64,000 nucleotides of DNA. Source: Methanoculleus oceani. Its GTDB lineage: Archaea; Halobacteriota; Methanomicrobia; Methanomicrobiales; Methanoculleaceae. The stretch spans positions 372,001 to 436,000 of the forward strand of contig NZ_QFDM01000002.1 of the NCBI RefSeq assembly GCF_023702065.1. Direction: 5' to 3'. Made by a program: the position numbers and the translations under genes. The notes under the pieces were generated by a model. It was not told the DNA's origin and did no database searches. It saw only the letters and a list, made by a program, of their open reading frames with translations. Below, piece after piece: positions 1-64,000 of this stretch (positions within the stretch are counted from its first letter, which is position 1; each line of letters begins with the position of its first letter).

Positions 1-3000
1 GGCGGGCCCACCCGGACAAGATCGCCCCATCGTTCCTTCGCGATCAGGTAGTGGACCGTCTCCGCCCCCGCCTCAGGCGACCAGCCCAGGCGGTCGAGGG
101 CGTCCGCGGCCCCGGCACGGACGCGGAAATGCCCGTCGGTGAGCGCACCGAGGAGCAGGCGGCACGCCTGCTCCCCGATCAGCACAAGAGCCGTCACCGC
201 ACCCTTCCGGGCCGTATCGTTCCCTTCCCGCAGGACGCACAGGAGCGGTTTGACCGCCACCTCGCCCATCATGCCGAGCGCCCGCACCACGACACGCCCC
301 TGGCGCCAGTCCTCCTGGAGGAGCGCAGCGGTAAGCGGCTCGATTGCTGCCGGGTTCCCGATCTTGCCGAGCGTTGCGGCCGCTCCCATCCGGATCGCCG
401 GAGCGGCGGCGCGGAGAGCCAGGACCAGCGGCTCGACGGCGGGATCCCCGATGCCGACAAGCGCCCGTGCCGCTCCGAGGCGGATGTGCCAGTCCCGGTC
501 CTGGAGAGCGTCGATGAGCGGTACGACCGCCGGCTCCCCGATCATCTTGAGCGCCTCGATCGCCTTTCTCTGCCCGCCGTCCTGCTCGGTGCGGAGTTCG
601 TGGATCAGCCTGCTGACTGCAGGCGCCCCGATCATGCCGAGCGCCCGCGCCGCACCTATCTGGATCGCGCTGTCGGGATCGTTGAGCGTCCGGATCAGCG
701 GCTCGACGGCCCCGGCCCCGATCTCGGCGACAGAGGCCCATTGCTCCTTTGCAATCAGGTAGCAGACGGTCTCGCTCTCGGTCCCCGGCACCCATCCGGC
801 TCTTCCGAGGACCTCCGCCGCACCCAGCCGCACAAGGTAACGCTCGTCTGAAAGCGCCTCCGTGAGATCGGCGACGGCCGGTCTGCCGGCCCGGGTGAGC
901 GTATCGATCGCCTCCAGGCGGACGACGTCGTTTTGGTGTCCCAGTACCCCGATGAGCGGGCCGACGGCCGCATCCCCAATGCCGATAAGCACTTCCCCGG
1001 CCCGCTGCCGGATCCGGGGATCGTCGTTCCCGAGCGCCTCGACCAGCGCATCGAGGGAAGACTCCCCCATCGCCCCAAGGATCTCGGCTGCAGTCTGCCC
1101 GATGTCGGGACGCCCGAGACCGGGGACGAGCGGACCGGCGGCAGGACGCCCGATCCTGACCAGCACCCCGGCGGCCGTTTTGCGGAGCCGGGTCTTGTCC
1201 AGTGCCTGGATCAGTGGTTCCACTGCCGCTTCCCCGATCCGCACCAGCGTCTCTTCCGCCGGCCCACGGAGGTTCTTTCTGCCGAGCAGGCGGATCAGGG
1301 GGGGAACCGCAGGAGCCCCGAGACAGGCCAGCGACTCTGCGGCCCCGGCCTGCACCCCGGTATCAGGATCGCCGAGCCGCGCCACCAGGAGGTCGGCGGC
1401 GGGGGCCCCGAGATCCACGATCTCCGACCACCGCTGCAACGCGATCAGGTAGACGGCCTGTTCCTCTACTCCCGTGGGAGCCCACCCGAGCCTCTCAAGG
1501 ACCGTGGCAGCCCCCATGCGGGTCAGGAAGTTCTCATCGCCGAGTGCTTCGACAAGCGGCGGGAGTGCCGGGTCGCCGATCCCGGTGAGCGCCGCCGCCG
1601 CTCCCGCATGCCCGTCGCCGTCCTCACCGAGGAGGGGGATGAGCGAGCCTATCGCAGGCGCACCGATGCCGACCAGGGCATCGACGGCCTTCCGGTGAAG
1701 GCGGTCGCCGCCGCTCCTGACGAGTTCGATGACGGCCGGGACCGCCTCGGGCGCCTCGAGCCTGCCCAGGACCTCGACGGCGTTCTCCCGGGCGGCCCCG
1801 GCCTCCCCTTCGAGCAGTCCGAGGACAGGGGCCACGGCCGGTTTCCCGATGGCAACGAGCGCATCCGCCGCCACCGGGGCAACGGCATCATCGGCGAGGG
1901 CGTCCACGAGCGGCCTCACAGCCGCCGGATCGCCGATCTCGCCGAGTGTCGCCGCAGCCTCGCCGCGTATTCGGTCGTCGTCGCCGTTGAGCGTCCTGAT
2001 CAGGGGAACGACTGCCGGCGCGCCCATCAGGGCAAGTTCCATCCACTCCTCCCGGGCAATCAGGTACCATGCCCGCTCGGCGTCGCTCCAGGGTTCCCAG
2101 CCCGTCTCGACCAGGATCGCGGCGACCTGGCCGCGTATCCGGGACCTGCCGGATGTCAGTGCCTGGATCAGGGACGGGACCGCCGCCTCCCCGAGCGCAC
2201 CGAGAATCTCCCGGAGCGCCTCCCGCGCCTCCCCGTCCGTACTGTCCAGGGCACGGATGCATGCCTCCGCCGCCGGCTCCCCGATCTTGACCAGGGCCGC
2301 CGCCGCCGTGCCGCGGAGGTTCTTTCTGCCAAGCAGCCGGATGAGCGGATCGACCGCAGGGAGACCGATCTCCGCGAGCGCCATGGCCGCCATCGGCCGG
2401 ACCTCGTCGTCTGCTTCGTGCAGGAGATCGACCAGGGGGCCGACTGCGGGCTCGCCGACTTCCCCGAGGGTCCGGGCGGCATTCCACCAGACCTCCTTAT
2501 CCGGGGACTTCAGGATGCGGATCAGAGGGGCGACCGCGGCTTCACCGTAGTCCGCGACATCAAGCCACGCCTCGCCGGCAATGAGGTAGCGGATTGCCCC
2601 GGCGTCGTCGGGTGCTTTCCACCCGAGTTCCCGGAGAACGGAAGCGGCAGATCTCCGGATGCTCCCTTCGGGCGCGTCAAGGGCCTCGACAAGAGATTGG
2701 ATCGCCGCATCACCGATCTCCCGGAGTGCGTAGAGAGCGCCGAACTGCACCTCGCCGTCATCGCCGGCGAGCGCTGCGATGAGGGGCGGCACGGCGGAAC
2801 CCCCGATACGCACGAGCGTGGCAGCCGCCCCAATCTGCGTCGCATCGTCCCCGAGCGCCGCGATCAGCGGCGGGATTGAATCTGTGCCGATCAAAGCGAG
2901 GGCTTCGGCGATACACCACCGCCTCCCGTCGTCTGCACGACCGAGGGCCCGGATCAGGGGAGCGACGGCGTCGGCCCCGCGTTCTGCGACGGCATTTACG

Positions 3001-3896
3001 GCACGTCCGCGGACACCGGCATCGTCACTGCCGAGGTCGTCGATGAGCGACTCCAGCGGGCGCTCCTCGTCCACGGCAGCATCATACGCAGGAGCGGGGA
3101 TGCAGGCTACAACCGCCGGTTCGTTCTCCGGCAGGCAGAGATCGAACTCGACGATCCCGGGAGTGGGTTTGACATCTCCATCATCGAATTCGAACATTTG
3201 CATGAATTCGTCGTCGGTGAGGAAACCGGAATGCGGAGCAGACAGATCGTCCGGAGGAAGTTCAGGAAGTTCGTCCGGACCGCGGGAGATACCGTCACCC
3301 GGGCTTTCCCGGAGAGAGAAGTCCGAAAAGGGGTCGACGTCTTCCGACCCGCCGGGGGGGAGGGCTGCGTTCGCCTCTTCCGGGGAGAGGAGATCGTCGA
3401 ACCGCCGGAGGGCATCGGGAACCTTCTCGAATTTCTCGAAAAGAATCGTCTCATCGCCAGACGGGAGATGCCTGCTCAGGAGCGGCTCAACGGGCGCACG
3501 GGGCGAGGGGGCTCCCTGGTCCGGGACACGGCCTCCCTGGTCGCCCTCCCTGCCGCTCTCTTCGGCACGACTTCTCTTTATCCAGTGCCTGAGGAACGAA
3601 GATCCGTGCGGTCCAAAGAGCCCGGGAAAGCACACGATAGGACATACGGCTTCAATTGTCGGAATCTCCGGCATTCCCGGCACCCCTGCACTGAGCAGAA
3701 GGAGAAGAAGGCATGTGATTCCGAAGATCGCATATATCAGGCTACGGGATGTCCCGAAGGTCGCACAACCACCATCGGGCCCGGGCATGCACCCACCCCC
3801 ACGATTCAACTGTTTTGCCGCCAAATCGTCAATTCTTGCTATGGAATCGGCGAAAAGACCATCCAGGAATGCTCGTGAGGCTTCGGCGCACATCAT
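1..3896 (-). CDS. Membrane-anchored giant HEAT-repeat protein (3' end outside the window)
   Basis: One minus-strand frame is open from 3896 to the window edge, so about 1,298 residues are visible and the C-terminus is missing. Paired ATGs at 3896/3893 follow an A/T-rich TATA-like stretch (about 3915-3927), suggesting a leaderless start; an ATG at 3788 behind a G-rich leader is the alternative. Residues about 53-70 form one hydrophobic membrane segment. A Pro/Asp/Glu-rich linker runs to about residue 275. The rest is roughly thirty HEAT (PBS-lyase type) repeats of about 31 residues, with recurring IGxPAVxPLIxAL cores. Five spacers containing a Gly-Trp, then Tyr-Leu-Ile-Ala, then Trp, divide the array into blocks. 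HEAT arrays are usually protein-binding scaffolds. No catalytic domain is visible, and the partner is unknown. Confidence 0.85.
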   Translation of the reverse strand, partial: MMCAEASRAFLDGLFADSIARIDDLAAKQLNRGGGCMPGPDGGCATFGTSRSLIYAIFGITCLLLLLLSAGVPGMPEIPTIEAVCPIVCFPGLFGPHGSSFLRHWIKRSRAEESGREGDQGGRVPDQGAPSPRAPVEPLLSRHLPSGDETILFEKFEKVPDALRRFDDLLSPEEANAALPPGGSEDVDPFSDFSLRESPGDGISRGPDELPELPPDDLSAPHSGFLTDDEFMQMFEFDDGDVKPTPGIVEFDLCLPENEPAVVACIPAPAYDAAVDEERPLESLIDDLGSDDAGVRGRAVNAVAERGADAVAPLIRALGRADDGRRWCIAEALALIGTDSIPPLIAALGDDATQIGAAATLVRIGGSAVPPLIAALAGDDGEVQFGALYALREIGDAAIQSLVEALDAPEGSIRRSAASVLRELGWKAPDDAGAIRYLIAGEAWLDVADYGEAAVAPLIRILKSPDKEVWWNAARTLGEVGEPAVGPLVDLLHEADDEVRPMAAMALAEIGLPAVDPLIRLLGRKNLRGTAAAALVKIGEPAAEACIRALDSTDGEAREALREILGALGEAAVPSLIQALTSGRSRIRGQVAAILVETGWEPWSDAERAWYLIAREEWMELALMGAPAVVPLIRTLNGDDDRIRGEAAATLGEIGDPAAVRPLVDALADDAVAPVAADALVAIGKPAVAPVLGLLEGEAGAARENAVEVLGRLEAPEAVPAVIELVRSGGDRLHRKAVDALVGIGAPAIGSLIPLLGEDGDGHAGAAAALTGIGDPALPPLVEALGDENFLTRMGAATVLERLGWAPTGVEEQAVYLIALQRWSEIVDLGAPAADLLVARLGDPDTGVQAGAAESLACLGAPAVPPLIRLLGRKNLRGPAEETLVRIGEAAVEPLIQALDKTRLRKTAAGVLVRIGRPAAGPLVPGLGRPDIGQTAAEILGAMGESSLDALVEALGNDDPRIRQRAGEVLIGIGDAAVGPLIGVLGHQNDVVRLEAIDTLTRAGRPAVADLTEALSDERYLVRLGAAEVLGRAGWVPGTESETVCYLIAKEQWASVAEIGAGAVEPLIRTLNDPDSAIQIGAARALGMIGAPAVSRLIHELRTEQDGGQRKAIEALKMIGEPAVVPLIDALQDRDWHIRLGAARALVGIGDPAVEPLVLALRAAAPAIRMGAAATLGKIGNPAAIEPLTAALLQEDWRQGRVVVRALGMMGEVAVKPLLCVLREGNDTARKGAVTALVLIGEQACRLLLGALTDGHFRVRAGAADALDRLGWSPEAGAETVHYLIAKERWGDLVRVGP

Positions 3897-3904
3897 GAGA
3901 ACTC

Positions 3905-3930
3905 TACATCTAAAAATTAAATATGTTTGT
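3905..3930 (-). promoter_or_regulatory. TATA-like promoter of the HEAT-repeat gene
   Basis: Read on the minus strand, an A/T-only run (ATATTTAATTTTTA) sits 20-30 nt before the tandem ATG start at 3896. This is the spacing expected of an archaeal TATA box driving a leaderless or nearly leaderless transcript. Confidence 0.4.
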
Positions 3931-3982
3931 TTTCCGTGCCACATCAATAAGATAATATTTAAGTAGCACCTGTTCCAGGAGG

Positions 3983-4503
3983 TCAGCGTCCGCCCCCGGC
4001 CTTCCCCGCACCCGTGGCACCCAGGTAACGCTTGTACCGGACGAACCAGGGGGTATCGAGAACTCCGATGATGCCCTTGCTGACCATCTGACCGGCGATC
4101 AGGGGGAGCAGGGGAATTCCGGCGGTGAAGAAGGCGATGCTCACGAAGATGACGCTGTCGAGGGTCAGGAAGTTCGTCATGGCGATGAGGATGGCGAAAA
4201 GGATCTGCGAGAGGAGGGCAATGGCGACCCGGGTCATCGATCTCCCGTAGACCTCGTTGATCATATCGATCGCCTGCGCGACGAACGGGTAGATGAAGAC
4301 GGAGGGGCGATGAATGTGGCGATACCGATATCGAACTCGATGAGCCGGGCAGCGATGATCTGTGAGGCGCCAGGGTAAATGATGTACAGGCCGGTGAGGG
4401 TGGCAAACCCGTACCCGGGATACCGCCTGACGACTGCGGCACCCGCATACGTCGCGATGGTGAGACTGATCACCCAGTACATCCAGACGGACGGTATCGG
4501 CAC
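3983..4503 (-). pseudogene. YhhQ/VUT-family queuosine-precursor transporter, frameshifted
   Basis: Two overlapping minus-strand frames together make one integral membrane protein. The first runs from a GTG at 4503 (GGAG about 9 nt upstream; residues MPIPSVWMYW) to about 4305. The second continues as SVFIYPFVAQ with the family hallmark DMINEVYG and ends at 3983. The break lies at the GGGG run at 4304-4307; one extra G would restore IAPSVFIYPF. The family (PF02592) imports queuosine or archaeosine precursors such as preQ0, a role taken from homologs. Four to five hydrophobic segments remain visible across the two pieces. Either the gene is recently broken or the homopolymer was misread; I cannot tell which. 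Confidence 0.75.
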
Positions 4504-4597
4504 GGGCAGAACTCCATCGATAGGCAGAAGCCTTCAAAAAAGTGTTGCTCCGCCTACCGTATTAACCCTCATCTTCCGGCCGACCCGGAATAGCCGG

Positions 4598-5203
4598 TCA
4601 GAAGCCTTCGTTCATGATCCGGTCGAGCTCTGAGCGCTTGATTCGCCAGGATCCCCCGCACTTGACCGCCGGGATCCGCTCTTCCCGGATGAACTCCCGG
4701 ATCCGACCGGGGGTGAAGTTCAGGGTCGAGGCAACGTCGTCGACGGTGAGCATCGCGTCGCCTGCGCTCTGGTGGTGGCCGCACCCGATCGTCTCCCAGT
4801 CCTCGTCCGGCAACATGATGGTGATGACCGGTTCGCCGTCGTCTCCCGGGGAGACCGCGGCCTTGAAGGTGAGGGTGGGAACGAGGCCGTTCTGGTAGAG
4901 GCTGACCTGGAACTCGAACTCCTCCTCGGTCGTCGTACGGGCTTTATCCCTGAACGCATGCAGGGTGTCCCATAAGTTCTCCGTGACGGTGTCCTGCGGG
5001 ATGTTCGGGAACGGCACCATGCTCTGCGCGGCCCGTGCCGAGACCGCGAGGGGATAGGTGATGCCCATGTCCCTCCCCATCCGGGTGATCTCGATCAGAT
5101 CCCCGTCGTCGATAGCGTCCTGGCGGGCCTTCCTCTGTTGCTCCGGGTCCGCCAGCCCCCAGGTGTCGGCCGGTGTCCTTAATCGTAATCTTCGCATCTC
5201 CAT
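4598..5203 (-). CDS. DUF6573-like protein with C-terminal excisionase-type HTH
   Basis: 201 residues. The N-terminal part (about 30-140) follows the DUF6573 pattern: an Asp-Leu-Ile-Glu strand, a Tyr-Pro-Leu-Ala motif near residue 50, a Trp-Asp-x-Leu helix near 98, and a conserved end with GDDGEPVITIMLPDED. DUF6573 has no known function and is common on plasmids and integrated elements. Residues about 149-201 form an excisionase/MerR-like DNA-binding domain (LTVDDVASTL, then a wing with SWRIKRSELD). Such domains occur in excisionases and antitoxin-like regulators. No integrase or toxin gene is adjacent, so this may be a relic of a mobile element. The ATG at 5203 has a GGAGAG about 9 nt upstream. 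Confidence 0.8.
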   Translation of the reverse strand: MEMRRLRLRTPADTWGLADPEQQRKARQDAIDDGDLIEITRMGRDMGITYPLAVSARAAQSMVPFPNIPQDTVTENLWDTLHAFRDKARTTTEEEFEFQVSLYQNGLVPTLTFKAAVSPGDDGEPVITIMLPDEDWETIGCGHHQSAGDAMLTVDDVASTLNFTPGRIREFIREERIPAVKCGGSWRIKRSELDRIMNEGF

Positions 5204-5510
5204 GGGTCATTCTCTCCGGGGTATTTTCGCGCTCTTCCATACCACTGTAGGGGTATCGATCATAAAAGATTTACCAAATATTTTGCGGTATTTTGCGATT
5301 TCTTTCGCGCTAAAGGCTTATTCTAAGAACCCCGGGAGCAAAATGCCGCCATAATTCGGCGAAATGCCGGACACAGTTGCCGGACGAGCGAATATCGGGC
5401 AAAAAATCCGGAAATAACGAAGGATACGGCCCGGAACGCCAACAGCGATCCCCGATCCAGGGGGGACGCCCCCGACAAAGCCTATATAGGAGCAGGGTGA
5501 GTCTTGAGCA
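5204..5510. other. Divergent intergenic region, A/T-rich centre
   Basis: 307 nt between the divergent DUF6573 gene and the CARF operon. It is locally A/T-rich (5260-5330) and ends in a plus-strand TATA box at 5481-5490. I see no small ORF or RNA gene that I can support. Confidence 0.5.
5481..5503 (+). promoter_or_regulatory. TATA box and GGTGA site before the CARF operon
   Basis: CCTATATAGG at 5481-5490 lies about 25 nt before the GTG at 5511, as expected for a leaderless archaeal transcript. A GGTGAG at about 5495-5500 would also serve as a ribosome binding site. Either reading supports the GTG at 5511 as the start. Confidence 0.55.
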
Positions 5511-6023
5511 GTGATTCCACCCGTGACGCCCGCCACCGGCGATGCCTACATAACACTTCTGGGACGCTCAACATGGGCGCTCGTCAACGCATATCATGCA
5601 GTCCTGCGGGAAAAGGGGTTGCGCCCCGAACGGGTCTCTATCGTCACCGAGGAACCCTACGCGCACGACGCATCGATCGCAGCCAGGGCGATCCGGATAG
5701 TCTCGGGGGGATACGGGTTCGCTCCGGAAGTCCAGGTGGAGGTCCTGCCCGAAGCGGACTTCGTACGAGCCGGGCAGACGATCCGCTCGCTTGCCCGGGA
5801 CCTTATCCAACAGGGGTTCCGCGTGGCGATCGATATCACGTCGGGCAGGAAGGTCACGGTCGCCGGGGCGCTCATCGCGGTCTCGCTCGCGGGGCTTGAC
5901 CTCCGGCACATCTATTACCTCGCCATGACGAGCACCGACGACGTCGCAAAACCGTATATGATGATCCCGCACCAGATCCAGAGGATCCGGGATATCATGG
6001 AGGATGCGGAGGCAAGATCATGA
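5511..6023 (+). CDS. Stand-alone CARF-like (Rossmann) sensor protein
   Basis: 170 residues from a GTG. The fold signature is that of CARF domains, which bind cyclic oligoadenylates in type III CRISPR signalling. A first strand and nucleotide loop ITLLGRSTW lies at residues 14-22, a helix-strand series follows, and the strand-loop DITSGRK sits at 108-114, followed by a hydrophobic helix and HIYYL (133-137). The loop matches the Ser/Thr-x-Gly-x-Lys ligand loop of CARF proteins. No effector domain is fused. The gene overlaps the next one, a PIN-like nuclease, by 4 nt (ATGA), so the pair should be co-translated. A ring nuclease (a CARF protein that degrades cyclic oligoadenylate) is the main alternative to a regulatory sensor. 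No cas gene or CRISPR array lies in the window. Confidence 0.75.
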   Translation: MIPPVTPATGDAYITLLGRSTWALVNAYHAVLREKGLRPERVSIVTEEPYAHDASIAARAIRIVSGGYGFAPEVQVEVLPEADFVRAGQTIRSLARDLIQQGFRVAIDITSGRKVTVAGALIAVSLAGLDLRHIYYLAMTSTDDVAKPYMMIPHQIQRIRDIMEDAEARS

Positions 6024-7027
6024 ACGATGCGGTCATAAGGGAAGACGAGTTGCAGATACTCTTAAACAGCCTCGATACGATCCGCGTCTCGTACCCGCTC
6101 TACGAAGGGGACATCCTCGTCGCACGCCCCGAAGGGACCGGGTTTCGGCTCGAACTGCCTGCGTCCCGCGAGACCTTCAGGGACTGGCTCGCCGGGTATG
6201 AGCCGGTTGCCGGCGAACTCCCCTCCTACGCGGATCTCCAGGAGTGCATGTTTGCAAGCGGAATCGCACGTTACGTGAACCAGGCCACCTTTGATGCGAT
6301 GCGCACATCCTATGGGCAGCTCAAGAAGGCCGTCTTCTTCGGCCTGGATACGAACCTCTTCTACCATGGGTTTGCATCGAACAACCCGGAGATCAATCAT
6401 TCCTCCTACCTGATCGTCGATACCGTCCGGGACGAGATCACGTATGCCATCAACCGAAAGTACCCGGCAAAGATGATCGAGGAGATGACGGCGCATGCGC
6501 CCGACTGCCGGGAGTTCATCGGGGAACTCGAGAACAAGCGGATGAAGAGGTCCCGGAAAGCTGCATACCTCGCGCTGAAAGAGTACCGTTCCATCCGCGA
6601 CCGGGCAACGGAGATCGCGTCGCCGGACCCGCACACGCATCTTTCCGAGGAGAACGACCGTAACATTGTGCGGGCGCTCCGGAAGTTCGAAGAAGAGCGG
6701 TATGCCCTTCCGGTTCTCCTGACCGCCGACATCTACATGGCGGACCTCTGCATGGCCGAGGGGCTCGAGTACTTCTACTTCGACCGCCCATACAGACTGG
6801 AGACGACAACCTGCACGGTGCCGGCATTCCGGCGGCTGCTCTTCAACCTCGCCGCCGTCTTCGGGTTCGTAGGCTGCAACGGTTTCACGATCTTCGGTGA
6901 GTACGGCGGGAAGGGCAACGATCTCGACGAACTGAAGGTGCGCTTCGAGGACGACGAGACCTACCGTGCATTCGGAAGGGAACTGGAGATATGCAGACAA
7001 CTTGCGGCACTCGGCATAACAGGGTAG
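6020..7027 (+). CDS. PIN-like nuclease coupled to the CARF protein
   Basis: 335 residues; the start overlaps the CARF stop by 4 nt. Residues about 102-245 carry the acidic pattern of a PIN ribonuclease: Asp110 in FFGLDTNLF, Glu139 in DTVRDEI, Asp213 in ENDRNI, and Asp237 with Asp242 in LLTADIYMAD. The N-terminal 100 residues (predicted alpha/beta, no known domain) and the C-terminal 75 residues are extra to the PIN core, which is usually about 130 residues. PIN proteins cut RNA or DNA with Mg2+ or Mn2+. Translational coupling to a CARF protein suggests a ligand-gated nuclease made of two subunits. That is inference; only the motifs and the overlap are seen directly. Confidence 0.7.
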   Translation: MNDAVIREDELQILLNSLDTIRVSYPLYEGDILVARPEGTGFRLELPASRETFRDWLAGYEPVAGELPSYADLQECMFASGIARYVNQATFDAMRTSYGQLKKAVFFGLDTNLFYHGFASNNPEINHSSYLIVDTVRDEITYAINRKYPAKMIEEMTAHAPDCREFIGELENKRMKRSRKAAYLALKEYRSIRDRATEIASPDPHTHLSEENDRNIVRALRKFEEERYALPVLLTADIYMADLCMAEGLEYFYFDRPYRLETTTCTVPAFRRLLFNLAAVFGFVGCNGFTIFGEYGGKGNDLDELKVRFEDDETYRAFGRELEICRQLAALGITG

Positions 7028-7686
7028 AAGCGGTCCTCTGCGACATGGACAACACCCTCTTCGACCTGGTGGGAGCGAAACGGGAGGCGTGCCGGTGCGT
7101 GGTCGACTACCTCGGGACCGGAGACCCGGAGACGCTCTTTTTGCAGTTTCTCCGCGGCGTTCACGGGTTTGAGGACCACAGAAACATACGCGACTATCTT
7201 GAAGAGCTCGGGGCATACCAGCCCGGTACGTTCGAGGTCTGCTGCCGCACCTACGAGGACGTGAAACTCGACCTGGTCGAGGCTTACCCGGGGGTCGAGG
7301 AGACGCTCCGGTGCCTCGCGGACGCCGGGATCGGGCTCGCGGTCGCCACCGACGCGGAGTCGTTCCAGGCACGCCGGCGGCTCGATAAGACCGGTCTCAT
7401 CGATTACTTCGAGGTCGTGGTGACCCCCGAGGTATCGGGAAGACGAAAACCTGAGCCCGACTCCCTCCTCTACGCCCTCCGGCGGCTCGATACGGCTCCG
7501 GCGAAGGCGGTTATGGTCGGCGACAGCCTGGTCCGCGACATCGCCCCGGCGAGGCATCTCGGGATGGTGACCGCCTTTGCCGCCTACGGCGACTGGCGCC
7601 GGAACCGCGTAGCGGATGTAGAGGTCGATATCGTCCTTCGAGAGTTCTCCGAACTCCCTGGCCACGTGGGCATTACGGACCGGTGA
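6991..7686 (+). CDS. HAD-superfamily hydrolase
   Basis: 231 residues. HAD motif I is CDMDNTLFD with nucleophile Asp18 and Asp20, motif II includes VATDAES, motif III the lysine of RRKPEPDS, and motif IV VMVGDSLVRD. A helical cap of about 75 residues follows motif I, as in phosphoglycolate-phosphatase or haloacid-dehalogenase-like members. The chosen ATG lies inside the PIN gene (37-nt overlap), which suggests coupling. A later start is possible, but little sequence precedes motif I. The substrate is unknown; a phosphatase acting on a small nucleotide or sugar phosphate is likely. Its 3' end abuts the convergent gene at 7687 with no gap. Confidence 0.85.
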   Translation: MQTTCGTRHNRVEAVLCDMDNTLFDLVGAKREACRCVVDYLGTGDPETLFLQFLRGVHGFEDHRNIRDYLEELGAYQPGTFEVCCRTYEDVKLDLVEAYPGVEETLRCLADAGIGLAVATDAESFQARRRLDKTGLIDYFEVVVTPEVSGRRKPEPDSLLYALRRLDTAPAKAVMVGDSLVRDIAPARHLGMVTAFAAYGDWRRNRVADVEVDIVLREFSELPGHVGITDR

Positions 7687-8544
7687 TCAGCAGAGCGGCG
7701 AGGGGGATTGCGAACCCTGCACCGGGAGCCGCGCCCCGTGGATGATGACCTGTTGATCGGTCTCCGCGATCTTGCCGAGAACGATCGCTTTTCCCGCCGG
7801 GGTCATCGCGAAGACCGGGATCGACGTCCCCGCCTGGAGGAGCGCGGTCTTCGCCGCCTCCTCCCGGATGTGCCGCGAAGCGCAGGCGGTGAGGAGGTCG
7901 GCCGCACCGGCCATCAGGGCCGCGTCCTCCCGCGAGATCCCGGTCGTATGGACTGCGACGATCACGGCGTCCGGGAACCGCTCCCGGATAGTCGCGGCCT
8001 CGGCGGCAACGGCGGTGGTCACGGCGATCCGCCGGTGACCGAGGGTTCTCGCCAGGGCGACACCGGCGGCCTGGTCGATGGCGGCGGTCGCTGGATCGAG
8101 GACGACGCCCCCGTTCTCCTCGATCCGTGCGATCACTTCCGGGATCGGGCTCGTCTTCACGAGCCCGGACATCCGGCCGCCGATCCCCTGGATGAGGGCG
8201 GGGTTCTCTGCAACCAGCGTCCCGGCCCCGTCGGAGGCGATCACCGCGGCGTCGAGATCTCCCCGCCGGACGGCGCTGCTCAGGAGTTCCGACGCCCCGA
8301 AGAGGACGAAGTCCGGTCCGGCAAGAACCTCGCGCTCCGGCGTGCACATCCCGAAGGACCGGATCCTTCCTTCGATGTTCTTGCGTATCGCTTCAGCCGT
8401 CATCTCCTCGACCGGGCAGGCAAACCGCCGTGCCAGCGGGCAGTCCTGTATCTGCGGCGTCCCGACCTCGACCACCCGGCCGTTCCGGATCACGACCCGG
8501 CACTTCCCGGCGGCCTCTATGATGTGTTCGTCACGGTCGCTCAT
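7687..8544 (-). CDS. Methanogenesis marker protein 8
   Basis: 285 residues, matching the methanogenesis marker 8 family (DUF2099) along its whole length. Recognisable parts are VVIRNGRVVEVG at the start, a cysteine in DCPLARR, FGMCTPER with another cysteine, FGASELL, the SDGAGTLV and IGGRMSGLVKT glycine-rich stretches, and AAIDQAAGV. The family is restricted to methanogens and related archaea. Its biochemical role is not established as far as I know. It is a key taxonomic clue here. It is transcribed alone and meets the HAD gene tail to tail. Confidence 0.9.
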   Translation of the reverse strand: MSDRDEHIIEAAGKCRVVIRNGRVVEVGTPQIQDCPLARRFACPVEEMTAEAIRKNIEGRIRSFGMCTPEREVLAGPDFVLFGASELLSSAVRRGDLDAAVIASDGAGTLVAENPALIQGIGGRMSGLVKTSPIPEVIARIEENGGVVLDPATAAIDQAAGVALARTLGHRRIAVTTAVAAEAATIRERFPDAVIVAVHTTGISREDAALMAGAADLLTACASRHIREEAAKTALLQAGTSIPVFAMTPAGKAIVLGKIAETDQQVIIHGARLPVQGSQSPSPLC

Positions 8545-8702
8545 GGAGAGAGTTGAGCGGGCACAGGAATAATGGTGACCCTCCCGGTCCCGGGTAAATG
8601 CTTATCAGATAGGCCTTCCTTGTGAGTGTAGAGAGTAGATGATACGCTTACAGCAGGAAGACGGGGTGAGGAGACACGGGCCGGATCTGTAGCCCGTTCG
8701 TC

Positions 8703-8834
8703 GTGCTCGAGTGCAGCCGGCAGTGCGGCTTCTCCCGGGTCTACAACGAGCCCACCGAAGAGCAGAGTGCCGAGATCGCCGATATGAAGACCTGCCCGGT
8801 CTGCGGCGCCCCCGTCCGGCGAAGGTTCTTTTGA
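8703..8834 (+). pseudogene. Small zinc-ribbon protein, probably 5'-broken
   Basis: The frame from the GTG at 8703 encodes about 43 residues with a CSRQCG knuckle and a CPVCGAPVRRRFF tail, a four-cysteine zinc ribbon. An in-frame TGA at 8667-8669 bars extension. A second frame opens upstream with an ATG at 8638 (MIRLQQEDG) and stops at 8690. A single-base shift near 8670-8690 would join them into one protein of about 65 residues. Either this is a small intact gene starting at 8703 or a frameshifted one. The stop overlaps the TTG/ATG start region of the next gene. Confidence 0.4.
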
Positions 8835-8845
8835 CGGCGGAACCC

Positions 8846-9595
8846 ATGCCGGCGAAGCGCTACTGGGAGATCGATCTCGCCAGGGGCGTCGCCGTCGTGA
8901 CGATGATCCTCTTTCACTCCGCCTTCGACCTCAACTTCTTCGGCGTCCTGCCGCTCGACGTCTCCGGCGGATTCCTCCGGATGCTCGCCTACCTGACCGC
9001 ATCGATCTTCATCTTCCTCGTCGGGGTCTCCTTCACCATCAGTTACGCCAGAGCGGAGCGACAACTCGCCGGGCGGGACCTCGTGCTCAAGTACGTCCGG
9101 CGCGGCCTCTCGATCTTCGTTCTGGGCCTCGTCATCACCGCCGTCACCTGGCTCTTCCTGCCGTCCGTCTACGTCGTCTTCGGCATCCTGCATTTCATCG
9201 GTGTCGCGATCATCCTTGCGCCGCTGTTTGCGCGCTTTAGCACAACAAACCTCATCCTCGCGAGCATCGCCTGCGTCATCGCCGGCTACGCCGCAAACGC
9301 CGTCCCGGGCCCCTGGCCCCTTCTCTGGCTCGGCATCCACCCGGAATCCTTCGCGAGCCTCGATTACGTGCCGCTCCTCCCCTGGTTCGGCCTCGTCCTG
9401 GTCGGCATGGCCTGCGGGTCCCTCTTCTACCCGGACGGACGGCGGGGTTACACGCTCCCGGCGACGGGGCCGGCGTTTGCCCGGCCGCTCGAGTTCCTGG
9501 GCCGGCACTCGCTCGTCATCTACTTCCTGCACCAGCCGGTTATCCTGCTCCTGATCGCGATGCTCGCGCCGGGGGCGGTGCAGGGGTTCTGGTGA
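8846..9595 (+). CDS. DUF1624 membrane protein (acyltransferase-like)
   Basis: 249 residues from the ATG at 8846 (MPAKRYWEIDLARG). An in-frame TTG at 8831 is possible. The start YWEIDLARGVAVVTMILFH is the signature of DUF1624, the family related to heparan-alpha-glucosaminide N-acetyltransferase and to OpgC/acyltransferase-3 proteins. About seven to eight hydrophobic helices follow, with the conserved GRHSLVIYFLHQP motif near residue 225-240. The family is thought to move acyl groups across or within the membrane; the archaeal substrate is unknown. It lies just after the zinc-ribbon ORF on the same strand. Confidence 0.85.
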   Translation: MPAKRYWEIDLARGVAVVTMILFHSAFDLNFFGVLPLDVSGGFLRMLAYLTASIFIFLVGVSFTISYARAERQLAGRDLVLKYVRRGLSIFVLGLVITAVTWLFLPSVYVVFGILHFIGVAIILAPLFARFSTTNLILASIACVIAGYAANAVPGPWPLLWLGIHPESFASLDYVPLLPWFGLVLVGMACGSLFYPDGRRGYTLPATGPAFARPLEFLGRHSLVIYFLHQPVILLLIAMLAPGAVQGFW

Positions 9596-9599
9596 GGGG

Positions 9600-10210
9600 G
9601 TTGAGTCGTTGTGATGCAGGGATGTCCAGTAGATAGTGCACCTTGCACCTAACGATGCTCACGCTCCTGCCTCCGACCAGTCGCGCTCCGAACCGTCGCA
9701 TCCTGCGGACAGTCGTTCCTTCGGAACATTGCTCACTCCCGTGCACGGCTTTCCAGTGGATATCGCACCTTCGGTGCTCCAGCTCCGTTCCTGCCGGAAC
9801 GTCGCGTATCGCCACGCGGGGAGGGGCTGACGGGGAGTGCGAGTGAAGCGAGCTTGAGCACCGATAGGTGCGAAGGGGGGACACGCCCCCCTCCCCTGTC
9901 TCCCCCTCATAGGGCATATCTGTAAACCCCACCCCGCCCGGCCTCCGGCCTCCTCCTCTGCACCTCCGGTGCTCAAACTCCTGCCGTTCGCTACGCTCCC
10001 GGCAGTCGTTCCCCGCCCCCTGGGGCGGGGGCAGTGCGTGGCGATAGGCGATGTCCCCACGGGACATCGCTGGGGAAGACCGAAGGTCTTGGACTGGCGA
10101 CTGGCCGAAGGGCAGGAGCAGGAAAAGACCAGAAGTCTTGGAGTGGCGGCGTTCTGGTAGAACAACTAGCCGTAGGACAAGATTTCAAGCCCCGGTGAGA
10201 GAGCCCGACC
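9600..10210. repeat. Structured dispersed intergenic repeat, copy A
   Basis: About 600 nt without a credible gene. It holds several copies of a short hairpin core, GCACC-N4-GGTGC or close variants (about 9646, 9766, 9856 reversed, 9960), and perfect G/C hairpins such as CCCCGCCCC-CTG-GGGGCGGGG near 10010-10030. The block 9810-10050 is closely related to 30530-30700: both carry GGAGGGGCTGACGGGGAG, the CACGCCCCC...CCCTGTCTCC block, the CCCGGCCT..CGGCCTCCTCC block and GGGGCGGGGGCAGTGCGTGG, in the same order and spacing. The function is unknown; it could be a non-autonomous element or a structured RNA. Confidence 0.7.
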
Positions 10211-10277
10211 ATGAGAACCAATCAAACTCCAAATCACAACCGAAAAAATCGGGGGAGATCACCCCCAATCACCCCCC

Positions 10278-11795
10278 TCACTCCCCAAACAGCGGAACGT
10301 CCGAAAACGCCCCGACGTCGAAGACCCCGCGCTCCGTGACACGGACCTCAGGGATGACCGTCAGGGCGAGGAACGAGAGGTACATGAAGGGGTTCGCGAT
10401 CGCCCCGAGCCGCCTGGCGTGCTCCTCGAGAGCCGCGAGGCGCCGCACGACCTCGTCGTGGGGAAGCGCCGACATCAGCCCGGCGCACTCGAGGGGGAGC
10501 GCGGTCACGTCGTCTCCGGAGACAACTGCGAGCCCTCCTCCGAGCCGGACCACCTCGCCGATGGCCCGGACGATATCGGCGTCGCTGACCCCGACGGCGA
10601 CGATGTTGTGGGAGTCGTGGGAGACCGACCCGGCGAGCGCCCCTTCCTGGAGACCGAAGCCGTGGACGAGCCCGACGCCGGAGCCGCCCGCCCGGTAACG
10701 GTCGGTGACGACCGCTTTGAGGATATCGCGGCCGAGATCGGGGATACCGGCGGCGTCCACCGGGAAGCGCAGGTCCCGGGTCGTGATCTGGCCGGGCACG
10801 ATCCCGATCACCCGCGCCTCTCCCCGGCCGGTGAGGCGGATATCGCGGGGCTCCGGCACGCGGGCGTGCAGGGGGGCCGCGGGGCAGGCGGGCTCGCGGT
10901 AGCCGGGGTCGATTACCTCGACGCCGCGCTTGAACGTCCGCAGGACGCGGAAGCGGTCGGGATCGTCGACGACGCAGAAGTCGGCAAGTCTCCCCGGCGC
11001 AAGGGCACCCCGGTCGTGGAGCCCGAACCGTCCGGCGGCGGAGAGCGTCGCCATACGGAGCGCCAGTTCGACCTCGAGGCCGCACGCGACCGCAATTCTT
11101 ACGCAGTCATCGATATGCCCCTCTCCGGCAAGCATATCGGCATGACGGTCGTCGGTGGCAAAGCAGCACCGCGGCGCCGTGCAGGCGTTCACAAGCGGCA
11201 GGAGGTCCCTGAGGTTGTGCTCCGTCGAGCCTTCCCGGATCATGACGTACATCCCCCGGAGGAGTTTCTCCCGGGCCTCCGAAAGCGTCGTGCACTCGTG
11301 GTCGCTCCGGACCCCGGCGTAGATATAGGCGTTCAGGTCCTTCCCGGCGAGGAACGGTGCATGGCCGTCGATCACCTCGAAGAGGTCCATCTTCGCCCGG
11401 AGGTCCTCGTCGCCGGCGAGGACGCCGGGGACGTTCATCACCTCGGCGAGCATGTACTCGATCCCCGGCACTCCGCAGACGTTCGCGATCTCGTGGGGGT
11501 CGGCGATCACGGTCGTCGTGCCGTGTCGAAGGACGAGCCGGGCATACTCCGCCGGCGCGAGGAGCGAACTCTCGATGTGGACGTGGGCGTCGATCAGCCC
11601 GGGCACCACGTAGGCCCCCGAAAAGTCGTACTCCCGCTTCCCCTGATAGTCCCCGAGACCGACGACGTAGCCGTCCTTCACCGCGAAGTCCACGCGCTCC
11701 CAGGCGCACGCGAACGGGTTGAAGACCTCGGCCCCGGAGAAGACGGCATCCGCCGGTTCAAGTCCCCGCGCCGCCGCGAGTCCGGCCGGGATCAG
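10278..11795 (-). CDS. ade: Adenine deaminase (apparent CTG start)
   Basis: Hydrolyses adenine to hypoxanthine and ammonia in purine salvage. The amidohydrolase core has VVPGLIDAHVHIESS (metal-binding His-x-His), the family motif TTVIADPHEIANVCG, and CCFATDDRHADML with its metal-ligand Asp. The C-terminal domain with SVSHDSHNIVAVG is typical of Ade. The first ATG/GTG/TTG is a GTG at 11693, but the frame is open further and encodes a normal N-terminal strand (ADAVFSGAEVFNPF). Going upstream, the only good initiation context is CTG at 11795, with GGAGGT 6 nt before it and a 4-nt CTGA overlap with the upstream stop. That gives about 505 residues. It is translationally coupled to the lipoprotein gene. 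Confidence 0.9.
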   Translation of the reverse strand: MIPAGLAAARGLEPADAVFSGAEVFNPFACAWERVDFAVKDGYVVGLGDYQGKREYDFSGAYVVPGLIDAHVHIESSLLAPAEYARLVLRHGTTTVIADPHEIANVCGVPGIEYMLAEVMNVPGVLAGDEDLRAKMDLFEVIDGHAPFLAGKDLNAYIYAGVRSDHECTTLSEAREKLLRGMYVMIREGSTEHNLRDLLPLVNACTAPRCCFATDDRHADMLAGEGHIDDCVRIAVACGLEVELALRMATLSAAGRFGLHDRGALAPGRLADFCVVDDPDRFRVLRTFKRGVEVIDPGYREPACPAAPLHARVPEPRDIRLTGRGEARVIGIVPGQITTRDLRFPVDAAGIPDLGRDILKAVVTDRYRAGGSGVGLVHGFGLQEGALAGSVSHDSHNIVAVGVSDADIVRAIGEVVRLGGGLAVVSGDDVTALPLECAGLMSALPHDEVVRRLAALEEHARRLGAIANPFMYLSFLALTVIPEVRVTERGVFDVGAFSDVPLFGE

Positions 11796-12151
11796 GCTGC
11801 TACCTCCAGGTCGCGGATGACGGACGTCCTCCGTTCGTCGCCGACGAATATGGTCAGGAAGACCTTGTATGAGCCGGGCTGCAGGTCTACCGGGATCGTG
11901 TATTCGTTCTCTCCCCGGTCGAGGTCGATATACCGCGCTTCGGAGAAGGCCTCGTGCTGTTCAAGCCCGACCACCTCCATGATCGTTACCTGGAGCACGG
12001 CGTTCTCAACGGGCTCGCCGGTTTGCTCCACATGGACCTGCAGGGCGTCGCCGCTGTAGGTCACCTCCCCAAATGCCGTGGAGAGGCAGCCGGCAGTCCC
12101 GACGAGGGCGGCAAGGACCAGTATCAGAAGACTCACGTATTTGCTGGACAT
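11792..12151 (-). CDS. Predicted secreted lipoprotein
   Basis: 119 residues from the ATG at 12151 (MSSKYVSLLILV). A longer form from 12196 would add 15 residues ahead of the signal peptide. The hydrophobic stretch ends in VGTAGC, a lipobox-like site with the cysteine at residue 22. The mature part looks like an Ig-like or FxLYD-type beta-sandwich (VTYSGDALQVHVEQTGE; GSYKVFLTIFVGD). It is probably an extracellular lipid-anchored domain of unknown binding role. The stop overlaps the CTG start of adenine deaminase by 4 nt, although no functional link is evident. Confidence 0.75.
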   Translation of the reverse strand: MSSKYVSLLILVLAALVGTAGCLSTAFGEVTYSGDALQVHVEQTGEPVENAVLQVTIMEVVGLEQHEAFSEARYIDLDRGENEYTIPVDLQPGSYKVFLTIFVGDERRTSVIRDLEVAA

Positions 12152-12626
12152 TCGCTCGGAGAACCGGAGAACCGCATGCCATGCCGGCGCGAGCATGGGC
12201 CATGTGAACTCTCCGGTCCTGCAGATTCACCTCCACTCTATTCATTCACAATTTTGGTTGCTATTATTAATATATTGTGAAAAAAACGGGCATTGCAAAA
12301 GTTTCGGATTCCAGGCCACCGGAGGGGATGCGGAATTTTCGCGGGTCGTGCCGTACAGGTGCAGGTGCCCGTCCGGTTCGCTCCCGGGAGACGAACGTGG
12401 TGCGAGAACCGGCCGATCGGCAGGAGCGCGGGGCACCCGGGATACATCGGACGACGGTCGGGGCGCCCAAACCGTGAGGCCGTGCTGTAGCGGACCCCGC
12501 CGGTACTCCGCCCGGAGGAGCCCGCAGTCCCGGAGGAATATGAATAAAATCGGTAAAATGCGGAATAAGCAGCGTTTCGATCCCGGGTAATATTTAATAT
12601 AATTGAATTATTATAATTTGGTTAGA
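12152..12626. other. Divergent intergenic region
   Basis: Between the lipoprotein and protease genes. Two A/T-rich promoter-like patches occur, at 12246-12280 (TATTAATATATTG, probably serving the minus strand) and 12585-12620 (plus strand). The G/C-rich middle has short open frames, for example a GTG at 12277, but no recognisable product or initiation signal, so I call no gene. Confidence 0.5.
12589..12606 (+). promoter_or_regulatory. TATA box of the M48-like protease gene
   Basis: TAATATTTAATATAATTG at 12589-12606 ends about 20 nt before the ATG at 12627. The spacing fits a leaderless transcript and argues against the upstream in-frame TTG at 12603, which lies inside the promoter. Confidence 0.5.
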
Positions 12627-13295
12627 ATGCGTGAGGCAGACAGGGACACCCGCCTGTACCGGATATTTCATGAGCTTCAGGAGAAGGGGCTGATCGACCG
12701 CAAGAGAAGACTGGTGAGGTGTATCTTCACATGCTCCATGCGGGGATGCCCGGCGCTCAACTGCATCCGCTACCGGCGTTCGTTCTACGAAAGAAACCTC
12801 TCCCGGGCAAGTGACGACACGCTCCGGTTCGTGCTGCTCCACGAAGAGGGGCACGTGAGAAAGGGCTCTTCCCTTCTCTCCGCCCTCCCGGCACTCCCGG
12901 TTCTCCTGTGCCTCATGCTCTTTGGGCATCCGTCCCTGCAGGCGGCAGGCCTCCCCGCCGCAAAGTTAGCCTTCATCACCCTCCTCCTCCCGACCGTCTT
13001 CCTCGCCTACCGGATATACTATTGCCGCATGTATGACGAGGAGTTCACCGCCGACCGGTACGCGGCAGATGCGATGAGGTGCTGCTACCGGATCAGGGAC
13101 CCCGGAGCCCTTCTCCAGAACCTCCTCTCCGGTCTACTGGCCGGGGCGTCGGCCCCGCACCGCAAGGGGTCCGGCTATCTCTCGCGGGTGATCGGTGGGC
13201 TCTTTCGTTCCGAACCCGACTACAGGCCATCCATATCCGAACGCGTACAGCGACTCCGGGATAAAGCGGGTCCCGGGGCGAGAGGGAAAGGTTGA
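12627..13295 (+). CDS. M48/M56-like membrane zinc metalloprotease
   Basis: 222 residues from the ATG at 12627. The zinc motif is HEEGH in FVLLHEEGHVRKG (about residue 72), immediately followed by two hydrophobic helices. The third ligand region is DEEFTADRYAADAM (about residue 138), the Glu-x3-Asp pattern of the M48 (HtpX/Ste24) clan. A cysteine cluster (CIFTCSMRGCPALNC) in the N-terminal part is unusual for the family and might bind metal. It probably cleaves membrane or misfolded proteins at the cytoplasmic membrane. The gene is monocistronic. Confidence 0.75.
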   Translation: MREADRDTRLYRIFHELQEKGLIDRKRRLVRCIFTCSMRGCPALNCIRYRRSFYERNLSRASDDTLRFVLLHEEGHVRKGSSLLSALPALPVLLCLMLFGHPSLQAAGLPAAKLAFITLLLPTVFLAYRIYYCRMYDEEFTADRYAADAMRCCYRIRDPGALLQNLLSGLLAGASAPHRKGSGYLSRVIGGLFRSEPDYRPSISERVQRLRDKAGPGARGKG

Positions 13296-13464
13296 TAAGA
13301 CCTTCGTATCCGCCCTCCCCGATCCCGGGGGACACAATGGCAAAAAAAAGCCGAATTTATCATCAAGGACGAAGGAATATTTCAAAATACGAGACGCGTT
13401 TGGAAAATACATAGCACAATAGAAATAGATTTAATAATCCCTGTTTCAAATAGAGGTACGAGGG

Positions 13465-14346
13465 GTGCTGGATATTACAATTGTAGCGTTCGCCCACCAC
13501 AAAGGTGGCACAGGAAAGACGACATCGTGCCTCAATGTTGCAGGGTACCTCCAGAAAGACGGCAAAAGCGTTCTGGTAGTAGACTGCGACCCGCAGGCCA
13601 ACGCCACCACGGGGCTCGGGATCAATCCTGAAACCCTTGAACTGAGCATGTATGACGTCTTCATGAACGTTTTTGAAGGGTTTCCCGATACTGAGATCAG
13701 TGATGTGATCGTCCCCACGGCATCAGGGATCGACCTGGCCCCGGCAACCCTCGATCTCGTGGGGGTTGAGCCTTATCTCTACAGTATCGAGGACCGGGCA
13801 GGGGTGCTCAAGGGGGCGCTCGCCGGGGTGACGGACGCCTACGACTTCATCCTTATCGATACGCCCCCGAGCATGGGCCAGTTCGTCATCAACGGCCTCG
13901 TCGCTGCGGACCACACCATCGTCACCCTCGACCCCGGCACCTTCGCCCTCAGGGGCATGGAAGCCCTGTCAACAGTCTTTGGCGACATCAGGGAGATGCT
14001 CGGGGAAGACGTCGCCGCAGATTTCGCCATCCTCACCCGCTGGAAGGGGTCGGGCGACCCGGTGGCGGGAACGGGCGGCCTTGCACTCTTCCTGAAACGG
14101 ATCTTCTCACCCGTCTCCTCCGCAGAAGAGGAGAAGGAGAGGGAGCGGCTGAAAGCATTCGAATCCGAGGTAAGGAAAGCGTTCAAGCAGGTGTTCACAG
14201 TCCCATACTCACCTGCAATTTACGAAACACAGCAACAGGGGCTTCCAATCTCCCATTACGCACCCGAGAGCGACGCCGGCAGGGAATACCGGGCAATAGC
14301 AACTGCGCTTCTGGCACGGGACGAGAACCATGATGAGGATGTGTAA
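13465..14346 (+). CDS. ParA/Soj-family ATPase linked to chemotaxis genes
   Basis: 293 residues from a GTG, with GAGGT about 7 nt upstream. The deviant Walker A motif KGGTGKTT is at residues 13-20, with VVDCDPQANAT as switch I and FILIDTPPS as Walker B, giving a full ParA/MinD-type ATPase that would dimerise on ATP. The next gene starts 3 nt after its stop and encodes a chemoreceptor; CheW and CheR follow. In bacteria a ParA homolog (ParC) positions chemosensory arrays. By analogy this one may distribute a cytoplasmic receptor cluster, which is inference. No ParB gene or parS-like site was noticed. The C-terminal half has a charged region (EEEKERERL) not typical of the core. Confidence 0.85.
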   Translation: MLDITIVAFAHHKGGTGKTTSCLNVAGYLQKDGKSVLVVDCDPQANATTGLGINPETLELSMYDVFMNVFEGFPDTEISDVIVPTASGIDLAPATLDLVGVEPYLYSIEDRAGVLKGALAGVTDAYDFILIDTPPSMGQFVINGLVAADHTIVTLDPGTFALRGMEALSTVFGDIREMLGEDVAADFAILTRWKGSGDPVAGTGGLALFLKRIFSPVSSAEEEKERERLKAFESEVRKAFKQVFTVPYSPAIYETQQQGLPISHYAPESDAGREYRAIATALLARDENHDEDV

Positions 14347-14349
14347 TCA

Positions 14350-17217
14350 ATGATCGACAAACCTGGAAGAAAAGCACTATTTACCGGGCCGATTGCACCG
14401 GGGACGACAGGACAGGCACAGAAACAGGGGGCGGTGGTACTGCCCGAGGCGATCGAGGCCGCACTCCATGCAGGAATCGGCGGCGACAACTCCGCGAAGA
14501 TCGACCTTGCCGGCATTCCGGATGAGTTCCGCCCCCTGGCCGGCTCGATCAACGCGCTGCTCGAGAAGAAGCAGGAGGAGAAGCAGACCCTCAGGCGCCG
14601 GCTGGAGGAGGCAAAAGCGCTTCTGAGGAGCTCCGATATGGTCATCGAGCAGAACCCGATGCCCATTCTGGTCGTCGACCTGGAGTTCAAAATAACCGTA
14701 GCCAACGCCGCCTATGCCGAGATGAGCGGGATCCCGATGGATCAGGTGCTCGGCAGGAGCCTGAAAGACTTCAAGATAACGTCGCAGAAGGGATCCGGTC
14801 TCCGGCAGGCGATCCAGGAGAAAAAGCGTGCGTATGCGGAAGTCGTCGTCGAACTGCCCTCGGGCACCCATACGCTCGAGCAGTACGGCATCCCGCTTCT
14901 TGACAGGGAAAATGCGGTCGAGAGCGTCCTCATCGTCTATAACGATCTCACCAGACAGCGGGAGGGAGAGGAAGAGATCCAGGCCCAGATGGAGAATATC
15001 GCCGAACTGCAGCGGCAGTCCGAGACGATCGTCCAGAAGAACCCGATGCCCATCCTGGTCGTCGATACCGCACTGAAGATTCTCACGGCCAACGAGGCAT
15101 ACCTCAAGTTGACCGGCATCGACCGGTCGCGTATCACCACGATGACCCTGCGGGACTTCAAAGTTCTCGACCAGAAGGGAGACGGGATCAAGAAGGTGCT
15201 CACCGAGAAGGTGCGGGTTGACGGCGAGGTGACGGTTGAGTTCCCCACCGGCACCTACATACTGGAACAGTACGGGATTCCGCTCTTAAACGAGAAGAAC
15301 GAACTGACAGGGATCCTGAACGTTTATAACGACGTCACCGAAAAACGCAAGGAAGAGGACGAGATCCTGCGGATGCAGCACCGCGTGGACACGATGATCC
15401 AGCAGAACCCGCTTGCGATCGCGACCCTCCGCCCGGACAAGAGCCGGATCGACATCAACGAAGAATATGCCCGGATGTGGCGGGGAACGCGGGAAGAGAC
15501 CATCGCGAAGAAACTCTACGACTACGATATCACTGTCATCGGCGGCGAGCACTTCTACGCCTGTTACGAGACGAAGAAACTCGCACGGACCGACGTCATG
15601 GTCAAGTGGCCCGACGGCGTGAAAAAGTACCTCACCCTGAACGCCATCCCGATCCTGGATGCGAAGGGCGAGATCGAGATGGCTTTCTACGTCTGGAACG
15701 ACTGGACAAACCTTCAGGAGGAGAAGGAGGAAGTCAAGAAGACCGAGCACCGGGTGGATGCGATGATCAAGCAGAACCCGCTTGCGATCGCGACCCTCCG
15801 TGCGGACAAGAGCCGGATCGATATCAACGACGAGTACGCCCGGATGTGGCGGGGAACGCGGGAAGAGACCATCGCAAAGAAACTCTACGACTACGATATC
15901 ACCATCCTCAATGGCGACCACTTCTACGCCTGCTACGAGACGAAGAAACTTGCACGGACCGACGTCATGGTCAAGTGGCCCGACGGCGTGAAGAAGTACC
16001 TCACCCTGAACGCCATCCCGATCCTGGATGCGAAGGGCGAGATCGAGATGGCCTTCTACGTCTGGAACGACTGGACCGAGCAGCGGGAGAGAGAGGACCA
16101 GATCCGGGACCTGATGGAGACTGCAAAGCAGGAGAGCGAGAGACTCGCCCAGAGCGCCGAAGAACTCGGAACCGCACTCGCCGCCATGGCGAAGGGCGAC
16201 CTGACGGCGTTCGTGGACGCAGGAGCCACCGATCCTCTCCAGAAGGTGAAGAGCGACTACAACGTCTCGTTGACCGCCATCCGCACGCTCCTCGCAGACG
16301 TGGCAAAAGCGGCCCACCAGGTAGATATGACGACCAAGGAGGTCAGCAAGAGCACCGACGAGATCATCCGGGCCACGGAGCAGGTCGCCGCCTCGACGCA
16401 GCAGTCGTCGGAGGATGCACGACGCCAGCTCGAGAAGATCGAGGAGATCGGGACGGATATCAACGACCTCTCGGCATCCATCGAGGAGATCGCCAGCACA
16501 TCGCAGGAGGTCATGGAGCAGGCCTCGAAGGCTTCGAAGGAGGGGAACGATGCGGCCTCGCTCGGTGAGGTTGCAGCGAAGAAGATGCAGCTCGTCGAGG
16601 AGATCTCCAAACAGACCGTGGACGAGATCAGCACCCTCAACAACCAGATGCGTGAGATCAACAACATCGTCAAGTTGATCGCCGATATCGCCAACCAGAC
16701 CAACCTCCTTGCACTGAACGCCGCAATCGAGGCCGCCCGCGCCGGGGAGCACGGCCGCGGGTTTGCCGTGGTCGCAGGCGAGATCAGAAACCTTGCCGGG
16801 GAGTCCAAGCGGGCGAGCCAGGATATCGAGGACCTGATCCGGACAATCCAGGCAAGCACCGAGAAGACCACAGGCTCGATGCAGGCGTCCCACCAGGAGA
16901 TCCAGGCGGGCATCGAGAGCGTCAACAAGGTCATCGTGGGCTTGAACCGGATCGTCCACGGTGTGGAAGTGGTCGCCCACGGCATCACCGAGATCACAAA
17001 AGCCACCGAAGACCAGGCAGGCTCCACAAACAACGTCATGCAGAAGATGGACGAGTCCACCCACATGACCAAGGAGAGCCTGGACCGGACCGAGGATATG
17101 GCGGCACTCGCGGAAGAAGTCAGCGCATCGACCGAGGAGGTCGGGAGCGCGTCCCACGAACTGGCGGATATGGCCGAACAGCTCGGGTCGGTAATGAAGC
17201 AGTTTAAGATCAACTGA
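14350..17217 (+). CDS. Soluble methyl-accepting chemotaxis protein with four PAS domains
   Basis: 955 residues with no membrane segment, so a cytoplasmic receptor. The order is a short N-terminal region with a coiled coil (about 70-95), PAS1 (about 95-205), PAS2 (about 220-335), PAS3 (about 341-463), PAS4 (about 464-586), a HAMP-like segment (about 595-655), and the methyl-accepting signalling coiled coil with its hairpin tip [20 protein letters not shown] near residue 793. PAS1 and PAS2 share a NPMPILVVD start; PAS3 and PAS4 share NPLAIATLR and are nearly identical, including at the DNA level. PAS domains suggest sensing of a soluble ligand, redox or energy state. It is followed by cheW and cheR in the same operon. 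Confidence 0.95.
15375..15706 (+). repeat. PAS-encoding direct repeat, first copy
   Basis: The 332-nt stretch encoding PAS3 recurs 369 nt (123 codons) downstream with only scattered differences, mostly at third positions. This indicates a recent in-frame duplication or ongoing gene conversion. Confidence 0.9.
15744..16075 (+). repeat. PAS-encoding direct repeat, second copy
   Basis: The PAS4-encoding copy of the repeat at 15375-15706. The most visible protein differences are conservative, for example VIGGEHF against ILNGDHF in the same position of the two domains. Confidence 0.9.
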
Positions 17218-17229
17218 CGGGAGGAGACG

Positions 17230-17709
17230 ATGGCAGCATCCGTAGACGTGGTAGAGTTCCAGCTCGGGGAGGAGCACTACGCACTGGATATCCAGATAGC
17301 ACGAGAGATCGTGGAGATGATGCCGATCACTCCCCTCCCTCGTGCTCCCGAATACCTTGCGGGCATCATCAACCTGCGAGGCGAGATCACGAACATCATC
17401 GACCTCAGAGACCTCCTCGGGCTCCCTGCATCTGCAGAGGCCGAGAACCGGAAGATCGTCGTGCTGATGCCGGATGTGGCAAGCGGGTCGAACGTAGGGA
17501 TCATCGTCGATGACGTTCACAGCGTCATTTCAATCCATAACGAGCAGATCGAGCGTATCAATGACGGCATCACGTCGTCGATCAGCGGGTACGTCAAAGC
17601 GATCATCAAGATAGGGGACGAAGAAGACGAGAAGACGAAGACCCTTATCATCTGGCTCGACATCCAGAAAGTGATCAGCGACCTCGGATACTACCAGAAC
17701 GCTCCGTAA
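17230..17709 (+). CDS. cheW: Chemotaxis adaptor CheW
   Basis: 159 residues; starts 12 nt after the receptor gene with GGGAGG just upstream. A single CheW/SH3-like domain: VEFQLGEEHYALDI at the start, the core motif RAPEYLAGIINLRGEITNIIDLR (about residues 38-60), and GIIVDDVHSVISI further on. It bridges receptors to the kinase CheA at the array. No CheA is encoded in this cluster, so it must use one encoded elsewhere or have another partner. Residues 125-140 (GDEEDEKTKT) form a charged loop within the domain. Confidence 0.95.
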   Translation: MAASVDVVEFQLGEEHYALDIQIAREIVEMMPITPLPRAPEYLAGIINLRGEITNIIDLRDLLGLPASAEAENRKIVVLMPDVASGSNVGIIVDDVHSVISIHNEQIERINDGITSSISGYVKAIIKIGDEEDEKTKTLIIWLDIQKVISDLGYYQNAP

Positions 17710-17739
17710 ACCAGCACCGGGCAGGAGTTCGAGTATCCC

Positions 17740-18534
17740 ATGGATGCATTTATGTCGCTCCAGAAGAGCATCGAGAAACTGGTCCGGATCAAGTGCTCAA
17801 ACTACAAGGAGGACTACATCAAACGGCGCATCCTCTCCCGGATGCGCCTGACGAACACCGAGGATTTCGAGGCCTATCATAAGTACCTCCTTGAAAATCC
17901 ACAGGAACTCGACCTGCTCAGGAACGCTCTCACCATCAACGTCACTAAATTTTTCCGGGATCCGGAAGTCTTCGACGTGATACGACGGGAGATACTGCCG
18001 GATCTGGCCCGTCGCAGGGGATCGATCAGGATCTGGTGTGCCGGTTGCGCCACGGGCGAAGAATCTTACTCGATCGCAATCCTCGTGTACGAACTGTTGA
18101 CGCTCCATAAAGACGTCAACGTAACGATATACGCGACCGATATCGACGCCGTGGCGCTGCAGAAAGCCATGACCGGGATCTACGACAGAAAAGCGCTCGA
18201 TAATGTGGATGAGAAGAGAATCCGCAAGCATTTTATCAGCCACGATGACGGCACGTTCGAGGTCCGCCCCCACATCAAGGAGCTCGTCAAGTTCCGGCAG
18301 CACGACCTGATGTCGGGCATTCCCATTGCCCGGTACCTCGACGCCGTCACCTGCCGGAACGTCACCATCTATTTCACCGAGAAGCAGAAGAACCACCTTA
18401 CGCACCTTTTTCATTCTGCACTTGCCGTCGACGGCTACTATATCATAGGCAAGACCGAGTACCTGGCAAGAGATGTGGAGCACCTCTTTAAGCCGTATAA
18501 CGTCATGCAAAAGATTCTGCGGAAGGCCGCGTAG
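17740..18534 (+). CDS. cheR: Chemotaxis protein methyltransferase CheR
   Basis: 264 residues. S-adenosylmethionine-dependent methylation of receptor glutamates. It has an N-terminal helical domain with YIKRRILSRMR, NVTKFFRDPEVF, then the SAM-binding motif IRIWCAGCATGEESYSIA (about residue 87-104), TIYATDIDA, and the late motif DAVTCRNVTIYF. This is the ordinary length for CheR, with no TPR extension. It is the last gene of the parA-mcp-cheW-cheR operon, 30 nt after cheW. The likely substrate is the adjacent receptor. Confidence 0.95.
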   Translation: MDAFMSLQKSIEKLVRIKCSNYKEDYIKRRILSRMRLTNTEDFEAYHKYLLENPQELDLLRNALTINVTKFFRDPEVFDVIRREILPDLARRRGSIRIWCAGCATGEESYSIAILVYELLTLHKDVNVTIYATDIDAVALQKAMTGIYDRKALDNVDEKRIRKHFISHDDGTFEVRPHIKELVKFRQHDLMSGIPIARYLDAVTCRNVTIYFTEKQKNHLTHLFHSALAVDGYYIIGKTEYLARDVEHLFKPYNVMQKILRKAA

Positions 18535-18556
18535 CACCGGGCGTCCCGATTGAATG

Positions 18557-18847
18557 TCACCAGCGGTGGCCGGAAGAGTCAGTATCCGTCCCGGCGTCGT
18601 CGAACTTCGACATTCGGTGCATGAAGGCCTTCCGGGCCTGGTAGCGCTTCAGCTCGGAGAAGAGCATAAAGAAGTTTACGCCGACGACGACGATGATGAG
18701 CATGAGACTGATCCAGAGCTGGCTGTCGTTCTGGGTTGTGATGAAGATCGCTACAAGGAGCACCACGAACGAAAGCAGATAAAATATCACCCACGTGCGC
18801 ACCTCAGTGATTCCCATACTCTCATCAGGACGTAGTCCCGGCTTCAT
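18557..18847 (-). CDS. Small two-helix membrane protein
   Basis: 96 residues with two hydrophobic helices (about 19-38 and 44-63), a basic loop ELKRYQARKAF after the second, and a polar, Asp/Ser-rich tail. I do not recognise the family. It converges on cheR with a 22-nt gap. An internal ATG at residue 11 is an alternative start. Confidence 0.6.
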   Translation of the reverse strand: MKPGLRPDESMGITEVRTWVIFYLLSFVVLLVAIFITTQNDSQLWISLMLIIVVVGVNFFMLFSELKRYQARKAFMHRMSKFDDAGTDTDSSGHRW

Positions 18848-18998
18848 ATTAACGGTTCCGCTTTAGAATCTCAACATAGAGGGGAAACCCGAAGAAACCG
18901 GGGGAACCCGGACCTCGAACGGCGATCCCGGACCATCTACGGGCGGGAATATAAACTCAAACCCGAAGGTCTTTTACCTTGTACATCCCTCTAAACTT

Positions 18999-19598
18999 GT
19001 GGATAAAGGCGACGTCTTCAGCATTCTTGCCGCCCTGATCATTGTCTCTGCAATAGCACTGGTATTTCGCCCGCCCGTAGCGGTTGCCGGGTCGGAGATT
19101 CCGGAAAGCATCATCCCGACACCTTCCGCCACCGCCGTCCCTGTACCGACAGCGTCCGTACCGCTCGAACCCGTCAGGCTCTCCTACGTGACCAGGATCT
19201 GGGATTACCCCTGCTGTCACCTCCCCGGCAACCTCACACTCTACGGGGGTTCCGACCCGCCCTGGAAGGGTCCTCAGGAGATCATCCCGTTCGCTTATAT
19301 CGAGGAGGGACGAGGTGGCATCACCGAGGCATTCCACGTGCCGTACGCGGTGTGGAGACTTAACTGCAGTGTATCTGCAACGATTCGGCCCGAGGCGGCA
19401 CACTTTCGGATGGCACTGGTGGAGCTCGAGAGCGGAACCATCGTAGAAGGAGCCGACCTGCACTACCCGGGAAGCATCGTCAAAAACGTCGAGAGGGGAG
19501 GAAAGGACTTCTACCTCATCGTCAGCGTGGATGAGGTCGATTCATACCGCATCACCATGGAGACGCTCCCCCGATACCTGTCAAATCCCCTCGACTGA
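18999..19598 (+). CDS. Extracytoplasmic protein with N-terminal membrane anchor
   Basis: 199 residues from a GTG. A TATA-like AATATAAAC lies near 18948-18956. Residues 6-24 are hydrophobic (signal peptide or anchor), followed by a Ser/Thr/Pro-rich spacer (PESIIPTPSATAVPVPT) typical of archaeal surface proteins, then a folded domain of about 140 residues with CC and WRLNCSVSATIRP. The family is not recognised. The stop codon lies in the loop of a strong hairpin (19588-19607). Confidence 0.65.
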   Translation: MDKGDVFSILAALIIVSAIALVFRPPVAVAGSEIPESIIPTPSATAVPVPTASVPLEPVRLSYVTRIWDYPCCHLPGNLTLYGGSDPPWKGPQEIIPFAYIEEGRGGITEAFHVPYAVWRLNCSVSATIRPEAAHFRMALVELESGTIVEGADLHYPGSIVKNVERGGKDFYLIVSVDEVDSYRITMETLPRYLSNPLD

Positions 19599-19607
19599 AG
19601 TCGGGGG
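19588..19607 (+). terminator. Hairpin overlapping the stop codon
   Basis: Eight base pairs (one G-T) with a TGAA loop: CCCTCGAC pairs with GTCGGGGG. The loop and stem contain the TGA stop of the preceding gene. It may act as a terminator or mRNA 3' stabiliser. Similar hairpins occur at IS200/IS605 ends, but no transposase is present here. Confidence 0.45.
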
Positions 19608-19714
19608 CATGATGTTGCCGCCGGTATCATGCTCCTGGCGGCATGCATTGCGGGGCGAACGTAGCTTGATATCACTCAGGTAGCTGATCCTCCCCGGCCG
19701 CACCGACCCGGAAT

Positions 19715-19900
19715 TCAGATCTTTTCGACGGTGACCCTGACCCGATCTCCGGCCCGTACACCATGCCCTTTGGGGACATCGATGTTGAACCAGAGCACAT
19801 CCGGATTCTCATGACTCTTGTCCTGGGACATGAGGCAGTCTTTGTGGTCGTTGATGGTGGCCACAAATTCGACGGGTGCTTCGAACTCAATGATCTTCAT
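19715..19900 (-). CDS. Small hypothetical protein (TRAM/OB-like end)
   Basis: 61 residues from the ATG at 19900 (MKIIEFEAPVEF). An upstream in-frame start at 19957 would overlap the neighbouring gene. The sequence is beta-rich, ending VPKGHGVRAGDRVRVTVEKI, which resembles the closing strands of a small barrel such as TRAM or OB, although the family is not recognised. It lies 29 nt after the winged-helix gene on the same strand and probably shares its transcript. Confidence 0.6.
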   Translation of the reverse strand: MKIIEFEAPVEFVATINDHKDCLMSQDKSHENPDVLWFNIDVPKGHGVRAGDRVRVTVEKI

Positions 19901-19929
19901 GCCGTAAAATAGAGCGTCACAGGATAAAA

Positions 19930-20181
19930 TTATGATGCACGGGAGGTGACGCGCCACGTCGTACTGTTCGAGTAACTCCAGCGCCTGATATCCAGTTCGT
20001 CGCAGATTTCCGAGAGGATAGCAAGGTTAATGCCGACCTCTTTCGGGGAAAGGCCCAGATCGGTTGCGATATACTTGGATTTGAAGTAGGATTTGCCTGC
20101 TCTCAACCCCGACTTGAGGTGGTACAGGATCTTCCGCTGGGTATCGCTATATTTCTCTTTAATACGGTCCTTTGTCGACAT
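19930..20181 (-). CDS. Small winged-helix DNA-binding protein (DUF7123-like)
   Basis: 83 residues from the ATG at 20181. The pattern SYFKSKYIATDLGLSPKEVG is that of a small archaeal winged-helix family (DUF7123-like) common in haloarchaea and methanogens: helix, recognition helix with SPKEVGINLAIL, and a wing WSYSNSTTWRV. A role as transcriptional regulator is inferred. The TATA box at 20220-20232 lies about 40 nt upstream and two palindromes (20246-20263 and 20267-20284) lie just beyond it, which suggests autoregulation. Confidence 0.75.
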   Translation of the reverse strand: MSTKDRIKEKYSDTQRKILYHLKSGLRAGKSYFKSKYIATDLGLSPKEVGINLAILSEICDELDIRRWSYSNSTTWRVTSRAS

Positions 20182-20518
20182 CCACTGATTCCCTCGTGAG
20201 CAAGTGCTTTTTGTCCAGATCAATATTTATACCTACCCATTTGTGATTGTAGAATCTTACAATGAGTATACAAATCGTTGTATATTATTGGGCATCGTCG
20301 TGCCGATCGGTGGAGCGAGGAGCATAATCTGCAACCAGGATGGCATGAACGGCCATCACGGGCGCAGATGCAGGAGGATTCAGGAAGGATCACCCCCGAC
20401 GCCGCTTCCGGCGAAGGGGGGCGTCGGGTCGTGGGTGACATCGATCGGGGTAGAGAACGGTCTCATGCTCCGGTTGCTGCTCTCCCCGCTCCTCTTGGGG
20501 TCGCCCGGCGTTCCGCCA
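20182..20518. other. Intergenic region with promoter and palindromes
   Basis: Holds the promoter of the winged-helix gene (TATA at 20220-20232, minus strand) and two inverted repeats described separately. The G/C-rich part from 20330 to 20518 has no supportable gene. It lies after the surface-protein gene and may carry its terminator (GCCGCTTCCGGCG-type hairpins near 20400). Confidence 0.5.
20246..20284. promoter_or_regulatory. Paired palindromes, candidate operator
   Basis: ATTGTA-N6-TACAAT (20246-20263) and TATACAA-N4-TTGTATA (20267-20284). Both are perfect inverted repeats made of TTGTA/TACAA half-sites. Their centres are 21 bp apart, two helical turns. They sit just upstream of the TATA box of the winged-helix gene. 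Confidence 0.5.
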
Positions 20519-21232
20519 TCACCTCCGGTTCCTCCGGAGCACGACGAGGAGCCCGGCAACTGCAACGGCAAGAGTTACGCCGATGAGCGAGAGGGGGGCC
20601 GCCGGCGTCGGGCTTGCATTAACCTGAGCCGCCTGTATCGGCGTGAACGTCGGCAGATCAGCCGTCGTCGCCTCGGCCGTCACCTCCTCCGTCCCGATTA
20701 CGACGGGAGGTCCGGTCTCGTTCGCCGTCTCGCTCGTTGTCCCGTTGATGGTCTCGTTCGCCGTTTCGTTGGCAGTTTCGTTGGTTGAATCGTTGATAGC
20801 CTCGTCAAGGGTCTCTATCGGGGTCTCCTCGTCCAGAGTCGTCTCCTCGTCCAGGGTCTCTACTGGAGTCTCCTCATCCAGGGTCGTCTCGTCGTCCAGA
20901 GTCTCTACAGGGGTCTCGTCGTCCAGAGTCTCTACAGGGGTCTCGTCGTCCAGAGTCTCTACAGGGGTCTCGTCGTCCAGAGTCTCTACAGGGGTCTCCT
21001 CATCCAGAGTCGTCTCCTCGTCCAGGGTCTCTATCGGGGTTTCCTCCTCAGGGGTCTCCGTCAGGGTCTCTTCAGGAGTCTCCTCCGGGGTCTCGTCGGG
21101 TGTCGGAGGGAGAGTCCAGGTCACAGGTTCAGCAAATGCTGTGCTCTGGGCCGCTACGGGGGACGCAGCGGCCGCTGCTGCCACAAGCAGCACGACCAGA
21201 AGGCCTCTCAGTTTCCATCGGTTACCTGCCAT
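20519..21232 (-). CDS. Repeat-rich cell-surface protein with C-terminal anchor
   Basis: 237 residues from the ATG at 21232; GGAG lies 6-8 nt upstream and a TATA box (AAATATAAAAATA) at about 21256-21268. A signal peptide (LLVVLLVAAAAAASPVAAQ) is followed by a Thr/Glu/Pro/Asp tandem array (ETPVETLDD units of 9 residues with 6-residue ETTLDE variants), then an Asn/Glu/Thr-rich stretch with many Asn-x-Thr sequons (NDSTNETANET). A proline-rich spacer leads to a membrane helix and a basic end, LRRNRR. The layout is that of a glycosylated, highly acidic stalk protein of the archaeal S-layer. The repeat count is likely variable. Confidence 0.75.
   Translation of the reverse strand: MAGNRWKLRGLLVVLLVAAAAAASPVAAQSTAFAEPVTWTLPPTPDETPEETPEETLTETPEEETPIETLDEETTLDEETPVETLDDETPVETLDDETPVETLDDETPVETLDDETTLDEETPVETLDEETTLDEETPIETLDEAINDSTNETANETANETINGTTSETANETGPPVVIGTEEVTAEATTADLPTFTPIQAAQVNASPTPAAPLSLIGVTLAVAVAGLLVVLRRNRR
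20808..21090 (-). repeat. Tandem 27-nt coding repeats in the surface protein
   Basis: Four consecutive identical or near-identical 27-nt units (about 20900-21000) encode TPVETLDDE. Degenerate 27- and 18-nt units flank them. All are in frame, so copy-number change would keep the gene open. Confidence 0.85.
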
Positions 21233-21539
21233 GAGAACTCCTGTTTGGCATAACCGTATTTTTATATTTCGGTCGTTGTCAAAATCGTACCATCGATTAA
21301 TTAGCCGGTACTGCCTCGTAACGAGGCGGTCCCTACACTGTTGCACAACGGCAAACTTCCCTCGAGACCGGTGCAGTATGCCGCAGGGTGCAACGCCGAC
21401 ACCAGAAAGCCCCCTATCATGGCCGGTCCCGGCGCGAATATCCGCCTGTGGTCTCCAGACGGAGATCGGCCCTGCCCGACAGCAGCAGTACCATATGTCG
21501 GCGGGAATGCCCGCCAGACGGGAAAGAAAGAGGTAACGA
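21233..21539. other. Intergenic region upstream of the surface-protein gene
   Basis: 307 nt. It carries the promoter of the surface-protein gene near 21240-21270. The rest (21300-21539) has no gene I can support and follows the stop of the DHH nuclease gene. Confidence 0.5.
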
Positions 21540-23375
21540 TCAGATTGGTGCTTCACCAATCTTTTTGATCAGGTTATCGAGCACCACATCGCGCATACCT
21601 TCCACGAACTTGATGCTCCCGACGACAAGATGGCCACCGCCGCTCACTCCTCCGCCGGAGATCTCGCCATGGAGTTCGCGCACCATCCGCGGAATGTTCA
21701 TCATGACGCCCCGGGAACGCAGGACGGCAAAATCCGGCCCGAACCCGATCGTGACGACCGGTTCTCCCGGGTGCTCCCGGACCAGCCGGTCATGCACCTC
21801 CCCCGAGGTTTTACCGGGCGGCGGGAACGTGAACCTGTGAGCAAACAGTTCCACGTCGAGCATGAAGAGATGAGCACCGTTTGCGAGCATCCGGCTCTGG
21901 ACGTGGGGCATGATGGCCTCGAGCTGCTCCTCGATCGCGTGATTTGCTTCTTCGACCAGCAGGTCGACGAACCTCTCATGGCGTTCGGAGTCGCCACCAA
22001 GGTTCAGGATGTTCTTGACGATCTCCCTCCCGTCGCTGAACCGGAGCCAGAACTGCTCGTAGTCGAGTGCCAGCGCGATAGCGCGGCAATCATCCTCCGA
22101 GTACTCGGGCGCGGCCACCGCGAGGTAACCGGCACGCTCCGGTGCTTCGCTCCGGTCGCCGACCCCCGCGATCGCCGGCAGGTGCCGGATCTGGTCCTCG
22201 ACCGCCGGATTGACCATGCGGGCGACCTCCGTCCCCAGCATCCCGGCCGTGATCCCGTAATCGCCGCCCACGTGGTAGGGGTTGACATGCCCGATCAGGT
22301 AATCGTCCACGATCTCGTCGGGGTGGTGGTGGTCCACGACCATCACCGGGAGACCGAAGATCCGGGTCACCTTCAGCGACGGCATGTCTTCCTCGGTGGA
22401 CCCGTTGTCCATCAGGAGGATCATCGGCATCTTCTGCCCGTAGCGGACGTTGTCCTTGAGGGCGAAGTCGAGATCCCGTGTGATATCCTCGATCTCGTAG
22501 AACGGCGCCTTGGACGGAGACCGCTTGAAGAGGAAATACTCCGCGTCGAAGTCCCCGCCGCTCTCCCGGAGCAGCGCGGTCACCGCCTGCTCGACGGCAA
22601 CGGCGGCGCATATGCCGTCCGCATCCGCGTGGTGCCGGAGGATGATAGGCCGTGCGGTCAGAACCGCTTTCCGGATCTCCTTTGCTACCTTCCGCATCTG
22701 CGGCCTCAGGGCTTCGAGAACCTCGCTCTCCACGAGGAACGGGAGGTCGTCCGGTTCCGCACGCTCATCGAGCGCCGCATCGATACGCCCCCTGACCCGT
22801 GCCGCATCCTCCGGCTCCAGGACCGCCATGGACCGGGCCTCGATCTGGAGCTGGTTGTTGCGCTGCATCACCTCACCCGTGAGAGCGACGATATCCCCGA
22901 GTTTGACCTCGGGATATGCGCGGACGCCCGCCTCGATGAACGCAGCGGCGTTCGCGGTGCCGGACTCGTCCACGATCGTGAAGATCGTCGGTCCCGACGT
23001 CTGCTTGATCTGGGCGATCTCACCCTCGATAAGCACCGTCCTGCCGATCTTCTTCCCGATATCGGCAAGAAGCACGCTCGTCGTCTTCTTGATCACGTTC
23101 TCCGTCTGGTAGACGGTCGGCGTGACCTCCTCGAGGTCGATGTTGCCGTTGCTCCGGATCTGAAGGACGTGAACGATGATCGGATCGCGTTCGGTATGCT
23201 GCACCTTCACGTTGCTCTTATGCACGAGCCCCTTGACCCGGTCGTTTAACTGGACAAAGACGCCGAACGGGGCAAAACCCTGCACTCGCCCCAGATAGTT
23301 CTTTCCTTCCTCCACCTCGTCGATATCACAATTTGCGCCGAGGCGGTAAACAATCGTATCTTCCGTATCTCCCAT
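21540..23375 (-). CDS. DHH-family nuclease with S1 and OB domains (archaeal RecJ/GAN-like)
   Basis: 611 residues from the ATG at 23375 (GGGAG 8 nt upstream). An ATG at 23393 overlapping the upstream stop as ATGA is equally possible. An S1 RNA-binding domain (about 22-75; GFAPFGVFVQLNDRVKGLVH) comes first, then an OB-fold (about 105-185), then the DHH core: RHHADADGICAA, LLMDNGST, VDHHHPDE and VGDRSEA, with a DHHA1-like end GGGVSGGGHLVVGSI. Archaeal proteins of this class are single-strand nucleases related to RecJ, and some bind the GINS replication complex. The S1-OB arrangement suggests a nucleic-acid exonuclease in replication, repair or RNA turnover. It is last in the minus-strand group with the PhoU-RCK and MgtE genes. 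Confidence 0.85.
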   Translation of the reverse strand: MGDTEDTIVYRLGANCDIDEVEEGKNYLGRVQGFAPFGVFVQLNDRVKGLVHKSNVKVQHTERDPIIVHVLQIRSNGNIDLEEVTPTVYQTENVIKKTTSVLLADIGKKIGRTVLIEGEIAQIKQTSGPTIFTIVDESGTANAAAFIEAGVRAYPEVKLGDIVALTGEVMQRNNQLQIEARSMAVLEPEDAARVRGRIDAALDERAEPDDLPFLVESEVLEALRPQMRKVAKEIRKAVLTARPIILRHHADADGICAAVAVEQAVTALLRESGGDFDAEYFLFKRSPSKAPFYEIEDITRDLDFALKDNVRYGQKMPMILLMDNGSTEEDMPSLKVTRIFGLPVMVVDHHHPDEIVDDYLIGHVNPYHVGGDYGITAGMLGTEVARMVNPAVEDQIRHLPAIAGVGDRSEAPERAGYLAVAAPEYSEDDCRAIALALDYEQFWLRFSDGREIVKNILNLGGDSERHERFVDLLVEEANHAIEEQLEAIMPHVQSRMLANGAHLFMLDVELFAHRFTFPPPGKTSGEVHDRLVREHPGEPVVTIGFGPDFAVLRSRGVMMNIPRMVRELHGEISGGGVSGGGHLVVGSIKFVEGMRDVVLDNLIKKIGEAPI

Positions 23376-23389
23376 AGTAATTCTCCCAG

Positions 23390-24592
23390 TCATTCTTCGG
23401 GCGCCTCGACGGCGTACCCGGCAAGTTCATACAGCCGGCATTCGCCGTCCCGCCTGCCCTTTGCTATGATAATATCGCCGCTCTCAAGCCGGACACCCTT
23501 CCCGGGACGGTAGATCCACCGGCTGCCGTGTTTGATGGCGAGCACGACCATCCCGGTCACCGTCGCGAGCGACACCTCCTTGAGGCTCCTCCCCACGAGC
23601 GGCGACGACTCCGCCACGGGTATCCGCGTGATGATCTCGTCCGACTCCCGGACGATCTTCTTGAAGACCGGCGGGATCTCGATGTCGCGTAAGAGGACAT
23701 CGACGATGGAGTGGGCCGAATCGCTGATGGCCTGCGCGAACGAGGACATGTACAGAAGGCCCCGGAGGTAACGCACATCGTCGATCTTTCGTGCCGCCTC
23801 GAGGATCCAGAGGTCCAGGTCGTAGCGCATGTCATCGAGCGTGCTGTCGAGGGCGACCACCTCGTGCGCCACCTCCTTGTTGTTGAAGAGGAGGGAGGTG
23901 TACGCCAGCCCGACGGAGAGTTCCGAGAGGTTCTTCATCTCGATGATCAGCTGGACCGCCCGGTCAAGGTCGTCGACCTCGCCCGCACGCGAGGCCTCAA
24001 CCCGGGGGCGCTCCGTCGTCCCCGCCATCAGGGAGAGGACATCCTCTCCGGCCTCCGGACCTCGCGATATCAGGATATCCCCGCTCTCCACCCGGGTGGT
24101 CTTGTCGGGGTCGTAGATCCAGCCCTTTCCACGCCGGATGGCAATCACCTGCATGCCGGTCGTGCTCTGGACTTTGAGGTCGCCGAGCGTGCGGCCGGCA
24201 ACCTCGCTTCCCTGGCTGACGATGACCCGGGTGACGATCTCCTCGGCCTCCGGGAAGACGCGCTTGAGTTTTGCCGGGAACCGGATATCTTTTAAGATGA
24301 GTTTTGCTATATCCGAAGCCGAGTTCGCAATCCGTTCTGCGGCCTCGGCCACCTGGAGCATGCCGCTCATCGCTTCCGCCTCTTCGATCCTTCTCGCGGC
24401 AAGAACGCTCTGAATTCTGGCCTGGTAGACCAGTTTATTCATGCTCTCCTCGAGATTGATCACCTCGAGTGCTATCTCTTTACTGTCGAAGAGGATCGCG
24501 GAGTAAGAGAGATCAACCATCAGCTCCGAGACATCCTTCATCTCGATCAGGACGTCTTTGAAGCTGATTGGCTGGTATTCATGTTCCATCAT
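23390..24592 (-). CDS. Duplicated PhoU-RCK_C regulatory protein
   Basis: 400 residues built as two tandem halves: a PhoU-like helical bundle (about 10-110), a TrkA-C/RCK_C domain (about 125-190; VAGRTLGDLKVQSTTGMQVIAI), a second PhoU bundle (about 210-310) and a second RCK_C (about 325-395; VGRSLKEVSLATVTGMVVLAI). Each RCK_C ends in the GDILI or GDIII motif. RCK_C domains bind small ligands and gate cation channels or transporters. It is encoded directly after an MgtE-like transporter, so it is probably that transporter's cytoplasmic regulatory subunit. The stop overlaps the possible upstream start of the DHH gene. Confidence 0.85.
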   Translation of the reverse strand: MMEHEYQPISFKDVLIEMKDVSELMVDLSYSAILFDSKEIALEVINLEESMNKLVYQARIQSVLAARRIEEAEAMSGMLQVAEAAERIANSASDIAKLILKDIRFPAKLKRVFPEAEEIVTRVIVSQGSEVAGRTLGDLKVQSTTGMQVIAIRRGKGWIYDPDKTTRVESGDILISRGPEAGEDVLSLMAGTTERPRVEASRAGEVDDLDRAVQLIIEMKNLSELSVGLAYTSLLFNNKEVAHEVVALDSTLDDMRYDLDLWILEAARKIDDVRYLRGLLYMSSFAQAISDSAHSIVDVLLRDIEIPPVFKKIVRESDEIITRIPVAESSPLVGRSLKEVSLATVTGMVVLAIKHGSRWIYRPGKGVRLESGDIIIAKGRRDGECRLYELAGYAVEAPEE

Positions 24593-24624
24593 GGTATGTT
24601 AACCGTCGTTCTCATGTTCTTTCA

Positions 24625-25830
24625 CTACAACAGCAGGTCTATCACTGCCACGAGCGCAGCTGCACCGATCAGGTCGATCAGGCTTGTGACGACAGGGATT
24701 CCGAAGTTGTCGGGATCGAGACCATACCGGAATGAAAGGCTCGCAGTGATGTACGCCACGCCGTTCACCAGTGTCATGACAACCAGACCCGCCGTAAGGC
24801 TGATAATGACCAGCATCCCGAGGCCGGGGCTGTTCAATCCCATGAGCACCGCCGCACCATGCGCGATGAGCGCCAGCAGTGGAAGCAGTATCAACGTATA
24901 GAGATAGGAAATAATAAAATGATGCACGACGCCGCGCTCGGGGAGGAACGAGGGGTTGAGCTCGCCGGTGTGCATCCCCGTCGAGAGGCGCGACCCGAGA
25001 ATGCCGCCGATCGACCCGAGACCGCCGGTGAACGGAGGGATCAGGATGAGGAGGGCCGCGATCGTCACCAGAGCATCGAGATTGAGCGAGTAGGTCAGGC
25101 CGGCCAGCGTGCCGAGGACGCTGAGCGGGATGAGAAGGAAGAGGTTCTCGCGGACGATCGTCCCGATTCCCTCCGGCCGGCGCCAGGTGTAGAGGACGGT
25201 GGCGACAGCGACCGCGACCGCGATGCCCCCGAGAACCAGGCGTATCCAGGGAGAGAGGAGCATGAGGAACGTCGCGGAGAGCACGAGGATCGGAAGCGTG
25301 ACAATATCCCCGGAGGTGGTGACGGTCGGTGCGCCGATCATATCGAGGTCGAGGCCGTAGCGGTAGCTTGCAAGGGCGATGAGCAGGGTGATCCCCATCA
25401 CCACGACCCCCGCGACAACGCCGGTGACGACCGAGATCAGCACGAGGTCGGTGACGCCCACCACGGGATACCCGAAGATGCGGCTCGCCGCGTAGGAGAA
25501 GATGCCGATGACGAACGCTATGAGAATGGTCACCACGAACGAGGCGCGGATGTTGTCGCCGAGAACGCTCCCCTCTTCAAAGTCGATGGAGAACTCCCCG
25601 AGGTGCATCGATGACGAGAGGCGGGAGGCAAAGACACCTGCGATGCTCCCCCGGATATGGATGATCGACGGCAGGAGCACCATCAGGCCGGGTATCAGCG
25701 TGAGAACTTCACGGACGGAACCGAGATAGATTCCCGCAATGCTCAGGACAGCGGCACTGACGAGCAGGGCGCCGAGACCGGTCAGGATCAGGCGGCTCTG
25801 GCTGGATAGGCCCTGCTCCATCACCATCAC
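24625..25830 (-). CDS. MgtE-like divalent-cation transporter, duplicated membrane domain
   Basis: 401 residues with about ten hydrophobic helices in two homologous halves. Each half has a GLMVLLPSIIHIRGSIAG or PPFTGGLGSIGGILGSRL segment, an LGEF or TGEL motif, and the ending SYRYGLDLDMIGAPTVT or SFRYGLDPDNFGIPVVT. These are the membrane domains of the MgtE/SLC41 family without the N-terminal and CBS sensor domains of bacterial MgtE. Sensing is probably supplied by the PhoU-RCK protein encoded 32 nt downstream. It likely moves Mg2+ or a related cation. The alternative start at the fourth residue (MEQGLSS) is plausible. Confidence 0.85.
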   Translation of the reverse strand: MMVMEQGLSSQSRLILTGLGALLVSAAVLSIAGIYLGSVREVLTLIPGLMVLLPSIIHIRGSIAGVFASRLSSSMHLGEFSIDFEEGSVLGDNIRASFVVTILIAFVIGIFSYAASRIFGYPVVGVTDLVLISVVTGVVAGVVVMGITLLIALASYRYGLDLDMIGAPTVTTSGDIVTLPILVLSATFLMLLSPWIRLVLGGIAVAVAVATVLYTWRRPEGIGTIVRENLFLLIPLSVLGTLAGLTYSLNLDALVTIAALLILIPPFTGGLGSIGGILGSRLSTGMHTGELNPSFLPERGVVHHFIISYLYTLILLPLLALIAHGAAVLMGLNSPGLGMLVIISLTAGLVVMTLVNGVAYITASLSFRYGLDPDNFGIPVVTSLIDLIGAAALVAVIDLLL

Positions 25831-25842
25831 CGTCCATCTCGA

Positions 25843-26796
25843 TCAACTCCGATACGGGATCTCCAGCACTGCCAGATCGGCCGGCAGAATCACGTCTCCC
25901 TCATAATGTCGCTTTGCATCGCGTATATGGTTTACTGTGCTCGTATACCGGGAACTTATGTGCACCAGGGCAAGCATACGGGCGCCTAATCCCGCTGCCG
26001 CCTCACCGGCCTCGCCGGCGGTGGAATGCAGGACCTCCCGGGCGCGGCCGCTCTCCTGGTCGTCGAACGTGGCGTCGTGGATCAGGAGATCCGCATCCCG
26101 GAGCATCGCCGCTATCCCGGGCTGGTTCTGGAGCGGCCGGGTGTCTCCGGTATAGACGATCTTCCTCCCGGGGCGAGGCTCGCCCATAACATCGGCAGGA
26201 CGGACATCGGTCTCGGTGCCGTCGCGGACGACGCGAACCCCCTCCCCGCGCTGCAGCCGTCCGAAGAGCGGGCCCGGCGGGACGCCGAGCTCGATCGCCC
26301 GCTCGCGGTTGAACCTTCCCGGCCGCTCGTCCTCCTCCATCACGTAGCCGAGCCCGGGAATACCGTGGGACGTGGCAAACGCCCGGACCGTGTAGCCGTT
26401 GAAGGGCACGACCGAACCGTGCTCGAGGGCGTGAGCGGTGACGAAGAAGCCCCGGGTGTGGCGGCTTATCTTCTGCACGAGGTCGACGAACTCGCCAATC
26501 CAGGGCGGGCCGTAGATCGGGAGCGGCTCGGTCCGTCCCATGAACGCGAGCGTCTCGACGAGCCCGAAGACGCCGAGGAAGTGGTCGGCGTGCCAGTGGG
26601 TGATGAAGATGGCGTTCACGGTAAAACCGGTCCGGGCACGCATCATCTGCTGCTGGGTTCCCTCCCCGCAGTCGAAGAGCAGGGTGTCGGAGCCCCGCCG
26701 GATCAGGATGCAGGAGGGGCTCCGTTGCGGCGACGGGAGCGCTCCCGCCGTGCCGAGGAAGTGGACGTGCAGGGTTTCGCCGGCTATACGAACCAC
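25843..26796 (-). CDS. rnz: Ribonuclease Z
   Basis: 317 residues, the usual short RNase Z form. A metallo-beta-lactamase fold that removes 3' trailers from tRNA precursors. Motifs are HFLGTAGALP at the start, DCGEGTQQQM, the zinc motif THWHADHFLG (about residue 66-75), the exosite-like insert with RERAIELGVPPGPLFGRLQ, TGDTRP, and late HDATF and HISSRY. The start overlaps the upstream isomerase gene by 13 nt, indicating an operon. Confidence 0.95.
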   Translation of the reverse strand: MVRIAGETLHVHFLGTAGALPSPQRSPSCILIRRGSDTLLFDCGEGTQQQMMRARTGFTVNAIFITHWHADHFLGVFGLVETLAFMGRTEPLPIYGPPWIGEFVDLVQKISRHTRGFFVTAHALEHGSVVPFNGYTVRAFATSHGIPGLGYVMEEDERPGRFNRERAIELGVPPGPLFGRLQRGEGVRVVRDGTETDVRPADVMGEPRPGRKIVYTGDTRPLQNQPGIAAMLRDADLLIHDATFDDQESGRAREVLHSTAGEAGEAAAGLGARMLALVHISSRYTSTVNHIRDAKRHYEGDVILPADLAVLEIPYRS

Positions 26797-27557
26797 TTCC
26801 TGAATGCTGCAAGGCTCCGTTTTGCCTCCTCAAGCGATCTGCCCTCGATGACGACCGGGCCGGAGTAGTCGCGGGCGACGATCCGCCCGACCTTCTCCCA
26901 GACGATGGTGCCGTCGCCGAGCGCCAGGTGCTCGTCCGACTGCCCGTGGTTGTCGTGGACGTGCAGGTGGCTGATCTCTTTAACATGCGCAAGGAACGCA
27001 TCGACCTGGCCGTTGGTGTTGGCATGCCCGATATCGAGCGTGACCCCGATCCCCGCTATCCCCTCCGTGAGACCGAGGATCTCCTCGGGGTAGCGGCAGA
27101 GGAAGTCCTTGATGCTGATCATGTTCTCGACGCATGCCAGGACGCCGTGCTCCTCCGCGTACCTCCCGATCTCGACGAGCGCGGTCTTCTGCATCTCCCA
27201 GACCTTCTCGGGGACGAGTTTCCCCACGGGGGAGACGAACCCGGGGTGGACCGTCACCCGGTCGGTCAGGGCGGCCGCGTGCTGGATGCAGCAGCACGTC
27301 TGGCGGATGGATTCGCGCCAGATGGGGTAGTTCAGCGACGCGAGGTTTAAGTCGCTGTAGGGAGCGTGAACGGTCGCGCGAAGGCCGGTGCTCTCGAGAT
27401 TCTCCCGGACGGCGGCGAAGTTCTCGGGGTTATCCAGACGATACTTCCCGTCGGCGACGATCTCCCAGCCGGTATACCCGAGTTCCTCAAGCCCGTAGAC
27501 CCAGTCCCGCGACTCCCAGACTTTCGATGAGGATGAAAAATACGGAGCAAGACTCAT
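26784..27557 (-). CDS. Sugar phosphate isomerase/epimerase-like TIM barrel
   Basis: 257 residues of the AP-endonuclease-2 (xylose isomerase-like) superfamily. Metal-ligand segments are visible in order: TVHAPY, VTVHPGF, CVENM with Glu, TLDIGHAN, HLHVHDNHG, and VVIEGRS with the final Glu. Sequence alone cannot separate an isomerase from an endonuclease IV-like enzyme; the length and motifs fit the COG1082-type isomerases. The substrate is unknown. Coupled on both sides: its start overlaps the UPF0200 stop by 4 nt and its end overlaps rnz. Confidence 0.8.
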   Translation of the reverse strand: MSLAPYFSSSSKVWESRDWVYGLEELGYTGWEIVADGKYRLDNPENFAAVRENLESTGLRATVHAPYSDLNLASLNYPIWRESIRQTCCCIQHAAALTDRVTVHPGFVSPVGKLVPEKVWEMQKTALVEIGRYAEEHGVLACVENMISIKDFLCRYPEEILGLTEGIAGIGVTLDIGHANTNGQVDAFLAHVKEISHLHVHDNHGQSDEHLALGDGTIVWEKVGRIVARDYSGPVVIEGRSLEEAKRSLAAFRKWFV

Positions 27558-28102
27558 TCTATCCCTCCCAACCGGCAGAGCAGGGCACGGATCTCTGCGG
27601 CAAACTCTTCAAGCGTTCCTTCGTTCGTGACCCGGCAGTCCGCGAGGGAGAGAGCCCTGCCGAGTCCCCACCCGAGTTCCCGCTCGTCGCGGACCCGGAG
27701 TTCTTCGGCGGTGAGAGAGTCGTCGGATCGGCCCCGGCTCGCGAGCCGCCGGTAACGCGTCTCAAACGACGAGACGATCCCGATGAGCGTGAAGTCGGGG
27801 AAGTGCCCCCGAAACGTCGTCACCTCGTAGTCCCCCCGAATACCGTCCACCATAACCACCGGAGCGGACTCTGCCTCGATGGCCGGAATGGTGATCCGGG
27901 CGATGGCGTCCATGCCGAGGTCAGCGCGCAACTTTCCCGCAATCGCGCCGAGGTTCGCGTCCGTGGCCGGAAGCCCGGCTTCCTTCACCCGTTCCCGTAT
28001 CGCATCCCCCATGATCACGACCGGGATCCCGAGGTCTCTGGCTATCCGTGACACCTCTCCCTTCCCGCTTGCTGGCATCCCGACGATTCCAATAACCTTC
28101 AT
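27554..28102 (-). CDS. UPF0200-family P-loop kinase-like protein
   Basis: 182 residues from the ATG at 28102, chosen for the GGAGG 6 nt upstream. Residues 4-15 form a P-loop, GIVGMPASGKGE. The following GIPVVIMGDAIRERV and VDGIRGDYEVTTFR are typical of UPF0200, a family of dephospho-CoA-kinase-like NTPases found in archaea. The true substrate is not established. It starts the minus-strand operon with the isomerase and rnz. Confidence 0.85.
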   Translation of the reverse strand: MKVIGIVGMPASGKGEVSRIARDLGIPVVIMGDAIRERVKEAGLPATDANLGAIAGKLRADLGMDAIARITIPAIEAESAPVVMVDGIRGDYEVTTFRGHFPDFTLIGIVSSFETRYRRLASRGRSDDSLTAEELRVRDERELGWGLGRALSLADCRVTNEGTLEEFAAEIRALLCRLGGIE

Positions 28103-28259
28103 CCGGTTCCTCCATGTTATGCTATCGTATCCAGAACAGCGGGCCGTGCCGGTGCGAGACCGGTTGCAGGGTCCCGGCGGTGCAGGCTGTGGCGGCCGCC
28201 ACAAACATCTCAATAAACGTGCGTTCCCGTCGATATTATGCTTAACGTCACCGGAACAG

Positions 28260-28958
28260 TTACTGCTCCGGGTCGTAGGCGACCTCGCCGTCTTCCCGGG
28301 TCCGTACACGAACCCTGCGACCGAGCGGCGCCGCTGCCGCCTCGAGTTCCTGCCGGGTCAGGGGCACGAAACCCGCGGCCACCCCCTGCTGGAGCACGAG
28401 GTCGAGCCCGCGGGCAGCCTCCGCGATGGGCGGGAGATCTTCCTCGCGCCCCCGGAAGAGGGTGACCACGATCTCGCAGGTCTCGAGGCTGCCGTCGGCC
28501 TTCGCCCGTTTGCAGGCGGCGAGCGACTGCTTCACCGCATCGGCGGCAGTAAGTTCCAGGAGGTCGTCGTAGCGCTCCCACGTCGTCTTGATATCGAGCG
28601 CGATCATCTCCACCAGGTGCCGGCCGGTCAGCTCCTCGATCACCCGGGGAAAGATGCCGTTCGTATGCAGGCCCACAGAGAACCCCATCGTGCGGGCGGC
28701 GGCGGCCAGATGGACGAGCGCCGGCCCCTGCAGGGTCGGTTCTCCCCCGGAGAAGACCACGGCGCCTGCAACCGTGCGGGAACCCCGGATCATCGCGATG
28801 ATCTCGTCCGCGTCGCGAAGGTCCTCCCCGCCCTGGATGGGGACGTTATGGCAGTAGAAGCAGCGCGCGGGGCACCCCCGGAGAAAGACGGTGCAGGCCG
28901 CCCGCCCCCGCCAGTCGACGGTGCTGATCGGGACAAAACCTCCGAAATTAACGTACAA
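28260..28958 (-). CDS. NrdG-like radical SAM activating enzyme
   Basis: 232 residues. The iron-sulfur motif CPARCFYC (CxxxCxxC) is at about residues 29-36, followed by the SAM-binding FSGGEPTLQ (about 69-77) and LHTNG. The start YVNFGGFVPISTVDWRG is typical of the NrdG2-type activases of anaerobic ribonucleotide reductase. The length is ordinary for glycyl-radical activases. It would use SAM and a 4Fe-4S cluster to install the glycyl radical on NrdD, which is not encoded in this window. It diverges from thiC. Confidence 0.85.
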   Translation of the reverse strand: MYVNFGGFVPISTVDWRGRAACTVFLRGCPARCFYCHNVPIQGGEDLRDADEIIAMIRGSRTVAGAVVFSGGEPTLQGPALVHLAAAARTMGFSVGLHTNGIFPRVIEELTGRHLVEMIALDIKTTWERYDDLLELTAADAVKQSLAACKRAKADGSLETCEIVVTLFRGREEDLPPIAEAARGLDLVLQQGVAAGFVPLTRQELEAAAAPLGRRVRVRTREDGEVAYDPEQ

Positions 28959-29039
28959 ATGATCACCAGACGATAAAGAGGTGCTTCGTTATTTCTTGTA
29001 AGTCTTGGCTTTCCGGCTATGAAACAAGATCTGAATAAG

Positions 29040-29125
29040 AGTAAGTCAAGTTTACTTGTCAAGAGAACAACCCGATTTTAGACAGGATTCTAAAAACAAG
29101 CCTTTATCAACTCTTTTCCTCAAAT
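29040..29125 (+). promoter_or_regulatory. thiC promoter region with small inverted repeat
   Basis: CAAGT-TT-ACTTG at 29047-29058 lies among repeated GTCAAG words and is followed by a TATA-like CTTTATCAA (29102-29110) about 25-30 nt before the thiC ATG. I do not see the conserved motifs of a TPP riboswitch. Confidence 0.3.
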
Positions 29126-29133
29126 ATAAGGCC

Positions 29134-30408
29134 ATGGGTCTCATAGAAGACGCCCGGCGCGGCGTCGTCACCGAAGAGATGCGGATCGTCGCAGCAGCGG
29201 AAGGTGTAACCGAAGAGTTCGTCAGGCGCGGCGTGGCCGAGGGCCACATCGTCATTCCGGTCTCCCCCTACCGGAAGGTGAAGATCTGCGGTATCGGCGA
29301 AGGGCTCAGGACGAAGGTCAACGCGAGCATCGGGACGTCGTCGGATATGGTCGACGTCGATATGGAGATCGAGAAGGTCCGGCAGGCCGAGCGCGCCGGT
29401 GCAGACACGCTGATGGAGCTCTCCACCGGCGGCGACTTTGCGGAGATCCGGCGCCGGGTCGTCGAGGCGACCACCCTCTCGGTCGGGTCGGTCCCGCTCT
29501 ACCAGGCGTTCATCGAGGCCGCCCGGAAGCACGGGGCGGTCGTCAACATGGAAGAGGACGACCTCTTCCGGATCACGGCGGAGCAGGCGAAGCTCGGGAC
29601 TAACTTCATGGCGATCCACACCGGGATCAACTACGAGACGATGAAGCGCCTGCAGAACCAGGGACGGCACGGGGGGCTCGTTTCCCGGGGCGGGGCGTTC
29701 ATGACCGCGTGGATGCTCCACAACGAGAAGGAGAACCCGCTTTATTCGGAGTTCGACTACCTAGTCGAGATCCTCAAGGAGCACGAGGTCACCCTCTCCT
29801 TCGGCAACGGGATGCGGGCGGGTGCAGTCCATGACGCGACCGACCGTGCCCAGATCCAGGAACTGCTCATCAACGCGGAACTCGCCGACAAGGCACATGC
29901 AGAGGGCGTGCAGGCGATCGTCGAGGGGCCGGGGCATATCCCGGTCGACGAGATCCAGACCAACGTCGTCCTGCAAAAGCGGGTCACGAACCGGAAACCG
30001 TTCTACATGCTCGGCCCGCTCGTCACCGATATCGCGCCCGGCTACGACGACCGGGTGGCCGCCATCGGGGCCGCGCTCTCCTCCTCCTACGGCGCCGATT
30101 TCATCTGCTACGTGACGCCGGCGGAGCACCTGGCGCTCCCCACCCCCGAGGAGGTCTACGAGGGCGTCATCAGCTCGAGGATCGCCGCTCACGTCGGGGA
30201 TATGATCAAGCTCAAAACGCGCGATGCCGACCTCGAGATGGGACACGCCCGCCGGGACCTCGACTGGGAGCGGCAGTTTGCGGTCGCGATCAACCCCGAG
30301 CGCGCCCGGGCGATCAGGGCCGAGCGGATGCCGGCCGACGCCGACGCCTGCACGATGTGCGGGGACTACTGTGCGCTGAAGATCGTCGGGCGTCACTTTA
30401 ACTTCTGA
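29134..30408 (+). CDS. thiC: Phosphomethylpyrimidine synthase ThiC
   Basis: 424 residues from the ATG at 29134 (MGLIEDARRG), chosen by length and the TATA spacing; a start at 29056 would add 26 unconserved residues. Converts aminoimidazole ribotide to the thiamine pyrimidine by a non-canonical radical SAM reaction. Motifs are KVNASIGTSSD, ADTLMELSTGGD, VEGPGHIPVDEI, LGPLVTDIAPGYDD and the C-terminal cluster CTMCGDYC (CxxCxxxC) of the short archaeal form. Monocistronic; followed by structured repeat copy B. Confidence 0.95.
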   Translation: MGLIEDARRGVVTEEMRIVAAAEGVTEEFVRRGVAEGHIVIPVSPYRKVKICGIGEGLRTKVNASIGTSSDMVDVDMEIEKVRQAERAGADTLMELSTGGDFAEIRRRVVEATTLSVGSVPLYQAFIEAARKHGAVVNMEEDDLFRITAEQAKLGTNFMAIHTGINYETMKRLQNQGRHGGLVSRGGAFMTAWMLHNEKENPLYSEFDYLVEILKEHEVTLSFGNGMRAGAVHDATDRAQIQELLINAELADKAHAEGVQAIVEGPGHIPVDEIQTNVVLQKRVTNRKPFYMLGPLVTDIAPGYDDRVAAIGAALSSSYGADFICYVTPAEHLALPTPEEVYEGVISSRIAAHVGDMIKLKTRDADLEMGHARRDLDWERQFAVAINPERARAIRAERMPADADACTMCGDYCALKIVGRHFNF

Positions 30409-30419
30409 TGGGGATGGGG

Positions 30420-30860
30420 GAGCGGGAGAGCGCTTCCTGAAACCCCCCACCGATTTTATTTGTATTCGCTGAAGAGCAAGGGCTGTTCGTTTCCAGCAGT
30501 CCCGGTACAGTGGACCGTGGGGATATCGCCACTGGGGGAGGGGCTGACGGGGAGGGGGGCACGCCCCCTCCCCTGTCTCCAACTCAAACTATTGTTGCTC
30601 AAGCTCGCTATGCTCACACCCCCATCACCCCCACCCCACCCGGCCTTCGGCCTCCTCCCCCGCCCCCCAGGGGCGGGGGCAGTGCGTGGCGATATCCCCA
30701 CGAAATCCGTGGTTCGTTACGCGACAGGCCAGAAGGCAGGAGCGTGAGCACCGTCAGGTGCGAAGAACCGGAGCCTGAGAAACCATCAGACTCCAGAAAC
30801 AACCACCCGGGGGACAGAATCCCATAGCAAGACCCGGGTCCTTGCATCCTCCCTCCGCCA
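30420..30860. repeat. Structured dispersed intergenic repeat, copy B
   Basis: The 559 nt between thiC and the cyclo-ligase gene have no supportable gene. 30530-30700 repeats 9810-10050: GGAGGGGCTGACGGGGAG, the CCCCCTCCCCTGTCTCC block, the CACCCGGCCTTCGGCCTCC hairpin, CCGCCCC..GGGGCGGGGG and GCAGTGCGTGGCGATA. At 30738-30765 the GAGCACCGTCAGGTGC core appears in reverse orientation relative to 51.4 kb. Internal differences keep the hairpins paired. Confidence 0.7.
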
Positions 30861-30967
30861 GTTCCGGGAGGTCTGCCGCGAGGAGCAAACAGCAGAGAAG
30901 TAGACTGCCTGTGCCCCACCCCGGAGCATGCATACTTTATGGTCTGATTGAGCCAAACTCTCTTACA

Positions 30968-31544
30968 ATGAGCCAGACAAAGGCGGCCCTCCGCGAGCAG
31001 GCAAAGGAAGCCCGGTCCCTTCTATCCCCTGCGGAGATCGCCACGTACAGCAGCAGCATCGAAGAAAGGCTTCTTGACCTCCTCAACGGATTTACGACCG
31101 TCATGGTCTACGCCTCCAAAGCCCCGGAGGTCGAGACCAAAGGCCTGATCGCGGACCTGAACCTCCGGGGCGTGCGGGTCGTCGTGCCCATCATCGAACG
31201 AGAGACCTGCAGCCTCCGCCTCTCCTACCTGCCGGACCCCGCGGTCCTTGTTCCCAGCACGTTCAACGTGCCCGAACCGATCGGCCACGAATTTCCGGCC
31301 CGGCCCGAGGACGTCGAGGTCGTCGTCATACCGATGCTCGCCTTCGACGCCGAAGGAAACCGCCTCGGCTACGGTGCCGGGTACTACGACCGCTTTCTCT
31401 GCCGGTACCCGCACCAAAAGAAGATCGGCATCGCCTTCTCCTGCCAGGAGGCACAGAGCATTCCTGCCGACGATAACGATGTGAAGATGGATTACATCGT
31501 TACAGAAAAGGGGATCATCCGGCACAACGGGAGGAAGGGCTTGG

Positions 31545-31555
<11 letters not shown>
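30968..31555 (+). CDS. 5-formyltetrahydrofolate cyclo-ligase family protein
   Basis: 195 residues from the ATG at 30968 (MSQTKAALRE). Family motifs are the N-terminal KAALREQAKEAR, a middle VMVYASKAPEVETKGLI, then VVIPMLAFDAEGNRLGYGAGYYDRFL (about 128-153), the ATP/phosphate-binding signature. The family converts 5-formyl-folate to methenyl-folate with ATP. In methanogens, which use tetrahydromethanopterin, the physiological substrate is uncertain. The TATA box of the next gene overlaps its last codons. Confidence 0.9.
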
Positions 31556-34030
<2,475 letters not shown>

Positions 34031-34058
34031 GGAGGGTGCCCCCCAGGGGGCGCTCCTC
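34031..34058 (+). terminator. G/C hairpin after the Cdc48 gene
   Basis: GCCCCC-CA-GGGGGC (34038-34051), extended by weaker pairs outside, directly after the Cdc48 stop and before the Hsp20 gene. It probably separates the two transcripts or attenuates read-through. Confidence 0.35.
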
Positions 34059-34106
34059 CCCGGGGGGTTATGCGACCCTCTCATCAGCAGAGACAGAAAC
34101 AACGTG

Positions 34107-34565
34107 ATGCACATGAGTGACAGCCCAGCAGACATCTTCGAGCAACTCAACGAACTGATGAAACGCCTCATGGAGCAGGGGCTCAAAGAGCAGGGAGACC
34201 AGAACAGGCCGTTCGCCTACGGATTCAAGATCGTCCTCCACGATGCCGGTAAACCGGAGACACCGGCGAAGGAAGCGGCTCCCATGACAGAGCCGGGAGA
34301 ACCCTCCTCCGAGGGGACCATCGAGCCGATAGCAGAGATGTACACGACCGATGACGACGTGACGGTGGCGATCGATCTCCCGGGTGTCGATAAGGAGCAT
34401 ATTCACCTGTCACTCATCAACGGGACATTGACGATCATCGCAGGCGGCAACCAGTTGACCTCGGTGGAGGTGCCGGCCGTGGATGCCGACTCCATGCAGT
34501 CGAACTACAAGCACGGCGTCCTGGAGATCAAATTCTCCCGGGGCAAATCGATCAGGATCGACTGA
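34107..34565 (+). CDS. Hsp20/alpha-crystallin-family small heat-shock protein
   Basis: 152 residues. Starts cluster at 34104 (GTG), 34107 and 34113 (ATG); the last gives MSDSPADIFEQL. The N-terminal amphipathic helix (ADIFEQLNELMKRLMEQ) precedes an acidic linker and a crystallin domain (about 75-152) with VTVAIDLPGVDKEHIHLSL and HGVLEIKFSR, the strand-8 signature. The usual C-terminal Ile-x-Ile anchor is replaced by KSIRID. It prevents aggregation of unfolded protein. It sits after the Cdc48 unfoldase, a sensible protein-quality neighbour. Confidence 0.85.
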   Translation: MHMSDSPADIFEQLNELMKRLMEQGLKEQGDQNRPFAYGFKIVLHDAGKPETPAKEAAPMTEPGEPSSEGTIEPIAEMYTTDDDVTVAIDLPGVDKEHIHLSLINGTLTIIAGGNQLTSVEVPAVDADSMQSNYKHGVLEIKFSRGKSIRID

Positions 34566-35044
34566 AACGGCAAAGCGCCTGCCGGTCCGGGACCCGGCAA
34601 GGCCACAATACTTTTTGCCGGACATCCCATTTCCGCCCGGGAACCCGCAGACCGGCAGGCGCCGGGCGGGAGGCTGCAAGGAACATACACCTTCTTTTCG
34701 TACTCTCCACTTTCCAGCCCTCCTCTCGACCGCACCCGGAAGTTCTCTCCCGGAGATGACGCGCGGTCGTCACCCGGGCAACCGTATGCGAGCCTCTGAA
34801 ATGCTGCTTTCGACGAGACTCCAATCGGCGGCAACCCCGAAAAAAAGTGACAAAAAGCATAAAAGGCAGTATAATAGTCTCATCGTCGCCGTCGGGAACA
34901 TGTGCCGCGAAGGATCGCTGAGAAAGACGATCCCAAAAATTGGTTGCCACAGCCAACCATTTTTCAAGGCAGCAACACCTACATATACAGTAATACCTAT
35001 CTACTAGTCGTAAGGGCTATGCCCGTCCAGGTAGTGGTGATTAT
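34566..35044. other. Intergenic region between hsp20 and fbp
   Basis: 479 nt. The G/C-rich first half (34566-34800) has no supportable gene in either strand. The A/T-rich second half holds a hairpin (34935-34964), a TATA-like CATATACAG (34981-34989), and a GGTGATT (35034-35040) just before the fbp start. The leader of fbp is thus unusually long if transcription begins near the TATA. Confidence 0.5.
34935..34964. terminator. Hairpin flanked by A5 and T5
   Basis: TGGTTG-N7-CAACCA with AAAAA on the left and TTTTT on the right. It looks like a bidirectional, rho-independent-style terminator. It lies 80 nt upstream of the fbp start, so it may end read-through from hsp20 or act as an fbp control element. 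Confidence 0.4.
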
Positions 35045-36142
35045 ATGGTTAAGACCACCGTGTCCGTAATTAAAGCAGATGTAGGCAGTTTCCCGGGGCA
35101 CTCCCGCACCCACCCGAAGCTCCTCGAGATGGCCGCCCGGAGACTCAAGGAGGCAGAAGGCAGCATCCTCATCGACTCGTACGTCACCCACTGCGGTGAC
35201 GACCTCGAGCTGATCATGACGCACACCAAAGGGGAGGATAACGAGGAGATCCACAAGCTGGCGTGGGATATCTTCATGGAATGCGCCGGGCTCGCCAAGG
35301 AGATGAAACTCTACGGCGCCGGCCAGGACCTGCTCGGAGATGCGTTCAGCGGCAACGTCAAGGGGATGGGACCCGGTGTTGCCGAGATGGAGTTTGAGGA
35401 GCGGGGTTCCGACCCGGTCCTGGTCTTCATGGCCGACAAGACCGAGCCCGGGGCGTGGAACTACTTCCTCTACAAGATCTTCGCCGACCCCTTCAGCACG
35501 TCCGGTCTCGTCATCGACCCGTCGCTGCACGAGGGATTCACCTTCGAGGTCCACGACGTCATAGAGAAGCGGAAGATCCTCTTCAACACACCCGAAGAGT
35601 CCTACAGTCTCCTTGCCTATATCGGAGCACCGAGCCGCTACGTCATCAAATACGTCTGGAAGAGGGACGGCACAATCGGGGCCTCCACAAGCACCCAGCG
35701 GCTGAACCTGATGGCCGGCCGGTATGTCGGCAAAGACGATCCGGTCATGATCATCCGGGCGCAGAGCGGATTCCCGGCGGTAGGCGAGGTCATCGACCCC
35801 TTCAGGACGCCCATCCTCGTGGCAGGCTGGATGCGCGGTTCGCACCACGGGCCGTTCATGCCGGTGGGCGTCTGCGATGCAAACTGCACGCAGTTCGACG
35901 GACCGCCCCGGGTCATCTGCCTCGGGTTCCAGGTTTGCAACGGGAAACTGATCGGGCCTGCAGACATGTTCGACGACCCGGCGTTCAACCGTGTCCGCGA
36001 CCAGTGCTGCGAGCTCTCCAGCGTGCTCCGGGCCCACGGGCCGTTCGAACCGCACCGCCTCTCGCTCGAGGAGATGGAGTACACCACCCTCCCGGGCGTC
36101 GAGAAGCAGTTCAAGGACCGCTGGGAAGACCTTCCCGAATAA
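35045..36142 (+). CDS. fbp: Fructose-1,6-bisphosphate aldolase/phosphatase (class V)
   Basis: 365 residues, full length. The bifunctional archaeal gluconeogenic enzyme that condenses triose phosphates and removes the 1-phosphate. Signature positions are VSVIKADVGSFPGHSRTH at the start, HCGDDLELIM with the metal-binding Asp pair, GAGQDLLGDAFSGN, the aldolase Schiff-base region YVIKYVWKRDGT, and a late GPPRVICLGFQV. The TATG start is preceded by GGTGATT. Monocistronic. It supplies hexose phosphate from acetyl-CoA/pyruvate in an autotroph. Confidence 0.97.
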   Translation: MVKTTVSVIKADVGSFPGHSRTHPKLLEMAARRLKEAEGSILIDSYVTHCGDDLELIMTHTKGEDNEEIHKLAWDIFMECAGLAKEMKLYGAGQDLLGDAFSGNVKGMGPGVAEMEFEERGSDPVLVFMADKTEPGAWNYFLYKIFADPFSTSGLVIDPSLHEGFTFEVHDVIEKRKILFNTPEESYSLLAYIGAPSRYVIKYVWKRDGTIGASTSTQRLNLMAGRYVGKDDPVMIIRAQSGFPAVGEVIDPFRTPILVAGWMRGSHHGPFMPVGVCDANCTQFDGPPRVICLGFQVCNGKLIGPADMFDDPAFNRVRDQCCELSSVLRAHGPFEPHRLSLEEMEYTTLPGVEKQFKDRWEDLPE

Positions 36143-36199
36143 CTCCCTCTTTTTGATCGGCCGGCCGTGGAACTGCTGTTTCTGCTGAGCGGTTGCTTA

Positions 36200-36340
36200 T
36201 GACGCCTTATCGGTGGCCTGTGACACCTGACGGTTGCCATGATGGCTTACCCGGTCGGGAGTGGCACCTGGCGGTGCCGCGGCGTCCACCAGTCGGAAGC
36301 CAGGACCTGACGGTGCTGCGGCTCCCCGGGTCGCCCATAG
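36200..36340. repeat. Three degenerate ~40-nt tandem units with hairpin core
   Basis: CACCTGACGGT (36224), CACCTGGCGGT (36265) and GACCTGACGGT (36304) recur with spacings of 41 and 39 nt within loosely similar flanks. The middle unit forms a perfect GGCACC-TGGC-GGTGCC hairpin (36263-36278). The core resembles the hairpins at 9.6-10 and 51.4 kb. It lies between fbp and the LSm gene. Confidence 0.5.
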
Positions 36341-36377
36341 GAAACCTTAATGCACGAAGATAACCATATAAGAACAG

Positions 36378-36614
36378 ATGGTTAACGGCATTGTACTCCC
36401 CGTAAAGAAGGTTTTTTCACTCGTGGACTCTAAAATCGTCGTTGAGATCAAGGATGACGGCAGAAAACTCCAGGGACGGCTCGTGGCGGTGGATGAACAC
36501 CTGAATCTGCACATGGACGAAACCACCGAGTACACCGGAGAGCAGCGGGGCCGCACCCTCGGGACCGTCGTCATACGCGGCAATAATATCCTGACCATTG
36601 CACCCCTCCTCTGA
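36378..36614 (+). CDS. Sm-like (LSm/SmAP) RNA-binding protein
   Basis: 78 residues covering one Sm fold: Sm1 with KVFSLVDSKIVVEIKDDGRKLQGRLVAVDEHLNLHM and Sm2 with LGTVVIRGNNILTI. The family forms hexa- or heptameric rings that bind U-rich RNA. It is 5 nt upstream of a winged-helix gene, so the two probably form an operon. The sequence is close to the generic SmAP pattern with no extension. Confidence 0.9.
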   Translation: MVNGIVLPVKKVFSLVDSKIVVEIKDDGRKLQGRLVAVDEHLNLHMDETTEYTGEQRGRTLGTVVIRGNNILTIAPLL

Positions 36615-36619
36615 TAGCC

Positions 36620-36961
36620 ATGTCCGACCAGGAGGAAGAAGCACTCAAAGTTATCCAGTCCCACCGTCAGGGAGTCCTCCAGAGCGAGCTCTGGAAACTT
36701 CTTGATATCGACAGCAGGAAGTGCTCAAGGATTGTGAAGCGGCTGCTGGATGCCGGGTTGATCGAACGCATCGAGTTCCGCAGCGACGGCATCAAGACCT
36801 ATCTTCTGCGGGCGAAGAAACGGGCGATCGATCCCTGTATCATCCTTGCGGGAGGAGAAGTTCTTCCGTGCATCGGCTGCGATCAGGAATGCACCCCGGA
36901 AGCGTGCGCGCTCCTCCTCGACTGGATGTACCAGCTTGCTCTTGAAGAGTATCAAGAGTAA
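36620..36961 (+). CDS. Winged-helix protein with C-terminal cysteine cluster
   Basis: 113 residues. Residues about 5-65 form a MarR/Lrp-like or Rpc34-like winged helix (GVLQSELWKLLDIDSRKCSRIVKRLLDAGLIERI, with a wing ending KTYLL). The tail holds five cysteines, C73, C84, C87, C91 and C96 (C-x10-C-x2-C-x3-C-x4-C), suited to an iron-sulfur cluster or zinc. Such wHTH-plus-cysteine proteins resemble the Rpc34/TFIIE-like factors of archaea. A redox-sensing transcription factor is my inference. It is co-transcribed with LSm. Confidence 0.75.
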   Translation: MSDQEEEALKVIQSHRQGVLQSELWKLLDIDSRKCSRIVKRLLDAGLIERIEFRSDGIKTYLLRAKKRAIDPCIILAGGEVLPCIGCDQECTPEACALLLDWMYQLALEEYQE

Positions 36962-37050
36962 GACCTCGCTTTTTTAGAGAGACAGCCTCCGGAAGCCCCG
37001 GTTCCGGAGAGAGACTTCCGGAACCCGCTACAAAAAGAGGGGAAGCCGGT

Positions 37051-37470
37051 TCAGGACCGGGCGACCTCGCCCGGAGCGCTCTTCTTCGGGCAGACCGCAT
37101 CGATCACGCCGTGCTGCACCTTGTAGAAACTGTGGGGGACGTCAATCTCGCATTCGAGATCGATGACCGTCTCTTCGTCGCCCCCGGTGCAGAGGGTCAC
37201 GGAATCCTCCTGGAACGTGACGTACGGGGCGCCGTCCGCCCGGGCATCCGCCAGTGCGGTGATGTAGATGCAGTCGTCACCCTCGACCACCTCAACATCG
37301 GATTCCCCATCCTCGTCCTCGGAGAGATCGAGGTAGGGCGCCCCCTCGGGCGAACCGCTGATGATGGTGAAGCCGATGATCTTCGGGTCCTGGAGGGGCA
37401 TCTCGCTCAAGATCTTCTCCATCAGCCGCGCGATATCTCTAAACATTTCGTCATATGGGTTATTCGCCAT
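37051..37470 (-). CDS. Hsp20-like protein co-transcribed with an ArsR regulator
   Basis: 139 residues from the ATG at 37470, which overlaps the ArsR stop by 11 nt. The N-terminal helix NPYDEMFRDIARLMEKIL and the KIIGFTIISG strand parallel the Hsp20 protein at 34107 (KRLMEQ; YGFKIVLHD). A Asp/Glu-rich linker then leads to a crystallin-like beta region (CIYITALADARADGAPYVTF; VIDLECEIDVPHSFYKVQHGVIDAVCPK). The sequence is too diverged for a sure family call, but the fold pattern and neighbour support a small heat-shock-like chaperone. Confidence 0.65.
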   Translation of the reverse strand: MANNPYDEMFRDIARLMEKILSEMPLQDPKIIGFTIISGSPEGAPYLDLSEDEDGESDVEVVEGDDCIYITALADARADGAPYVTFQEDSVTLCTGGDEETVIDLECEIDVPHSFYKVQHGVIDAVCPKKSAPGEVARS

Positions 37471-38083
37471 GTGTACCACGTATCCTGTATCGGTCGTTGA
37501 TTCGCTCGACAACCCCCATGTGCATGAGGTTGCCCAGTCTCTGTTTCAGCTCATCCGTGGACAGGCTGCTCACTTCTTCGAGTTCTGCGAAGACCAGGTC
37601 AGCGTGAGAGAGAGCGAGGATGATCTCCAGATCCCCGTCGTCGTTGACGAAGCCCCCTCTCATGCGCATGACCTCGCCGAACCTCGATTCGATCTCCCGC
37701 TCCAGTTGTTCGAGGTTATCCAGGAGTTCGTCGCGAGCCCTGACCATCCTCCTGAATACCTCGAGATGTCTTGTAAATCGTGTTCTCTGGTTCTCTTCTA
37801 CGGAGGGAAGCGTAACCCCGTCCTGCTTCTGCAGGTTTACGATGACATTGATGTCATGCGAGAGGTAGTAATACTTTCGCCTGCGCTCGTCCTGGCACGA
37901 GATGAGGAGTTGCTCGCGCTCCATCAACTGCAGGTGCTCTATCACCGCTTTCGGACTGAGCACCAGGCGCTCGGAGATCTCGGTCACGAAGCACGGTTTC
38001 TGTCTCAGCAGTTGTATTATTCGCCGCCTGTTCCGGTTTCCCAGGATATCAAGGAGACGGGAAACCTCATCGCCCTCGAGCAT
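37460..38083 (-). CDS. ArsR-family transcriptional regulator
   Basis: 207 residues. The N-terminal winged helix (LLDILGNRNRRRIIQLLRQKPCFVTEISERLVLSPKAVIEHLQLM) is followed by a predicted coiled coil (about 95-140) and a C-terminal second small winged-helix-like region (SSLSTDELKQRLGNLMHMGVVERI). This is longer than a bare ArsR protein and is reminiscent of the archaeal heat-shock regulator Phr type. It is translated with the Hsp20-like gene. A palindrome at the start of the gene suggests autorepression. The effector is unknown. Confidence 0.85.
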   Translation of the reverse strand: MLEGDEVSRLLDILGNRNRRRIIQLLRQKPCFVTEISERLVLSPKAVIEHLQLMEREQLLISCQDERRRKYYYLSHDINVIVNLQKQDGVTLPSVEENQRTRFTRHLEVFRRMVRARDELLDNLEQLEREIESRFGEVMRMRGGFVNDDGDLEIILALSHADLVFAELEEVSSLSTDELKQRLGNLMHMGVVERINDRYRIRGTHGE

Positions 38084-38085
38084 GT

Positions 38086-38118
38086 TTACTAAACGTTAGT
38101 GTTTCAGATATAAAAAAA
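38086..38118 (-). promoter_or_regulatory. TATA box and palindromic operator of the arsR-hsp20-like operon
   Basis: ACTAA-ACG-TTAGT (38088-38100) sits 5 nt before the ATG at 38083, between it and a TATA box (TTTATATCTG, about 38106-38117). The position would overlap the transcription start of a leaderless mRNA, ideal for repression. Confidence 0.55.
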
Positions 38119-38121
38119 AGA

Positions 38122-39588
38122 TCACTCGAAGAGGCGGTAGTTCGGCGCCTCATCGGTGATCATGATATTGTGCGGGTGGCTCTCGCCGTATCCCGCGGGC
38201 GTGATCCTGAGGAACCTGCCGTTCTTCTTCAGATCCGCTATCGTTTTCGACCCCGTGTAGCCCATCGCGGACTTCAGGCCGCCGACAAGCTGGTAGATGA
38301 CATCCGAGACCCGGCCGACGTAGGGGGTGACGCCCTCGACGCCCTCGGGGACGAACTTGGTCCTCCCGATCTCCTTCTTCTGGAAGTAGCGGTCGCTCGA
38401 CTCGCCGCTGCTCATGACGCCGAGCGACCCCATCCCGCGGTACTGCTTGTAGCGCCGGCCCTTGATCGTCGTAACCCTTCCCGGCGCCTCATCGGTGCCG
38501 GCGAAGAGGCTGCCCGCCATGATGCAGTCCGCACCTGCGGCGATCGCCTTCGCAATATCGCCGGAGTAACGGATGCCGCCGTCGGCGACCACCGGCACGC
38601 CGGCCTCGTGCGCCACCTCCGCGACGTTTGCTATCGCAGAGACCTGCGGCACGCCCACGCCCGCGACGATCCTGGTTGTACAGATGGAGCCCGGCCCGAT
38701 GCCCACCTTCAGCCCGTCGACCGTCCCGGCGAGGGCCGAGGCCGCCTGCTTCGTGGCGATGTTCCCGGCCACCACGTCGACGGCGACGCTCGCTTTGATC
38801 TCCCTGACCGCTTTGACGACGTTCATGTTGTGGCCATGAGCGCAGTCCACGACCAGGGCGTCGACGCCCGACTCGACGAGCATCATAGCCCGGTTGAAGT
38901 CGAAGGGACCCACCGCGGCGGCGACCCGGAGCTTCCCGTTCGCATCGCGGTTCGCGCGGGGGTACTGCCTCTTTTCAAGGATATCCCGCATCGTGATGAT
39001 ACCGACCAGGCATCCTCTCGCGTCCACAACCGGAAGGCGCTCGACCTTGTTCGCATACATAGTCTCGAGCGCGTTCTCCGCCGTGATGTCTTCGGAGGCC
39101 GTGATCAGTTTCCGGGTCATGTATTCGGTGATCTTCGCCTCGCCGCGTTTGGGCAGGATCGCCCTGATATCCCTGCGGCTGACGATACCGATCACCCTGT
39201 CGTCCTCGATGACGGGCACGCCGCCGATACCGTACTGCCTCATGACCCGTTCCACATCGGTGACCGTGGCCATGGGACCGACCGCAACGACCTCGCGCTC
39301 GATCAGGTCCTCGGCCTGCTTGACGACCCTGACCTCGGCGACCTCGCGTTCCGGGGGCATATTCCGGTGGATGACGCCGATGCCGCCCTCCCTGGCCATC
39401 GTTATCGCCATCACCGATTCGGTCACCGTATCCATGGCGGCGCTTACCAGGGGGAGGTTCAGCGGAATGCTCCGCGAGAACCGCGACCTGACGTCGGCCT
39501 CGTCGGGCTCGACCCATGATTCGGCGGGCTCAAGCAGCACGTCGTCAAATGTAAACGTTGTTTCCATCTGCATCTTCTCGGTATACAT
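38122..39588 (-). CDS. guaB: Inosine-5'-monophosphate dehydrogenase
   Basis: 488 residues, full length, with two CBS domains (about 95-205) inserted in the TIM barrel. Oxidises IMP to XMP with NAD in GMP synthesis. The catalytic loop is [15 protein letters not shown] with its Cys, the substrate-binding [13 protein letters not shown] follows, and the flap carries [10 protein letters not shown] and [13 protein letters not shown] start at residue 6 or 8 is also possible. It follows mfnB by 3 nt on the same strand, an unexpected pairing of nucleotide and methanofuran synthesis. Confidence 0.97.
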
Positions 39589-39591
39589 ACA

Positions 39592-40281
39592 TCACCTGAG
39601 CATCATCATTGCTTTCTCAACCAGTTCGGCCCGGACCGTGGTCGACCGGTCGCCCCCGCAGACCATCCCCCGGACGCCGATGATCTCCGGGTTGATACGC
39701 TTTAAGGCATCGAGGTCCTCGAACTTCAGCGAACCGGCAAGGGCCGTCCGCAACCCGAGTTCCCGGTTCCGTTCGGTGAACCGGGTCAGTGCCTCCTCGT
39801 CCATGAACTCAAAGAGACTCTTCCCATCTTTAATACCGGTGTCGATCATGGCGAGATCGGCTCCGGCATCAGCAACCAGCGGACCGATGGCGAACGGAGA
39901 GATCGTACCCATTCTCTCAAAATCGGCATAGGCAGCGATAACGACGTACTTCTCGGGAAACTCCCGCTTCACCGCCGTGGTCACCGCTTCGATGACCTCA
40001 CGGGCACGGTCGGCCCCGTCGAACATCAGGCCGACCTTGATGAAATCAGCGCCTGCGTGCGCGGCACCGTAGGCCGAAAGAGCCGCAGTTCCCGGCTTAT
40101 ACTCATTGTCCCCGATTGCAGCACTGACAGGCTTCTTGCCGGCGAGGTTCTTGATATCCCGGATGATCCAGGGAAAATTCGCACCCAGCGAGCCTTCAGA
40201 GGGTTTTTTAACGTCGATGATGTCAGCGAAAAGCGAGCTTCTTGCCTCCTCAATGCTGCTTGGACTGACGAGTAATTGCAT
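39592..40281 (-). CDS. mfnB: (5-formylfuran-3-yl)methyl phosphate synthase MfnB
   Basis: 229 residues, matching the UPF0264/MfnB family: LLVSPSSIEEA at the start, ADIIDVKKPSEGSLGANFPW with the active-site lysines, SAAIGD, ADFIKVGL with another catalytic lysine, AMIDTGIKDGKSLFEF, and IGVRGMVCGGDRS. It condenses two glyceraldehyde-3-phosphate molecules to the furan precursor of methanofuran, a C1 carrier of methanogenesis. It diverges from the HisAF-related gene and leads guaB. Confidence 0.95.
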   Translation of the reverse strand: MQLLVSPSSIEEARSSLFADIIDVKKPSEGSLGANFPWIIRDIKNLAGKKPVSAAIGDNEYKPGTAALSAYGAAHAGADFIKVGLMFDGADRAREVIEAVTTAVKREFPEKYVVIAAYADFERMGTISPFAIGPLVADAGADLAMIDTGIKDGKSLFEFMDEEALTRFTERNRELGLRTALAGSLKFEDLDALKRINPEIIGVRGMVCGGDRSTTVRAELVEKAMMMLR

Positions 40282-40325
40282 AGAAATTAATGATCCTTCA
40301 CCCTAATAGTGATTGCGTTGAGGAC

Positions 40326-41006
40326 ATGGAACTGATTCTTGCAGTCGATCTGGCAGGCGGTCTCGTGGTGCACGGGAAGTCCGGAGACCGCGCCGACTAC
40401 CGGCCGCTGACATGGGGGATTGCTCCTTCGGCCGAACCGGAAGCCTATCTATCCGCTCTCGCGCCCCGGCATCTCTACATCGCGGATCTCGAGAGCATCC
40501 AGGGCAGAGTTCCGCAGGACGAACTCGTCCGGCGCTGCGCCGCGATGGTCGAGCGGTGCTACCTCGACCGGGGCTGCCGGTCGCCCGCCGAATGCACGGC
40601 GGTCGAGGGGGTGACGCCGGTCATCGGCACCGAGACGGCGGCGAGAGCGATCGAAGACCTTGCGGCGTACCGGGCCGGATACCTGAGCATAGACATCAAA
40701 GGCGGCCTGGTGCTCCCCTGGGGTATCCGGCCGGTGGAGATGCTGCGCCGTGCGTCAGCACTCTCGTTTGAGGGGTGTATCATCCTCAACATCGGCGCCG
40801 TGGGAACGGAGCGGGGCCTCGTCCGTGAGGACCTCGAAGAGATGCGGGCAGGCTATCCCGGCCGCCTCCTCTACGGGGGCGGCGTCGCCGGGGTCGACGA
40901 CATCCGGCTCCTCGCCGACGCCGGGTTCGACGGGGCGATCGTCGCGACCGCCGTCCACCACGGCACGGTGCCGCTCGAATGGGTCCGGAGGGGACGCCCG
41001 TGCTGA
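40326..41006 (+). CDS. HisA/HisF-related TIM-barrel protein (hisAF_rel)
   Basis: 226 residues from the ATG at 40326 (MELILAVDLAGG). The HisA-like start VDLAGGLVVHGKSGDR, a middle YLSIDIKGG, CIILNIGAVGTERG, and the phosphate-binding GRLLYGGGVAGVDD are seen. This is the methanogen family related to, but distinct from, histidine HisA and HisF. The precise reaction is unknown. Divergence from mfnB and family distribution hint at cofactor synthesis. Its stop overlaps the tmk GTG start. Confidence 0.85.
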   Translation: MELILAVDLAGGLVVHGKSGDRADYRPLTWGIAPSAEPEAYLSALAPRHLYIADLESIQGRVPQDELVRRCAAMVERCYLDRGCRSPAECTAVEGVTPVIGTETAARAIEDLAAYRAGYLSIDIKGGLVLPWGIRPVEMLRRASALSFEGCIILNIGAVGTERGLVREDLEEMRAGYPGRLLYGGGVAGVDDIRLLADAGFDGAIVATAVHHGTVPLEWVRRGRPC

Positions 41007-41617
41007 TCACCATCGAAGGCATCGACGGGAGCGGGAAGAGCACCCTTCTCGCCCGTCTCCCGGAACTGCTCGCCGACCTCGACCCCCTCTTCACCCGCGA
41101 GCCCGGCGCCACCTGGGTCGGCGACTCGGTGCGGCGTGCGATTGCCGAGCGGATGGACCCGATCACCGAGGCGCTGCTCTTCTGCGCCGACCACGCTGCG
41201 CATATCGAGACGGTGATCCGGCCCGCGCTCGATGCGGGACGGCTCGTCATCTCCGACCGCTACTCCGACTCCCGGTTCGCCTACCAGCCAGTCGTCCTCG
41301 ACACCGTCCTCCCCGACCCGCTCCAGTGGCTTCGCCGGATCCACGAGGGGTGGTCGATCCGGCCCGACCGGACATTCCTCCTGGTCCTCCCCGTCGAAGA
41401 CGCCGTCTCACGGCTCGACCCTGAGAAAAAGAGAGAATACTTCGAGAACGCCGGGATCCTCGCGCGGGTGCAGGAGAACTACCTGAACCTTGCGGCATCC
41501 GACCCGTCGCGGTTCGTCGTCGTCGATGCGCTGCTCGGAAAAGAAGAGGTCGCCCGGTTCATCGCCGACGAGATCAGGACGTGTGCCCGATCGTCACGAC
41601 GACGTCCCCGAGCGTGA
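41000..41617 (+). CDS. tmk: Thymidylate kinase
   Basis: 205 residues from a GTG at 41000, preferred over the ATG at 40979 because a GGAGGGG at 40987-40993 precedes it and it overlaps the previous stop. P-loop [10 protein letters not shown] at the start, [11 protein letters not shown] (DRx motif), and a LID region near [11 protein letters not shown]. Phosphorylates dTMP with ATP. The C-terminal end ([11 protein letters not shown]) lies in a 44-nt tail-to-tail overlap with valS. Confidence 0.93.
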
Positions 41618-44165
41618 GGACGTCCACCTCTTCTCCCGCCACCCGGTAAGCGACCTTCGGCGTGAAGGAATCGGCCGGCACCGGGATCTCCTCGCCGTCG
41701 ACCGTGACGGTTGCGGGCGGGCTTTTGAGCAGTTCCGGCGGGAGCGCCTCCACGGCCTGCATGAACCCGCGGGCCTGCTTCCGGAGCGCCGGCCCGATGA
41801 CCGCCATGTTGAATTCCACGCCGCTCATGACCTCCTCGAGCCGGGGCGTGCCGGTGCTCCAACGGGCGTCGGCATTGAGGGCACGCCCGGCGTCGCCGGC
41901 GTCGTCGACCGGCTCAGGCGCGTAGATCATCACGTGGCCGAGCGGGGCGTTCAGCGCCATGCCCTTATCGTGCTTGTAGCGCCGGAGTTCGGCGACCGTC
42001 TTCACGAGGAGGTCGCCGTGGCGCCGCGCCTCGTCGTCGGCGTATGAAAAGTCCGGCCAGGCCTCCTTGTGCACGCTCCTCCCGGCGAGGTTATGGTAGC
42101 ACTCTTCCGCGAAGTGCGGGATGATCGGGGCAAGCAGGCGGCAGAGGACGTCCATGGTCGTCCGGAGCGCGCTGCAAGCGCTCTCTCTGCTGCCGTCATC
42201 CGCATACAGCCGGCCTTTCGCGATCTCGATGTAGTCGTCGGCGAGCGTGTTCCAGGCAAACTCCCGGATCGCCCTGAGCGCCCGGTCGAACTGGTAACCC
42301 TCCATCGCGGCGGTGACCTCCGCGACGGTTTCGGAGAGCCGGACGAGCAGCCACCGGTCGGTGAGTTCCGTCACCGGCGCACCGGCATCGGCCCCCTTCT
42401 CCAGGTGCCCCATGACGAACCTGAAGATGTTCCAGAGTTTGGTCTGGAACCGGGACGCGGCGACGACGTCGTTCCAGTTGAACATGATGTCCGAACCGGT
42501 CGCCGCGCCTCCCGCACCCCACTGCCGGAGCGCGTCCGCACCGTACTGCCCGACGATCTCCTCGGGGGCGATGATGTTGCTCCTGCTCTTGCTCATCTTG
42601 AACCCGTCTTCCCCGAGAACCATGCCGTTGACCAGGATCTCGTCCCAGGGGTGGCCGCCGACCAGCGCCTTCGCCCGGAGGATCGTGTAGAACGCCCACG
42701 TCCGTATGATGTCGTGGCCCTGGGGGCGGATCTGCGCCGGGAAGAGCGGGGGCTTCCCGGTCCCGTCCCACCCGGTGACGTGAAGCACCGATATCGACGA
42801 GTCCATCCAGGTGTCGAGCACGTCTTTCTCGCCGGTGAAATCGGACCCGCCGCACCTCGGGCAGGGAGATTTTGGCTTATCGACGGTCGGGTCGATCGGG
42901 AGGTCTTCCTCTGCCGGGACGACCGCCTCGCCGCAGGCGGTACAGAACCAGACTGGAATCGGCGTTGCGAAGATCCGCTGCCGGGAGATGCACCAGTCCC
43001 ACTCCATGGAGTTCGCCCAGTTCTCCATCCGGGAAAACATATGCTCCGGCGTCCAGGAGATCTTTCTGGCCGCATCCAGGATCTCGTCCTGGTGGACCCG
43101 GACAAACCACTGCCGCTCCGAGAGGATCTCGATCGGGGTCTTGCACCGCCAGCAGGTCCCCACACGCTGCTCGAGTTCCTCCTGCCGCCTCAGGATCCCC
43201 GCGTCTTCCATATCCCGGAGAATTGCTTCCCTGCAGGCCTCCGATGTCATCCCCGCGTAGGGGGCCGCGGTCGCGGTCATGATCCCCTGCCGGTCGATCG
43301 CCTTACGAAGTTCCAGGTCGTGCTGCTTCCACCAGTAAACGTCCGTCTTGTCCCCAAACGTACAGATCATCACCGCACCGCTGCCGAAGCCCGGGTCGAC
43401 GGCGACGTCCTCGATGACCGGCACCCTGTGTCCGAAGAGGGGAACCGCGAGTTTCTTCCCCTTCATACCGCGGTACCGCTCGTCGTCGGGGTGAACCGCC
43501 ACCGCAACACAGGCCGCGAGCAGTTCGGGTCGGGTGGTGGCGATCTCGATGCCGTCGAAGTCGAAGTAGTTGAGTTTGGTGGTGCGGGGGGCGTAGTTGA
43601 CCTCGGCGAACGCGATGGCCGTCTCGCACCGGGTGCAGAAGTTCACCGGATGCTCGCTCTGGTAGATGTCGCCGGCTTTGAGCATCTGCAGGAACGATGC
43701 CTGGGTCTTTCTGTAATATTCCGGGAGCATGGTGATGTACTCGTGGCTCCAGTCGGTGGAGAACCCGAGCCGCCGCATGGTCGTCCGCATCTTCTCGATA
43801 TTCCCGATCGTGAGGTCGCGGCACATCTCCCGGAACTTCTCTCTCGGCACGTCGTTTTTGGTGATCCCGTAAGTCTCCTCGACCTTCACCTCGGTGGGGA
43901 GGCCGTGGCAGTCCCACCCCTGCGGGAACATGACGTTGTAGCCGCGCATACGCCTGTACCGCGCGATAAAGTCGATGTAGCACCAGTTCAGTGCGTTCCC
44001 GATATGGAAGTTGCCGGTGGGGTACGGCGGCGGCGTATCGATGATGAACCGGGGTTTCGACGAGCCGGGATCAAAATAATTGTCCTCATCCCGCCAGGCA
44101 CTCTGCCAGCGCCTCTCCACTTCTTCGATATCGTAGTTTTTAGGTAGTTGATGTGACGGCGACAT
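41574..44165 (-). CDS. valS: Valyl-tRNA synthetase
   Basis: 863 residues from the ATG at 44165 ([16 protein letters not shown]). The class Ia signature [12 protein letters not shown] (HIGH) is near the start, and [10 protein letters not shown] (KMSKS) follows later. The editing (CP1) domain ([21 protein letters not shown]) and a zinc-ribbon-like pair [10 protein letters not shown] / [10 protein letters not shown] are present, with a third CPRCGG. The C-terminal coiled coil of bacterial ValRS is absent, as in archaea. The mRNA is probably near-leaderless: AATATATTTC lies about 30 nt upstream of the start. Confidence 0.97.
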
Positions 44166-44356
44166 TTTCAGCGTATAATCTCTCTCTTCCCAGTGAAATA
44201 TATTGTTGGGGCTTTCGCCCTCCCGGGTATCCCGTGCCGTGCACGGGCTTGCCGTCATCGGGCCGGGGCCTCCCGGAACGTCCGCCGCCGGAACCTCTCG
44301 AGACGGGAGGCGTTCGACCCTAAAGGCTTTTTCCCTGCACAGCCAATGATGTATGA

Positions 44357-45553
44357 ATGACAAAGCCGCAGGGGTTGGTCCTGGCATCGGCACTCACCCT
44401 CGCCTTCATAGGCCTTGCCCCCCTGCTCCAGCCGGCTTGGCTGCTCACGCTCTTCCTCATCCCGTTCTCGCTCGTCCTCTTCCTCATCAGGGATACCCGG
44501 CACGTATCGCTCTCGATCATCGCGCTTGCCGTCCTCTACGGGATCGGCTGGCTCTCGACGTTCGTCTTCACCTGCACGCTCGGCATCGTCGTGATCGGAG
44601 AACTGGCATTCCGCCTTACCGGGGGGAAGCAGGCATCGTATCTCTACCATCTGGTTGCCGCAATAGGCATATCGCTTGCGGTGATGCTCTATCTCCGGTA
44701 TACAACCCCTCTCGTGGTCCTGATGGGCGTGGTCGCCGCGGTGCTGCTCCGTGCAGTTCTCCGGGGCCGGGACGATGTCCTGATGATCGAGGCGCTCGGT
44801 GTCGCGATGACCATGTTCCTCTTCGAGGAGCTCAACTTCGCGGTCGACCTGACCAGCCTCGTCGCAGCCGCCCTCATCGGGTTCGGGTTCGGCTACATCT
44901 CCTACCGGCTCCGGGTGGCCGATGTCAGCGGCCTCTTCTCGGGCGCCATGATCGGCATCATCCTCATCGTCTTTGCAGACATCCGGTGGTTCCTGATCAT
45001 GCTCACCTTCTTCATCGTCGGCGCCGCGGCTACCCGCTACCGCTACACCGAGAAGGAGCGGCTCGGGGTCGCCCAGGAGCACGGGGGCGTGCGCGGCTAC
45101 TTCAACGTCTTCGCGAACGGCCTGGTGGCGACCGCCGCCGCCATCCTCTACGGCATAACCGGGCACCCGATCTTCGTGGCGCTCTTCATGGGGAGCGTCG
45201 CCTCCGCCGCCGCCGATACTGCCGCAAGCGAGATCGGGGTCACGGGGAAGACGCCGTACCTTATCACGACGCTCAAGCCGGTGCCGCGGGGGACGAACGG
45301 CGGGGTGACTCTGCGGGGTGAGGCGGCAGCCGTCATCGCATCCGTCCTCGTCGCCGGCGCCGCCTGGGCGATGGGCGTCGCCGACCCCTGGATGGTCGTC
45401 GTCACGATCGTCGCCGGTTTCGTCGGCACCAACGTGGACAGCCTCGTGGGCGCAACGCTCGAGAACAGCGGCAGGATCGGAAATTCAGGCACAAACCTGG
45501 CTGCCACGTTCTTCGGCGGGGTCTCGGGGATGCTGATCTATCTCCTGAGATGA
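44357..45553 (+). CDS. DUF92-family membrane protein (polyprenol/phytol-kinase-like)
   Basis: 398 residues with about ten hydrophobic helices. The C-terminal two-thirds (about 170-398) carry DUF92 motifs: [19 protein letters not shown]-like region, [30 protein letters not shown] and [14 protein letters not shown]. Plant VTE6 and related proteins phosphorylate phytyl phosphate, and DUF92 members are CTP-dependent kinase-like. The N-terminal 150 residues resemble a dolichol-kinase-like membrane domain. A role in isoprenoid lipid or dolichol recycling is inference. Divergent from valS. Confidence 0.8.
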
Positions 45554-45693
45554 GGGGGCGCACGGGCTCCGCTACGTTTTTTGAGAGATCTATGCAGCCA
45601 CGGGTGACTGCGACAGGCAGGCTCCATGAAACGGGCATGCCCGAAGGACGAATATAACCTCAAAAACAGTGTGATGCAAAAGGGCATCACAGT

Positions 45694-46521
45694 TCAGTAC
45701 TTATACCACCGGCCCTTCTCGTCGTACTCGCCCTGCTCTACGCGCGGCGCGCCGGCGTGGTTCTTGAAGAAACTCGCCTTGTAGGCGTACAGGAACGCCG
45801 AGAAGAGCACCATCACGACCGCATAGACGACTGCGCTGATCCATATCCCCTCCGTCCCGATGAGGGCGAGGATATCCTCGGGCATCACCGTCTGAAGTTC
45901 GGCGGAGGTCATGCGGGTGAGCGGTTCGAGTCTGTCCACAAGCAGGGCGGTCCAGGCAAAGAGAGCCGCGAACCCGAGCACCGCGAAGACGACGATGTTG
46001 ACCAGGTAGAAGACGAGGACGCTGCCGAGGTTGTTCATGACGAACTCGATACTCCGCCGGATCGACTCAAAGACATTCGTCTCCTCAAAAACCGCTACGG
46101 TGTCGTAGAAGAACGTGAAGAAAGCGATCGAGACGAGCACACCGAAGAGGAGCGGCGTCATACCTGCGGCGGCACCGGCGCCCAGGAGCGCGAGCGGGAT
46201 CGCGAGCAGAAAGACCGTCAGGATAACCCCGAAGAGGATGACCAGCGCGGGCAGGAGTATCCGGAAGTAGTAGGTCTTGCCCGACCGCAAAAACTCCCCG
46301 GCGGAGAACGTCTCCGCCCGGACCGTGCCGTAGACCCCGCCGGCCAGAAAAGGCATCACGAGGGCCTGCAGGAGCGCCAGGGGCTCCGTGTAAAAGGCCC
46401 CGCCGTATACGGGGACGATGAGGTCGAGGACCGCGAGAGCGCCCATGACGAGGCCGACCGACCAGAGGACGGGGTGCCGCCGAAGGAGCGAGGCGGCACC
46501 GGTGACCGATTCGAGTGTCAT
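45694..46521 (-). CDS. Multi-pass membrane protein (DUF7847/DUF4013-like)
   Basis: 275 residues from the ATG at 46521 (MTLESVTGAASLL), chosen because the upstream gene ends 2 nt before it and GAGG lies in its end. Six hydrophobic helices with glycine-rich loops (GAGAAAGMTPLLFG), of the kind found in large archaeal membrane families of unknown function. The tail is basic and cytoplasmic (KNHAGAPRVEQGEYDEKGRWYKY). The function is unknown. Confidence 0.65.
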   Translation of the reverse strand: MTLESVTGAASLLRRHPVLWSVGLVMGALAVLDLIVPVYGGAFYTEPLALLQALVMPFLAGGVYGTVRAETFSAGEFLRSGKTYYFRILLPALVILFGVILTVFLLAIPLALLGAGAAAGMTPLLFGVLVSIAFFTFFYDTVAVFEETNVFESIRRSIEFVMNNLGSVLVFYLVNIVVFAVLGFAALFAWTALLVDRLEPLTRMTSAELQTVMPEDILALIGTEGIWISAVVYAVVMVLFSAFLYAYKASFFKNHAGAPRVEQGEYDEKGRWYKY

Positions 46522-46523
46522 GG

Positions 46524-47114
46524 TCACCGGTTCCTCGGCATGGCGACGATCTCGCGCACCTGCAGGTCGAAGAACGTTGCGGTATGCGCCGGGCGGATGA
46601 CGCAGACGGTATCGGCACCGGTTGCGGTGCCCCCGACCGCGATCACTTCTTCGTCGACGGCGACCGCACCCTGGTCCGCCGCGATGAGGACGCACTCCAC
46701 CGCGACCTTCAGGCCGACCGCAACGGTGCGGCGCAACGCCTCGGCTATCGCTTCCGTGCGGGAACTCCCGCCGAGTTTCGGCGAGCGGGAGATCGCGCGC
46801 TCGAGCCCGGAGAGCGCGTGCGTGCCGGTGACGATCTTCGCACCCTCCGCACGGAGGATCCCGGCCGTCTCCGCTGAAAACTCCCACTCACCGGGTTTCG
46901 AGAAACCGACCGCATGGGTGACGACGATCAGCTCGAGATCCGTCCCCGCCATGGCGTCCCGGAAGGCAAGCGCCGTCCGGCCGCTGGTGCTCGCGACCAC
47001 GATCTTTTTGACGCCGAGTTCCCGCGCCCGCTCGACGGCGAACCGGGCGGCATCGGGAGTGTTCTGTGCGCCGGGAGCATCGAAATAGTAGGTATTCCGG
47101 GTTACGAAGCCCAT
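46524..47114 (-). CDS. Stand-alone pyruvate-kinase C-terminal-domain protein
   Basis: 196 residues with the alpha/beta fold of pyruvate kinase domain C: ARELGVKKIVVASTSGRTALAFRDAM, VVTHAVGFSKPGEWEF, and a C-terminal GGTATGADTVCVIRPAHTATFF. The catalytic barrel is absent. Such proteins are common in archaea and their role is unknown; ligand binding or regulation is a guess. It is co-transcribed with the membrane protein at 45694. Confidence 0.8.
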   Translation of the reverse strand: MGFVTRNTYYFDAPGAQNTPDAARFAVERARELGVKKIVVASTSGRTALAFRDAMAGTDLELIVVTHAVGFSKPGEWEFSAETAGILRAEGAKIVTGTHALSGLERAISRSPKLGGSSRTEAIAEALRRTVAVGLKVAVECVLIAADQGAVAVDEEVIAVGGTATGADTVCVIRPAHTATFFDLQVREIVAMPRNR

Positions 47115-47383
47115 GCAGTCATGTTGTTTTCGCTCCTAATTGAATCCCCCGTTCCGGCGGCAGGGAGATTTCCGGGGGAGGCGGAGGTGCAGAGAGTCGT
47201 GATCGCGAGAGCAGGCAGGCCCAACCCGGCAGGATTATCGGGCTCGAGCACTGCGACGGCCGGCATACCGGCGGCAACAGGTACAACAGCACGGCACGGG
47301 TCGCGCTGCCGGGGAAAGAAGGTGATAAATGGTGTATGGCCCAACACTACTCTCAACCGAACGGTGCGGTATAGGAGTTGCTC

Positions 47384-48553
47384 ATGATCACGCTGGCCAT
47401 TGCAGGGAAACCCAACTGTGGGAAATCGACGTTTTTCAGGGCAGCGACCCTGGCCCAGGTAGAGATCGCCAATTACCCGTTCACGACCATCGACGCCAAC
47501 CACGGCGTCGCGTACGTCCGGACAACCTGCCCCTGTCAGGAGATGCACGTCCCGTGCGAAAACTGCCGGGACGGGGTCAGGTTCGTCCCGATCGGGCTGA
47601 TCGACGTGGCGGGCCTCGTTCCCGAGGCACACCTGGGAAGGGGGCTTGGGAACCAGTTCCTCGACAACCTCCGGCAGGCGGATGCGATCCTCCAGGTCGT
47701 CGATGCCAGCGGGGCGACGGACGCCGAAGGGAACCCGGTCGACATCGGCTCGCGCGACCCGGTGAAGGATATCGAGTTCCTCCAGTACGAGATGTCGATG
47801 TGGATGTACGGCATCCTCTCGCGGAACTGGGCGAAGCTCGTGCGGCAGGCCCAGGGAAGAGACTTCTCCCTCGCGGCGGCGATCGCCGAAGTCTTTGCCG
47901 GTCTCGGCATAACGTTCGAGCATGTCCGCGACGCCGGCGAGGCTGTCGGGGTCGAACTGAGAACCGCCGGGGAGGAGGACCTGATCCGGTTCTGCCGGGA
48001 GTTGATGACGATCAGCAAGCCGATGCTGATCGTCGGGAACAAGGCCGACCAGGCGCCGAAAGAGTGCCTTGAGAGGCTTGCAAAGCACGACGTCGTCTTC
48101 GCGAGCGCGGCAGGCGAGCTTGCGCTCCGGATGGCCGCGGAGGGGAAGTTCATCCGCTACCTCCCCGGCGATAAGAGTTTCACCGAGAGCCCGGGGGCGA
48201 ACCTCAACGCCGCGCAGCGTGCCGGGCTCGCGAAGGTGGCTGACTTCATGCAGACGTTCGGCGGCACCGGCGTTCAGAAAGCGCTGGATACCGCTATCTT
48301 CAACCTCCTCGACCGGATCGTCGTCTTCCCGGTCGAGGACGAGCACAAACTCACCGACGGCAAGGGCCGGGTGCTCCCCGATGCATTCCTCATGAAGCGC
48401 GGGTCGACCCCCCGCGACCTTGCCTACCAGGTTCATACCGATATCGGCGAGGGGTTCCTGTATGCCATCGATGCCAAGTCCGGGATGCGGGTCAAGGACA
48501 GTCTTGAATTGAAGAACGGCGACATCATAAAGATCGTCAGCGTCCGGAAGTGA
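47384..48553 (+). CDS. YchF/OLA1-family GTPase/ATPase
   Basis: 389 residues from the ATG at 47384, chosen over the TTG at 47378 because GGAG (47374-47377) is 6 nt before it. G1 GKPNCGKST at the start, a switch region with YPFTTIDANHGVAYV, a cysteine pair (CPCQEMHVPCENC) in the insert, IGLIDVAGL (G3), VGNKAD (G4) and a C-terminal TGS domain (AYQVHTDIGEGFLYAIDAKSG). It binds ribosomes and is linked to stress and translation control. The four-cysteine insert is a feature of archaeal members and could bind zinc. Confidence 0.9.
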   Translation: MITLAIAGKPNCGKSTFFRAATLAQVEIANYPFTTIDANHGVAYVRTTCPCQEMHVPCENCRDGVRFVPIGLIDVAGLVPEAHLGRGLGNQFLDNLRQADAILQVVDASGATDAEGNPVDIGSRDPVKDIEFLQYEMSMWMYGILSRNWAKLVRQAQGRDFSLAAAIAEVFAGLGITFEHVRDAGEAVGVELRTAGEEDLIRFCRELMTISKPMLIVGNKADQAPKECLERLAKHDVVFASAAGELALRMAAEGKFIRYLPGDKSFTESPGANLNAAQRAGLAKVADFMQTFGGTGVQKALDTAIFNLLDRIVVFPVEDEHKLTDGKGRVLPDAFLMKRGSTPRDLAYQVHTDIGEGFLYAIDAKSGMRVKDSLELKNGDIIKIVSVRK

Positions 48554-48672
48554 GTCGCCGGCACGGAGAGGTGCCCCGCCTCTCCACCGTCCCCGGGGGG
48601 CGAACCGGCGGCCCACGCGGACGAACCTAAACCGGCAGACATTTATATGGAATTGAGAAATATTCGATCATC

Positions 48673-48993
48673 ATGAGCGGCGAGGTCTATCAGGCGCAGG
48701 TCCTCCGGAACTTCTTCGATACCATCACCGGAACGGACAGGAACCTGACCCGGATCTACATGTGCGTGATGAGCCTCGCCAAGCTCCGCATGGAGTCTCC
48801 CGAGAGGATGACATTCCTCGTGGACCAGCTCCGCAAGTCCAAACAGAAGCGGGAACTCTCGGTCGATGTCATCGATTACATGTGCGACGTGGCGCGCGAC
48901 CTCGAACTCGTCACGGTCCAGACCGCGTTCGGCGTGAAGGATCTCAACGCGGTCGCCGACGAGTTCAGCGGGATCAGCCTCGACTCGCTCTGA
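48673..48993 (+). CDS. Conserved hypothetical protein, leaderless
   Basis: 106 residues, mostly helical (VLRNFFDTITGTDRNLTRIYMCVMSLAKLR), with no recognised family. The TATA box ATTTATATGG (48641-48650) is 23-32 nt upstream, as expected of a leaderless start at the ATG 48673. The strong initiation signal supports the gene. The next gene is on the opposite strand. Confidence 0.65.
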   Translation: MSGEVYQAQVLRNFFDTITGTDRNLTRIYMCVMSLAKLRMESPERMTFLVDQLRKSKQKRELSVDVIDYMCDVARDLELVTVQTAFGVKDLNAVADEFSGISLDSL

Positions 48994-49093
48994 TAATTTT
49001 TCCCGGAGAGGGGTCCGGGCTGCCTGACGATCTTCCCGGAGTTGCATCGCGGCCAGGCAAGGCAGAACCTCCGGGCTCTCGCAAGCCCCGCCC

Positions 49094-50431
49094 TTATATC
49101 ACCGTCGTCTTCCAGGCCCCGCGCCGGTACATCGAGAAGAGTATGCCCGTCTGCAGGATGGCCCCGGAGACCACCGCCAGCCAGACCCCGCCGATCCCGA
49201 TCCCGAGCAGGTCGGGGAGGATGCACGCGAGCGGGATCTGGAAGAGAGCCATGGAAACAAGCGTGGCATACATGGGCCGCCTCGTGTCGCCGGCCCCGTT
49301 GAGCGCGAACCCGAGGATGATCGCGACGGCGATAAAGACGTAGAATGGCGCGACTGTCTGCATGTACGAGACGCCGACCTCCGTGCTCGCGCCGCTCGGG
49401 TCGAAGACCTCGATGATCGCGGGTGCGGCGAAGAAAAAGATCGCCCCCACGAGCGCCATGAACCCCCCGTTCATGAGCGCGGAGAGCCGGACACCCTCTT
49501 CCGCCCGATCGGGCTTTTTGGCGCCGAGGTTCTGGCCGACGATCACGGCGGTGGCGGTCGCGATCCCGAACCCCGGCATGAGCGCGACCAGCTCGAGCCT
49601 GCCCACGATGCCGTAGGCGGAGAGGGCTGCCGTGCCGAAGACCGCCACGATCGCCATCATAGCAAGGAACGTCACGCTCCGGAGCCCGGACTGGACGGAG
49701 TTCGGGACGGCGACCCGGATCAGCCTCCAGGCAAGCGTTAACTCGAACTTCGTCCGGAGCGAGAAGGGAATCTGCGTCCGTCCCGAGAGGAGCAGGGCAA
49801 ACGCTATGGCGAACGCCACGCTCCGTGATATGATGGTGGCGTATGCCGCCCCGGCAACGCCGCAGGCGGGGACTGCCCCGTAGCCGAAGATCAGGAGCGG
49901 GTCGAGGGCGATGTTGAGGAAATTGGCAAGGACCACGAGGAGCATGGGCGTCGTGGCGTCGCCGCAGCTCTGGAACGAGGAGTTGATCACCCAGAGCTCG
50001 ACCAGCATCACGCTCCCGGCGAAGAGGACCGTCAGGTAGGATGCCCCGAGGGCCGCAACGTTCGGTTCGGCGCCGAGGAGAAGGAGCATGTCCTCGGCAA
50101 AGATAATGCCCGCGACACTGAGGACCATCGAGAACACGAGCCCGAGGACCAGGGTATGCGAGACCCCCTTCGCCACCATATCGTAGTTCTTTGCCCCGTA
50201 ATGGCGCGAGACGAAGGCAGTGTTCGCGGTGACGATGCCGATGATGACGGTCATGAGCACCATGACGATCGAGGTGCTCATGGCGACACCGGCGATAGCC
50301 TCCGCTCCCAGCCGGCCGACGAAGAAGAGGTCGACCAGCTCGAGGCCGCTCTGCAGCACGTTCCCGGCCACGATCGGCGCCGCTACCGTTATGAGACCCC
50401 GGAAGAGGTCGCCTTCGGTCAGTTCGGTCAT
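49094..50431 (-). CDS. MATE-family multidrug/metabolite exporter
   Basis: 445 residues with twelve hydrophobic helices in two similar halves. The N-terminal motif RGLITVAAPIVAGNVLQSGLELVDLFFVGRLG and the repeat VPNSVQSGLRSVTFLAM in the second half are MATE hallmarks. It exports drugs or metabolites using a Na+ or H+ gradient. Its start overlaps the upstream gene by 4 nt (ATGA). Confidence 0.92.
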   Translation of the reverse strand: MTELTEGDLFRGLITVAAPIVAGNVLQSGLELVDLFFVGRLGAEAIAGVAMSTSIVMVLMTVIIGIVTANTAFVSRHYGAKNYDMVAKGVSHTLVLGLVFSMVLSVAGIIFAEDMLLLLGAEPNVAALGASYLTVLFAGSVMLVELWVINSSFQSCGDATTPMLLVVLANFLNIALDPLLIFGYGAVPACGVAGAAYATIISRSVAFAIAFALLLSGRTQIPFSLRTKFELTLAWRLIRVAVPNSVQSGLRSVTFLAMMAIVAVFGTAALSAYGIVGRLELVALMPGFGIATATAVIVGQNLGAKKPDRAEEGVRLSALMNGGFMALVGAIFFFAAPAIIEVFDPSGASTEVGVSYMQTVAPFYVFIAVAIILGFALNGAGDTRRPMYATLVSMALFQIPLACILPDLLGIGIGGVWLAVVSGAILQTGILFSMYRRGAWKTTVI

Positions 50432-51261
50432 GCAGCCAGTTTTTCTTTATACGACTCCAGGATCTGGATGATAAAGCGCTGATGCTCTTCCAGCGCCTGC
50501 TCGTCGTCGGGGGAGGTCTCGATCCCGACGGCGTAGAGCAGGACCAGCGCGTTGTCGAGGTCGAGCGCTGCCGGGTCATCGATCTGGTCCGGGCGGAGAC
50601 GGATGGCGAGATCGTCGTAGTCCGCCTCCGTGAATGTATGCTCGGGGTTAACCGTCACCCGGGACTCGGCGAAGCCGCCGGCACGCTCACGGAGGATCAG
50701 GAGGGCGCGCTCAAGCGCGCCGGGGTGCGGGGTGATCGCGTCGAGCCTGGCAAGTGCAGCCGTCATCTTCTCGGCCGCGCTCCCATAGAGCTCGAATTTA
50801 TACGTCAGCAGGGACTGCGCGATCAGGTGCCCGGTCTCCCCGTCGATCGCGGCGAAGACCGGCTCGATCCGGTCGATGTATTCGTTGAGTATCTGCTTCA
50901 TTGTTTTCTCCTCTGCTTTCGGCGCATTAAACAATTTTTCCACCCGAACCGCGAGGAAGACAATCGTCGCCGAGAAGATCGTCTGCACAAGCACCCCCGG
51001 GTCGAGATCGTTGGGCACGACAAAGATGAGAAACGCGAAGAGCGGCGTGAATAGCGAGACGAGATCCCGCCGCGGTTTGAGGTACGCCTGGTAGCAGAGG
51101 ATGCACGAGGCGGCCACGCACCCTGCGATGCCTGCCCAGATGGCGTATGGGAAACCGACGGAGGCGAGCAGCAGCTCGATCCCGATTCCCCCGAACGAGA
51201 CTGCAGGAACTGCTATCCAGAGGCGTGATTTCGACCCGGAAGTGGTGGTGTTTGTCTTCAT
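50428..51261 (-). CDS. Membrane protein with large cytoplasmic helical domain
   Basis: 277 residues. Four hydrophobic segments near the N-terminus (about 14-115) are followed by a helical soluble domain (about 125-277) rich in Leu/Ala/Glu with EEKTMKQILNEYIDRIEPVFAAIDG. I do not recognise the family. It overlaps the MATE gene by 4 nt, so the two proteins are probably made together. Confidence 0.7.
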   Translation of the reverse strand: MKTNTTTSGSKSRLWIAVPAVSFGGIGIELLLASVGFPYAIWAGIAGCVAASCILCYQAYLKPRRDLVSLFTPLFAFLIFVVPNDLDPGVLVQTIFSATIVFLAVRVEKLFNAPKAEEKTMKQILNEYIDRIEPVFAAIDGETGHLIAQSLLTYKFELYGSAAEKMTAALARLDAITPHPGALERALLILRERAGGFAESRVTVNPEHTFTEADYDDLAIRLRPDQIDDPAALDLDNALVLLYAVGIETSPDDEQALEEHQRFIIQILESYKEKLAA

Positions 51262-51297
51262 GAACCGTTCTCAGGAAGTGTTTGTGCGCTGGGCTAA

Positions 51298-51545
51298 ACA
51301 GGGTTTCCCTTCGCACTCTTCGAGTGCTCGTGCTCCGGCTCTGATGACCCGTCGCACTTCGCACCTACGGTGCTCATGCTCCTTCCTCTGTGCGGAAGTC
51401 GCACTTCGCACCTAACGGTGCTCATGCTCCTTCCTCTGTGCGGAAGTCGCACTTCGCACTCTTCGAGTGCGCGTGCTCCGGCTCTGATGACCCGTCGCAC
51501 TTCGCACCTAACGGTGCTCAAACTCCGGTTCCGGCAAACCATCGC
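51298..51545. repeat. Tandem hairpin repeats with compensatory stem changes
   Basis: Two 47-48-nt units (about 51357-51404 and 51405-51452) each carry GCACC-TAA/TA-CGGTGC and the same CTCATGCTCCTTCCTCTGTGCGG-type flank. They are flanked by two copies of a related unit in which the stem is GCACT-CTTCG-AGTGC (about 51312 and 51457). Stem pairs change together between units, so the hairpin itself is conserved. A similar core is seen at 9.6-10.0 and 30.7 kb. The region overlaps no credible gene. Confidence 0.75.
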
Positions 51546-51573
51546 TTTCGATGCGAACCGCGAGTTCTCCCGG

Positions 51574-52872
51574 TCATGAGGACGGGGGCGGGAGGTCGGG
51601 CACGTCGACCTCCACATCCCGGCCGGCGAGAGCAGCCGCGCGGGATCGGAGTCTCTCGCATTCTCCGGCATATGCGGCCTGCGACATCTCACGCTGGTTC
51701 TCGGCCCGGGCCCGTGCGGCAGCCTTTGCCTCGCGCTCCCGCTTCAGTTCCGCGAGCGCGGTCGTGAGACGCTGCTCCTCGATCACGCCCGGGAGAGCGG
51801 CGCGGGTCTCCTGCAGTGCCGCCCGCTGCTCCCGGACCTCTCTTCGCCGGTGCAGGACCCGTCTCATCCCGGCGGGCAGGGTATCGGGGTCCGAGAAGAG
51901 GCGGACCTCGTCCTGGTTCTTGAGGGGAAGGTCGCCCTGCCGGATCATGGCGAGCGTTGCCGGCATCACCGCTTCGGTCAGGGCGACCGGATCCTCCCCG
52001 TCGTCCGGGAGGCTGCCCGTGTACGCGTCGAGAACCCGGCCGATTGCCGCCGCCACGCCATCTCCTGCCTTTTCGGCCACCTTCCCGGCCTTCCGGAAGA
52101 CATGGATGGCAGGGGTTCGGAGAGATGCGAGCTCCCGCCCGGTCTCCTCGTCCATGGCGTCGAGTTCCCGGATCCTCTCCTCGATCTCCTGCTGTCGGGC
52201 GTGGTCCGGGCGCAGTTTGAGGGCGGCAAGGTCTTCTTCGGTCTTTCGGATCGCTCTTTCCGCCTCCGTAATCGTCGCGCCAAGGTTCCGCACCTGGCCG
52301 TCGGCTGCAGCATACTCCTCGCGGATCCGGGCGAGGGACGCATGCGACTCCCGGACGTCTTTTACCTGCTGCCGACCCGCCCGGGCCCGGGCGAGGGCCT
52401 CGGTCATCGTGTTGACCTCCCGCCCCAGATCTTTGACGGCTGCGCGCACCTCCTTCATCTCGTCCGGGTAGACGGAGGAGAGGTACTTCCCCTGCCCTTT
52501 CAGCGCCTTGAGCGAGCCTTTCAGGATCTCGGCGGCGGTTGCGTAGAAGGCCTCCGGGTCTCCGGAAGGCTCGCGGGAGAGGATCTGGGCCATGGACTTC
52601 GTGAACCCCGGAAGTGCCTTCTTTGATATATCCCGGAGCCGGGGGTGGACCTCCTCATCACCCTGGGCCGTCTCCATGCGGGCGGCCGCCTCCCTGAGGT
52701 GATCGAGGGTGCCGCTGATCGCCTCCCGGGACGGCCCCGTCGCATCGGAGAGGTCTGTCCCGATCTCCTCCTCGCGGGCATCGAGCCACACGGGAAGGCC
52801 GTCAAGCGAGAGTTTCAGGCTCTCTTCCACAGGTTCGGTTCGCCGGAAGAGGTCTCGCAGTTGCTTAAACAT
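51574..52872 (-). CDS. Coiled-coil protein of unknown function
   Basis: 432 residues from the ATG at 52872 (MFKQLRDLFRRTE), with GGATGGACC upstream. Almost entirely charged helix: predicted coiled coils at about 150-260 and 330-420 (EIEERIRELDAMDEETGREL; ALAELKREREAKAAARARAE), and a Pro/Ser tail. No SMC or Rad50 head is present. It may be a scaffold or DNA-organising protein. It lies 50 nt after the nadM-like gene on the same strand and may share its operon. Confidence 0.7.
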   Translation of the reverse strand: MFKQLRDLFRRTEPVEESLKLSLDGLPVWLDAREEEIGTDLSDATGPSREAISGTLDHLREAAARMETAQGDEEVHPRLRDISKKALPGFTKSMAQILSREPSGDPEAFYATAAEILKGSLKALKGQGKYLSSVYPDEMKEVRAAVKDLGREVNTMTEALARARAGRQQVKDVRESHASLARIREEYAAADGQVRNLGATITEAERAIRKTEEDLAALKLRPDHARQQEIEERIRELDAMDEETGRELASLRTPAIHVFRKAGKVAEKAGDGVAAAIGRVLDAYTGSLPDDGEDPVALTEAVMPATLAMIRQGDLPLKNQDEVRLFSDPDTLPAGMRRVLHRRREVREQRAALQETRAALPGVIEEQRLTTALAELKREREAKAAARARAENQREMSQAAYAGECERLRSRAAALAGRDVEVDVPDLPPPSS

Positions 52873-52922
52873 GGTCCATCCAGGTATACCCGATGTCGGC
52901 CGCACCTATCATGGTTCCGTCC

Positions 52923-54199
<1,277 letters not shown>

Positions 54200-54246
54200 A
54201 GTTCGATAACAAAAATAGGGGTGGAAGTATAATATTACTTCATCTC

Positions 54247-54579
54247 ATGTCCTATCTTGCCTACGTCGCAGGGTTCGGCGTTGCCGTCACCGTTTTCCTG
54301 TGGCTGCGCGACCTGCGGATCTTTTACCGCACAGGCCTTTCCGGCTACCGGACGGCGGCTTATCGGGGAGTCCTCTACACGGCGCTCTCGCTGCTGGGTT
54401 TCTTCATCGCCGCGTATGCCGAAGCGTGGGAGTACCTCGGCCTCGGTCTGGTCCTGTTAGCCCTCTACCTCCAGGGCCGGGTCGACCGGGAGAACGTCTG
54501 GCACGGTGAAAGCGCCGGCGAGCGGTTCTTCGGCAGCGCGGAACGCACAAAAGATAAGGGTTCACGCAAGAGACTTTAG
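54247..54579 (+). CDS. Small membrane protein
   Basis: 110 residues with two to three hydrophobic segments (LAYVAGFGVAVTVFLWL; GVLYTALSLLGFFIAAY) and a basic tail. A TATA-like AGTATAATATT is just upstream (about 54226-54236). The family is not recognised. It is 16 nt before the hisS start, so it may lead the hisS operon. Confidence 0.65.
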   Translation: MSYLAYVAGFGVAVTVFLWLRDLRIFYRTGLSGYRTAAYRGVLYTALSLLGFFIAAYAEAWEYLGLGLVLLALYLQGRVDRENVWHGESAGERFFGSAERTKDKGSRKRL

Positions 54580-54595
54580 TTCAGGAGAATACCGA

Positions 54596-55828
54596 ATGCT
54601 TCAAAAACCACGGGGAACACGGGACTTTTTACCCGACGAGATGGAACGGCGCCGGCTGATCGAGCGGCGGATGCGGGAAGCGGCCCGCAGGTGGGGATAC
54701 CGCGAGGTCTGCACGCCCGACTTCGAGCACCTTGAACTCTTCACGATGAAATCCGGCGAGGGAATCATCCAGGAGATGTACGTCTTCGAGGACAAGGGCG
54801 GCAGACAGATGACGCTCCGGCCCGAGGTGACGGCGGCGGTGCTGCGGATGTACGTCAACGAGGGCAAGGTTCTCCCCAAACCAATCCGGTGGTGCTACTT
54901 CGCCGACTGTTTCCGCTACGAGCGCCCCCAGAAAGGCCGTTACCGGCAGTTCTGGCAGTTCGGCGTCGAGCTGATCGGCGCGGACACGGCGAGCGCAGAC
55001 GCCGAAGCGATCATGCTCGCCGACGATACGCTCCGGTCGACCGGCGTCACCTTCGATCTCCATGTCGGCCACCTCGCGCCGATGAAGCATATCCTCTCCG
55101 ACCTTGCCCCCGGCGACCAGCGGGCGATCATGGCCTGCCTCGACAAGCACGACCAGGAAGGGCTCACAGCAGCGCTCGCCGGGCGGAACCTCACCCACCT
55201 CACCGAACCCCTTGCCGCCCTCTCGGAGTGCCGCACCGTCCCGGAGGTCTTTGAGATCGCGGGCGACGTCCCGGAACGCGCGCGGATCGAGGAGACATTC
55301 GCGCTCCTCGACTCACTGAATATCGACTACCGGCCGGACTTCGGGATCGCCCGGGGCCTGGACTACTACACGGGGATGGTTTTTGAGGCGTTCGCGAAGA
55401 ACCTCGGCGCAGAGAACCAGATCCTCGGCGGCGGGACCTACCGGCTCGCCCACCTCTTCGGCGGCGACGATGTTGCGTCCTGCGGGTTCGCCATCGGCTT
55501 TGACCGGGTCATGGTCTCGATCGGGAACTTCGAACTCGCGCACGAGCCCGTCGTCGGCGTCGTCTGCACGCCCGACGCACGGGCGCGGGCGCTCGAGGTT
55601 GCCCGTGCCTTCCGGGAGGCGGGAGTCCGGGCCGAAGCCGACCTGATGCAGCGGGGGATGGGCGCCCAGCTCTCCCACGCCGCCAAGACCGCTGACTTTG
55701 CCGTGGTCCTCGGGAAGCGCGAGGTCGAGGCAGGCACGGTGACCCTCAAGGACCTCCACTCCGGCGAGCAGAAGGAGAGGAGCCTCGAAGACGCCATCGC
55801 CGAGGTGGTACGGCATGGTGCTTGCTGA
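54596..55828 (+). CDS. hisS: Histidyl-tRNA synthetase
   Basis: 410 residues from the ATG at 54596 (AGGAG upstream). Class II motifs are PRGTRDFLPDE at the start, motif 1 near EMYVFEDKGGRQMTLRPE, motif 2 RCYFADCFRYERPQKGRYRQF-like region, the HisRS signature RGLDYYTGMVFE, and motif 3 CGFAIGFDR. A C-terminal anticodon domain (VVGVVCTPDARARA) is complete. Its last 14 nt overlap the top6B start, so the genes are coupled. Confidence 0.97.
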   Translation: MLQKPRGTRDFLPDEMERRRLIERRMREAARRWGYREVCTPDFEHLELFTMKSGEGIIQEMYVFEDKGGRQMTLRPEVTAAVLRMYVNEGKVLPKPIRWCYFADCFRYERPQKGRYRQFWQFGVELIGADTASADAEAIMLADDTLRSTGVTFDLHVGHLAPMKHILSDLAPGDQRAIMACLDKHDQEGLTAALAGRNLTHLTEPLAALSECRTVPEVFEIAGDVPERARIEETFALLDSLNIDYRPDFGIARGLDYYTGMVFEAFAKNLGAENQILGGGTYRLAHLFGGDDVASCGFAIGFDRVMVSIGNFELAHEPVVGVVCTPDARARALEVARAFREAGVRAEADLMQRGMGAQLSHAAKTADFAVVLGKREVEAGTVTLKDLHSGEQKERSLEDAIAEVVRHGAC

Positions 55829-57617
55829 AGACCTCGCCAAACAGCAGCGGAGCATCAGCGTCGCGGAGTTCTTCGAGAAGAACAAGCATCTGCTCGGTTT
55901 CGACTCCCCGACGCGCGGGATCATCACCACCATCAAGGAGGCGGTGGACAACGCGCTGGACGCCTGCGAGGAGGCGGAGGTGCTCCCCGACATCTTCGTC
56001 GGCATCAGAAAGGTCGACGCCGAGGTCTACCGGATAACGGTCGAGGACAACGGCCCCGGTATCGTGCCGGAGAACGTCCCCCTGGTCTTCGGAAAGCTCC
56101 TCTATGGGTCGCGGTTCCACCAGATCCGGCAGAGCCGGGGTCAGCAGGGTATCGGGATATCGGCGGCGGTGCTGTATGCGCAGCTCACCACCGGCACCCC
56201 GGCGCGGGTCGTCTCCCGGACGGGGGCGAAGGCGTTGGCCCACCGGTTCGAGCTGATGATCAAAACCGAGACCAACGAGCCGGAGATCGTCAGCCACGAG
56301 GAGATCGACTGGGACCGGACGCACGGCACAAGGATCGAGATCCAGTTCAAGAGCACCCTTGCCGCAAAGAAGCGTCTGGTGGACTACCTCCGCCTCACCG
56401 CGATCGTCAACCCGCACGCCCGGATCACGGCCGATATCGACGGCGAGGTGACGACGTTCGAGCGGGTAACGAGCGAGGTCCCGCCGTGCCCGAAGTCCAT
56501 CCTCCCCCACCCGCACGGGATCGAGTTCGGGGCCTTGAAACGGATCGCGGCCGCGAGCACCGGGACCGTCGATGAGTTCCTCGTCGGCAGTTTCTCCCGG
56601 GTCGGGAAGAAGACCGCGGACGAGATGATCGCTCTTGCCAAACTCAAGCCCTCCCGGAAGGTGAACAAACTCGAATCGGACGAACTCAAACGACTCCTCG
56701 ACGCCATGCAGGCCGTGAAGGTCCCGGCCCCCCCGGCGCAGCAGTGCCTCTCCCCCATCGGGGAGGACCTGATCTGCAAGGGGCTCGAGAAGGAGATCCA
56801 GCTCGACTTCATCAAGGCCCGCACCCGCCCGAGCACGGTCTACGGCGGGCATTCGTTCATCATCGAGGCGGCGATCGGCTACGGCGGCAAGATCCCGCCC
56901 GAAGGGAACGCCCAGATCTTCCGGTTCGCGAACCGCGTCCCGCTCCTCTACCAGCAGGGCGCCTGCGCGATCACGAACTGTGTCTCCCAGGTGAACTGGA
57001 AGAGTTACGGCCTCTCGCAGCAGGGCCTCCCCACGGGCCCGGCGCTGATCATGGTCCACGTGGCGTCCACGAACGTTCCCTTCACGAGCGAGAGCAAGGA
57101 CGCAGTCGCGTCCATCCCGGAGATCGAGCGGGAGGTCGTCCTCGTGCTCCAGGAGCTCGGCCGGGAACTCAAGAGTTACCTCTCCCGCCGGGATAAGAAG
57201 AAGCAGCAGGACGACCGCGCCCGGGCGATATGCTCGATCATCCCCGAGATCGCCGTGAAAGTGAGCGAGATCGTGGAACTCCCCCTGGTGGATACCTCCC
57301 CGATCGAGGGAAAGATCATGCGGAAGATCGTCGCGAAGAAGCGGACAAACAACGGGCAGGTCCATATCGACGTGAACAACTACACCGCGCGGGAGGTTAC
57401 GTTCGTCCTCTACAACCTCTCCCGCGATGCGGCGGCGGATGCGGACCCCCGGCCCGACTTCGTTGACGATATCGACGGGGAGTACAACAAGGTCTGGCGG
57501 TGCACGCTTGGCGCCGGCGAGGCCTGGCAGGTTGTCTACACGGGAGCGGGCGACGGGTCGCTCGACCTCCGCGGCGTGGAGGACGGCATGAAAGTGGTGG
57601 TGGATCTCGATGTCTAG
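55815..57617 (+). CDS. top6B: DNA topoisomerase VI subunit B
   Basis: 600 residues, the full archaeal length. GHKL ATPase motifs [23 protein letters not shown] and [16 protein letters not shown] are followed by an H2TH domain (about 230-310) and the transducer domain with the switch lysine region ([16 protein letters not shown]). ATP drives the strand-passage gate with subunit A. Start overlaps hisS; end overlaps top6A by 8 nt. Confidence 0.97.
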
Positions 57618-58698
57618 GGAAGAGATGGATGCGCTGGCGCGCGAACGGCTGGTGGGTATCGCCCGCGGGTGGTACGACCAGATGCGGGACGGCATCGTGC
57701 CGTTCATCCGGCTGCCGACGCGGACGAAGCGGAATATCGCGTATGACGATGCGAGCGAGGTCTGGAAATACGGTGAGAAGGAGAGCACCCGGGCGGCGGC
57801 GAACGAGAAAGGCGCGGTTCATCTCCTGAAGATGGCCTACCTCATCGGGTTTTTAAAGCAGCAACTCGTGGAGAACCGGTCGTCGACATTAAGAGAACTG
57901 TATTACATCTCCGAAGGCTGGAAGAAGGCGAAGTTCGCCGCCCAGGACGAGAGCAACCTCTTGATAGAAGACCTCGAGATCATCACCGAGGTGCAGCGGG
58001 AGGCGTTCCACCTCCGGCCGGAGGAGGACGGGGCCTCGATCTTCGGGTCGCTACGGATCAGAGAGACCACCCGGCGCGGCGTCAAGGAGATGCACTGCCA
58101 GGACGACGTCGGGGAGGCGGGTTACCCCATCCCGAACAACGTCGATAACCTCGAATTCGTCGATCACGACGCAAAGTTCGTCATCGCCATCGAGACCGGC
58201 GGTATGTACGCACGTCTGATGGAGAACGGGTTCGACGAGGAGTACGGGGCGATCCTGGTCCACCTCAAGGGGCAGCCGGCGCGCTCAACGCGGAGGGTCC
58301 TGCGGAAACTCAACGACTCGCTCGGTCTTCCGGTCGTGGTATTCACCGACGGCGACCCCTGGTCCTACCGGATCTACGCGAGCGTCGCCTACGGCTCAAT
58401 CAAGAGCGCCCACATGTCGGAACTCCTGGCAACTCCCCAGGCGCAGTTCATCGGCGTGCAGCCCTCCGACATCTCCGACTACAACCTCCCCTCGGATCAC
58501 CTCACCGAGCAGGATATCAGCGCCTTAAAGGCGGAACTGACCGATCCGAGGTTTGCGACCGACTACTGGCGAAACCAGATCAACCTGCAGCTTGAGATGA
58601 AGGTGAAGTCGGAACAGCAGGCGTTCGCGAGCCGGGGGCTCGACTTCGTGACGAAGGAGTACCTGCCGAAGAGGCTGTCGGAGATGGGGGTTATCTGA
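57610..58698 (+). CDS. top6A: DNA topoisomerase VI subunit A (Spo11-like)
   Basis: 362 residues. The catalytic tyrosine is Y98 or Y99 in [10 protein letters not shown]. The TOPRIM domain holds [10 protein letters not shown] with its metal-binding Glu and [13 protein letters not shown]. It cleaves DNA with 5' overhangs, relaxing supercoils ahead of replication. Coupled to top6B by an 8-nt overlap. Ordinary length and order (hisS-top6B-top6A). Confidence 0.97.
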
Positions 58699-58750
58699 GG
58701 GATTCCCCGGCAATATTCCCACTTTTTTCAGCCCGGGTTGATCCCCGGCC

Positions 58751-59419
58751 TCACCCGAACTCCGCGAGCGCCACCACCGGCACCCCCTCCAGGTCGTCGA
58801 AGACCACCGGGTAGATCCGCAGGGTCCAGGGCTCCTCGAGCAGCCGGCCGTAGGAGAGGTCCACGTCCTCGAGCAGGAAGATATGCGGGGACCCGCAGAG
58901 AAACGCACGGTGGGCCTCCATGCCCTCCTCCGGCTCTGCGGGGATGGCGATGGAGATGGTATCGATCCCGAAGAGCCTGAGGGCCGGATTCTCCATGCGG
59001 AGGAAGCCCGGGACCTCGTGGTGCACCCAGGGGTGCCTCTGTGCGTAGGCATCCGGGTCGCTCTCCCGGAGCCGGCCGCTCCCGGTCCTGATGAAGAGCG
59101 CACGTGAGTTCCGGATCGCGTCGAGGTGGGGGAGGAGGTCGTAGATCCGGATCGGTTCCGCCCCCGTCTTCGGGACCGCGATGCACCGCGCGGGCTCAAA
59201 AACCGCCTCCGGCGCAAGGAGGCCCTGAACCGAACCCCCGCCCGGGCAGAAGTGCCGGGGGAGATCGATGTGCGTCCCGGCGTGGCTGGAAAAGGAGAGC
59301 AGGCTCTTCTCCTCCCCATCGTCCCCTTCAAAGGACTTCATGCGGGTGATCGTGAGCGGTTCCGTTCCGGGGTAGAGGGGGGTCCTCCGGTTCAGGGGGT
59401 ATGAGATCGGGATGAGCAT
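58751..59419 (-). CDS. Cyclase-family metal hydrolase (kynurenine-formamidase-like)
   Basis: 222 residues of the cyclase/arylformamidase superfamily. The metal motif HAGTHIDLPRH (HxGTHxDxPxH) is near residue 46. It may hydrolyse an amide or lactone; the family has no fixed substrate. Start overlaps the HAD gene by 28 nt, so they form an operon. The N-terminal ISYPLNRRTPLYPG is a conserved edge of the family. Confidence 0.85.
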   Translation of the reverse strand: MLIPISYPLNRRTPLYPGTEPLTITRMKSFEGDDGEEKSLLSFSSHAGTHIDLPRHFCPGGGSVQGLLAPEAVFEPARCIAVPKTGAEPIRIYDLLPHLDAIRNSRALFIRTGSGRLRESDPDAYAQRHPWVHHEVPGFLRMENPALRLFGIDTISIAIPAEPEEGMEAHRAFLCGSPHIFLLEDVDLSYGRLLEEPWTLRIYPVVFDDLEGVPVVALAEFG

Positions 59420-60066
59420 ACGTTCTCTCGTAGGTACTCCCGGAGTTCATGAAGGTTCTCCACGATCCCCTCCACCCCCGGCCGACCGGCAAAGCGGTTC
59501 GGGTCGCCGGGCGGGATCCTCGCGACGAACCGGACGCCAGTCTCGTATGCCGCCTGCCAGTCATTCGGGGCATCGCCGACGAAGAGGGCCTCTTCGGGCG
59601 CGGCGCCGGTTTCGTCGAGGATCTCCCTGATGCACTCGACCTTCGTCTTCGGCGATCCGTAGATCCGGACGAAGTACCTGGTAAGGTCCCGGCGGCGGGC
59701 GATCTCGTGCATCTCACCCTCCGGGGTTGCGGAGACGATGTAGAGCGGGAGTAGCCGGGAGCAGTCTCTGAGGAGCTCCTCTGCGCCCTCGACGTACGGC
59801 ACGGTGAGCATGGCGTCAAAGATCAGCGCGACATACTCGCCCGCAAGCCGCTCCTCCTGTTCGGGGGTGAGGGGCTCATGGATGATGTTTGCGTAGATGT
59901 GGCGAAACTTGTCGTACCGGGACATCCCGCCGTTCTCGAGGTGAAAGGCGATGATCTCGTCGAGGTGCCCGGGGGCGAAAGAGAAGATCTTTCTGAATGC
60001 AGCAGTCTTTAAGGGGAGGGATTCGACGACGACGCCGTCGAAGTCGAGGATGAGGGTGGCGGGCAT
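59392..60066 (-). CDS. HAD-superfamily hydrolase (beta-phosphoglucomutase/phosphatase-like)
   Basis: 224 residues. Motif I LDFDGVVVESLPLK, a cap domain with GGMSRYDKFRHIYANI, motif II YIVSATPEGE, motif III lysine SPKTKVECI, and motif IV ALFVGDAPNDWQAA. The pattern resembles the beta-phosphoglucomutase/phosphatase subfamily (DFDGVVVES). Coupled to the cyclase gene by a 28-nt overlap. The substrate is unknown; it may act on a sugar phosphate. Confidence 0.85.
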   Translation of the reverse strand: MPATLILDFDGVVVESLPLKTAAFRKIFSFAPGHLDEIIAFHLENGGMSRYDKFRHIYANIIHEPLTPEQEERLAGEYVALIFDAMLTVPYVEGAEELLRDCSRLLPLYIVSATPEGEMHEIARRRDLTRYFVRIYGSPKTKVECIREILDETGAAPEEALFVGDAPNDWQAAYETGVRFVARIPPGDPNRFAGRPGVEGIVENLHELREYLRENVCSSRSHTP

Positions 60067-60234
60067 ACCTCAAACTTTTTCGTTTATTCATTTATGCGTT
60101 GCCAGAGTGCGGTTTAGGTGCAGATATCTCCCCCCTCACAGGCCCGTTCATCCGGAACATTTGGTAACCTGCCCGGTAAGAAGGCTTTGAGACATACTGA
60201 TAGATAAACCCAAGGTATTTCAGATATTAATGTA

Positions 60235-60246
60235 TAAGATATCTTA
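60235..60246. promoter_or_regulatory. Perfect 12-bp palindrome before the glycosyltransferase
   Basis: TAAGATATCTTA (60235-60246) lies about 83 nt upstream of the glycosyltransferase ATG in an A/T-rich divergent region. A regulator-binding site is possible; alternatively it may be a chance A/T-rich palindrome. Confidence 0.3.
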
Positions 60247-60328
60247 CCTGAATATAACTGAACGAATTCCCTTCTGGTGCGAAAGTGCAATCCAATCAGG
60301 TCCAATAATTGAACGATGCTGAGGCAAT

Positions 60329-61435
60329 ATGAAGGTCTGTCTACTCACCACTGTTCACCAATACAACGATCAAAGGATATTTTTTAAAGAAGCTCGCAGT
60401 CTGGTCAAGCAATTCCCTGTTACTCTTATTGCACCAGACGAGTCCGGATGGTCAAAGACCGTTGATGATGTTTCTGTTGTAACTGTAAAAAGAGCAAGTA
60501 GCAAGCTGCTCCACTTTGTAACAGTCTGGCGGGTGTTTGTTGCTGGACTCAGAATAGACTGTTCTGTCGTACATTGCCATGAACCGAGTTCGCTTCTGGT
60601 CTCTGTTTTACTCAAAGCCCTGCAAGGTAAACAGGTGGTGTATGACTCCCATGAGCATTATGGCAGTCTCCTTGCGTCTGATCCTCTGTTTCCACAGCCG
60701 ATTAAGGGATTTATAAGAACGGCGACGGACATCTTTGAACGTCTTCTTATCCCGTTTGTGGATGCCGTTATCACAGTAGATGAAGATCTTGCGGGAAAGT
60801 ATCGACATTTTGGACATAAAAATGTCTCAATTGTAGCAAATTATCCTCAACTCGACATCTTTGATTCTATTCCGGCAAGTGATCATGGCTGGGACCTCGT
60901 GTATGTCGGTGGGATCTCGAATGAACGCGGGATCTTCCAGATGATTGAGGCAGCCGAACGGACGAATTGTAGCCTTGCATGCATTGGCCATTATGTTAAC
61001 CTGCAGAACGAAGAGACGATAAAAAAATATATCCAGGAACGAGGGTGCAGCAACGTACACATTATTGGATGGCGACCACAGCCGGATGTGATCTCGGCTA
61101 TAAAATCTTCGAAGATATGTTTCAGCCTCCTTCATCCGAGTCCAGTATGGGATACAGCTGTTCCCGTAAAACTCCTTGAGTATATGTCCTGTGGAAAACC
61201 GGTCATAGCAAGCGATCTGCCAGGCATTAGTAGTGTTGTTGAATCGGCTGAGTGCGGCCTGACGGTCAACCCCTCTGATGTCGATTCTATTGTAACTGCG
61301 GTTCAGTATCTGATGGAGAATCCACAAGCTGCGACAGCAATGGCAGAGAACGGAAGGCGGATTACTAAAATGAAGTATAACTGGAGCGTAGCAGAAGGTG
61401 TATTGTATGACGTGATGGGATCCCTTGCTCATTGA
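60329..61435 (+). CDS. Glycosyltransferase family 4 enzyme
   Basis: 368 residues. GT-B fold: an N-terminal Rossmann domain (VCLLTTVHQYNDQRIFFKEAR) and a C-terminal GT4 domain with VYVGGISNERGIFQMIEAAE, HIIGWRPQPDVISAIKSS, the nucleotide-binding EYMSCGKPVIASDLPGISSVVE (about residues 285-306) and a final NGRRITKMKYNW. It transfers a sugar to a lipid-linked or surface glycan. G+C is well below that of the preceding 55 kb, marking the start of an A/T-richer island. Confidence 0.92.
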   Translation: MKVCLLTTVHQYNDQRIFFKEARSLVKQFPVTLIAPDESGWSKTVDDVSVVTVKRASSKLLHFVTVWRVFVAGLRIDCSVVHCHEPSSLLVSVLLKALQGKQVVYDSHEHYGSLLASDPLFPQPIKGFIRTATDIFERLLIPFVDAVITVDEDLAGKYRHFGHKNVSIVANYPQLDIFDSIPASDHGWDLVYVGGISNERGIFQMIEAAERTNCSLACIGHYVNLQNEETIKKYIQERGCSNVHIIGWRPQPDVISAIKSSKICFSLLHPSPVWDTAVPVKLLEYMSCGKPVIASDLPGISSVVESAECGLTVNPSDVDSIVTAVQYLMENPQAATAMAENGRRITKMKYNWSVAEGVLYDVMGSLAH

Positions 61436-61838
61436 TACTCCGTTAAGGCTTGTCCTGAATCATAATCCTCGTTTCCCAGCAGATTGTAGCACTTTGTGGT
61501 AAACTCGCAAACCAGTTTACCTCCTGCTTTGGAACAATGGAAATCAACGTCAATCTACAAAATCTGTGTTAAGATGACGTCCGGCGGAGATCAATTCCCT
61601 CAAGGGCGAGGGGATCACCTGGGCAATCTTCTGGTCGGGCGTCGGGGTCGACGGCCGTTGGCCTCATGAAGGGGCCTTCCGCCCAGAGGCTCTACAGGGT
61701 ATTGGCTGCCGTCAGTTGTACCCGGATGGCTATTGCAGATGTGTAGATTGCTGTATTTTTGTGTATTGGAGAATCAGAAGGAGAAATAAAAAGGACACGA
61801 ACTTATATCAACAGTATCAAAAATCATTTAGGGCAATC
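61436..61838. other. Intergenic region, mixed composition
   Basis: 403 nt between the glycosyltransferase and deacetylase genes. 61436-61560 is A/T-rich; 61570-61740 is abruptly G/C-rich; then A/T-rich with a TATA-like CTTATATC (61802-61809) that probably serves the deacetylase. The G/C-rich patch looks like a remnant of other DNA, but I cannot identify its source. Confidence 0.45.
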
Positions 61839-62870
61839 ATGCAGGTCTACGATATCCTCCAGCAGGATCCAGAGTTATGGGACCTCTTTACCTGCGCGGA
61901 GGAGTACGAGGCAGCATTCAGGGACGGCTACGACCGATTCCCTCACTATATGAGCAACCACCGGGAGGCCTTTGAGCCCTGGGTGTCTCAGTATCTCATC
62001 GAGCAAGGCTACCACCCCGAGTATCCCGACAGTCAGCCGTTCGCCGTCTGCCTCACCCACGACATCGATACAATCCACAAGTCTGCTTTCTTTAAGGGGT
62101 ATGATGCGTTGCGGTCCCTGAAAGCCGGTGATATCACAAAATCGCTCACGAACATCTGGCAACTTCGGTCAAGGAAACTTCCCTGGTTCAACTTCCATGA
62201 GATCATGGCGCTCGAGGAGAAGTATGATGCTCAATCGAGCTTCTACTTCCTCGCCCTCGCCCCTGGGGATCAGGACTACGCCTATGACATCAGGAGCCTC
62301 GAGGGAGAACTTGGGATGATCACCGACGCCGGGTGGGAGGTCGGCCTCCACGGGGGCCACCGGGCCTACTGCGACGCACGGGCCCTCGAAACCGAGAAGC
62401 AACGGCTTGAGGCTGTTCTCGGCCGGCCGGTCGTTGGTTACCGGAATCATTTCCTCCGGTTCCGGGTTCCGGAGACCTGGGAGATCCTCAGCCGCGCCGG
62501 GTTCCGCTACGACACAACCTTCGGGTATGCAGACTGCACCGGGTTCAGGAATGGAATGTGCCATCCCTTTAAGCCCTATGACCTTCAGACCGGCCGCGAG
62601 ATCGATATCCTGGAGATCCCCCTCACGGTCATGGACTGCACGCTTGATGGATATATGCGGCTTGACGCCAAGAAGGCTTGGGTGGTCATCCGCCACCTAA
62701 TCGATGCAACCGAGCGCTGCCACGGGGTCATCACCGTCCTCTGGCACAATGCCTACATGGAGGGGGAGCGGCTGAAGCTGTACGAGAAGGTGTTGCGATA
62801 CTGCAGGGAAAAGGGGGCTTGGATGACGAGCGGGGCGGAAATCACACGAAATGTCCTGAAAAAAGAATGA
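61839..62870 (+). CDS. Polysaccharide deacetylase-family protein
   Basis: 343 residues from the ATG at 61839 (MQVYDILQQDPELWDLF). An in-frame start at 61716 adds an unconserved cysteine-rich stretch and is less likely. Deacetylase (NodB-like) motifs are CLTHDIDTIHK with the catalytic Asp pair, SSFYFLA, VGLHGGHRAY (metal His) and RNHFLRFR, with a late VLWHNAYM. It removes N-acetyl groups from a surface glycan. Higher G+C than its neighbours suggests a different origin within the island. Confidence 0.85.
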   Translation: MQVYDILQQDPELWDLFTCAEEYEAAFRDGYDRFPHYMSNHREAFEPWVSQYLIEQGYHPEYPDSQPFAVCLTHDIDTIHKSAFFKGYDALRSLKAGDITKSLTNIWQLRSRKLPWFNFHEIMALEEKYDAQSSFYFLALAPGDQDYAYDIRSLEGELGMITDAGWEVGLHGGHRAYCDARALETEKQRLEAVLGRPVVGYRNHFLRFRVPETWEILSRAGFRYDTTFGYADCTGFRNGMCHPFKPYDLQTGREIDILEIPLTVMDCTLDGYMRLDAKKAWVVIRHLIDATERCHGVITVLWHNAYMEGERLKLYEKVLRYCREKGAWMTSGAEITRNVLKKE

Positions 62871-62904
62871 CGCTTGTTTAATAGTTAACTACAGGGATGC
62901 CGAC

Positions 62905-64000
62905 ATGAAAAAAGATAAATGTGTTTTAGTTCTGGGAGGATATATCAACAGTTATTCTATCATCCAAGAATTATACGAAAAACATGTTATAGAAATTATT
63001 CTCCTTGATACAACGCGAAGTGTCGCATCATATAGCAATAAAATTAAAAAATTCGTGTTAATTGAAAACTCACCTGATGCGTTACGTGATGAAATACAAA
63101 AATTGCATGAAGACTACGATTACATTGTGATATTTCCCACCAATGATTTACATTTAGAATATTTACATCAGGTATATGCAGACATTTCTTCATATTGTTT
63201 CATGCCATTTAATTACAATAACTTGCTACAATGCTTAGATAAGTATACCCAGTATGAACATTGCGAACAACTTAATGTCCCTTACCCAAAAACTATGTGC
63301 ATAAATTCTATCGAAGATTTAGACAAAATGTCTACACTAAAATACCCGGTAATTATAAAGCCTAGGAAGCGTGACGACATATCAACGGATGTTTTTAGAA
63401 ACCTACAGCTACAAACTAAGCTCGATTTGGAAGCGTACTCCGTATACATTGAAAAATATCTAGCCAAAGGAATTACGTTTTTAGCGTCTGAAATTATCCC
63501 AGGCGATGGCTCAAATATTTATGCATATGTAGGATACAGAAGCAAAGACGGAAAGATTCTAAATGAGTGGACCGGGAAGAAATTATCTCAGTACCCCGAC
63601 GATTTCGGGGTTTTTGCAAGTGCATCAAATGAAGCACCTGAAGAAGTTCTTCATCAAGGTCGAACACTGCTAAACGGTATGGATCTCATTGGAATTGCCG
63701 AACCTGAGTTCAAATTTGATCCCCGAGATGGAAAATATAAGTTAATGGAAATTAACCTTCGTTCAATGATGTGGCACCGTGTGGGCAATCTTTCAGGTGT
63801 GAACATACAGTATTCGCAGTATTTGGATGCTATAGGAGAAAATGTTGAAAAGCAAATTCAGGAAAGAACACGAAAAATACACTTTGTCTACTTAAAACAT
63901 GAGATCGTTAACTTGATAAAACGAAAAGGATACTATCGTACTGCATATTATAATCTCTTTAAATCAGATAAGACCTTTATTGCGTTCTTCGATCCCTGGG
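62905..64000 (+). CDS. ATP-grasp ligase-like protein (3' end outside the window)
   Basis: At least 365 residues from the ATG at 62905; no stop before the window edge. The N-terminal Rossmann-like domain (CVLVLGGYINSYSIIQELY) is followed by an ATP-grasp fold: YPVIIKPRK with its ATP-binding Lys, YIEKYLAKG, and metal ligands in EPEFKFDPRDGKYKLMEINLR. This is the type found in polysaccharide and amino-acid-modification clusters (D-aspartate-ligase-like or carbamoyl-phosphate-synthase-like). A very low G+C (about one third) sets it apart from the chromosome core and implies recent transfer. The product is unknown. Confidence 0.8.
   Translation, partial: MKKDKCVLVLGGYINSYSIIQELYEKHVIEIILLDTTRSVASYSNKIKKFVLIENSPDALRDEIQKLHEDYDYIVIFPTNDLHLEYLHQVYADISSYCFMPFNYNNLLQCLDKYTQYEHCEQLNVPYPKTMCINSIEDLDKMSTLKYPVIIKPRKRDDISTDVFRNLQLQTKLDLEAYSVYIEKYLAKGITFLASEIIPGDGSNIYAYVGYRSKDGKILNEWTGKKLSQYPDDFGVFASASNEAPEEVLHQGRTLLNGMDLIGIAEPEFKFDPRDGKYKLMEINLRSMMWHRVGNLSGVNIQYSQYLDAIGENVEKQIQERTRKIHFVYLKHEIVNLIKRKGYYRTAYYNLFKSDKTFIAFFDPW

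Follow-up and report, generated by a model that had tools for sequence, protein, structure and literature searches.

What is the array of tandem hairpins that fills a gap between two genes of Methanoculleus oceani, and for what is its shape kept? The window analysed here is a stretch of 64,000 nucleotides of this genome, in which the initial annotation had described four hairpin units at 51298-51545 and suggested a small RNA, a protein-binding array or a mobile mini-element. An array does lie there, with limits that a covariance model moves to 51310-51547 on the minus strand, as five contiguous matches. The count of four units gives way to five, set head to tail without gaps, each 47-48 nt long and each with two types of hairpin (one type had been noticed), so that the array holds ten hairpins. 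The GCACC..GGTGC stems that had been described are present in units 1, 3 and 4, and the second stem type occurs as GCACTC..GAGTGC in units 2 and 5 (Table 1). The gap is gene-free, as annotated: the gene caller predicts genes only at its flanks, bordering it at 51261 and 51574. Open frames cross the array on both strands, yet codon statistics call no gene, and we rejected a coding array. The motif TCGCACTTCGCAC, with at most one mismatch, occurs four times at the array against 0.14 occurrences expected in the window. Fold z-scores of the array are -6.7 for the minus strand as DNA, -4.6 for the plus strand and -8.8 for the minus strand as RNA. A further motif, TAAACAGGGTTTCC, adjoins the array and has the look of a BRE/TATA promoter for the 50428-51261 gene; its TAAACAG part is present, as read by eye, in 29 of 29 orthologous gaps.

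Table 1. Features of the window, numbered from its first letter. Units of the array are given in minus-strand 5'-3' order.
Feature	Position	Strand	Basis
Whole array: five back-to-back two-hairpin units	51310..51547	-	covariance model and fold z-scores
Unit 1: hairpin B GGTT..AACC, hairpin A GCACC..GGTGC	51501..51547	-	E 3.7e-12
Unit 2: hairpin B CGGGTC..GAGCCG (one G/G mismatch), hairpin A GCACTC..GAGTGC	51453..51500	-	E 6.2e-9
Unit 3: hairpin B CTTCC..GGAAG, hairpin A GCACC..GGTGC	51405..51452	-	E 1.1e-11
Unit 4: like unit 3, hairpin A loop one base shorter	51358..51404	-	E 6.5e-12
Unit 5: like unit 2	51310..51357	-	E 7.8e-11
Flanking gene of 277 aa without a Pfam match at E 0.01	50428..51261	-	
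Flanking gene, 443 aa from first possible start (gene caller: start 52830); Pfam match sub-threshold only	51574..52905	-	
Motif TAAACAGGGTTTCC (plus-strand spelling), adjoining the array	51295..51308	-	orthologous gaps read by eye
Further unit	9642..9686	-	covariance model, E 4.7e-8
Further unit	9762..9807	-	covariance model, E 1.4e-13
Further unit, minimal hairpin B, within G-quadruplex repeat	9837..9874	+	E 3e-8
Further unit	9957..10011	-	E 1.5e-9
Further weak unit	10095..10126	+	E 2.5e-4
Further single unit	30719..30764	+	E 4.3e-11
rPQS (CTGAC type) interrupted by unit ("filled")	9818..9896	+	
rPQS (CTGAC type) uninterrupted ("empty")	30534..30573	+	

The initial annotation had read the paired stem changes as a sign that structure is selected or copied. 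Counted from the left, the first and fourth units of the array are near-copies of each other, as are the second and third (direct repeats, 98% over 59 nt and 100% over 45 nt). Because the units are near-copies in pairs, covariation inside this single array amounts to one difference and is weak evidence, and the finding therefore rests on the family at other loci. The array belongs to a non-coding DNA repeat family dispersed in Methanoculleus, of which it forms a local cluster. Counting its own place, BLAST matched it at 44 places of the M. oceani genome (E up to 0.01). With the covariance model, at least 146 units were found there (E up to 1e-4); they form 69 clusters, a cluster being units less than 400 bp apart.

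Read on the minus strand, which we call the GA strand, a unit begins with hairpin B (outer helix of three pairs, GA, inner stem, loop, inner stem, GA, outer helix) and continues with hairpin A (one base, GA, stem A, loop, stem A, GA, and one base that pairs with the first). The inner stem of hairpin B is 2-7 bp long and joins the outer helix through a GA/GA internal loop, and its terminal loop is often GNA or GNNA; in hairpin A a single outer pair and GA/GA are followed by a stem of 5-8 bp with a loop of GNA/GNNA type. A kink-turn, considered on paper, was set aside, as the GA/GA loop of hairpin B lacks the three-base bulge.

Covariation holds up once more copies are aligned, as a check set beforehand had asked, and the family-wide alignment much strengthens the structural reading. 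In an alignment of 62 units drawn from several genomes, changes on both sides are seen at 12 of the 15 base pairs, with 138 double-change cells against 45.2 in shuffles and a covariation score of 0.446 against 0.182. Pairing reaches 94.6% of cells against 80.1% with shuffled partners, a percentage inflated by the way the units were collected, with a pattern in which GA and part of the linker letters are set and some pairing is demanded. No shuffle out of 500 attained any of the observed values, and pairing fell to 29-42% when partners were slid as a control. Since the collecting pattern fixes GA, GA conservation is not readable from this alignment. RNAalifold, unprompted, returned the same fold with 14 of the 15 pairs.

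Hairpin B cores picked by their linkers alone behave in the same way. Those of 15 nt (82 distinct) are paired at 79.7% against 52.8% and those of 16 nt (45 distinct) at 77.0% against 58.5%, with 0 of 500 shuffles reaching the observed covariation in either class; among distinct B cores chosen blind to pairing, stems of at least 5 bp occur in 30 of 59, where 0.87 are expected. The outer pairs of hairpin B (z 7.7 and 7.3) and of hairpin A (z 4.1), which at first sight have the look of conserved linkers, covary as well. Hairpins A of 13-14 nt are nearly invariant, the 14-nt type being without excess covariation, and the signal comes from the longer A types. Linker pairing around hairpin A in place of B (z 1.3, 0.9 and -1.6) and a pair n3-m6 around hairpin B (z -1.9) are not claimed. 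Repeat places are related by descent, so that all of these counts are not independent.

Double changes could also arise with no selection at all, if template switching at replication rewrote one arm of a stem from the other. Such a mutational process would leave perfect stems of many kinds, and these are numerous: the 203 distinct B cores include 129 stem strings, chance matches counted in. Imperfect stem types are nevertheless frequent, a C/C mismatch at stem pair 4 being common enough to occur in 18 of 82 B cores, and template switching predicts neither the strand-dependent tolerance of G.T nor the loop and flank rules described below. We consider it improbable.

The tolerated mismatches indicate which strand folds. 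On the GA strand, the 14 pairs listed by RNAalifold contain 36 G.U and 10 A.C cells. Fixed-length cores read on the CT strand give A.C to G.T counts of 28:22 (B15), 32:9 (B16) and 5:2 (B17) for hairpin B and of 6:2 (A13), 4:1 (A14), 1:0 (A17) and 3:0 (A19) for hairpin A; counts are opposite or even for A15 (3:6), A16 (1:3) and B14 (11:11). Because G.T pairs are tolerated mainly on the minus strand, we regard it as the folding strand; wobble cells are not independent, and we therefore attach no probability to the comparison.

Flanks and loops were assessed at 114 places at which only the stem GCACC/GGTGC was fixed, in loci that neither pattern nor model had fetched. GA stands on both sides of the hairpin at 68 of these places, on one side at 26 and on neither at 20; four control palindromes have GA on both sides at 0 of 13 places. 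Within 464 kb taken regardless of units, 7 of 13 GCACC/GGTGC places carry GA on both sides, and a wider locus set gives 369 of 499, a value inflated by loci fetched with patterns that fix flanks or loops. Where GA is present on at least one side in the 114-place set, triloops are GNA in 40 of 41 cases and tetraloops GNNA in 50 of 53. Hairpin B loops are more mixed, with G..A in 52 of 82 cores of 15 nt and 25 of 45 of 16 nt. The most frequent 7-nt inner cores of hairpin B are GCGTAGC, ACGGAGT, GCGAAGC and GCGCAGC, at 28 of 60 places (some of the 60 are misparsed longer stems). Extraordinarily stable DNA mini-hairpins are described in passages of PMC4686876: their loops are GNA or GNNA, they have two or more G-C pairs, and GCGAAGC is one of them. 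Mainly because the GA flanks, the loops and the GCGAAGC cores match these mini-hairpins, single-stranded DNA is favoured over RNA, and the repeat probably acts as a single-stranded DNA fold.

The same features bear on a structured RNA, in which the GA strand would be transcribed and its hairpins would form an mRNA tail, a small RNA or a scaffold for an RNA-binding protein. Strong covariation and a tolerance of G.U mainly on one strand are what such an RNA would display, the minus strand has a fold z-score of -8.8 as RNA, and the GA strand is favoured by RNA parameters too, although thermodynamic parameters favour it about as much as RNA as they do as DNA and do not discriminate. Against an RNA, 47 of the 50 GNNA tetraloops have C or T in third place, contrary to the GNRA rule, and inner stems of 2 bp would be weak as RNA. 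The whole window has no match at gathering score in Rfam 15, and a lax scan gave best E values of 1.1 and 3.5, with a top score of 17.6 bits where 40 are required.

Position relative to genes provides further evidence on this point. A script located 37 two-hairpin array places in the M. oceani loci at hand. Predicted genes contain none of them; same-direction gaps contain 18, convergent gaps 11 and divergent gaps 7, and 1 is at an edge. An RNA tied to its neighbours should show an orientation bias, and the GA strand is sense in 9 of the same-direction gaps and antisense in 9, which speaks against it. The small RNA of the initial annotation is accordingly less favoured, and we judge a structured RNA of any of these kinds unlikely. 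The split between convergent and divergent gaps is 11:7 (p 0.48), and it is suggestive only when set against how much array-free gap the window has of each kind, 1064 bp convergent and 4485 bp divergent. Scanning more loosely, for hairpin A alone, returned 58 places, of which, as scored by the scan, 3 are inside and 5 overlap predicted genes. At one locus (L005, ~1480-1570) a single unit seems to interrupt coding-like sequence; the gene is uncalled by the gene caller and its disruption is only suspected. In 21 samples, GC skew stays near zero (-0.021 to 0.046) and shows no trend, and so gives no reading on replication-strand bias.

We identified the family well beyond M. oceani. The covariance model, with stricter filters and among the matches listed, has a match at E up to 0.001 in 32 of 120 genomes sampled across the order and none in the other 88. 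The positive genomes are all 22 sampled congeners, one member of the same family (G114) and 9 others with at least 1 to 9 matches. With plain BLAST at 1e-4, matches appear in 18 of the 25 genus members searched and in 1 of 16 other genomes. Contigs with an exact match to the unit pattern number at least 80, of which, among the matches listed, 54 are labelled Methanoculleus and the rest Euryarchaeota, Methanomicrobiales and, once, Lokiarchaeota. For this last contig (L426, Candidatus Lokiarchaeota) mis-binning is likely, and contamination may account for it and for the single match in genome G123. Phage and plasmid collections searched held no match to the repeat; the sole contig of a viral collection with an exact unit-pattern match (IMGVR_UViG_3300038829_000267, 5826-5849) is possibly a provirus or host fragment.

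Copy number varies from genome to genome. As lower bounds from the covariance model, 19 of the 22 congeners have at least 48 units and the remaining three have at least 4 (G002), 5 (G023) and 24 (G059). G019 has at least 161, and one of its arrays (C1:222437-223221) has at least 17 nearly identical hairpin A repeats at 47-nt spacing. The differences among the 22 congeners weigh on an architectural role, in which units would be duplex or cruciform sites for a nucleoid, condensation or segregation protein, with the linkers as recognition code. GA positions kept while stems vary, extragenic placement and the many clusters throughout the genome would suit such sites. The few units of G002, G023 and G059 would not, and strand-specific tolerance of wobble pairs is unexpected for a duplex site, which leaves us regarding this role as quite unlikely.

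Outside the family Methanoculleaceae, one genome (G057, 71% complete) provides a distant view of the fold. It has 12 covariance-model matches at E up to 0.01, four of which were aligned. In one copy (L270) the outer C-G pair has turned to G-C and stem A has changed to GCAAC/GTTGC; a second (L276) has the same turned outer pair, and in a third (L263) stem A is GCGAC/GTCGC. All three keep the GA flanks and G..A loops, and the fourth (L281) has several broken pairs. Swapped pairs with kept GA flanks are what selection on the fold predicts.

The array is unevenly present among relatives. The orthologous gap in 29 genomes, M. oceani included, is occupied in 10, contains a remnant in 2 and is empty in 17. 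Occupied gaps vary in the number and type of units; G131, the relative whose flank is most similar, has five units, some of them of other types. A tree of the neighbouring gene requires 5 changes of the occupied state, of which at least 3 are forced by well-supported branches, and the pattern could alternatively reflect one old gain and several losses. G004 and G088, close neighbours on the tree, differ in occupancy; the G088 gap includes a stretch of N, and on the promoter side its flank resembles the one in G131, and recombination or misassembly may explain the contrast.

Filled and empty sites are also seen within M. oceani, in another repeat. A G-quadruplex repeat (rPQS, CTGAC type) is present in 18 copies in the loci at hand, 10 intact and 8 interrupted by a unit or array, always at the same point, after GGGGA (8 of 8); most of these loci were fetched for holding units, so that 8 of 18 is not a genome-wide rate. 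The window has two copies, one of each kind (Table 1). At 9800-10050 and 30520-30690 the rPQS stands within longer composite elements that run from near TATCGCCAC to near GTGGCGATA, with inverted ends, and these may represent a bigger mobile element in which hairpin units reside. Among the three roles suggested by the initial annotation, a mobile mini-element fits these filled and empty sites best.

Arrays also seem to grow in place. We found runs of 7-9 units with mostly equal scores, one of them with identical matched text, and count these in support of growth by tandem duplication. Other tandem repeats of the window are a duplication at 15377-16076 (369-bp period, 93% matches) and dense repeats of the GTCTCCTCGTCCAGAGTC type at 20714-21098, with periods of 12-126 nt, perhaps from a repeat-rich protein.

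The known mover of REP elements, a RAYT-type Y1 transposase (Y1_Tnp, Pfam accession PF01797), was not found in the M. oceani genome and was rejected as the mover there. The domain occurs in 7 of 35 congeners, over the cut-off in 6. Five carriers (G002, G013, G020, G022 and G023) have no BLAST match to the array; a sixth, G009, has both the domain and arrays (at least 58 units by the covariance model). Because arrays are present where Y1_Tnp was not found, the known REP mover is not needed for them.

We lean, with somewhat more confidence than doubt, towards a REP/BIME-like two-hairpin DNA repeat of Methanoculleus that is kept for its single-strand fold. The folded form would be single-stranded DNA in which sheared G.A pairs close the base and recur in the loop, and an enzyme or process acting on single-stranded DNA would copy or insert units that fold well, so that the fold is kept. 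Arrays would then enlarge by tandem duplication, and any benefit to the host would be secondary. Points that count against this reading are the C/C mismatch in a common type of hairpin B, the missing covariation in 14-nt hairpins A, the 20 of 114 hairpins with GA on neither side and the negative search for Y1_Tnp in the M. oceani genome. A bolder proposal, which we offer tentatively and with more doubt than belief, is a new class of archaeal selfish DNA set by single-strand fold and not by sequence. Its sheared-G.A mini-hairpin units (GA/GA base, GNA/GNNA loop, free stems) would be spread by an enzyme that reads hairpins, or through nuclease-resistant single strands that survive and enter again, and would extend beyond Methanoculleus with near-fixed pairs swapped, as in G057.

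If the fold is what gets copied, this would be a natural system in which selection reads the shape of one DNA strand and leaves stem letters nearly free. More than 100 units per genome would offer test substrates with which to look for an archaeal enzyme, or a process, that recognises hairpins of single-stranded DNA, and M. oceani, with no detectable REP-type transposase, is a setting for such a search. The repeat family, which changes fast, would be a marker for typing strains. Entries that probably stand listed only as satellites would also find an explanation as structured elements: judged by genus and length, Fam_48_45_4 and Fam_102_51_3 of Methanoculleus marisnigri, given in part of PMC6749651 with repeat lengths of 45 and 51 nt, are probably arrays of this hairpin family, and 45 nt is the spacing of one array in G019.

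A comparison with other systems places the family among several partial likenesses. Recognition of a single-strand fold whose stem sequence varies is known from integron attC sites, which are marked by conserved R boxes, an integrase and cassettes; the Methanoculleus units are packed without gene cassettes. The mini-hairpins of PMC4686876 follow the same loop rule and include the literal GCGAAGC core, but are presented in the passages concerned as a chemical tool for aptamers, whereas here they are the building block of a natural repeat family. The rPQS of Methanomicrobiaceae are described in sections of PMC8044849 as dispersed intergenic G-quadruplex repeats; they share this habit and genome group with the hairpin units but are a separate repeat that the units interrupt, and the words palindromes, inverted repeats, transposition and mobility are absent from that paper's main text. 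Titles, abstract openings and some passages of the literature searched contain no description of the Methanoculleus hairpin family, and none of it as an extragenic palindrome.

The closest likeness is to bacterial REP and BIME elements, which, in the portions of the literature consulted, are also short extragenic palindromes of high copy number, with clustered hairpins and an uneven distribution among related species (PMC2817692; PMC3116915; PMC3733652). The Methanoculleus repeat is likewise short, extragenic and of many copies, and two hairpin types alternate in its clusters as in BIMEs, which does not imply the function or origin of the enterobacterial elements. Its stems vary widely in sequence while flank and loop bases are kept. 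REPs are defined by an unpaired GTAG or CGTC tag at one end (as given in part of PMC3733652), whereas the flank that is kept here is GA, which stands on either side of hairpin A at 68 of the 114 places; CGTC-like letters next to hairpin B, on the opposite strand, derive in part from the stem. The repeat is thus REP/BIME-like in organisation and not a REP member by tag or transposase, and this roughly 47-letter repeat looks like a new archaeal counterpart of the bacterial extragenic palindromes.
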